Shown one piece after another: positions 1-32,675 of a stretch of 32,675 nt of DNA. Every line of letters begins with the position of its first letter. Position 1 is the stretch's first letter. The stretch comes from Candidatus Aegiribacteria sp. (GTDB lineage Bacteria > Fermentibacterota > Fermentibacteria > Fermentibacterales > JCC-6), in contig JAGLOY010000077.1 in NCBI GenBank assembly GCA_023138735.1, positions 1 to 32,675 on the forward strand, given 5' to 3'. The position numbers and the translations under genes are program-made. The notes below the pieces were generated by a model. That model was not told the DNA's origin, ran no database searches, and worked only from the letters and a program-made list of their open reading frames with translations.

Positions 1-504
1 TTTCCAGTTGGAAACCGTTCCTGGATTGGATTGCAAGACTTGCAGAATTGCGGAAAATCCTTACAGCGTGATCTAACGACCATATTTTCTATATCACAGA
101 ATAGCTATTGCTGGGCAATCTTCTACCTGATGGGATTGGAACTAGCACTAACGATTATATGAGTGTTATAAGAAGCACATATTTTTTGGATTGTTCTTGA
201 CCTGATACGTAAACATCTGTATACATAGCTCAAGAATGATGGTGAACCGATCATGGATGTATGCTTCACCAAGAGGTGATAGGTGGGCGCTTATTGCATA
301 TATCCGGACGAATACAGACCAAGGCAGCCGAAGAGCACTCCTTCGCCATACTTTCTACCTGCCCTGAAGCATCTCGGTTCACTAAACTTCATCATTGTGC
401 CCATACTAGGACTAATGTGTTATATAATTGGTGTGTGTTGTGCATCTTATGATTGAAAGGCGGGGAAGATCAAGGGACAGAGCCAGTCAGCAATCAGATG
501 TTCG
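1..504. other. Upstream AT-rich region without a convincing gene
   Basis: Short reading frames occur here (for example about 261-452 and 428-634 on the plus strand), but they lack recognisable domains, good ribosome binding sites and protein-like composition. I treat the stretch as the leader of the hydrolase gene. The only supported element is the promoter at 197-225. Confidence 0.5.
197..225 (+). promoter_or_regulatory. Sigma70-type promoter
   Basis: TTGACC at 197-202, a 17-nt spacer and TATACA at 220-225. It points toward the hydrolase gene and would leave a leader of about 270 nt. Confidence 0.5.
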
Positions 505-1482
505 TTGCTCATCCTTTTACTGGGAAGCAGCTGTGCTCACAGAGAAACAACACTGGATCAAATCGTTACCATTCACCAGGAGATTATTTATAACATTCCT
601 GCTGTTCCAAGATGGTGTGATCGCCTTGGGCTGACCGGTGAATTCATCAGCGTTGGTGATGCCAACCTGTATGTTGAAACAGAGGGAGAAGGAATACCCC
701 TGGTTGTTCTGCACGGTGGACCCGGGGCAACCCATCACTATTTTCATCCGTATTTTTCAAGAGCTGCTGAATTTGCCACGGTGATCTATTATGACCAGCG
801 GGGCTGTGGTCTTTCTGACTACAATCCCGGTAAGGGATACTCAGTTTATCAGGCGGTTGATGATCTGGAGAATCTGCGCATGGCACTGGGGGTGGATGAA
901 TGGATTGTGGTTGGTCATTCCTACGGTGGCCTGCTGGCCCAGATGTATGCTCTGGAGTATCCTGATAACCTTGCCGGGCTCATTCTTGTGTGCTCCCCCC
1001 CCGGACTTGGAACACAGCTGGAGCCATCCCGCCAGTTCGACATGTTCAGCGAGGAGGAAGCCGTCAGGATTCAGGAGATCTGGAGAATGCCAGATCTATC
1101 ACTGGAACTGGAACTGTACAACAGACAGATCAACGGTGACTGGAAACGGCAGTCATACTATCGGCCCTCCCTGGAAGAGATTGCTGAATTTGCACTTTAT
1201 GAATGTGTTCATGATCCGATCTTCACCACCACTGTTCTCCGCGGAGCGGATCGTTCTGACCTTTCAGAAGCTTTTCTCGATTTTCAGATACCTACTCTGA
1301 TCATTGAGGGGAGATGGGACCTTACATGGAATACTGACAAACCGGGAGTGCTGCATTCCCAACACCCGAATGCCGAAATGGTGGTTCTTGAACATTCGGG
1401 ACACAGCCCGTTTGATGATGAGCCTGCTGCCTTCTTTGATGAACTTCGGCGGATTACCGATTTCATCAACAGTGCACGGTGA
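505..1482 (+). CDS. Alpha/beta hydrolase, proline iminopeptidase-like, probable lipoprotein
   Basis: The protein is a serine hydrolase of the alpha/beta fold, nearest in motif layout to prolyl aminopeptidases (family S33), which remove N-terminal proline or act on small amides and esters. HGGPG at residues 70-74 forms the oxyanion hole. The nucleophile elbow GHSYGG places Ser139, with Asp272 (EGRWDLTW) and His300 (HSGHSPF) completing the triad. The first ten residues (LLILLLGSSC) resemble the end of a lipoprotein signal, suggesting attachment to a membrane by Cys10. The start is uncertain: TTG at 505 is the only usable start codon in this frame before an upstream TGA at 454-456, it has no clear ribosome binding site, and the signal peptide is unusually short. 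A small indel near 450-505 (an ATG at 449 lies in another frame) could hide the real N-terminus. Substrate is unknown. Confidence 0.85.
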   Translation: MLILLLGSSCAHRETTLDQIVTIHQEIIYNIPAVPRWCDRLGLTGEFISVGDANLYVETEGEGIPLVVLHGGPGATHHYFHPYFSRAAEFATVIYYDQRGCGLSDYNPGKGYSVYQAVDDLENLRMALGVDEWIVVGHSYGGLLAQMYALEYPDNLAGLILVCSPPGLGTQLEPSRQFDMFSEEEAVRIQEIWRMPDLSLELELYNRQINGDWKRQSYYRPSLEEIAEFALYECVHDPIFTTTVLRGADRSDLSEAFLDFQIPTLIIEGRWDLTWNTDKPGVLHSQHPNAEMVVLEHSGHSPFDDEPAAFFDELRRITDFINSAR

Positions 1483-1561
1483 TCCCTTTCAGATAAAGCC
1501 GAAGAGTATGGCGGCGAAAGCTGGACCGTTCACCAGAGCATGAAGGATAATACCCAGCCAG

Positions 1562-1921
1562 GTGTTTTGTGTTCTTTGTGCCAGTCTTGGTAGAGCGACG
1601 AATACAGGAAGCGGAAGCTCAGAAGCCTACACAACTGACAACGGAATTGAAATATCCGTTGGATTAAACAGCAGAAACCGAGGAAACTTTCTCTTCACAA
1701 ATTACATCTGTATGAAATGCGGATACATGGAGTCTTATTTGAATTTCGAGCCTCCTGCAGCCCTCACCGAGAACATCACGAATGAAAAGAAGCGAGCAAA
1801 GGTCGATGCATTGTACCGGAAAACATACGAAGAGCGGGTGCAATTGATAAAAGACAATTGGAAGAAACTGGGCTGGTGGCGTTTTTTCATATCGGTGGTT
1901 CCTTACTCCGATAGAAGTTGA
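1562..1921 (+). CDS. Hypothetical protein, possible zinc-ribbon
   Basis: I do not recognise this 119-residue reading frame. Two CxxC pairs (CVLC near the N-terminus and CMKC at about residues 51-54, followed by GYMESY) are spaced as in a zinc-ribbon, and the second half is charged and helical, ending in WWRFFISVV. The GTG start at 1562 lies inside what looks like the first zinc knuckle and has no ribosome binding site. An ATG at 1540 in a different frame encodes a plausible beginning (MKDNTQPGVLCSLCQSW) that also carries a CxxC and then stops at TAG. The gene may therefore be frameshifted near 1570-1595, and the true start could be 1540. It could also be spurious. Confidence 0.4.
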   Translation: MFCVLCASLGRATNTGSGSSEAYTTDNGIEISVGLNSRNRGNFLFTNYICMKCGYMESYLNFEPPAALTENITNEKKRAKVDALYRKTYEERVQLIKDNWKKLGWWRFFISVVPYSDRS

Positions 1922-2015
1922 TCTCAGGTCTACCTCTGAAGGGTGAATTTGACTGTGAAGTACCCAGTGGACACTTATTGTACTATTTGTAGAAGAGGTT
2001 CTACTCATTCGCTTT

Positions 2016-2044
2016 GGTACCCCGTGGTGGAGGTATTCCGAACT
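2016..2044. repeat. Degenerate intergenic repeat, copy A (tRNA 3'-end-like)
   Basis: GGTACCCCGTGGTGGAGG followed by TATTCCGAACTG. Near-copies lie at 2621-2650 and 3986-4014, and a related piece at 4054-4077. Read on the minus strand it resembles a T-loop, T-stem, acceptor and CCA end. Copies A and B flank the hicAB pair and the secreted VCBS gene in direct orientation. Confidence 0.5.
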
Positions 2045-2086
2045 GTCGTCAGTGCTCGAAATTAAGCTTTGAATGAAATATCAGCT

Positions 2087-2299
2087 TTATGCGAAAGCTA
2101 AACGACCTTTAGGTTCAGGGATGGAATGCCCAAGTTCCTGAGCAGTTTCGATCCACTCCTGGATGATTTGCTCAGCACTGGACAATGCCTGCTGGTAAGT
2201 CTCACCATCTGCCATACAACCTGGAAGTTCGGGAACTTCGGCTATATATGCCTGATCTTCGTTACTCCAGAAAATGATGATTTCGTATCTTGTATCCAT
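2087..2299 (-). CDS. hicB: HicB family antitoxin
   Basis: This 70-residue protein has the HicB partial RNase-H-like fold signature. A beta strand YEIIIFWSNEDQAYIAEVPELPGC is followed by the AEVPELPGCMADGETYQQAL segment that is nearly invariant in the family, then an amphipathic helix (AEQIIQEWIETAQELG) and IPEP. It should bind and neutralise the neighbouring HicA toxin. It lacks an added DNA-binding domain, like many short HicB proteins. It starts two nucleotides after the hicA stop, so the pair is one transcript with toxin first, antitoxin second. Confidence 0.92.
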   Translation of the reverse strand: MDTRYEIIIFWSNEDQAYIAEVPELPGCMADGETYQQALSSAEQIIQEWIETAQELGHSIPEPKGRLAFA

Positions 2300-2301
2300 A
2301 T

Positions 2302-2556
2302 CTACTCTCCAATGCGAAGGTCATATTTGAGAATCATATTCCTCACCTGCTTAACCTGATAGGGTTTTGCTTTGTCATCTCTAGGCTGCAAGTTCAGAAT
2401 CTCTTCCACTCCCCCCATGGTGAATATATGATGATCACCTCTAATTCGCTCATTAAAGCCAAGTCGACCAAGAAGAATGCATAGTCTGCTAAAGGCAACA
2501 TTTGCATCAGACCGACCAAGCAATATTTGCTCGCAAAGCTTTTCGTATTTACCCAT
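2302..2556 (-). CDS. hicA: HicA family toxin (mRNA interferase)
   Basis: The 84-residue protein matches the longer HicA type. A helical N-terminus (MGKYEKLCEQILLGRSDANVAFSRLC) precedes the double-stranded-RNA-binding-like core with the catalytic His motif GDHHIFTMGG, then NLQ, AKPYQVKQVRNMILKY. HicA proteins cleave mRNA and arrest translation until HicB binds them. A promoter with TTGGCA and TATTCT lies at 2563-2591 on the minus strand, so transcription is predicted to begin at or near the A of the start codon. No ribosome binding site is visible, so a leaderless mRNA is likely. The family-typical MGKYEK beginning supports this start. Confidence 0.92.
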   Translation of the reverse strand: MGKYEKLCEQILLGRSDANVAFSRLCILLGRLGFNERIRGDHHIFTMGGVEEILNLQPRDDKAKPYQVKQVRNMILKYDLRIGE

Positions 2557-2562
2557 GTTTAT

Positions 2563-2591
2563 AGAATACGAAGCACATGGCTCTTTGCCAA
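2563..2591 (-). promoter_or_regulatory. hicAB promoter, leaderless
   Basis: On the minus strand TTGGCA (2586-2591), a 17-nt spacer and TATTCT (2563-2568) lie immediately before the hicA ATG at 2554-2556. Confidence 0.45.
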
Positions 2592-2620
2592 GATTGATAC
2601 AAACTCAGTTTTCTCTTTTT

Positions 2621-2650
2621 GTACCCCGTGCTGGATGCATTCAGAACCTG
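2621..2650. repeat. Degenerate intergenic repeat, copy C
   Basis: GTACCCCGTGCTGGATGCAT followed by TCAGAACCTG. It aligns with copy A at about 25 of 29 positions and lies upstream of hicAB. Confidence 0.4.
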
Positions 2651-2892
2651 CAATTAATTACGCAACGATCCTAATAACTGAAATCCCCTGCGATGCAATC
2701 AGAGAATAACTCATGCACTCCTGCATCTTGTGATTAATGCTCTGAAAGGCTATCATTAACTTCGTGCATGAAGAATATTCTCGATCACTGTGAAACCGTT
2801 CCAGGTTCGGCAGTAAAGCATACCTGATATCGCGTTTCACCCAATAAACACCTTCACTTCTTGTGCCAAATGAAATTCGGAAGGAGGAAGTC

Positions 2893-3954
2893 ATGCATTC
2901 AGGGCGTACTGTCCTTGTTATTTCCCTGGTTATACTCGCACCATTTGAAGCTTTCGCCGGTACCGCAACCCAGACCGACTGGTCCGGGAATGATGGAATC
3001 TATGGGCCTGTTGTCGATTGGGGCAATGAGTATTATTACGCGGATATAGATATGTCTTGCAGTAATCCTTCCGATCTCATTCTTTTACCTCTGGAACATA
3101 CCGTTGACGGGGCTTTCGATTATGCCCAATCAGTGTATTCCGCTGATGTCAACGGAGACGGATATATGGATGTTCTCGGAGCTGCCTGTGCTGCCGACGT
3201 CATCACCTGGTGGGAGAACGTGGACGGTACGGGCACAAGCTGGAGGGAACATACCGTTGACGGCTCTTACAATCGCGCCATGTCTGTTTATTCAGCTGAT
3301 GTCAATGGAGATGGCTACATGGATGTTCTCGGAGCTGCTCAATCAGCTGATGACATCACCTGGTGGGATCTGACCGGGTTTCTCCCTGATGGTTCGCTAG
3401 AATCCAGCGTGCTGGATATACAGGAGAGTCCCGACTGGCAGACCATTGACTGGACCTGCACCGAGCCAGCCGGAACAGGTGTGGCGCTTCAGGTAAGGGC
3501 TTCCGACAATTCCTCGAACATGGGAGAGTGGTCTGATACCCTGACAGCTCCCTGTACCCTGGAAGGAATTCTGACCGACGAAGACCTTTATTTCCAGTAC
3601 AGGGCAATACTGACCACAACCGACTCCCTTTCAACACCCGTACTTCAAGATGTAACTGTGGTCTGGCTGCCATACATTGGTACAGAGGAAGCAGAAGGAG
3701 CTTCATTCGTTCTACACGGTGCAAGGCCAAATCCAGTACTTGGCACTGCTGTGCTTGTTTTTACGCTGTTTGTTGATTCATGGACGGAGCTGACCGTATA
3801 CGACCTGACCGGACGAGTATTGTACTCCATTAATGGTGAGTACAGGACAGGAGTACATGAGTTGATACTGGACGGTCTGGCCAGTGGTGTGTACTTGATC
3901 CGGATGACCTCGAATGAATTCACGGATACACGGCAGTTTGTGTTGATCAATTAA
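2893..3954 (+). CDS. Secreted VCBS/FG-GAP repeat protein with T9SS-like sorting domain
   Basis: A 353-residue secreted protein. A signal peptide (TVLVISLVILAPFEAFA) is followed by two near-identical FG-GAP/VCBS repeats containing the calcium-loop motif SADVNGDGYMDVLGAA, which recurs about 49 residues later. A Fibronectin-like middle part (DWQTIDWTCTEPAGTGVALQVRAS) follows, then an 80-residue C-terminal domain beginning ARPNPVLG and carrying YDLTGRVLYS and ASGVYLIRM, typical of Por/T9SS cargo. The start at ATG 2893 is chosen because AAGGAGG at 2881-2887 precedes it at good spacing; a GTG at 2863 in the same frame has no such site. Calcium-binding propeller blades suggest a cell-surface or released adhesion or scaffold role. 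Ligand unknown. No internal TGA here, unlike its relatives further along. Confidence 0.88.
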   Translation: MHSGRTVLVISLVILAPFEAFAGTATQTDWSGNDGIYGPVVDWGNEYYYADIDMSCSNPSDLILLPLEHTVDGAFDYAQSVYSADVNGDGYMDVLGAACAADVITWWENVDGTGTSWREHTVDGSYNRAMSVYSADVNGDGYMDVLGAAQSADDITWWDLTGFLPDGSLESSVLDIQESPDWQTIDWTCTEPAGTGVALQVRASDNSSNMGEWSDTLTAPCTLEGILTDEDLYFQYRAILTTTDSLSTPVLQDVTVVWLPYIGTEEAEGASFVLHGARPNPVLGTAVLVFTLFVDSWTELTVYDLTGRVLYSINGEYRTGVHELILDGLASGVYLIRMTSNEFTDTRQFVLIN

Positions 3955-3985
3955 TCCACACCGTGGTTGATACATTTCGAATCTA

Positions 3986-4014
3986 GTTACCCCCTGGTGG
4001 AAGTATTTCGAACT
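3986..4014. repeat. Degenerate intergenic repeat, copy B
   Basis: GTTACCCCCTGGTGGAAG followed by TATTTCGAACTG, a near-copy of 2016-2044 in the same orientation, just downstream of the secreted VCBS gene. Confidence 0.5.
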
Positions 4015-4053
4015 GATGTCATGGTTGGGAATGAAGTTCTAAACTCTGAAATC

Positions 4054-4077
4054 TGGTACCCCCGACGGGATTCGAAC
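4054..4077 (-). other. tRNA 3'-end fragment (possible att remnant)
   Basis: Read on the minus strand this is GTTCGAATCCC, a short stem segment, GGGGGTA and CCA, the layout of a T-loop through an encoded CCA end. The rest of a tRNA is missing: the matching acceptor strand and a pairing T-stem are not found upstream. It may be an attachment-site remnant or a degraded tRNA gene. Confidence 0.35.
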
Positions 4078-4110
4078 TTTCTGCGTTGAATCAGCCTGTT
4101 CCCGACAGTT

Positions 4111-4127
4111 AAACCGATTTCGGTTTT
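4111..4127 (+). terminator. Weak terminator-like hairpin
   Basis: AAACCG (4111-4116), loop ATTT, CGGTTT (4121-4126), then one more T. It lies between the converging secreted gene and antiporter operon. The stem is only six pairs and the T-run is short. Confidence 0.35.
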
Positions 4128-4212
4128 GTGTTTGGGGTTTCTCTAGCTTTATTCAGGTTGGATTCATGAGGAAGTGTAAGCCTGGCCACATCTAAATGAA
4201 GTACCTGCAAAA

Positions 4213-5436
4213 CTAATCGTCCGGGATTTCTCCTGCTTTCTTGAGCGCGATCTTGGCCATAATCGGTCCTACTATCTCAAATATGATGCTCGTTGCGGTA
4301 ATTGTTGTTATGACCATCGCTCCGATCTCAAGGGCGTGCGGGGAGCCAATCTCCGCGAACATCTGGCGGACCATCAGCGATAATCCGATAGCAACACCGG
4401 CTTGTGAAAGGATACCTAAACCCAGATACTTCCTGATCTTACTTTCGGATTTACCCATGACTGCTCCCAGCCAGGCTCCTCCCATCAATCCTGCAACCCT
4501 TGCAATCATGTAAACGATTCCGAGAAGTCCAAGAGCTGGAAGAGCTGAGATATTAAGATGTGCACCCGCCAGGAAGAAAAACAGTATGAAGAGCAGAGGC
4601 ATGTAATCCCTGAGCTGGCCTACGATGCTTCTTGCAGATCTTATGGATGTAGTGTTTGCAAGCACGAATCCAACCATCAGATTCGTGAGGATTAATGAAA
4701 GATTGAGCCAGATACAAAGACCGATTGACAGGGCAATGAAACCGAATATCAACGCAGGCAGTTCTGATAATGGTTTGAGTTTTCTCGCAAGAGCGGAAAA
4801 GAAAATACCAAGAATTGTACCTGCACCAAGACTGAATCCCAGTTCCTTCATTGGCACCATTATGCTGGAAATGAATCCAACGGAAACTTCAGAGGACTCC
4901 GCTCTAAGCAGTTTGGCTGCAAGAGCGGCAGAAAAACCGAAGATTATTACTGCAAGGCCGTCATCAAAACCTACAACTGCATACAGAGCTTTAGTTAAGG
5001 TTCCTTTGGCTTTGTACTCCTGTATAACCGCGACAGTTCCGGCAGGCGCGCTCGCTGGAGCCAGCGCTCCGAATATGAGAGCCATGGGCAAGTCTCCGGT
5101 AAGCAGGTAAACAGCAATTGCAACCAGGAAGAATGCAGCAAAGGATTCTGCCAGTATTATTAGTACAATTCCTTTCCCGAGCTTTCTGAGTGCCCTGATA
5201 TTCAATTCCGAGCCTATTGTGAAGGCCACAAAACCGAGTGCAATGTCTGTTATGAACTGCAGGTGATTCAATGAATTTTCTGTGATAAGTGATAGTACGG
5301 AAGTACCCATAATTGTGCCGAGGATCATATAACCAATAAGAGAGGGAAGACCCGCCTTACGGGCGATCTTACCAAAATAGATGGCAATTATTATTGAAAT
5401 ACCGAGTATTGCTATTACTGGAATCTCAGCAGTCAA
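4213..5436 (-). CDS. CPA2-family cation/proton antiporter
   Basis: A 407-residue integral membrane protein with about 11-12 hydrophobic helices, matching the membrane domain of KefB/NapA-like antiporters (CPA2). It exchanges Na+ or K+ for H+ across the inner membrane. Diagnostic features are GFVAFTIGSELN (residues 69-80), the unwound-helix segment APASAPAGTVAVIQEYKAKG, the paired acidic residues Asp158-Asp159 in VGFDDGLAVI that mark electrogenic exchangers, and LSQAGVAIGLSLMV near the end. There is no fused TrkA-N or EIIA domain; the regulatory domain is instead encoded by the gene 11 nt upstream, so the two are translationally coupled. The start is TTG at 5436, with a weak TTTAGGTCG about 11 nt upstream. 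Ion specificity cannot be read from sequence. Confidence 0.9.
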   Translation of the reverse strand: MTAEIPVIAILGISIIIAIYFGKIARKAGLPSLIGYMILGTIMGTSVLSLITENSLNHLQFITDIALGFVAFTIGSELNIRALRKLGKGIVLIILAESFAAFFLVAIAVYLLTGDLPMALIFGALAPASAPAGTVAVIQEYKAKGTLTKALYAVVGFDDGLAVIIFGFSAALAAKLLRAESSEVSVGFISSIMVPMKELGFSLGAGTILGIFFSALARKLKPLSELPALIFGFIALSIGLCIWLNLSLILTNLMVGFVLANTTSIRSARSIVGQLRDYMPLLFILFFFLAGAHLNISALPALGLLGIVYMIARVAGLMGGAWLGAVMGKSESKIRKYLGLGILSQAGVAIGLSLMVRQMFAEIGSPHALEIGAMVITTITATSIIFEIVGPIMAKIALKKAGEIPDD

Positions 5437-5447
5437 GATGATACGAC

Positions 5448-6263
5448 CTAAAAGTCCAGGGAACCGAGAACATTGTGGAGATCAGTGACAGTAATCATTA
5501 TGTCATCTCTCTCTGAGATTTTTCCACATATGTATTCGATGTTTCTGATGGTAGCGTTAACCAGTTCGTCTCTTACAACTGCCACTATCATCCTGTTGAA
5601 GTGCCGGACATCTGCATTCCAGAATCCTGCGAAGAGAGGAATTTTCATCATGTAGTCCGTTGACTCATGAGTTTCCAGGATCAAAGCTGATGTGGACTCC
5701 GAACCGGCAAATACCTGCAGCAGATCATCGAATAGATCCTCGTTCTGAATGAATACATGCAGCATCTTCATTCCCGGTCGCTTGGGGGGCGATCCGTCTT
5801 CAGGCAGTGTATGAGCTTTAATGAGTTCGATTATCTCTTCCGGGGAGCGTAACGACAGTATTTCCTTTCTGAAGCTGCTGTCTCTGAGAATCTGAGAGAT
5901 TCCCGACAACAGTTTCAGGTATTCCTTCGGCTTTGAGTCGGGACCGATAATAAAGGGAAATATCTGAGTTTTCTCCCCGTCGATCGAATCGAAATCAATG
6001 CCATTCTCTGAAATAAGCATTCCAACTAGAAAATCGTCCAGATCCGGAATCCTGCAATGCGGAATAGCCATTCCATTTCCGAATCCGGTTGATCCCATGG
6101 ATTCTCGTTCAGACAGAGCGCGGTAGAGGGCATCAGAAGTTATATCGCTTATCCTGCCACTACTGACGGCCATATCAGCGATTCTTCTGAGTACTTCCTC
6201 CTTATCTGAAATATCCGGAGAATATGTAATTAGCTTCGAATCAAATGCATCTCTCAGGTTCAT
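5448..6263 (-). CDS. PTS EIIA (PtsN/fructose type) with C-terminal PII-like domain
   Basis: The first 150 residues are an EIIA domain of the PtsN/fructose class, with the phospho-acceptor His69 in GMAIPHCRIP and the family segments TGFGNG and ISQILRD. Residues about 165-271 form a second domain (KMLHVFIQNEDLFDDLLQVF, then FNRMIVAVVRDELVNATIRNIEYICGKI, ending VTDLHNVLGSLDF) that reads like a PII-like signalling fold; this assignment is my inference. ATG at 6263 has GGAGG eight nucleotides upstream. No PTS permease is nearby. It sits directly ahead of the antiporter, so it probably regulates ion exchange in response to phosphorylation or a small ligand, as EIIA-Ntr does for K+ transport in other bacteria. 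Confidence 0.85.
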   Translation of the reverse strand: MNLRDAFDSKLITYSPDISDKEEVLRRIADMAVSSGRISDITSDALYRALSERESMGSTGFGNGMAIPHCRIPDLDDFLVGMLISENGIDFDSIDGEKTQIFPFIIGPDSKPKEYLKLLSGISQILRDSSFRKEILSLRSPEEIIELIKAHTLPEDGSPPKRPGMKMLHVFIQNEDLFDDLLQVFAGSESTSALILETHESTDYMMKIPLFAGFWNADVRHFNRMIVAVVRDELVNATIRNIEYICGKISERDDIMITVTDLHNVLGSLDF

Positions 6264-6297
6264 GAATGATGCCTCCAGTCGGAAATTATTGAATTGT

Positions 6298-7020
6298 CTA
6301 ATTAAACGTGTTCTTATTTTTCAGAAAGCGCTCAAGGATACCTGACAGTTCATTGAAACTTTCTATGGTTACAACACTGCCAGGGTCGATAAAATCCTCC
6401 CTTTCTGCCGCCCAGGTGCGATCTCGTGCCACATGCACGGCAATCGCACCAACTGAAAGGGCAGGATTTATGTCAGACCGGGGGCTGTTGCCAACGATTA
6501 TGCAGTTCCGAGGTTCAACATCAGCGTACACAAGAACATCACGCAATGCGTTAACATTCTTGACCGGGACGATCCGAAGTTCGTCAACGTAGCTGCTCAA
6601 TCCCGATCTTTCGAACTTATCTGTCTGATGATCCTTCTCGCCCATTGTATAAACTATCGTTTTTACTGGGAGTTTCTTCATATCTGCCAGAGTGCCGATC
6701 ACACCGGGAAAAAGAATTACAGGATGATAGAGAAGGTTCTTCTGGATGTCATCCATAGCGGTCATTGCCCAGGATGGTGTTTCGGGGACAAGATCCAGCA
6801 TGATCAGGCGCAGGGTATCCATATAAGGTCTTGCACCATAGCCAGTTACTGATAATCTTTCAACATCTTTTCGGTGGACTATCCTGCGTACTTTCTCCGC
6901 AGCTAAACCAAGAGCTGTCATCAGGTTAAGAAAATCATGTTCCGTTCTTTCGAAGAAAAGCGCACTCTCCCAGAGGGTATCATCCGCGTCAAGCAGCAGA
7001 AGATAATCGTTTGTTTTCAA
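6298..7020 (-). CDS. HAD-superfamily hydrolase
   Basis: A 240-residue cytosolic phosphatase-type HAD protein. Motif I is LLLDADDTLWES, with the nucleophile Asp and acid/base Asp; motif II is the Thr/Ser in VYTMGEKDHQ followed by Lys in DKFERSGL; motif III/IV is IVGNSPRSDINPALSVGAIAVHV. The cap is helical (residues 20-95), as in subfamily I. The start chosen is TTG at 7018-7020, because GGGAGG (complement of 7025-7030) lies four nucleotides upstream and the protein begins KTNDYLLLLDADD; longer versions of the frame add 38 unrelated residues. It lies 34 nt upstream of the EIIA gene, on the same strand, and is probably cotranscribed. Substrate unknown. Confidence 0.88.
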   Translation of the reverse strand: MKTNDYLLLLDADDTLWESALFFERTEHDFLNLMTALGLAAEKVRRIVHRKDVERLSVTGYGARPYMDTLRLIMLDLVPETPSWAMTAMDDIQKNLLYHPVILFPGVIGTLADMKKLPVKTIVYTMGEKDHQTDKFERSGLSSYVDELRIVPVKNVNALRDVLVYADVEPRNCIIVGNSPRSDINPALSVGAIAVHVARDRTWAAEREDFIDPGSVVTIESFNELSGILERFLKNKNTFN

Positions 7021-7134
7021 ATGGCCTCCCTTGAAAGTCTCGGGCTGGAGTAAGAATATACCACAAAAGGTGAACAGATGCAGATGATCCGCCGGGAAAG
7101 ATGATAATAGAGTTAACGCGCTGTCTGAACACAC

Positions 7135-7571
7135 TTATGACGGTGTTGTTGCCAGACTGGAGAGGGATGAATAGAGAAGGGATACTCTTGAGTCAGATTG
7201 AATCAGTTAACAGAATATGGTGCATTCCTGTTTCAGTACAGGCAATCAAGGATCGTTGAATAGCATGAAAAGTTGCTGCTTCTTTATAGGAAACCTGCTG
7301 AATGCTGATATAAGGGATGAAATGATGATAGTACATTTATATGAGAGTAGTGTCAATTGGCGTTAACGCATGCGCGAAGTGCTGCGTAAACACGATTAAG
7401 CGATATTTATTGAATATGCATTAGTGAAGCAATATTGACCTGTACTGAATGTTTGTGCAAATTACATCATTCAGATAGTGGTTTCTAGAAACGCACAGTT
7501 AGGAGAAAACTATGTGAGAGAAATGTGCGACTGCAGGATGTAGTGAATACCCCCCACCAAAGGAGATAGCA
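7135..7571. other. Intergenic region upstream of the ABC importer
   Basis: This is a divergent region between the HAD gene and the importer. No convincing gene or classical promoter is visible. Two adjoining palindromes, GCGTTAACGC at 7360-7369 and CGCATGCG at 7367-7374, could be protein binding sites, and GTTAACGC also occurs near 7112. Confidence 0.3.
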
Positions 7572-8744
7572 TTGAAAAGACTATTCAAGTCTGCTGTAGT
7601 AATCCTTGTTCTAACATCAATCTTTATTGTTGCCGGTTGCGGAGAAGAGGCTGAGCAAGTTCAGCCTGAGGAAACTGTAACTGAAGTGGTAGTTGATCTG
7701 ACGGTAGAAGTACCGCTGCTGCAGGTAGGACACTGCAACCATGATCATCACTCGGCTGTTTTCATTTCTGCGCTTCGGGGCGAGAAGATGAAAGAGCTTT
7801 ATGGCATCTATCTTGAGCCCCTGGGCGAAAGATACTATGCGCTTGTAGAAGACGACAGGAAAATACTTGAGATTCAATTCGTGCAGTCACAAGGCGCAAT
7901 AAACGTCCCGAACAATATGGTTGCAGGATTGTTCGATATCGGTTTTGGTGGAGTAATACCATTCGCCGCCAGCGCGGATCAGGGAAGTGGAGTTCGGATC
8001 ATCAGTCCGCTTCACAGCAGAGGTGATATGCTTGTTGTTGCTGATGACAATACTGAAGTGACCGACTGGAACACTTTCATCGAATGGGCAAGAAACAGTG
8101 ATGAACCACTTATAATAGGATACAAGAGCCCAAAGGCAGTTGCTCTGCTTATTTTCGAATCGGCTCTTACTGCAGAGGGCATCGAATGGAGTATGCAGGG
8201 TAATCCTGAACCCGGTTCTCAGATTCTGTTGTTCAACGCTCAGGGACAGCCTAACCTTAATCCAGCTCTCCAGAATGGAACTATTCATGGGTACGTATCC
8301 AACAATCCGGCATGTGCACTCGCCGAGCATAACGGCATCGGTAAATGCGTAGCGGAGTTGTCTGACCTTCCACCAGGAAATTTCACCAACCATCCGTGCT
8401 GCGCTATTGCAGCGACCGGGACAGCTATTGCTGAAAAACCGGAGGATATTGCCGCAGCTCTTCGTCTCTTTGCTGCAGCCACAGACTATATCAACAATTA
8501 TCCGGAAGATGCAGCTTCCGCTGCAGCGGAATGGATAGGGAATCCTGTTCAGGTTGAAGTGATATCAATGGCAACCAGCGGTTACGACATGCAGGTTTCT
8601 TATGACTGGCTCGATAATATGAATGCAATTATTGGGAACATGAGGGATCTTGGAGCTTTCACAGGACCTCTTGCTGCGGAGGACGACGATGCAAGCATAG
8701 TGTTCCTTTACGATTTCTCATTGATGCCTGATGACCTGAGGTAA
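7572..8744 (+). CDS. NitT/TauT-type ABC substrate-binding lipoprotein
   Basis: The solute receptor of the importer encoded here. TTG at 7572 follows AAAGGAGATAGCA. A lipoprotein signal ends IFIVAGC, so Cys23 is lipidated. The rest of the 390 residues has the periplasmic-binding fold of the NrtA/SsuA/ThiY class: IGFGGVIPFAASAD, the PKAVALLIFESALTAEGI segment, and the long helical C-terminus. Two features are unlike the usual nitrate or sulfonate receptors: an N-terminal cluster HCNHDHHS (residues 54-61), and several paired cysteines (NNPACALAEHNGIGKC and NHPCCAIAAT). These could bind a metal, or a metal- or thiol-bearing ligand. The permease and ATPase follow directly. The true substrate is not evident. 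Confidence 0.85.
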   Translation: MKRLFKSAVVILVLTSIFIVAGCGEEAEQVQPEETVTEVVVDLTVEVPLLQVGHCNHDHHSAVFISALRGEKMKELYGIYLEPLGERYYALVEDDRKILEIQFVQSQGAINVPNNMVAGLFDIGFGGVIPFAASADQGSGVRIISPLHSRGDMLVVADDNTEVTDWNTFIEWARNSDEPLIIGYKSPKAVALLIFESALTAEGIEWSMQGNPEPGSQILLFNAQGQPNLNPALQNGTIHGYVSNNPACALAEHNGIGKCVAELSDLPPGNFTNHPCCAIAATGTAIAEKPEDIAAALRLFAAATDYINNYPEDAASAAAEWIGNPVQVEVISMATSGYDMQVSYDWLDNMNAIIGNMRDLGAFTGPLAAEDDDASIVFLYDFSLMPDDLR

Positions 8745-8749
8745 ATGAT

Positions 8750-9613
8750 ATTTCTTCTGGAAAAACTGTAAGACGCATTCTGAGCAGGATCTGGAAATAT
8801 CTGCCTGGATTTGCCATTCCATGCCTGCTTATCGTCTGGTGGTTTGCAGTTACAGGGGGCGGGAGGGATACCCTCCTGCCCTCTCCAGAGGAAGTAACAT
8901 CAATACTCTTCCATCCATTTCAGGATCAGATCTCCACAGGATCGATGGCCTGGAGTACACTGGTAAGTCTGGTGAGAGTCGCTCTCGGCTTCTCACTTGC
9001 GGCTCTTATCGGGATTCCTGTCGGTCTTCTGATGGGGGCATCGTTTCATGCAAGGAAGTTCCTGTCCCTGATGGTTGAAATGGCAAGACCCCTCTCCGCC
9101 ATAGCCCTGCTTCCGCTTTCAATAATCATCTTCAAGGCGAGAACATTGTCACAGCTGCTTGGTCTGGAGTATCTAAGATATCAGAAGAACCTTTTAAACG
9201 AAATGCAGCTCGGGATGATATTCATCCTCTTCTGGGGGGGTGTCTTTCCAATAATACTTGGAACCATTCAGGGGGTTCGAAGTGTTCGGAAAATGCATCT
9301 GGAAGCTGCCGGGATCCTTGGAGCAAACAAACTATTCACGTTCAGGCATGTTATCATACCTTCAGCTCTTCCGGATATATTTCACGGTCTGAAACTGGGT
9401 ATAGGAAGATGCTGGATGGTTATTATTGCCGCGGAAATGCTTCCTGGAACCAATTCCGGTATAGGATATCTGATAAGGTACTCTTACCAGCTGTCCAGAT
9501 ACGATATCATGCTGGCAAGCATTGTGATTGTAGCGTTCATCGGAGCCCTGTTTTCCAAGGGCCTTGAATCCCTGGGAGAAAAATCCCTCGTTCTCCGAAG
9601 CAGAGAAAGATGA
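8750..9613 (+). CDS. ABC transporter permease, NitT/TauT type, with non-canonical start
   Basis: The inner-membrane channel of the importer. The conserved reading frame begins before the first ATG (8945): residues ISSGKTVRRILSRIWKYLPGFAIPCLLIVWWFAVTG provide the first membrane helix, and LLPSPEEVTSILFHP is the family's typical following segment. The EAA loop is near EAAGILGANKLFTFRHVIIPSALPDIFHGL. No ATG, GTG or TTG exists in this frame between the upstream TGA (8732-8734) and 8945. ATT at 8750 has GAGG eight nucleotides upstream and gives 287 residues, a usual length. Alternatively the ATG at 8745, which overlaps the end of the receptor gene region in another frame, is the start and a base is missing. 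Six predicted helices. Confidence 0.75.
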   Translation: MSSGKTVRRILSRIWKYLPGFAIPCLLIVWWFAVTGGGRDTLLPSPEEVTSILFHPFQDQISTGSMAWSTLVSLVRVALGFSLAALIGIPVGLLMGASFHARKFLSLMVEMARPLSAIALLPLSIIIFKARTLSQLLGLEYLRYQKNLLNEMQLGMIFILFWGGVFPIILGTIQGVRSVRKMHLEAAGILGANKLFTFRHVIIPSALPDIFHGLKLGIGRCWMVIIAAEMLPGTNSGIGYLIRYSYQLSRYDIMLASIVIVAFIGALFSKGLESLGEKSLVLRSRER

Positions 9614-9614
9614 T

Positions 9615-10367
9615 ATGACGGCATTGAAGGTGATCAGTTTATCGAAAACTTTCAGGGAATCCACTGAAGAGGTGCATGCCCTTGGTCCTGTGAGCTTTGA
9701 TATTGAAGCGGGTGAGGTTCTTTGTTTTCTCGGACCGACAGGATGCGGCAAGACAACCCTGCTGCGCACCATTGCCGGGCTGGAAATACCTGATAGCGGT
9801 GAGGTTGAAATTCAGCCACATCCTGATGGTGGAGAACCGATAATAGGTTACGTCTTTCAGCAGGGTGCACTCTTTCCCTGGATGAGTGTCTTCGCCAATC
9901 TGGAGTTTCCTCTCAAGGCGAAGAGTATCGCCAGGGATACCCGCAGGGCGAAGGTTGAATCCATGCTTGAAATGATGGGGCTTTCATCCTTTGCTTCCTC
10001 GTACCCCCACCAGTTGTCCGGGGGAATGCAGCAGCGTGCTGCACTTGCGCGGTCACTTGTTATGGAACCTGATCTTCTTCTCATGGATGAACCCTTCAGT
10101 TCCCTCGATATGAGGACAAGCCAGGAATTGCAGGAGTACCTCCGGGAACTCCTGAAAAAGTCATCCACCACAGTCCTCTTTGTAACTCATAACATTGAAG
10201 AAGCAGTTTACCTGGCCGGTGAGGTTATTGTTTTCGGGCATCGTCCTGGAAGGATTGTGCGCCAGGAAAAAATAGATCTTCCTGATCCTCGGTCTCGCCT
10301 GTCCGATTCTTTTACTGAATACCTGGTCTCCCTGAGAAAAACCTTTGAATCACTGGTTTCGGACTAG
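9615..10367 (+). CDS. ABC transporter ATP-binding protein, NitT/TauT type
   Basis: A 250-residue nucleotide-binding subunit energising the importer. Walker A is GPTGCGKTT, the Q-loop lies in FQQGALFPWMSV, the signature is LSGGMQQRAALARSL, Walker B is LLLMDEPFSSLD, and the switch His is in VTHNIEEAV. The layout matches SsuB/TauB/NrtD. The ATG at 9615 is one base after the permease TGA, preceded by AGAGAAAG; this is preferred over in-frame TTG at 9564, inside the permease gene. Its last four bases overlap the end of the TonB-like gene on the other strand. Confidence 0.92.
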   Translation: MTALKVISLSKTFRESTEEVHALGPVSFDIEAGEVLCFLGPTGCGKTTLLRTIAGLEIPDSGEVEIQPHPDGGEPIIGYVFQQGALFPWMSVFANLEFPLKAKSIARDTRRAKVESMLEMMGLSSFASSYPHQLSGGMQQRAALARSLVMEPDLLLMDEPFSSLDMRTSQELQEYLRELLKKSSTTVLFVTHNIEEAVYLAGEVIVFGHRPGRIVRQEKIDLPDPRSRLSDSFTEYLVSLRKTFESLVSD

Positions 10368-11017
10368 TTCAGCACGAAGTCGTATACAACTGAAGTCCAG
10401 ACTCCAACCGGTACTCCGTCAGCTCTTTTTGCCGGAGACCAGCTGCTTTCCATTACTGAGGTCAAGGCAGCGTCATCCATACTTCCAAGCCCCGAGCTGG
10501 CGGCAATGACCGCCTCCACCGGAACGCCTTCAGGGGATATGAATACCTGGAGGATCACCCTTCCCTCTACACCAGCCTGACTGGCCATGGCTGGATATTC
10601 CGGAACAGGTCTGTAAGTGCATACAGGCAGAACACTGTGCGGAATGAACGTTCCCGGTTCAGGGATTGTGTTATCAGGATCAGTACCCGGTGTAAGATTG
10701 TTCGTATTGACGGTAATCGCATGACCCAGACCCGTAGTATCTATATCTGTACTGATAATGAGGATCGGTTCAACTATATCCGGGATTTCATTCAGTATGA
10801 TGTCTTCGACATCGATCGGGTCGTCCTCCGGCATCTCCGGAGGAATCTGGTAGAGTTCTCCAGGGTCGAATCCCTGTATTTCATCGGTTGCCGTTCTTGA
10901 TGACAGCCTTCCAATTTGTGATCCGGGAATAGCCTCGAATGCCAGAACCAGAAGTACAAATCCCCAGAGGATTCCGATGTCCATGGCTCCCGCTTTTGAT
11001 CTATTATATCTTCTCAT
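10364..11017 (-). CDS. TonB-like energy transducer
   Basis: A 217-residue protein with one N-terminal membrane helix (GILWGFVLLVLAFEAIPG, about residues 14-31), an acidic and proline-containing periplasmic linker (residues 40-130), and a C-terminal TonB domain (YPAMASQAGVEGRVILQVFISPEGVP through SVVYDFVLN). TonB couples ExbBD proton flow to outer-membrane transporters. AAGGAGG lies just upstream of the ATG at 11017. No exbB or exbD lies in the window. The linker is acidic rather than the classical Pro-Lys type, so it may serve another envelope role. Confidence 0.85.
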   Translation of the reverse strand: MRRYNRSKAGAMDIGILWGFVLLVLAFEAIPGSQIGRLSSRTATDEIQGFDPGELYQIPPEMPEDDPIDVEDIILNEIPDIVEPILIISTDIDTTGLGHAITVNTNNLTPGTDPDNTIPEPGTFIPHSVLPVCTYRPVPEYPAMASQAGVEGRVILQVFISPEGVPVEAVIAASSGLGSMDDAALTSVMESSWSPAKRADGVPVGVWTSVVYDFVLN

Positions 11018-11091
11018 TTCTAAACCTCCTTCAGCTGTTATACATCTGAAGACGATTCTTTATTCCGGGAAGACAGCGCTAGTTGTCAGTG

Positions 11092-11310
11092 TCAGTACTC
11101 GATGGGTCCGTCGGTCCACTCCGTCGTGACCAGCCATCTGTGCTGGTATCCCACACACTGGACCAGATGCCCCGGAGAGTATACAAAGCCCTCATCGTAT
11201 TTCACAATAAGAACATCGGAGAAATCCCACCATTCGGAGACAACGCTGTTGAAAGCCAACCAGGCACTCTCCCGGCTGAATTCAGCGGTGCTGCAGTCAG
11301 GCTTTGTTCT
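11092..11310 (-). pseudogene. Coding-like frame without start (3' part of a frame-broken gene)
   Basis: The minus-strand frame ending at TGA 11092-11094 encodes a strongly protein-like, Trp-rich sequence (FSRESAWLAFNSVVSEWW, then YDEGFVYSPGHLVQCVGYQ and HRWLVTTEWTDGPIEY). No ATG or GTG exists between the preceding stop (11311-11313) and this region; a TTG at 11259 would leave only 55 residues. It directly continues, one frame over, from the small membrane ORF ending at 11297. I read it as the 3' part of a gene split by a single-base change, or as a second gene with an unrecognised start. Product unknown. Confidence 0.45.
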
Positions 11311-11434
11311 TCAGCTTCAGAAACAGCACAAGCGCAATAGTATCAAGAGAGATAAGGGTTGCAAGGGTCTGACCGTCTCCTTGGCAATTGTACCCGAAAA
11401 TCAGCCTGAGAACCAGAAATACAAGTGTGCCCAT
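11297..11434 (-). CDS. Small membrane protein (45 aa)
   Basis: A short minus-strand ORF with ATG at 11432-11434 and GGAGG four nucleotides upstream (complement of 11439-11443). It encodes two hydrophobic segments (TLVFLVLRLIFGY and ISLDTIALVLFL) separated by a polar loop with Cys17, and ends KLKNKA followed by TGA. The good ribosome binding site and two-helix layout support a real gene. The downstream overlapping frame described at 11092-11310 may belong to the same original protein. Function unknown. Confidence 0.5.
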   Translation of the reverse strand: MGTLVFLVLRLIFGYNCQGDGQTLATLISLDTIALVLFLKLKNKA

Positions 11435-11498
11435 GATACCTCCAATAGTTTTGTACAGTACAATATAACTAATGCAGCCTGCTCGTGTCCGGTGAGTA

Positions 11499-11541
11499 TT
11501 TACATTTCAGTAATTATCGCTTATTAACTGTGAAATTACTG
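11499..11541 (+). promoter_or_regulatory. Promoter and inverted-repeat operator of the mla operon
   Basis: TTTACA at 11499-11504, a 17-nt spacer and TATTAA at 11522-11527. A perfect inverted repeat brackets the -10: CAGTAATT (11508-11515) and AATTACTG (11534-11541), separated by 18 nt, suitable for a dimeric regulator. Confidence 0.5.
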
Positions 11542-11561
11542 TATCAGGGGGAAGGGATCAA

Positions 11562-12695
11562 TTGGCAAATCCGGATAAACTGGTTTACAGCGGTTTCACA
11601 TTGAGTGTTCACGGGGTGCTGGAAGACAACGAAATCGATTCTATCCGTGATTTCGTGGATGAGCACAAGCGTTCGATATTCGACGCCGGGAAACTGATTC
11701 TTGATTTCTCGGATAGCCCGGGAATTGATACCGTTCCGGCAGTCGTACTTTACGGATTCTGCAAGGAACTTTCCCGTGCAGGTGTAAAGGTTAGCAGGAA
11801 CGGGGCATCGGATGTCATTGAAAGCCTTTTTAAAACTCTCGCTAAATTCGATGCGTCACCGGAGCCTGGCAAAAGGAAATTGTCTATCCATTCTCATTTC
11901 GAACTTCTGGGTGAAAACGTGTATGAGTTTGGAAAAACACTATCCGAACTTGGACATTTCATGGGGGAGACGCTAAGCGCATTTGCTGGACTGGTTCTGC
12001 ATCCTCTGAAGATTCGCTGGCCGATGGTGCTTTATTACATGGAGGAGTCCGGGTTTAAGGCAATTCCTATTGTTGCGGTTCTTCCCTGGCTGCTCGGAGT
12101 GGTTTTGGGGTATCAGGCCGGATATCAGATGAGAGTGTTCGGCGCGGAAACTTTCATGCCTGCTTTGATAGGATACAGCATAACCTGGGAGATCGGGCCG
12201 ATGCTTGCCGCAGTTCTTGTCGCAGGGCGCTCGGGCTCTGCTTACGCCGCGGAGATCGGAACCATGCAGGTCAGGGAAGAAGTTGATGCCCTGCGGGTAA
12301 TGGGTTTCGATATATTCAGCTACCTTGTAACACCCAAGATGATCGCTCTTCTATGTGTAATGCCCTTTCTTGTTCTCCTTGCTAATCTTGCGGGTATTTT
12401 CGGGGGGCTGCTCGCCGGTTCGATGTTTCTGGATCTTTCTCCAGGCACGTTCATTTCTGAACTGGGCAAGGCGCTCATACCTCTTGATATCCTCTGGGGA
12501 ATGCTGAAGAGCGTCGTATATGCTGTAATAATTGCGAATGTGGGCAGTTACATGGGAATGAAAGTCCGGGGAGGCGCAGCCGCTGTTGGAAAGGCAACTA
12601 CTGCTGCCGTCGTTCTTAGCATTTTCATGGTCATAATCGCCGATGCACTGCTTTCATTACTGTTTATCCATATCAGGCCCGGATTGAGTATGTAG
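11562..12695 (+). CDS. mlaE: MlaE-type lipid ABC permease with N-terminal STAS-like domain
   Basis: The inner-membrane permease of an MCE lipid transporter, which moves phospholipids between the inner and outer membrane. Residues 1-100 form a STAS-like domain (LVYSGFTLSVHGVLEDNEIDSIRDF; LILDFSDSPGIDTVPAVVLYGFCKEL), corresponding to MlaB but here fused. Residues 130-377 are the MlaE domain, with the family segments EIGPMLAAVLVAGRSGSAYAAEIGTM and EEVDALRVMGFD, followed by LVTPKMIALLCVMPFLVL. TTG at 11562 follows GGGGGAAGGGATCAA. The next gene starts one base after the stop, so the operon is tightly coupled. Confidence 0.92.
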   Translation: MANPDKLVYSGFTLSVHGVLEDNEIDSIRDFVDEHKRSIFDAGKLILDFSDSPGIDTVPAVVLYGFCKELSRAGVKVSRNGASDVIESLFKTLAKFDASPEPGKRKLSIHSHFELLGENVYEFGKTLSELGHFMGETLSAFAGLVLHPLKIRWPMVLYYMEESGFKAIPIVAVLPWLLGVVLGYQAGYQMRVFGAETFMPALIGYSITWEIGPMLAAVLVAGRSGSAYAAEIGTMQVREEVDALRVMGFDIFSYLVTPKMIALLCVMPFLVLLANLAGIFGGLLAGSMFLDLSPGTFISELGKALIPLDILWGMLKSVVYAVIIANVGSYMGMKVRGGAAAVGKATTAAVVLSIFMVIIADALLSLLFIHIRPGLSM

Positions 12696-12696
12696 T

Positions 12697-13470
12697 ATGG
12701 AACAAGTACTTAAGGTTGAAAAACTTGAGGGAGGATGGGACGAACTCCTCGTACTCAATGACGTCAACCTCGAGGTCAGGAAGGGTGAAGTACTTGCCAT
12801 CGTTGGCAAGAGCGGATGCGGGAAAAGCACACTCATGCACTACCTTCTTGGGTTGCTGAAGCCCTGGAAGGGAAGAGTTATTTTTAAGGGCTCCGATATC
12901 TGGTCCAGCCCGGAAGCTCTTCAGAGAGCAAGAAGCAAATGGGGTGTTACATTCCAATCCGGAGCGCTTCTCGGTAACCTGACACTTCTTGAGAACGTAA
13001 TGCTTCCCCTTAAGGAGTACACTGATCTGTCCGAACGTGACCTGAGAATTGTTGCGTACAGTAAACTGGATACGGTTGATCTTGCGGATTTCGCCGATTC
13101 AAACCCTCTGGAGGTTTCCGGTGGAATGCAGAAACGGGCCGGTCTTGCCCGTGCAATGGCGCTTGATCCGGAAGTACTCTTCTTCGATGAGCCCTCTGCC
13201 GGCCTTGATCCCGTTACTTCCGGAAGCCTTGATGAATTGATAATCACGATCAACAGCACACTTGGCACAACAGTTGTTATTGTTACTCATGAGCTCGCCA
13301 GTATATTTGCTATCTCGGACAGGGTTGTTATGCTGGATCCTGATGAACATGGAATAATCGCTGTGGGAACTGCAGCCGAACTGAGAGACCATTCCAGTGA
13401 TGAACGAGTCAGGCTGTTCTTCGGAAGGAACCTGGCTGCCAAGAAGAGGAGTGACAGAAAATGTCGATGA
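12697..13470 (+). CDS. mlaF: MlaF-type lipid ABC ATPase
   Basis: A 257-residue ATPase of the MCE transporter. Walker A GKSGCGKST, Q-loop FQSGALLGNLTLLENV (the MlaF-type form), signature VSGGMQKRAGLARAMALDPE, Walker B VLFFDEPSAGLDP and switch VTHELASIFAISDRVVML. The KRAGLARA form is characteristic of MlaF rather than other importers. It overlaps the start of the MCE protein by 10 nt. Confidence 0.93.
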   Translation: MEQVLKVEKLEGGWDELLVLNDVNLEVRKGEVLAIVGKSGCGKSTLMHYLLGLLKPWKGRVIFKGSDIWSSPEALQRARSKWGVTFQSGALLGNLTLLENVMLPLKEYTDLSERDLRIVAYSKLDTVDLADFADSNPLEVSGGMQKRAGLARAMALDPEVLFFDEPSAGLDPVTSGSLDELIITINSTLGTTVVIVTHELASIFAISDRVVMLDPDEHGIIAVGTAAELRDHSSDERVRLFFGRNLAAKKRSDRKCR

Positions 13471-14330
13471 CCGGGAATAAATTCAAACTTGGATTGTTCT
13501 TCTCAATTGGAGTTTTCCTCACGATTTTTCTGATATTCTGGCTCAGCGGGGGATTGAAGGAGAAAAAAACCACAACTTACGTATCCTACTATCCATGGTC
13601 CGTTCAGGGCCTGAGTGAGGGCAGCGGCGTGATGTATAACGGAGTTTCAATCGGCAGTGTATCGAGTATAGATATTGCTCCGGATGGAAGATTAGTTGAA
13701 GTCCTCATGAAAATACGAACGGATTTTTCTGTGGATCCGACCATTATAGCGGTGATGCAGCTTACCGGAATAACGGGTTTGAGGGTGATAAACCTGAGCG
13801 CGGACTCAACACGTACAGTTCTACCCGTCAATTACAGTTTTAATGTAGAGTATCAGATCATTCCGGTGGGTGAGGGTGCTATCCAGACTGTAACAACAAC
13901 ACTGACAAGAATTACCGAGATAATTCATGAAATTGATTTCAAGAATATGAGCGACCAGTTCTCACTTCTGCTTGAGAATACCAATGCCATTCTGGCAAGC
14001 GATAAGATCGAAAGGATAGAGGAATCGATCCTCAGTAACTCGGAAAACCTTGATTCACTGCTCATCACATATACAAGGCTTGGAAAGAATCTGAACCAGC
14101 TTGTGCTGACTCTCAATACAATGGCGCCGGAACTTGCCTTAAGTGTGGATTCCCTTATTGGAGAACTGCATGCTCTTTCGGAACCGCTGGACCGCTTCGT
14201 GTATAAAATAGATGATTTGCTTATTAACAGCTCGGAGATGATGAACAACCTGTCCAACTTCCTGGAGATACTGGGCAGAGACCCATCGGAGCTATTCATT
14301 CGAACTTCAGGAGAGGGGGTCTGGCAGTGA
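13461..14330 (+). CDS. mlaD: MlaD/MCE-domain lipid-binding protein
   Basis: A 289-residue periplasmic protein anchored by one helix (GLFFSIGVFLTIFLIFWLSGG, residues 10-30). The single MCE domain covers about residues 35-115: YYPWSVQGLSEGSGVMYNGVSIGSVSSIDI, then MKIRTDFSVDP and ITGLRVINLS. The remainder is a long helical segment (residues 135-280), which in this family forms a tunnel or needle bridging the periplasm. It is the lipid-carrying subunit that docks on MlaE. The TGA overlaps the ATG of the next gene (TGATG). Confidence 0.9.
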   Translation: MSMTGNKFKLGLFFSIGVFLTIFLIFWLSGGLKEKKTTTYVSYYPWSVQGLSEGSGVMYNGVSIGSVSSIDIAPDGRLVEVLMKIRTDFSVDPTIIAVMQLTGITGLRVINLSADSTRTVLPVNYSFNVEYQIIPVGEGAIQTVTTTLTRITEIIHEIDFKNMSDQFSLLLENTNAILASDKIERIEESILSNSENLDSLLITYTRLGKNLNQLVLTLNTMAPELALSVDSLIGELHALSEPLDRFVYKIDDLLINSSEMMNNLSNFLEILGRDPSELFIRTSGEGVWQ

Positions 14331-14953
14331 TGCACAGACCGTTTGTATTATTTGTATTGACAGCGATTCTGTTTTCATCGGCATGCATTACAGTTAATGT
14401 GCCTATCGGAGGCGACCCGCAATCAGCAGCAACTGTATGGACAGTTGATCCGGACAGGATGGACCCGTGGACAGCTTCAACCAATCTAATCGTTCAGATA
14501 AAGGACTTTTCTTCGTCTCCGTCCGTTCAGGGAGTACAGATGATAGTTTTGAACGAAGATGGTACGATAAATAAAACCGCCACTGATATCTGGAGCAGTC
14601 GCCCTGTAGAGCTTCTTCCCGATATTCTTCACAGGGATATGATTTCAGCTGGCGCCTGGGGTGCTGTACTGCGCAGTTCCACATTGCTGCAGGAGAACCT
14701 TGTAGTTGAGGGCTTCGTTAGAGAGTTTGGCGGAAGGGTTGTACCTGGCGGATGGGAAGCTGTTCTGGATATTGATGTTACGGTGCTCGATGGAGATCAC
14801 TTCGACCTTGTCTTCCAGGAGAACTACCGTTTTCACTGGGAGCTTTCCGAACCGAGTTATTCTCAGCTTGCCGGGGCGATGAATGTCCTTGTTGGGATCT
14901 GGAGCGAGGAAGTCATGGGAGATATCTGGTCGGCGATGGTTCCCATTCGATAA
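14330..14953 (+). CDS. ABC-type transport auxiliary lipoprotein (PqiC-like)
   Basis: A 207-residue lipoprotein. The signal ends LFSSAC, so Cys19 is expected to be lipidated. The mature part begins TVWTVDPDR and contains RPVELLPDILHRDMISAGAWGAVL and a beta-rich C-terminal half (EAVLDIDVTVLDGD). Its position as the fourth gene of an MCE operon and its fold pattern match the ABC_trans_aux/PqiC/YmbA family, which tethers MCE complexes to the outer membrane. The ATG is at 14330, overlapping the mlaD stop; a GTG three bases earlier is less likely. Sequence similarity is weak by eye; context carries much of the call. Confidence 0.7.
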   Translation: MHRPFVLFVLTAILFSSACITVNVPIGGDPQSAATVWTVDPDRMDPWTASTNLIVQIKDFSSSPSVQGVQMIVLNEDGTINKTATDIWSSRPVELLPDILHRDMISAGAWGAVLRSSTLLQENLVVEGFVREFGGRVVPGGWEAVLDIDVTVLDGDHFDLVFQENYRFHWELSEPSYSQLAGAMNVLVGIWSEEVMGDIWSAMVPIR

Positions 14954-15868
14954 ATGGGTTTCTTCGGCAGGAATAAGAAAAACAGGGATTCAGAAAAAGG
15001 AGCTCTGTATCCGGCATCGGACGATCTTCTGAATTACATCATCGTCATTCTCGACAGCTGCCGATACGATACATTTATGGAAGCCAGGCCGCAAACCATC
15101 ATGAAACTTGGCGAAACGGAGCAGCGTTACTCCTACGCATCCTGGACAGCTCCATCCCATTACAATCTCCTGATGGGCCTCATGCCTCATATCAGTCCGA
15201 AGCATGTTTTCGCGTCGGAATACTACAAGAAGGATTTTGTAAGGTTCAACGAGAGGCTTGGGGCAAAAGATGTGGAATTCAAAAGCCTTATCCCCCGCCT
15301 CTACCTCCCGGATTTTCTGCGGAGCTCCCTTGGATACATAACAAGAGCCATGGTTTCGTTGCCGGTGCTGAACAGTCATACTCCGGTCAACAGCGGATTC
15401 GATTCATGGAAGCTCATGCCGGAGCATAACGATATGGCGGCCATGCTGGATTGCATGACCTTCAGCCCGAACAGACCCACATTCTATCTGCTGAACGTGG
15501 GAGAGACCCATTACCCCTACGCGCTTCCCTCAGAACCAAAGAACGAATGGCCCAGGATAAGCGGTGTTCACGGAGTCTTCAAGCATCTGGACGATCATAT
15601 GGTCGGAGGTAAACTAGTAAAGGACGAAGACCCACCGAAATTCTTTGATCAGGAACAGCTGGATAGACTTCGCGCCCGTCAGGTAGATACAATACGATAC
15701 CTTGATACAGTTTTTGAGAGGCTGTTTGATATCGTACCGAAAAATACTTACATAACCGTGACCTCAGATCACGGGGAACTTTTTGGCGAGAATGGTTATT
15801 TCGGACACGGACCTGTCTTTCACGAGAAAGTATTCCAGGTTCCGTTTCTGGAAGGCAGAATCCGCTGA
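14954..15868 (+). CDS. Sulfatase/alkaline-phosphatase-superfamily metalloenzyme
   Basis: A 304-residue soluble protein without a signal peptide. Metal-site pieces are IVILDSCRYDTF near residues 29-40 and TSDHGELFGENGYFGHGPVFHEKV near the C-terminus. The nucleophile region SWTAPSHYNLLMGLMPH has Thr (or Ser) where sulfatases carry the modifiable Cys of C-x-P-x-R, so classical formylglycine formation is not possible there; transferase or phosphohydrolase activity is more likely. ATG directly abuts the preceding TAA, so it is the fifth gene of the lipid transport operon and may act on lipid headgroups. That role is an inference. Confidence 0.75.
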   Translation: MGFFGRNKKNRDSEKGALYPASDDLLNYIIVILDSCRYDTFMEARPQTIMKLGETEQRYSYASWTAPSHYNLLMGLMPHISPKHVFASEYYKKDFVRFNERLGAKDVEFKSLIPRLYLPDFLRSSLGYITRAMVSLPVLNSHTPVNSGFDSWKLMPEHNDMAAMLDCMTFSPNRPTFYLLNVGETHYPYALPSEPKNEWPRISGVHGVFKHLDDHMVGGKLVKDEDPPKFFDQEQLDRLRARQVDTIRYLDTVFERLFDIVPKNTYITVTSDHGELFGENGYFGHGPVFHEKVFQVPFLEGRIR

Positions 15869-15904
15869 GGAAAGATAGATTCAAAAAATAGAGAAGGTGG
15901 TATT

Positions 15905-17767
15905 ATGTCCGGTCATTCGCGAAAACTGAAATTCAAAGCAGAGACAAAAAAAGTTCTTGATATAGTTATTAACAGCCTTTATTCACATCCCGATATTTTT
16001 CTGCGCGAGCTTATTTCAAATTCATCCGATGCACTTGACAGGCTCCGTTTCAAAATGCTTACGACCCCGGAGCTTGATGTCGACAGGGAGCTGAGAATCG
16101 AAATTATGCCGGATGAGGAAAATGGTATTCTCACCGTCCGTGACAATGGAATCGGTATGACCGAGGATGAGATGGCGAAGGAACTCGGTACTATTGCCAG
16201 ATCGGGAACCGGTAGTTTTCTGGAGGAGTTAAGCGAGCCTGATGCAGAGAATACACCCGAGTTCATCGGGCAGTTCGGCGTGGGTTTCTACTCCACATTC
16301 ATGGTTGCTGATAAGGTTGAGGTTATTTCCAGAAAGATTGGAAGCGGTGAACCCGGGCACAGATGGACTTCTACAGGGCATGATACTTTCACTCTCAGTG
16401 AAGAGGAAGATATCCCTGAGGGAACCAGTGTTATCCTTCATCTGAAGGATGACATGGACGAGTACCTCAAGAGTTACAGGCTCAGGGAACTCGTTCGGAA
16501 GTACTCCGATTTCATCTCGTATCCGGTCTATATCAAGTCAGATGATAATGCTGATTGGGAAAAGGAACCGGTGAATTCCCAGAAACCCATCTGGACCCGG
16601 CCCGAGGATGAAGTTTCCGACGAGGAGTACAACGAGTTCTACAGGCACATGAGCTTCGATCCCCAGGAACCCCTCTCGCGGCTGGTTTTCCATGCTGAGG
16701 GCACAACTGAATTCTACTCACTCCTTTTCATCCCCTCCGCGCGAACCATGGATATGCTTATGCCCGACTACAAAGCCGGTGTGAGACTCTTTATAAAGAA
16801 GGTCATGATTGAGGAGGAGGCGGATGAACTCCTTCCAAGGTATCTCCGTTTCATCAAGGGTGTGGTTGAATCAAGCGATCTTCCGCTGAATATTTCCAGG
16901 GAAACCCTGCAGGAGAACAGGACCGTCAGGGTCATAAGAAAAGCCCTGACCGGCAAGGTTCTGGGGTGGTTCGGGGATATGCTTGAAAACGATATCGATA
17001 AGTACCGTCAATTCTTCACGAATTTCGGGGATATGATCAAAGAGGGCATCTACGCTGATACGCAGCACAGGGATGAGCTTGCTGATCTCCTGCTTGTATG
17101 GACTTCCCGGAGCGGAGACGAGCAGAAGAGCCTCAGGAAACTGGTGGAAGAGCTTCCTGAGGAAACAGATCGCCTCTATTACATCACGGGAACCGACAGG
17201 AAGGAACTCGCGTCATCACCGTACCTTGAATCCGTTGGCAAATCCGATGCTACAGTACTCCTCTTTGACAGCCCTGTCGATGAGTTTATGCTTCAGTCCC
17301 TTGGAGAGTACAGAGGAAAGAAGCTCGTTTCACTCCTGAAGGAAGTGGATGAAGAGGATCTCAGCGATGCAGAAAAGGCTGAGAAAAAGAACGCAGAAGA
17401 GACTTTCGCAGGCCTGCTTGAATACATAAAGGATCAGCTGGGCGACAGGGTGGAGGCAGTCAGGTTCTCACCGAGGCTCAAGGAGAGTCCCTGCATCCTG
17501 GTGACTGACAGAAACGATCCCGGTGATATGCTGAGGCAGATGATGAGGTCCATGAATCAGGAGCTGCCGGATGCAAAGAAAATACTGGAGCTGAATCCAG
17601 TTCATCCAATCATTACAACACTTCAGGGTCTTTACGAGAAGGACAGATCCGGAGACAAACTGAAGGATTACGTGCAGATACTCTTCGATCTCGGAACAGT
17701 GATGGCCGGCGCAAGACCCGAGAATCCTGCAGATTTCGGCAGACGGATAACCGAACTTATTATATAA
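15905..17767 (+). CDS. htpG: Chaperone HtpG (Hsp90)
   Basis: A 620-residue bacterial Hsp90, full length for the family. The ATP-binding N-domain has ELISNSSDALDRLRF, the DNGIGMT motif, GTIARSGT, and GQFGVGFYS. The middle domain contains RLVFHAEGTTEFYSLLFIP and SSDLPLNISRETLQENR with its catalytic Arg; the C-terminal dimerisation domain ends in LDLGT-like FDLGTVMAGARP. Cytosolic ATP-dependent client folding. The ATG follows GAAGGTGG. It lies 36 nt after the sulfatase-like gene with no visible promoter between, so it is probably read through from the mla operon. Confidence 0.97.
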   Translation: MSGHSRKLKFKAETKKVLDIVINSLYSHPDIFLRELISNSSDALDRLRFKMLTTPELDVDRELRIEIMPDEENGILTVRDNGIGMTEDEMAKELGTIARSGTGSFLEELSEPDAENTPEFIGQFGVGFYSTFMVADKVEVISRKIGSGEPGHRWTSTGHDTFTLSEEEDIPEGTSVILHLKDDMDEYLKSYRLRELVRKYSDFISYPVYIKSDDNADWEKEPVNSQKPIWTRPEDEVSDEEYNEFYRHMSFDPQEPLSRLVFHAEGTTEFYSLLFIPSARTMDMLMPDYKAGVRLFIKKVMIEEEADELLPRYLRFIKGVVESSDLPLNISRETLQENRTVRVIRKALTGKVLGWFGDMLENDIDKYRQFFTNFGDMIKEGIYADTQHRDELADLLLVWTSRSGDEQKSLRKLVEELPEETDRLYYITGTDRKELASSPYLESVGKSDATVLLFDSPVDEFMLQSLGEYRGKKLVSLLKEVDEEDLSDAEKAEKKNAEETFAGLLEYIKDQLGDRVEAVRFSPRLKESPCILVTDRNDPGDMLRQMMRSMNQELPDAKKILELNPVHPIITTLQGLYEKDRSGDKLKDYVQILFDLGTVMAGARPENPADFGRRITELII

Positions 17768-17796
17768 TCAGATTACCGGTTGGTATGTGGACCGGA

Positions 17797-17842
17797 TTGA
17801 CAACGCATCATGCATTACGTATTAATCTACGTAGATATATTC
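17797..17842 (+). promoter_or_regulatory. Promoter with 12-bp palindromic operator, copy 1
   Basis: TTGACA (17797-17802), 17-nt spacer, TATTAA (17820-17825), running directly into AATCTACGTAGATATATTC (17824-17842). The palindrome ATCTACGTAGAT (17825-17836) covers the predicted transcription start. The same 19 bp recur at 21520-21538 in the same promoter position. Confidence 0.65.
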
Positions 17843-17873
17843 ATAATAATTATATTCAAAGAATTGAAAAAGA

Positions 17874-19709
17874 ATGAAGTATTTCGCAACAAAAACACTA
17901 TCACGCTCAGCATTTGCAACATTATCAATTCCTGTGATACTTTTGTTAGCTGCAAATGCTGCTGCTGGAGAATCGGAAGTACTGCTCACAAGCAGCTATC
18001 ACACGCTCAATGAGATTTACGACATATTCTACGACCTGTCCAGCACGCATGTTGATATAGCGCATCTCGATACGCTGGGTTTCTCAGTCAGGGGATTGCC
18101 GATAATTGCACTTATGCTTTCGGACAATCCCGGCATCGAGGAGACTGAGCCAACCTTCATCTTCGATGGGTATATACATGGGAATGAACTGATAGGAGGT
18201 GAGGTTGTACTTGCTCTCGCCTGTTCTCTCTGCGCTGGTTACGGCAACGATCAGATGATAACAGACCTTATTGATGAAAACGAGCTATGGATAGTCCCGC
18301 TTGTGAACCCGGACGGTGTTGCAGCCCGAACGCGTCAGAACGCAAATGGAGTCGATATCAACAGGGATTTCGGCTATCAGTGGGGAGGAACCGGCTTCAG
18401 TCCCTACCCCTTCTCACAGCCAGAAACACGGATCAGAAGGGATCTTTCACTTCAGAACAAACCCGTGAGTTCGATCAATTTCCATTCGGGAATCATCATG
18501 TACATCTTCTCCTGGGCAAATACGTTCTCTGCTGCACCCGATTCAACTGAGCTCTTCTACCTGGGAAAACGGTATACTCAGTTCTATCCATTCAGATGTG
18601 GTCAGATATCCAGGGAACATCTTCCCTGGCTCGGATGCTCTTCGGATTTTTACTACGGATGCTATGGTGAGATGGCAATGGTAAATGAGCTCTGGGACGA
18701 TTTCGTTCCTCCCCCATCTCTCATTGAAACCATCTGCGAGATGAATGTTGCAGGGTGTCTGGATATGATTGATGTAACCGGCAGAGGCGTAAGGGGAATT
18801 GTTTCCGATGTCTCCACCGGCAGTCCACTCCCCGCCAGAATCGAGGTCATTGATTCCGGCTGGCAGGTTTATACGGATGCTGTTCTGGGGGACTACTACA
18901 GGTTTCTTCTGCCCGGAGCATACCAGATAAGAGCGCATGCCAACGGTTACATCTCTTCACCGGCTGAACCAATTCAGATTCCCAGCGACGGCTATATTGA
19001 GCACGACTTCTCACTTCAGCCATCTGAACCAGATGAGGTTCATTTCGGTGCATTTGCTGTAGTCGCATGCCAGATTACCAGTTACATGCAACAGCCTGCA
19101 GTAGAGTCACCATACTTCACGCTCAGCCTGCTGGGTATGCAGGATGACCAGGTCCTTGAGTTTCTTCCCGATCTGGATTGGGTTATTCTTGATATGGGTC
19201 AAGCAACCCCGATTGAAGATGCATCGGGTGCTGACTTCACGGTTCATGCTTTAACAAGCGAAGGTCAACATATTGTTGAAGTATCCGGTAATATCGACGG
19301 CCCTTTCTACCAGGTTGGGACTGCATCCGGAACAGAGCATTTCGATATATCAAGTACTGGTCTTCTATCAGCGAGATATGTTCGAATCAGTTCCACAGGT
19401 AATCTCACTCTGGATGCTGTTACTACACCAGTAACACAGCTGGGAGCAGGCCCCGCTGAGCCGGACACACCGATGGTATCTCTGGTTCATAATCCCTGCA
19501 GTATACTTATGCTGATTGTCCATTCCGGCAGCTCTTATTTTACGGTTAAGATATACGATATAACCGGACGTCAGGTCCTGTCCGAGAGAACCGACACATG
19601 GTCGCCCGGTGATGAGTACTGTATTGACTGGTTTCCCAACGGGATTTACCTGATCAGTATTTCAGACGGTTTTCTTCATCAGGTACTAAAAGCTGTCGTT
19701 ATCAAGTAG
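17874..19709 (+). CDS. Secreted M14 zinc carboxypeptidase with T9SS-like sorting domain
   Basis: A 611-residue exported metallopeptidase removing C-terminal residues from peptides. A signal peptide (to about ANAAAG, residue 32) precedes the catalytic domain: zinc ligands His102 and Glu105 in YIHGNE, the NPDG motif, the NRDF substrate-binding motif (residues 163-166), and third zinc ligand His204 in NFHSG. The catalytic Glu should lie in the YGEMAMVNELW region. Then come a carboxypeptidase-regulatory-like domain (RGVRGIVSDVSTGSPLPARIEV), a beta-sandwich part, and a C-terminal sorting domain (HNPCSILML, YDITGRQVLSER, NGIYLISI). The ATG has only a weak GAAAAAG site. Transcription is from the palindrome-bearing promoter at 17797. 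Confidence 0.9.
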   Translation: MKYFATKTLSRSAFATLSIPVILLLAANAAAGESEVLLTSSYHTLNEIYDIFYDLSSTHVDIAHLDTLGFSVRGLPIIALMLSDNPGIEETEPTFIFDGYIHGNELIGGEVVLALACSLCAGYGNDQMITDLIDENELWIVPLVNPDGVAARTRQNANGVDINRDFGYQWGGTGFSPYPFSQPETRIRRDLSLQNKPVSSINFHSGIIMYIFSWANTFSAAPDSTELFYLGKRYTQFYPFRCGQISREHLPWLGCSSDFYYGCYGEMAMVNELWDDFVPPPSLIETICEMNVAGCLDMIDVTGRGVRGIVSDVSTGSPLPARIEVIDSGWQVYTDAVLGDYYRFLLPGAYQIRAHANGYISSPAEPIQIPSDGYIEHDFSLQPSEPDEVHFGAFAVVACQITSYMQQPAVESPYFTLSLLGMQDDQVLEFLPDLDWVILDMGQATPIEDASGADFTVHALTSEGQHIVEVSGNIDGPFYQVGTASGTEHFDISSTGLLSARYVRISSTGNLTLDAVTTPVTQLGAGPAEPDTPMVSLVHNPCSILMLIVHSGSSYFTVKIYDITGRQVLSERTDTWSPGDEYCIDWFPNGIYLISISDGFLHQVLKAVVIK

Positions 19710-20063
19710 TCACATGATTATAGCCTGTCTAACATATTTACAGTACTGCTGATATGTGTTTGCATGATTCACACTGAATGTGTAACACTAAGGAGAATAC
19801 TCAGAATCTATTTGATAAATATAATGGGATTCACCGGGATTCCACGAGTTCATTCTGTAGGATCTATGAAGTAGCAGCTTCTTAATACCAATTCAGGGGA
19901 TATGCCAACTTCACTGCAGGAGGATCGAGTTGCCTTGACCCACACCACAGGAGGGTTTGTTCCGTTATGTAGTACATGGAATATTCTTGTTAAACACAAC
20001 AGGATTTGCTATGATCTGTCCTGATTGAAACCTATGACTTACACTTGGCGGGCAGGGGTGAAG
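19710..20063. other. Intergenic region with a promoter
   Basis: No gene is supported. TTGTTA at 19987-19992, a 17-nt spacer and TATGAT at 20010-20015 form a good promoter for the following gene. Confidence 0.45.
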
Positions 20064-21266
20064 ATGAGTGCTTTCAAACGTGAAGTAGAAGACGTTCTGT
20101 TTGAATTAAGAAGCTCAATTACTGCTGTGATATCATCACTAGCCAAAGGCGCTGAGAGCGCAACAGCTCTTACCGAGTTTTTGAAGATAGACAAGACACT
20201 GGCCTGGAAGCTGTTCAATTTCTTCGAAACCGAGGATGTCTTTCTCTCCACACAGTACATTCCCGGGTACAAATCGTTTAATACATTTCTGAAGCAGTCT
20301 GCTAAAAAGAAGGCATCGTCGGAGCATATCACCAGAGCCAGAGATGCGATGGTTTATTTCTATGAATTGATCGAGAGATACGCTGGAGACAGGTCGTCAT
20401 TTGATCTCCTTGTACTTGGACTTTCTGTTGAAGGTAGCAAAAAAGCATATAGTGAACAGAAGAAAGCCTGTTTTCAGGCTCAGAGATTTTTAACCGGAGC
20501 CAGCGCATCTGTTGAATTCATTACAAACATCATACTTCCTGATGGAGGGGATAGTACTGAGATCGTTGGATTGAAGGGCTTCGTTAACATGATAAAGTAT
20601 CGCAAAGGTCCCATCACTCTGTACAGAGCACCTCTTGCTGGGAATCCAGATGATACTCTCACAGATGAAATGATTAAGCGTAAACCACTTGATATCAGGA
20701 ATGAGCAGTCTTCGATCATCATTCCGTATCTTCATGATTACTGCACATGTGATACTGTCAATCCTGGTAAGGATCGAATTTTCCTTACAATGGAAGACAT
20801 ATGTTCCGATTCAGCAGCAGGAAGTGACCGCACTCTGAACATGGTGACGTCTGAGAGAGTAACTTTTAACGGCGCGAAATATGACAGTACATCTACTATC
20901 AGATTATCCGCATCTGTGACAATGCCAGTTGAGCTACTTCTAATGGATGTATTCATATCAAAGGACGAACACAGAGGCCTCCCTGATATCAGTGTGTACA
21001 GCGATCTTCTGTTCTGCAATGCAGAGACCAAGCTGCATTGGATGCGAATGGATATTGAGAGAATGCCCTTCGATGAAAAGGTGATGCACATCGGTCGTGG
21101 AGCTTATTGTTCTCAACTTCCGGGAGTCCCCTGGTATTCGAATATGATTATTGATGTATTTCATCGTATTGGCCTCGATGAGAATGAATTCGATGTATTC
21201 AGAGTTCGTATTGAGCATCCATACCTTCCTTCGGAGGTAACTCTCACCTGGAGCGGGACCAGCTGA
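20064..21266 (+). CDS. Unknown protein with HTH-like N-terminus
   Basis: I do not recognise a named family. The 400-residue protein has no signal peptide or membrane helix. Residues 1-75 are helical and read like a winged helix (REVEDVLFELRSSITAVISSLAKGAESATALTEFLKIDKTLAWKLFNFFETED), followed by a helical region and a mixed alpha/beta C-terminal half containing several Cys (YLHDYCTCDT). It may be a transcription regulator with a sensor domain; that is a guess. The ATG at 20064 is chosen for the GGGGTG before it; an ATG at 20034 and a TTG at 20025 in the same frame are alternatives. It has its own promoter at 19987-20015. Confidence 0.7.
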   Translation: MSAFKREVEDVLFELRSSITAVISSLAKGAESATALTEFLKIDKTLAWKLFNFFETEDVFLSTQYIPGYKSFNTFLKQSAKKKASSEHITRARDAMVYFYELIERYAGDRSSFDLLVLGLSVEGSKKAYSEQKKACFQAQRFLTGASASVEFITNIILPDGGDSTEIVGLKGFVNMIKYRKGPITLYRAPLAGNPDDTLTDEMIKRKPLDIRNEQSSIIIPYLHDYCTCDTVNPGKDRIFLTMEDICSDSAAGSDRTLNMVTSERVTFNGAKYDSTSTIRLSASVTMPVELLLMDVFISKDEHRGLPDISVYSDLLFCNAETKLHWMRMDIERMPFDEKVMHIGRGAYCSQLPGVPWYSNMIIDVFHRIGLDENEFDVFRVRIEHPYLPSEVTLTWSGTS

Positions 21267-21492
21267 TTCAGCAGCTTCCTCTTCGAGCCGAAACTGAATA
21301 AATCAGAAAACAGATTTTATTTTTGTTCTCATTTCATTTAGTGTATCAACTCCATTGTTGAATTCTGCATAATTACAGCCATTTCAATGCGATGATATCC
21401 ATGAACCTCCAGAATGTGAATCCTGTATTCCGCAGTGAATCGACGGTATCCTGGCCTTTTTGCAGCCTTCAGATAACGAATCTTTGAGCGTG

Positions 21493-21538
21493 TTGACAAT
21501 GAATCACAGTGTACATATAAATCTACGTAGATATATTC
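21493..21538 (+). promoter_or_regulatory. Promoter with 12-bp palindromic operator, copy 2
   Basis: TTGACA (21493-21498), 17-nt spacer, TATAAA (21516-21521), running into the identical 19-bp block AATCTACGTAGATATATTC (21520-21538) with palindrome 21521-21532. Downstream lie the decayed FG-GAP gene and then the first Sec-containing propeller. Confidence 0.65.
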
Positions 21539-21545
21539 GTAGATA

Positions 21546-21962
21546 GTGATCTTTTGTTCTTTCCTTAGTTTTCGGAGGATGCTCACATCTACTACTATGA
21601 AAACACACGAAGCGATGCAGATTCTGCCTTCAGTGGCTTTGAAGCAATTCAGAGTAATAGGAAGCCCCCTTGATCTCTACGTGGGTACATGGCTCTGGGT
21701 GAATGATTGGGATGAGAACGGAATTCCAGATCTATTAGTCAGTGATTTTAATAGTTATGTCTATGTTATCATGGCTGATCTTACAGGTATAGCTGAAGAA
21801 ACAGCTCCCCGGATAAAGACTGGTTTAGCTGTGACACCTGCGATCAACCCGGCATCCTGTACTTCATCTTCGGTGGAGAGTCAGGTTATGCTGGATAAAC
21901 CAACACACAGGATTATGACAATAATTACTATTGATTGTTGCTTCATTTTCTACAATTCGTGA
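21546..21962 (+). pseudogene. Decayed FG-GAP secreted protein gene
   Basis: The frame contains one recognisable FG-GAP blade (YVGTWLWVNDWDENGIPDLLVSDFNS) directly followed by the start of a T9SS-like sorting domain (TGIAEETAP, then TPAINPASC), after which the sequence loses its meaning. No signal peptide exists, and the earlier blades are missing. I read it as the remnant of a larger secreted propeller gene after an internal deletion and a late frameshift. It lies between the shared promoter and the selenoprotein gene at 21976 and may act as a leader for it. Confidence 0.6.
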
Positions 21963-21975
21963 AAGGTGGGAACTC

Positions 21976-23019
21976 ATGAAACTAATACTTTTACTGCTAT
22001 CCTTTGTGGCAGTATTATCGGCGCAGCAAATTGTTCGTTCGTTCGATGCCCCTGACAACGGTATATCAGGGCTTGCATACTATGACAATTCACTATACGC
22101 TGTCGGGTCAATATCAAGCACTGTCTATGAACTTGATGAAATGTCAGGTTCGGTCAATAACTCCTGGATGGTGTCTACGCTTGGTTCTGAGATTCCAACA
22201 GGAATCGGTTATGCCGGTAATCTCCTCTACGTAGGAGCAGATGATGGTTCTGGTGCTGCCGGTCATGTTTACAAGTACACAACATCCGGGGGCTATCAGG
22301 GCTCAGTTGATATTCTTTGTTGAGGCAGCCCTCTCTGGTCGGTGACCGGAGTAGGCGGAAACGGTTCAAACGTATACATGGCAGGTAACAAAACCAGCAC
22401 ATCGGGTCCTGAAATGATAGCGAGGTGTTATCCGCTGCCTCTTAGCGATGCTACCATATCCTTTGCGACATACATCAACCAGATCAACAGTGTGAATATT
22501 TTCGATATTGCATACGATGGTGACGCAAACGGTGTTGGTGAAATATGGGCGGCAACCGATGATTCCGATTCACCTGTAAAATGCTACGCTTCCACCGGAT
22601 ATCCCAGCATGGCATTCCCAGGCAGCCTTATTTCAGCTGCCAGAGGAATCGCATTTTACAGTGAAGGTGCTCTGGATTATGTCTGGGTGAGTAATCCCGA
22701 TGATAATAAGATTTCCCTTGTATCTGTCGATCCTACAGGAATTGAAGGGGGATCACATGCGCTTGGGGAGATCGTGCTTTCATCCAGTATGAATCCCTTC
22801 TGTGAGTCGGTAACAATAACTGCAACCGGTGTTTCAGAAAATGCAACTGTTGAGATATACGATGTTACCGGAAGATCCATACTGAGTAGTTCCTTCAATG
22901 GAACATTCCATTGGAATGGCCATGGCTCAGATGGAGCAATTGTTCCCGGAGGATATTACTGCATCAGAGTGCTGGACACCGACGGATGGACAGCTACACT
23001 GAGTATTGTTAAGCTTTGA
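21976..23019 (+). CDS. Secreted beta-propeller selenoprotein, Cys-Sec motif (paralog 1)
   Basis: A 347-residue secreted protein with one in-frame TGA (22321-22323, residue 116). A signal peptide (KLILLLLSFVAVLSAQQ) is followed by a propeller of short blades (GISGLAYYDNSLYAVGS; IPTGIGYAGNLLYVGAD), the motif DILC-TGA-GSPLW, further blades (FDIAYDGDANGVGEIWAATDD), then NPFCESV, YDVTGRSILSS and PGGYYCIRV of a T9SS-like sorting domain. The frame and paralogy to 31054-32070 continue on both sides of the TGA at the same position, so the TGA is read as selenocysteine. A SECIS-like hairpin follows (22328-22356). AAGGTGG precedes the ATG. The gene ends at a TGA (23017) that is not read through. The redox or metal role of the vicinal Cys-Sec pair is unknown. 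Confidence 0.8.
22328..22356 (+). promoter_or_regulatory. SECIS-like hairpin, propeller 1
   Basis: Stem CTCTGGTC (22333-22340), loop GGT (22341-22343), GACCGGAG (22344-22351), eight pairs with one G-U, plus a lower GCC/GGC stem (22328-22330 with 22354-22356). The loop begins 17 nt after the TGA and has GGU, as expected for a bacterial SECIS. Confidence 0.7.
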
Positions 23020-23046
23020 GACCAACCCCCTCCACTTGGAGCTATC

Positions 23047-23073
23047 GTCCCGGATTGTATGGCAATCCGGGAC
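23047..23073 (+). terminator. Strong hairpin after the Sec gene
   Basis: GTCCCGGATTG (23047-23057), loop TATGG, CAATCCGGGAC (23063-23073), eleven perfect pairs, 28 nt after the stop codon. No T-run follows, so it may act as a processing or rho-assisted terminator. Confidence 0.55.
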
Positions 23074-23348
23074 ACCATTACTTTGCATGAACGGTTTGAG
23101 GAAATCTCGTATTACATCGGTGTGTACTGTACAATTACATAGTCGGTCCTGAATCAGTATCTATCTACTTGATATCGAGTATTCCTTTCAATGGAAGATA
23201 TATATTCCGGTTTGGATCCGGTCCCGTTCAGTTAGGCTCCCTGGACCTGTACTGTACCAACCCCTTCTGTGACGATATCTCAATTGCATTCTGGGATGAC
23301 ATTGATCTCGCTCCTTCTGGTGAGCAATCCCTCGGAAATGCTGACCCG
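23074..23348. other. Intergenic region with a possible protein remnant
   Basis: The plus-strand frame at about 23169-23381 includes QLGSLDLYCTNPFCDDISIAFWDD, which may be a degraded sorting-domain fragment (the TNPFCDD segment is similar in position to NPFCESV). No start or ribosome site is convincing. Nothing else is seen. Confidence 0.3.
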
Positions 23349-24317
23349 TCAGAAATGGAAGCGGAGCTCGTTAGAGGGTAGAGGAAGGAGATGTCCCCGT
23401 TTCGAGGGCTCTATGGGCTCCATGAGCCTACTCCTGAACTCGGGAGTGAAAAGGCTCTCGAAGTCGATGTGCTCCACCGGGCCGATCTTCCCTTCGTCCC
23501 TTCTTCTGAGTACTTCCAGCAGGAGTTCAGCCACCATATGGTCCACAGGGACCATTGTTTTCTCGGCAACCATGAGCACATCATCCGTCAGGCTGCCGTC
23601 CGCCATCCTGATATTGATAGTGGAGGACTCGCCGACAACACTTCCGGCATCGATCTCCTTCGAGACCTGGATTATCGCTGTCCTTGTAGTGTCGGCCCTT
23701 CTCGCAACCAGGTCCTCCCACGGCTGCGGACCAGCACCGTGATGGTTGAGCAGATCCGCAGGCTGGACGTTGTAGATGCCGAAGGCTGGATAGTCGATCA
23801 CCGGCCCGTCGATGAGCTGCCCGAAACCGGTCACGATGATGAATTCAGGATCCCACTCCGCCAGGAGCTTCCTGAATCCGTCGCATTTCACCTCACCAGT
23901 ATAGCAGGGTACTCCGAATGTCAGGGCTGATTCGATTATGCCCCTCTCGTACTCTTCTTGTTCCTCAGGTGTGTAATAACGCCAGAATCTCCGCTTCTTC
24001 GTTATCCTGGCCCGGCTGTCAACAGGATCGTCGGTGACCATTCCAACGATATTCACCTTCCCCGGCAGCCTACTCTCAAGCAGCTTCAGGGTTTCGAAAG
24101 TAAGGAAGCCACCGGTGGCGCTGCAGATTCCGAGCACCCTTAGACCTTCCGCCGTTTTTCCGGGATTTTCCGCTGCTGCAGGGAGCATAAGGTATCCCCA
24201 TCCAGTGTCTTTCAGCGTCCGGATCTCCCTGCCGGGAACTCCAGCGAGTACCCCGGTCAGGAGATCCTCCCTGCGGTCAGCGACATCTCTTGTTTCATCG
24301 ATCAAGGTTATTCCCAT
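23349..24317 (-). CDS. Formyltransferase-family protein
   Basis: A 322-residue cytosolic protein with the formyl-transferase N-terminal Rossmann core of Met-tRNA formyltransferase, PurN and ArnA: LRVLGICSATGGFLTFETLKLLES (from about residue 59), IIVTGFGQLIDGPVIDYPAFG, YNVQPADLLNHHGAGPQPWEDLV, and TAIIQVSKEIDAGSVVGES. These enzymes transfer a formyl group from 10-formyl-tetrahydrofolate. Of the catalytic N-H-D trio, Asn183 and Asp223 are present, but the His position (N-x-H) is Gln185, so classical formyl transfer may be lost or altered. It has an N-terminal extension of about 55 residues and no obvious Fmt C-terminal domain. ATG at 24317 has no clear ribosome site. Acceptor unknown. Confidence 0.75.
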   Translation of the reverse strand: MGITLIDETRDVADRREDLLTGVLAGVPGREIRTLKDTGWGYLMLPAAAENPGKTAEGLRVLGICSATGGFLTFETLKLLESRLPGKVNIVGMVTDDPVDSRARITKKRRFWRYYTPEEQEEYERGIIESALTFGVPCYTGEVKCDGFRKLLAEWDPEFIIVTGFGQLIDGPVIDYPAFGIYNVQPADLLNHHGAGPQPWEDLVARRADTTRTAIIQVSKEIDAGSVVGESSTINIRMADGSLTDDVLMVAEKTMVPVDHMVAELLLEVLRRRDEGKIGPVEHIDFESLFTPEFRSRLMEPIEPSKRGHLLPLPSNELRFHF

Positions 24318-24552
24318 CTGTGCGGGTAAACAAAAGGAAACTGGATTTGCACCATTTCACCAAAATGCCCCAAAACAGCATATCCGACCCAATGTCATCC
24401 AATATCGCTAACCGAAACTGACCATACTACCCGAACTCCGCAGCAGTCAATGATAAAGAATTAAGCAACCCTCCGGTCCCTGCGAAAAACCCACATAACC
24501 CACATTTGGACAAACCTCACCCATGAAGCCCGACTGCTTACGTAAGTCAGGG

Positions 24553-24582
24553 TCGACGTTTAGAGCGGGATACCGGTATAAT
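24553..24582 (+). promoter_or_regulatory. Promoter of the ABC-F gene
   Basis: TCGACG at 24553-24558, an 18-nt spacer and a perfect TATAAT at 24577-24582, giving a leader of about 95 nt before the ABC-F ATG. Confidence 0.55.
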
Positions 24583-24617
24583 ATTGGCGTAGAATCTGAA
24601 CTTTCAACCAGCCCAGG

Positions 24618-24671
24618 ATGGTGAAGCATGATCATTTCTTTCTGAAAACAGCAGCTCAAAGCAGTTTTTTT
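24618..24671 (+). promoter_or_regulatory. Leader with five-codon ORF and attenuator-like hairpin
   Basis: A tiny ORF at 24628-24645 (MIISF then TGA) sits behind AGGATGGTGAAGC and ends exactly at the base of a hairpin: AAAACAGC (24645-24652), 8-nt loop, GCAGTTTT (24661-24668) with one A-A mismatch, followed by a run of seven T (24665-24671). The ABC-F start codon lies 14 nt after the last T. This is the layout of ribosome-mediated attenuation known for some antibiotic-resistance ABC-F genes. A longer in-frame ORF from ATG 24618 also reads through. Confidence 0.45.
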
Positions 24672-24684
24672 AGAAAGGATTTTC

Positions 24685-26181
24685 ATGTATCAAACATATT
24701 TACGCATCAGCAATGTCTCATACACATATCCCGGTTCAAATCAGCAGGCGGTCAGCGGTGTTTCATTGAATCTCGACTCAGGCTGGACTGCCTTCGCCGG
24801 AGCCAACGGCTGCGGTAAAACAACCTTACTCAAACTCGCGACTGGGCTCCTGACACCTGATACAGGCTCGATCGTTTCTTCGGGAACGACTGTCTACTGT
24901 TCTCAGAGAACGGATCACCTTTCTGAGTTTCTGGATGAATTCCTTTTTGACTGGTCCTCGGGGTCCATCAGATTGAGGGATATTCTTAATATCGGAGATG
25001 ACTGGGGAGAGAGGTGGGATACTCTTTCCTACGGTGAACGAAGACGCCTGCAGATTGCCGCCGCAATTTGGACCAGCCCTTCTGTTCTGGCTTTGGATGA
25101 GCCTTTCAATCATCTTGACACGGATGGCAGATCCCTTCTGATCAGAGCAATGAGGGAATACCATGGCTGCGGTCTGCTGGTAAGTCATGACAGAAATGCT
25201 TTGGATCTGCTGTGTACTTCCTGCGTCCTGTTCTTTCCGGAAAGGATACAGTTATACAGAACAGGCTACACATCAGCGATGAAAGCCGAACGTAAAAAAC
25301 AGGAATACCTTACGGGAAAGAGAAAAATGGCTGGAGTGAAGTACCTGCAGCTGAAACGGGACGCAAGGAAAAAGATGATACAGGCCAGGACTCTGCAGGC
25401 TCACCTCTCCGGGAAGCGTATATCCTTCAAGGATATCTGCAAGTACAATTACGATGGTCCATCCCAGTATACCAGTAGAGTCCAGAATGCAGGACGGAGA
25501 AGCAGAGAGGCTTCGGCGAGGGCGGAGAGAGCGAAGGATCGCATGGAATCCATCAAGTACAGAAAGATATACGGCACCGGTGTTGAACTGACCGGAGAAA
25601 TATCCACCAGAAACTACCTTCTTGAGATACTTCCGGGAGAAATCAGAATTGGTGAGGCTACCCTCACGTATCCGCACCTTGAAATCAAATCCGAAGACAG
25701 GATAGCGCTAACGGGCGGAAACGGAACCGGCAAAACCATGCTGCTTGCCCATCTCAGGTCAGAACTGAACTGCCCCCCGGAAAAATTGATCTGGATTCCG
25801 CAGGAGATCACCGCCGGGCAGTGCAGTTGTCTTCTTGAAGAGATTAAGAAACGTTCCAGAGAAGATCTCGGGCAGATAATGACCATTGTAAGAAGGCTTG
25901 GCAGCGATCCGGAAAGGGTGCTCTGCTCCGAAATCCCCAGCCCTGGGGAGGCCAGAAAACTGCTGCTTGCGTTTGGCCTTTCAAAAACGCCATGGCTTGT
26001 TATTATGGATGAACCCACAAACCATATGGATCTGCCATCAGTGGAATGCCTGGAGAAGGCGCTGAACGATTACACAGGCGCCCTGGTGCTGGTCAGTCAT
26101 GATAGAGAATTCCTGGGTAATACAACGAGTATTCAGTGGAATATCATGGACAGAAAATTATCCGTTACAAAAAACGCTTAG
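24685..26181 (+). CDS. ABC-F family ATPase
   Basis: A 498-residue soluble protein with two ATPase domains and no membrane helices. Domain 1 has Walker A GANGCGKTT, signature LSYGERRRLQIA, Walker B VLALDEPFNHLD and SHD. Domain 2 has Walker A GGNGTGKTM, Walker B LVIMDEPTNHMD and SHD, but its signature is PSPGEARKLLLA, lacking the usual LSGG. The interdomain region (about residues 190-310) is basic and helical, as in the tRNA-contacting arm of ABC-F proteins. Such proteins act on the ribosome and some confer antibiotic resistance. AGAAAGGA precedes the ATG. The leader suggests translation-responsive expression. Whether it is a resistance factor or a housekeeping translation factor cannot be told. 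Confidence 0.9.
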   Translation: MYQTYLRISNVSYTYPGSNQQAVSGVSLNLDSGWTAFAGANGCGKTTLLKLATGLLTPDTGSIVSSGTTVYCSQRTDHLSEFLDEFLFDWSSGSIRLRDILNIGDDWGERWDTLSYGERRRLQIAAAIWTSPSVLALDEPFNHLDTDGRSLLIRAMREYHGCGLLVSHDRNALDLLCTSCVLFFPERIQLYRTGYTSAMKAERKKQEYLTGKRKMAGVKYLQLKRDARKKMIQARTLQAHLSGKRISFKDICKYNYDGPSQYTSRVQNAGRRSREASARAERAKDRMESIKYRKIYGTGVELTGEISTRNYLLEILPGEIRIGEATLTYPHLEIKSEDRIALTGGNGTGKTMLLAHLRSELNCPPEKLIWIPQEITAGQCSCLLEEIKKRSREDLGQIMTIVRRLGSDPERVLCSEIPSPGEARKLLLAFGLSKTPWLVIMDEPTNHMDLPSVECLEKALNDYTGALVLVSHDREFLGNTTSIQWNIMDRKLSVTKNA

Positions 26182-26187
26182 CCTGTG

Positions 26188-27299
26188 CTAAAGTGTTTCC
26201 AGCATGTATACCTTCTGGTAACCCCGGGCCGGATTCTCTGAATACGCAAGTACTCCGGCTGACTGGATAATAACGTTCCAGTATTTTCCCTCTGAGGGTT
26301 CCACAGGAAGGGTAACAATCCTTAATAGTTCTCCTGAGTTATCGTATACATCGAAGGTCGGAATCTGCTCGATGCCCCTTCGAACCCAGATGTTACCATA
26401 ATCGTCTATCCCCAGTCCGCTTATCATCGGATAGAAGGGATCAGGCGAGCAGCTCTGGTCACCCGCTCCCAGGCTGACTAACCTGGCTTCCATGAATTCC
26501 GTCTCTTCTTCCAGTTCTACTGGTGTCATTTCGACAGGCTCAAAATCGTTTCGAACCAGCTCAAATACCTGTTCACCGCTGGTATTGTAACCAAGAACTT
26601 CGTATTCTGTGCTGGATCGAGAAGCGAAGTATACTGTTTCGTAATCAACCTCTGCTACGCTGTATGCGTCGAACACGTTTTCGAACAGTGGGGCTGCGTT
26701 GGTGGGGGTAAACTCGAAACTCTGTTCCGCAAGAACGACATCAGGCTCATTGTCTCCCGGCAGATAAATGCCCAGAGTCACGTCCGCCATGAGTCTGTCA
26801 TCCCGCGGCATCATCTGAAAATGAACAGCCACAAAAGAACTGTCCCTCATCCCGGCAAGTACGAACGGTGGAGGAGTCATACCCCTGGGATATTCAGCGA
26901 TCCATTCACCTGTATTGAAATCAAACCTTTCCATTGCGTCCCTCTGACTGACAAGAAGGTTACCGTTTTCTGTAATTGTCATGAATACGGTCTGGCTCAT
27001 TTCCCCGGGTCCATCACCCGCGCGGCCTATCTGCCGCTGAAAAATACCATCCCGGCTGTAGACCATCACTCTGGAAAATGCTCTGTCAAGAAGAACGATA
27101 GACCCGTCCTCCAGAATCGTGAGCCCCTCTATCGAGCGAACATGTAAAGACTGTCCCCGATCTCTACACCCATTGAATCAGTAAATATCAGTTCAGAATC
27201 CGGCATCTGAGGTTCAGGAGTGGTTATCTGCTCCGTTTCCCCTCCACAGGATAGCATGAGAATCGCTGTAACAATAAGCTCAATTGTCAATCGCTTCAT
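26188..27299 (-). pseudogene. Six-bladed beta-propeller lipoprotein, frameshifted
   Basis: The N-terminal part starts at ATG 27299 (GGGAGATGG upstream) with a lipoprotein signal ending LMLSC, a linker and DSMGVEIGDSLYMFAR, then stops at TAG 27129-27131. The homologous continuation (SIEGLTILEDGSIVLLDRAFSRVMVYSRDG, then IGRAGDGPGEM) is in another frame from about 27138 down to 26188 and ends normally. One missing base near 27131-27139 would join them. The GRAGDGPGEM blade is shared with the partial lipoprotein at 32159. The gene is either recently inactivated or carries an assembly error. Propeller lipoproteins of this type are of unknown function. Confidence 0.75.
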
Positions 27300-27412
27300 C
27301 GCCATCTCCCATTCTTTCATTAATTGCATCAATAAGAAGAAGATGTTACAGAAAATGGAACTGTCAACCGAACTTCCGGGTTATACCTCGAGTTTAAGGG
27401 GGATTAATTAAA

Positions 27413-29590
27413 ATGAGAAATACTTTGATTATCCACGTGCTGCTTCCGCTTTCGATTATAATGACGATGGGGTGTATCGATACTGGAAACTCTGAAGGGA
27501 CAAACGGTATGGCTGATACTTCGAACGGAATGAACAGGCTCTCCGAGGAGACAAGTGCCTATCTCCTCGCACATGGGGACAACCCGGTCAACTGGTATCC
27601 ATGGGGGGATGAAGCCTTTGCTGCCGCCAGAACAGAGGATAAGCCCATATTCCTATCAATTGGCTACTCCTCCTGTCACTGGTGCCATGTCATGAAAGAG
27701 GAGAGTTTTGAGGATACTGAAGTAGCCGCTCTTCTGAACGATGCGTTCATCTGTATAAAGGTTGACAGGGAAGAACGCCCCGATATCGATAATTTATACA
27801 TGAGATTCACAGTTGTGTTGACCGGCGGCGGGGGCTGGCCCATGACGGTTATAATGACATCGGAAGGTGACCCCTTCTTTGCGGCAACCTACATCCCTAA
27901 AAACGCATCGTTCGGAAGAACCGGCATGATGCAGCTTCTGCCTGCAGTTGCCAGGCAGTGGGAGACCGGAAGGGAGGAAATAGCCGCGCAGGCTGCTGAA
28001 ATAGAGAGAATTGTTATTCACAGCCAGCAGGTTTCTACGGTTTCTCGGGAACCTTCCCAGGGTGTTGCCGACAGCAGTTTCTCTGCCTTCAGGTCTTCTT
28101 TCGATCCGGAGTTTGGAGGGTTCGGTACCGCTCCGAAGTTCCCTTCACCGCATAACCTGATCTTTCTGCTCCGGTACTGGAATGCAACGGGGGAGCAGAG
28201 CGCCCTTGATATGGTCACGGCAACTCTCCGGGCTATCCGCTGCGGCGGGATATATGATCAGCTGGGATTCGGCATTCATCGCTATTCAACGGACAGGGAA
28301 TGGCTGGTACCCCACTTCGAGAAGATGCTTTACGACCAGGCTCTGCTAACGATGGCTTTCCTAGAGGCTTACCAGGCAACGGAAGATGAGTTCTTCGCCG
28401 GCACAGCCAGGGAGATTCTTGAGTACGTTCTTCGTGATATGACTTCAGCCGATGGAGCTTTCTATTCCTCCGAGGATGCTGACAGCGAAGGAGGGAAAGG
28501 TGCCTTCTACACATGGAGCCTTGATGAGATGTCCCGCGTACTCACTCCAGCCGATCTGCAGGTTGCGACCGAGTATTGGAATGTCACTGAATCCGGGAAC
28601 TTTAGAGAAGCTGGCGCGTTAGATAATAGCAGGAGCATACTCCACTTGACCCGGGAGAACTGTTCCTCGTCATTAACCTCGCCGGGGGAGCTGCAGGATG
28701 TCATTTCCGCCGCAAGGCGGACTCTCCTCCTCTCGAGAGAAAGCCGGCCAGGACCATTCAGAGATGAAAAGGTTCTGTCTGACTGGAACGGACTGATGAT
28801 AGCTGCCCTGGCGAGGGCCTCCATTGTTCTTAATGATCCACAGTATCTTGATGCCGCGGTTGAAGCCTTCGAGTTCATCAGTGACAGGATGATGACGGTC
28901 GATGGGAGACTTATCCACAGCTTCACAATGGGCAGACAGGGCCCGGAAGCATTCCTTGATGATTACGTATTTCTGATTTGGGCCTGTCTTGAGCTTTACA
29001 GCGCTTCCCTTGGGCAGCAGTACCTCCATACCGCCATCGAACTTCAGGGTGCGCTTGACAACCACTTCGCGGACGATTCAGGAGGAGGATACTTCTTTAC
29101 CGGAGATTACGCAGACCCGAAGATCCCAAGGCTGAAGGAATCCTACGATGGTGCCGTGCCATCTGGTAATTCGGTGGAACTGGGCAATCTCATTTCGCTC
29201 TGGAAGATCACAGGAGACCCACGGTACATGGAAAGTGCTTCCCGAATCGAGTCTGCATTCGGGGCATCCGTATCCGCTGCACCCACAGCTTATTCCATGC
29301 TGTAAACGGGGATAATGTACGGAAGGAATGGGGGAACTGAAGTTCTGCTTGTGGGTGAATCCGATGATCCTGTATTGCTGGAGATGCTTACTGTGCTTCA
29401 AGCGGGGTACAGGCCGTGGACCACAGTAGTTCTTATGGATCCTGCAAATGCTCTGGATGGGCCTGCATGGATTCCGGATATCTCCGATATTTCAGTTATA
29501 CCTGCAGCTTACGTTTGCAGAGGCGGCGCCTGTAGCCTTCCGGTGGGAACCGCCCGGGAACTTGAAGAACTGCTTGCGCAGGATCCCTGA
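27413..29590 (+). pseudogene. yyaL: DUF255/YyaL thioredoxin-domain lipoprotein, interrupted by TAA
   Basis: A DUF255 (spermatogenesis-associated protein 20-like) protein: a thioredoxin-like N-domain with the redox motif CHWC (Cys88, Cys91) in [19 protein letters not shown] and [11 protein letters not shown], then an (alpha/alpha)6 glycoside-hydrolase-like domain ([39 protein letters not shown]). The first frame stops at TAA 29303-29305, but codons continue in the same frame and give the family's C-terminus (GTEVLLVGES, YVCRGGACSLPVGTA) to TGA 29588-29590. The joined protein would have 725 codons, near family size. A lipoprotein signal ends IIMTMGC (Cys21). ATG 27413 follows AAGGGGG. The ochre codon is a nonsense mutation or an error; unlike the TGA cases it has no SECIS. 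Confidence 0.85.
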
Positions 29591-29627
29591 CCTGGAGGGA
29601 GAAAGGCAATTCGAACCTGGTTCATCA

Positions 29628-29678
29628 TTGACCTTCCAAGACGACTGTATAATAATCGTTTATACGTTTCTGGAAACG
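29628..29678 (+). promoter_or_regulatory. Promoter and inverted repeat of the FG-GAP selenoprotein
   Basis: TTGACC at 29628-29633 with TATAAT at 29648-29653 (short 14-nt spacer) or TAATAA at 29650-29655 (16 nt). Downstream is an inverted repeat CGTTTC-TG-GAAACG at 29665-29678. Confidence 0.4.
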
Positions 29679-29705
29679 AGTACATTATGCTTTAGGGAGG
29701 AAGAA

Positions 29706-30941
29706 ATGCGATACATTGCTCTGCTGTTTATTGTACCACTTCTGGCGCTTGCCGACCTGCCTTTGTTCCGCGAGCCGGTAATCATTGAGGCGGATGGTGT
29801 GAACCTTGATGTTGGAGTCATGTCCGATCCCTTCATGGTTGACTGGGATGTGGACGGACTTGTTGACCTTCTGGTGGGGCAGTATTCACCAGGCAAGGTC
29901 AGTTTCTACAAGAATATCGGAACCAGCGGGAATCCTGTATTCACATTTTCGAACTACCTTCAGGCTGACGGAAGTGATATTGCTGTCAGCTATGGTTGAT
30001 GCACCGGAGCCACAAATCCACAGGCTGTGGATTTCAACAATGACGGTATTCTTGATCTTGTTCTCGGAGAGAGAGACGGTTACTTCAATTTCTACACAGG
30101 CAACGGTGACGGTACCCTTCATTTCATAGGCTATCCCTTCGACGATCTTGGTAACCCCATCGAAAGAAACTACAATTCCTCTGGTTACCTCGATGACTGG
30201 AACGAAGACGGGTATATTGACTTCATCGCAGGCGGATACGAAACGGAAACAACAAGCGGCGGGATTCTGGAGGTGTATCTCAACACCGGTGATGATATCA
30301 CTTCACCAGTATGGAGTGCATCAACAATAGATCTTACGTCTTCAGTCTCCAACAAGTGGAGGCTCACCCACCAGACCTTTGATCTGGACCGGGACGGAGA
30401 CAAGGATCTTGTACTCGGTTATGAAATGGGTAATGTGTGGTTCGCTGAAAATATCGGCACCAACAGTAATCCCTCCTTCAACGGTTACGTACAGCTTGTG
30501 TGCGATGGCGGGGACATCAATGTCTACGACAATTATCCCGGCGGAGGAAGGGCTCGGGAGAATGTAATTGACTACAACAGCGATGGCATTCCAGATATTC
30601 TTTCAGGCTGCAACAACGGATGGATCTACTACTTTGAAGGGTACGATCAAACAGGAATCAGCGAAGGTGCTTCAACTTCTCCCGTGGAGTTTAATATGAC
30701 TCTTTCGGAAGTACCTACTTCAGGCATGTTCTCTGTCAATATGACTCTTCCGGTGGCCGCTGTGGTGGAGATCAATATCTTCGATGCATGCGGGAGAATC
30801 GTAGAATCCTCCAGCGCATCCCATCAGATCGGCTTTGCGTCTGTTCAGATGAATATCACGGACGTTCCAGCTGGTATGTACATAGTGTCTGTATCTGCCG
30901 GGGGAACGATGGAAACCGCAAGACTGATTAAGATAAATTAA
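29706..30941 (+). CDS. Secreted FG-GAP propeller selenoprotein, Sec-Cys motif
   Basis: A 411-residue secreted propeller with one in-frame TGA (29997-29999, residue 98). A signal peptide (RYIALLFIVPLLALA) precedes FG-GAP/VCBS blades: VDWDVDGLVDLLVGQYSPG; DFNNDGILDLVLGERDGY; DDWNEDGYIDFIAGG; DLDRDGDKDLVLGYEMG; DYNSDGIPDILSG, each a calcium loop with alternating Asp. The TGA lies between blades, in AVSYG-TGA-CTGATNPQAVDFNNDG; related proteins commonly have Cys there, giving Sec-Cys. The frame stays open for 314 more codons and ends in a sorting domain (IFDACGRIVESS, AGMYIVSVSAG). A SECIS-like hairpin follows the TGA (30014-30034). GGGAGGAAG precedes the ATG; true stop is TAA. Confidence 0.8.
30014..30034 (+). 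promoter_or_regulatory. SECIS-like hairpin, FG-GAP propeller
   Basis: AAATCCACA (30014-30022), loop GGC (30023-30025), TGTGGATTT (30026-30034): nine perfect pairs with a GG-bearing apical loop starting 23 nt after the TGA. Confidence 0.7.
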
Positions 30942-30971
30942 GCGCCGTTTAACGTGATGATGAGTATGAAT

Positions 30972-30989
30972 ATACTGTATCGACAGTAT
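30972..30989 (+). promoter_or_regulatory. Inverted repeat between two Sec genes
   Basis: ATACTGT-ATCG-ACAGTAT, seven perfect pairs with a four-base loop. It lies 31 nt after the FG-GAP selenoprotein stop and upstream of the next one; it may be an operator or weak terminator. Confidence 0.35.
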
Positions 30990-31053
30990 TGAGAGGATAT
31001 GCTCTTGACCAAAAGGAGTGTATAAGTGAACTTCATATGAAAGGAAGGTAATT

Positions 31054-32070
31054 ATGAAAAACGTTCTACTGCTTGTTCTACCGCTTATGGTTGCAGTTTG
31101 TGTGTCGGATCCTGTTCTGGATCGTACACTGACCGCTCCGGATGGTAACATCACCGGTCTTGGCTACGGAGAAGGATATCTCTGGGCGCTCGACAAAACC
31201 TCCGAGACTGTCTACAAGCTGGATCCACTTACAGGTGCTGTTGAGAATTCCTGGGTCTGCACCCAGACAGGTACGAAGATTCCCACAGGACTTACCTACA
31301 TGAATAATTATGTATACGTGTGCGCCGGTACTGCAACCGGAACCGCAGCATATGGTTACCGGTACACCTCAGCTGGAGCGTATGTCAGTAATTTTTCGAT
31401 GGACTGTTGAGGAAGCGATTTAGACCAGGAGGTTACTGGTCTTGCTTCCAGTTCAAATGTTGTATTCGGTGCCGGAGTCGATACACAATCACTGTGGGAA
31501 ACTGTTGAGAGATACAGCGCAACAGGTACTCTTCTTACGGGACCTTACCTTTTCAAGCCAATTGGTCTTCCTGAGTTCTTCGATATCGGTTATTCGGGTG
31601 GAGATATCTGGTTCGCCTGCGATGATGCGGATTCCCCCATTAAGGCTTTCAACACTGCAGGTGCACTTACGGATTATATCTGGAACACCGTCGTTCCCGC
31701 TGCCCACGGGCTCTGTTTCGAGGACGATCAGTACCTCTGGGCCAGCAATATTTACACCGATGAGCTGTACAGGATAAACCTTAATCCTACAGGGATAGAG
31801 GGACAGGAGATTGAGTCTGCAATTTCACTTGTCTCCAGCAATAATCCTTTCACCACTTCCGTGACAATCCAGGGTACTGGCTTCTCCGAGGCTGCTGTTC
31901 TGGAGATATTCGATATAATGGGCAGGAAAGTGTATATTGCTTCATTCAACGGTTCCCACACCTGGGGTGGATTCGACATGAACGGGAATCAGGTTCCATG
32001 CGGAACCTACACAGCTCTTGTTCACGACGAGCTTTCCGGAGGCGTAACTCTAAGACTGCTTCGTCTTTAG
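31054..32070 (+). CDS. Secreted beta-propeller selenoprotein, Cys-Sec motif (paralog 2)
   Basis: A 338-residue secreted protein with one in-frame TGA (31408-31410, residue 119). It is the paralog of 21976-23019: a signal peptide (KNVLLLVLPLMVAVCVS), blades NITGLGYGEGYLWALDK, SETVYKLDPLTGAVENSW and IPTGLTYMNNYVYVCAGT, then SMDC-TGA-GSDLD at the same position as DILC-TGA-GSPLW, FDIGYSGGDIWFACDDADSP, LNPTGIEG, NNPFTTSV and FDIMGRKVYIASFNG with a T9SS-like end (CGTYTALVHD). The frame is open for 219 codons after the TGA to TAG. The conserved C-Sec-G-S across two divergent copies argues for selection on the Sec. AAGGAAGG precedes the ATG. Confidence 0.82.
31411..31449 (+). promoter_or_regulatory. 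SECIS-like hairpin, propeller 2
   Basis: A long two-part stem starting at the base after the TGA: GGAAGC (31411-31416) with GCTTCC (31444-31449), and AGACCAG (31422-31428) with CTGGTCT (31436-31442), apical loop GAGGTTA (31429-31435). An asymmetric bulge (GATTT) separates the two. This is very like classical bacterial SECIS structure, with GGU in the loop. Confidence 0.8.
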
Positions 32071-32104
32071 GATCAACCGCTACAACTGTCCTGTTTTTTA
32101 TGAA

Positions 32105-32138
32105 AGCCGCTCCAGTTCCTGAAGACCGGGGCGGTTTT
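32105..32138 (+). terminator. Rho-independent terminator
   Basis: GCCGCTCC (32106-32113), a 14-nt loop, GGGGCGGT (32128-32135), with one G-U in the stem, ending in TTTT (32135-32138). It follows the paralog 2 selenoprotein gene. Confidence 0.65.
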
Positions 32139-32158
32139 CGAACCTGGAAGAGAGTATT

Positions 32159-32675
32159 ATGAAATGCAGTGAAATCTTCTTCTTGCTTGCCGGTATATGT
32201 CTTCTGGTTTCTGCAGGTTGTGGATCAGGTGCGGGGACCGATTCAAGCGGAGAGGATACGCTGGGGGCTCCAGCCGACAGCATGATCATAATATCTGATA
32301 CGATCTCGGTAGATCTCATGGCAGATTACGGTATTGCTTCTGTTGATGATATTGATGCTGCAGGAAATGGTCGGATAGCACTTCTTGATAGAGTAAGCGC
32401 GACCGTTACCGTTATTGCGGATTCCGGTGATCTCGTTGCCAGGGCGGGAGGTTCCGGCAGCGGCCCGGGCGAATTCCAGTGGCCTACCGCGATATCCATT
32501 TCGGGCAACGGTTCAGTCGCAGTCTCGGATCAGATGGCTGGGTCCGTGAGGATTCTTGAACCCGGTCTTGACGCATATGTTGACCTGCAGGGATTCATGA
32601 TGGCAAATCCAGGTATAATACATCTGAATCTTGATGGCGGTTTTATCGGAATGAGAATGATCTTCCGCTCAGAGG
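32159..32675 (+). CDS. Beta-propeller lipoprotein, partial (runs off the window)
   Basis: The ATG at 32159 follows GGAAGAGAG; the frame stays open to the window end, so about 172 residues are visible. A lipoprotein signal (FFLLAGICLLVSAGC) places a lipidated Cys21, followed by a Ser/Gly-rich linker and an NHL/six-bladed propeller start (IASVDDIDAAGNGRIALLDR, then RAGGSGSGPGEFQWP and SISGNGSVAVSDQ). The GGSGSGPGEF blade pairs it with the frameshifted gene at 26188-27299. Function unknown. Confidence 0.75.
   Translation, partial: MKCSEIFFLLAGICLLVSAGCGSGAGTDSSGEDTLGAPADSMIIISDTISVDLMADYGIASVDDIDAAGNGRIALLDRVSATVTVIADSGDLVARAGGSGSGPGEFQWPTAISISGNGSVAVSDQMAGSVRILEPGLDAYVDLQGFMMANPGIIHLNLDGGFIGMRMIFRSE

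What the first reader, a model, noticed from the sequence alone, without database searches (positions are those of the whole stretch)
21976..32070. A family of secreted propeller proteins that appear to contain selenocysteine
Three T9SS-tagged propeller genes in 10 kb each have a single in-frame TGA with homologous protein on both sides. Two are paralogs with TGA in the same place (C-TGA-G-S). The third belongs to a different propeller type (FG-GAP), where the pair is G-TGA-C-T. Each TGA is followed by a hairpin at bacterial SECIS distance. Known bacterial selenoproteins are mostly cytosolic or periplasmic redox enzymes; extracellular structural-looking propellers with a Cys-Sec pair are, as far as I know, not described. 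The gene ends at 1482, 9613, 13470, 14330, 15868, 21266, 23019 and 29590 all use TGA as stop, so TGA is not simply a sense codon in this genome.
Basis: partly seen in the sequence, partly recalled or inferred. Interest (0 to 1): 0.92.

Follow-up and report, generated by a model that had tools for sequence, protein, structure and literature searches.

The report
Secreted propeller proteins carrying selenocysteine
Three genes here, and large families of relatives in other uncultured bacteria, appear to read one UGA codon as the rare amino acid selenocysteine inside exported propeller-shaped proteins, a type of selenium protein that the catalogue I read does not list.

Summary
Each of the three genes (21976-23019, 29706-30941, 31054-32070) has one internal TGA (22321, 29997, 31408) in a conserved frame. 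The genome, a Fermentibacterota (Aegiribacteria-like) MAG, has selA, selB, a selD with its own TGA, and the last 23 nt of tRNA-Sec at a contig end. In 42 genomes of the phylum, 99 of 130 listed FG-GAP ('GUCTG') matches hold exactly one TGA, and 3 hold a TAA or TAG. Sec copies also appear in MAGs labelled WOR-3, Planctomycetota, Lentisphaerae, Fibrobacterota and others (34 of 93 rows covering the column; 10 of the 34 are Fermentibacterota). A SECIS-like hairpin follows 117 of 117 tested Fermentibacterota sites, with strong compensatory changes; none of 19 non-Sec relatives of the 'CUGS' family has one of E <= -5. The Sec nearly always has a Cys close by (CU, UC, CxxU, UxxC). I conclude these are two families of exported selenocysteine propellers: Sec very likely, export likely, a surface redox Cys-Sec pair plausible but untested. 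A 119-family catalogue of prokaryotic selenoproteins lists neither. Against: no close Cys-for-Sec homologue, and a few relatives carry E, D, G, S or P there.

The parts
21976..23019 (+). Family A Sec propeller gene (P0003), motif C-U-G-S, C-terminal T9SS-like domain (below curated cut-offs)
22321..22323 (+). In-frame TGA read as selenocysteine (residue 116)
22333..22351 (+). SECIS hairpin, 8-bp stem, GGU apical loop starting 17 nt after the UGA
29706..30941 (+). Family B Sec propeller gene (P0001), FG-GAP repeats, motif G-U-C-T-G, T9SS type A sorting domain (above cut-off)
29997..29999 (+). In-frame TGA read as selenocysteine (residue 98)
30014..30034 (+). SECIS hairpin, 9-bp stem, GGC apical loop starting 23 nt after the UGA
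31054..32070 (+). Family A Sec propeller gene (P0002), motif C-U-G-S, C-terminal T9SS-like domain (just below cut-off)
31408..31410 (+). In-frame TGA read as selenocysteine (residue 119)
31422..31442 (+). SECIS hairpin, 7-bp stem, loop GAGGUUA (inner GGU)
21546..21962 (+). Remnant of a family B FG-GAP gene (late blade and start of the tail) directly upstream of P0003; not itself a Sec gene
   Evidence: A2 profile, 27.6 bits, model positions 263-333

Best explanation
The three genes are selenoprotein genes. SelB with Sec-tRNA(UCA) decodes one UGA, directed by a hairpin whose apical loop starts 15-26 nt downstream and carries GGU or GGC in nearly all copies, and so inserts selenocysteine into a loop of a beta-propeller protein that is exported, at least in part by the type IX secretion system. 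The Sec nearly always has a Cys next to it or three residues away. Most likely the pair cycles between selenol/thiol and a selenenylsulfide as an outward-facing redox site. Shown by sequence: frame, column conservation, SECIS covariation, Sec genes, a T9SS gene, and for P0001 a sorting tail. Inferred: that Sec is really inserted, that the proteins reach the surface, and that the pair is redox-active. My confidence is about 0.97 for Sec, 0.8 for export and 0.5 for a redox pair; the score given is for Sec decoding in an exported propeller, without the precise chemistry.
For: selA 513.8 bits, selB 327.9 bits, selD 317.9 bits with its own internal TGA (SelD reads ...AGUAGK...). Contig C163 of this genome (8602 nt) ends inside tRNA-Sec: its terminal 23 nt equal the 3' end of the tRNA-Sec of G002. 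In relatives 19 of 19 tRNA-Sec loci (L081-L099) are called tRNA-SeC with anticodon UCA. selA found in 38 of 42 genomes of the phylum, 24 of 24 of the near-complete ones. One TGA in 99 of 130 family B rows, in 36 of 42 genomes; family A rows with a TGA in 40 of 42 genomes by my reading of a cut list. SECIS-like hairpin in 59 of 59 B and 58 of 58 A sites, E <= -5 in 59 and 56; better than synonymous-codon shuffles (p <= 0.05) in 56 of 59 and 46 of 58; of 19 non-Sec family A relatives none reaches -5. Covariation score 0.685 against 0.198 shuffled and at most 0.164 slid, 0.854 against 0.276 and at most 0.153 in a pooled set. Cys partner: family A 42 CU + 16 CxxU of 58 U rows; family B 55 UC, 2 UxxC, 1 CU, 2 without, of 60 U rows. 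T9SS SprA in this genome and over cut-off in 40 of 42; sorting domain above cut-off in P0001.
Against: No protein-level evidence of selenium. No close Cys-for-Sec homologue in either family; close non-Sec rows of family B have E and D. Some non-Sec family B rows keep the neighbouring Cys (D row L169; G rows L251, L252, L253, L263, L268), so the Cys is not always lost with the Sec, and two family B rows have no Cys near the U. 17 of 59 B hairpins and 7 of 58 A hairpins are weaker than the -7.5 kcal/mol of the published model as I evaluate them, and one A loop starts at 15 nt, just outside 16-37. In one search the number of pairs with changes on both sides (6) is not above shuffles (5.5). Near-complete G006 has Sec copies but no tRNA-Sec above 70 bits. 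Sorting domains of P0002 and P0003 lie below curated cut-offs. No catalytic residues or partner proteins were identified.
Confidence: 0.88

Rival explanations
1. Sec is inserted, but the Cys-Sec pair is a metal ligand or a structural selenenylsulfide that resists reduction in sulfidic water, not a catalytic redox site.
For: Propellers are often binding scaffolds (general knowledge); the pair lies in a loop between strands in both models. Spacing and order vary (CU, UC, CxxU, UxxC), which suits a bond or ligand pair as well as catalysis. Best PDB folds are mixed: glutaminyl cyclases, YVTN/NHL propellers, PorZ, BBSome, integrin-like FG-GAP.
Against: A vicinal C-U pair is a poor cross-link over distance. 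The review PMC13188914 holds that most uncharacterised selenoproteins likely serve redox functions. No conserved His/Asp set near the pair stood out in the alignments (by eye).
Confidence: 0.3
2. The UGA also works as a selenium-gated stop: without selenium the cell makes a truncated N-terminal peptide, and the full propeller appears only when selenium is available.
For: Follows from how any Sec codon works (general knowledge); about a quarter to a third of the protein lies before the UGA.
Against: No sign that the truncated product is kept as a functional unit: conservation is about equal on both sides.
Confidence: 0.1
3. UGA is read as an ordinary amino acid (Trp, Gly or Cys) by a suppressor tRNA or a changed code.
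For: The frames are open when TGA is read through.
Against: One TGA per gene at one column, TGA used as terminator of P0003, sel genes and tRNA-Sec present, covarying SECIS after the codon; the tRNA-Trp found has the normal anticodon CCA. A full tRNA scan of the genome was not run.
Confidence: 0.02
4. Pseudogenes or assembly errors: chance stop codons in decaying propeller genes.
For: The genome is a MAG (91% complete, 3.8% contamination), and one neighbouring gene does have a stray TAA.
Against: TGA copies of family B in 36 of 42 genomes, TGA at the same column in nearly all close rows read and in further phyla; purifying selection after the TGA; TAA/TAG in only 3 of 130 rows.
Confidence: 0.005

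Closest known systems
Bacterial selenoproteins decoded by selABCD and a bSECIS (119 families in Table 1 of PMC13188914, read)
   Same: UGA, SECIS geometry (apex 16-37 nt away, G in the first two loop positions), selA/selB/selD/tRNA-Sec, Cys close to Sec.
   Different: No entry of that table is named as FG-GAP, propeller or T9SS protein; the three proteins match no NCBIfam selenoprotein family at E <= 0.1.
Extracytoplasmic-looking selenoproteins in the same table: TonB-dependent receptor FCYXU, MtrB/PioB-like barrel, cytochrome ExtKL, UshA-like
   Same: Selenium placed outside the cytoplasm (inferred from the family names).
   Different: Outer-membrane, cytochrome or UshA-like proteins, none named as a propeller.
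CU-motif selenoproteins (SaoC, SaoL, KCU-star, MbdU in the same table) and mammalian thioredoxin reductase with its C-terminal GCUG (recalled)
   Same: Adjacent Cys and Sec that can form a selenenylsulfide (for thioredoxin reductase, recalled); C-U-G also in family A.
   Different: No sequence relation tested or shown; here the pair is internal, in a propeller loop.
Sec-less FG-GAP propellers (integrin alpha, CRTAC1) and, for family A, glutaminyl cyclase / YVTN / NHL propellers and PorZ
   Same: Fold and, for family B, FG-GAP repeats.
   Different: Remote: 8-21% identity and TM-score to the query 0.16-0.53 in the listed structural hits; no Sec pair is known in them (recalled).

Membership tests
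Bacterial selenoprotein gene | In-frame UGA with conserved coding sequence on both sides | tested here: met
Bacterial selenoprotein gene | selA, selB, selD and tRNA-Sec in the genome | tested here: met
   tRNA-Sec only as its last 23 nt at a contig end; complete in 13 of 17 same-genus and 6 of 6 same-order relatives, confirmed by ARAGORN
Bacterial selenoprotein gene | bSECIS hairpin at 16-37 nt with G in the first two apical positions and E <= -7.5 | tested here: met
   Hairpin with G in place in 117 of 117 Fermentibacterota sites, 116 with the loop at 16-37 nt and one at 15; E <= -5 in 115 and <= -7.5 in 93 of 117, so the energy limit is met by most, not all. All three window genes have one. 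29 of 34 sites of the wider scan reach -5, 21 of 34 reach -7.5 (loop start from 12 nt). Covariation:
Bacterial selenoprotein gene | Homologues with Cys in place of Sec | tested here: inconclusive
   Only distant rows have Cys at the column (L270, L287 with C-C; L264, L267, L176, L178 with a single C); close non-Sec rows have E or D, others G, S or P
Bacterial selenoprotein gene | Selenium in the protein | not testable with these tools
   needs 75Se labelling or mass spectrometry
FG-GAP propeller (family B) | FG-GAP repeats | tested here: met
   PF13517 7.8e-19, five stretches
T9SS cargo | C-terminal sorting domain | tested here: inconclusive
   P0001 above cut-off (PF18962 31.3 against 27, TIGR04183 30.8 against 23); P0002 CHU_C 26.4 against 27; P0003 PF18962 21.8 against 27, TIGR04183 21.4 against 23
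T9SS cargo | T9SS translocon in the genome | tested here: met
   SprA TIGR04189 in G000, over cut-off with its neighbours in the frame; 40 of 42 genomes over cut-off. Other T9SS components were not searched
T9SS cargo | N-terminal signal peptide | not tested
   hydrophobic N-termini seen by eye only
Known selenoprotein families of NCBIfam 20.0 | Match to a named selenoprotein model | tested here: not met

The most novel reading that the evidence does not exclude
Exported Sec propellers are a large class of bacterial selenoproteins, spread over many phyla, that has been missed because gene finders stop at the UGA. In Fermentibacterota they may be the main selenoprotein class (15 found in this genome) and put a Cys-Sec redox or sulfur-chemistry site on the cell surface in sulfidic, anoxic water.
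Probability: 0.4. Interest if true: 0.92.

Novelty: new variant of a known kind. Interest (0 to 1): 0.85.

Why it matters
The Sec decoding machinery is known, but its use in exported, scaffold-like propellers is not in the catalogue I read. It would add two selenoprotein families of a fold not named there, would show a phylum of uncultured bacteria with up to 15 such genes in one genome, and would correct truncated annotations in several phyla. It raises a testable question: why spend selenium on proteins that leave the cell. It also gives more than 100 SECIS elements with compensatory changes.

Tried and rejected
First translation of 21977-23019 was in the wrong frame. tRNA-Sec was at first not found in the genome: the best RF01852 hit was a tRNA-Ser. 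I considered that the genome lacked selC and rejected it when the contig end inside tRNA-Sec was found. Idea that Cys is lost whenever Sec is lost: true for the E row and for the 11 S rows of family A, not for the D and G rows of family B, so dropped as a rule. Fold searches gave only generic propeller matches, and no model file was in the Python box, so the place of the pair on the propeller face is not measured. The two AF2 jobs used 7-row alignments; deeper ones would have been better. A tree of 56 family B rows puts the Sec label at 7 changes with long branches and weak deep forks, so neither one origin nor transfer can be claimed. G012 (73% complete) lacks selA, a tRNA-Sec above the cut-off, family B, and a TGA copy of family A, which fits; but G004, G013 and G023, also incomplete, show no selA and still have TGA copies, so it is not proof.

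Literature: searches listed no paper that I recognised as describing these families. Of PMC13188914 I saw the abstract, section 5, parts 1-2 of 3 of section 7 (all of Table 1) and passages; of PMC12013277 and PMC4807772 passages only; all other papers only as search listings. Deng et al. 2026 (Cell Rep, groundwater MAGs; only its entry in the review's reference list and the review's sentences on it were seen) and supplementary tables were not seen and could hold unnamed candidates.
Full report
What is in the window. Three genes on the + strand, 21976-23019 (P0003), 29706-30941 (P0001) and 31054-32070 (P0002), each hold one internal stop codon, in every case TGA, at 22321, 29997 and 31408. With the TGA read as U the motifs are ILCUGS, YGUCTG and MDCUGS. 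P0001 is an FG-GAP propeller (PF13517, 7.8e-19) with a T9SS tail above cut-off (PF18962, TIGR04183). P0002 and P0003 are paralogues of another propeller type, and their T9SS-like tails score below curated cut-offs, P0002 by 0.6 bits. I call the P0002/P0003 type family A and the P0001 type family B.

It is not chance. The genome (G000, 3.22 Mb, 192 contigs, 91% complete) has seven family A genes and eight family B genes (one matched only in part) with exactly one TGA each and no TAA or TAG. One of the eight (contig C53, 88% identical) might be a strain variant. Identity between paralogues is about equal before and after the TGA. In the 88% pair the changes after it are mostly synonymous (65 of 99 codons) and at third positions; before it 9 of 24 are synonymous. 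Across 42 genomes of the phylum, family B matches occur in 37, with a TGA row in 36. Family A matches occur in 42, with a TGA row in 40 by my reading of a list that is cut at its weak end. In one search I count 99 of 130 listed rows with one TGA, 3 with a TAA or TAG and 28 with none. In the loci I fetched, the Sec column reads U in 60 of 62 family B rows (one U row, L073, is a cut duplicate, so 59 of 61 distinct) and in 58 of 77 family A rows. That set is a selection: best matches given loci by the tool, 20 stretches chosen because they had no stop, and 40 chosen from rows with a TGA, so one search gives the fairer proportion. A and B genes lie side by side at at least six places by my reading: this window, G000 C3, G002 C166 and C152, G015 C34, G038 C200 (there in the other order). 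A remnant of a B gene lies at 21546-21962 just before P0003.

The Sec machinery. selA (513.8 bits), selB (327.9) and selD (317.9, with its own internal TGA, reading AGUAGK) are in the genome. tRNA-Sec was not found by Rfam; the best hit is a tRNA-Ser. A DNA search with the tRNA-Sec region of relative G002 showed why. Contig C163 is 8602 nt long, the match ends at 8602, and its last 23 nt are the last 23 nt of tRNA-Sec. In one search, 13 of 17 same-genus relatives and 6 of 6 same-order relatives have a tRNA-Sec match above 70 bits; ARAGORN calls all 19 tRNA-SeC(UCA). The four without are G004, G006, G010 and G012; G006 is 94% complete and has Sec copies, so it is a small point against, or another assembly gap. 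selA is found in 38 of 42 genomes of the phylum and in 24 of 24 near-complete ones.

The SECIS. Every one of 59 family B and 58 family A Sec sites has a hairpin close to the published bSECIS geometry described in PMC13188914. The loop starts 22-26 nt (B) or 15-20 nt (A) after the UGA, in one case at 15, just under the published 16. E is <= -5 in 59 and 56 sites and <= -7.5 in 42 and 51. Shuffling synonymous codons gives weaker hairpins: p <= 0.05 in 56 of 59 and 46 of 58. Of 19 non-Sec relatives of family A, 12 have no such hairpin and none reaches -5. Of the 2 non-Sec family B rows, the E row keeps a perfect 9-bp hairpin, a recent loss by appearance, and the D row has another hairpin with a 9-nt loop. 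A GGU or GGC can be placed at the apex in 117 of 117, with 4 to 8 of the 8 flanking positions pairing. On 36 distinct family A windows, 92.7% of cells pair, 70 cells show changes on both sides against 21.0 in shuffles, and the covariation score is 0.685 against 0.198 in shuffles and at most 0.164 when slid; the number of pairs with such changes (6 of 8) is not above shuffles (5.5). On 26 pooled windows (14 of 26 B, 12 of 36 A) the score is 0.854 against 0.276. The anchor was chosen to maximise pairing, which leans towards the structure, but the gaps to the controls are large.

Other phyla. A scan of GTDB genomes with the B profile (80 best loci kept) names the lineage: Candidatus Aegiribacteria / Sabulitectum / Fermentibacteria. 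It also shows Sec copies in MAGs labelled WOR-3/Stahlbacteria, Fibrobacterota (with Chitinivibrionales), Zixiibacteriota, Nitrospirae, Planctomycetota (with Phycisphaerae and Kuenenia), Lentisphaerae, Verrucomicrobia, Bacteroidetes and Desulfuromonas. These are 34 of 93 rows covering the column, all 34 among the 55 rows of 100 bits or more; 10 of the 34 are Fermentibacterota and partly the same genes as above. Their hairpins differ in sequence, for example CAGUCGC/GCGACUG, UCCGCU/AGCGGA, GUCCACG/CGUGGAC, GUCCAUG/CAUGGAC. 29 of 34 reach -5; L265 has none, L256 is negligible, and L254, L247 and L248 are weak. Titles of MAG contigs can be wrong; sel genes in those genomes were not tested.

The Cys partner. 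Family A has CU in 42 and CxxU in 16 of 58 Sec rows. Family B has UC in 55, UxxC in 2, CU in 1 and no Cys nearby in 2 of 60. Keeping a Cys close while order and spacing change suggests that the two act together. Non-Sec rows: the 11 S rows of family A and the E row of B have lost both; the other 8 non-Sec rows of family A keep one Cys nearby; the D and G rows of B keep the Cys. C-C appears only in distant rows (L270 Armatimonadota, L287 Rikenellaceae). So the classic Sec/Cys exchange is weakly represented and is the softest part of the case.

Structure and export. AF2 models from 7-row alignments (pLDDT 80 for P0002, 73 for P0001) are nearly all beta. The pair lies in a loop between strands: within residues 116-125 in P0002, and in the low-confidence stretch 98-102 in P0001. 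Structural hits are generic propellers: glutaminyl cyclase, YVTN/NHL and PorZ for A, BBSome/integrin/CRTAC1 for B (sequence hits). SprA of the T9SS is in this genome and over cut-off in 40 of 42. Signal peptides were only seen by eye.

How it most likely works. SelB carrying Sec-tRNA binds the hairpin, UGA is read as Sec, the propeller is exported, and the Cys-Sec pair in a surface loop acts as a selenenylsulfide/selenol redox site. Decoding is strongly supported; export is supported for P0001 and likely for the rest; the chemistry is inference. A metal-ligand or structural role is the main rival.

What is known. Table 1 of the 2026 review PMC13188914 (119 families; read) names no FG-GAP, propeller or T9SS protein, and NCBIfam gives no selenoprotein match. 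Full-text searches listed no paper that I recognised as describing them; a paper on groundwater MAGs cited in the review was not available. Filed as a new variant of a known kind: known decoding, new protein class and place.

Noticed in passing
40 distinct ORF ends in 232 sources (the window plus loci up to L227 and from L308), e.g. L025 end at 2265, L091 693-1367: A C-terminal tail of the form [ST]-W-x-x-I-K ends many otherwise different exported-looking proteins, including some family A Sec propellers that lack the T9SS-like domain; it looks like a second sorting or attachment signal (no shuffled control was run).
   Followed up: partly
27413-29590 (TAA at 29303): Thioredoxin-domain-like gene (SSCHWCHVM) interrupted by an in-frame TAA with an open frame continuing to a TGA at 29588-29590; not a Sec codon, probably a recent nonsense change or an assembly error.
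   Followed up: partly
L168 / L228 (G006 C35): Family B copy in which the U-C pair has become E-T while the SECIS hairpin is still perfect, next to a Sec copy: apparently a natural recent Sec loss.
   Followed up: partly
L054 minus strand and L111 minus strand: Variant family B copies with motif STUGHAATPNP: Sec and hairpin but no Cys nearby.
   Followed up: no
L251, L253, L263, L268 (Verrucomicrobia) and L252 (Aquisphaera): Family B relatives with Gly in place of Sec but the neighbouring Cys kept.
   Followed up: no
L151, L155, L161: Family A rows with a second TGA 60 (L151) or 140 (L155, L161) residues downstream of the Sec TGA in the read-through frame; second Sec or true terminator not decided.
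   Followed up: no
21546-21962: Fragment of a family B gene with no Sec site, directly upstream of the family A gene, as if the B-A pair had lost its first member.
   Followed up: partly
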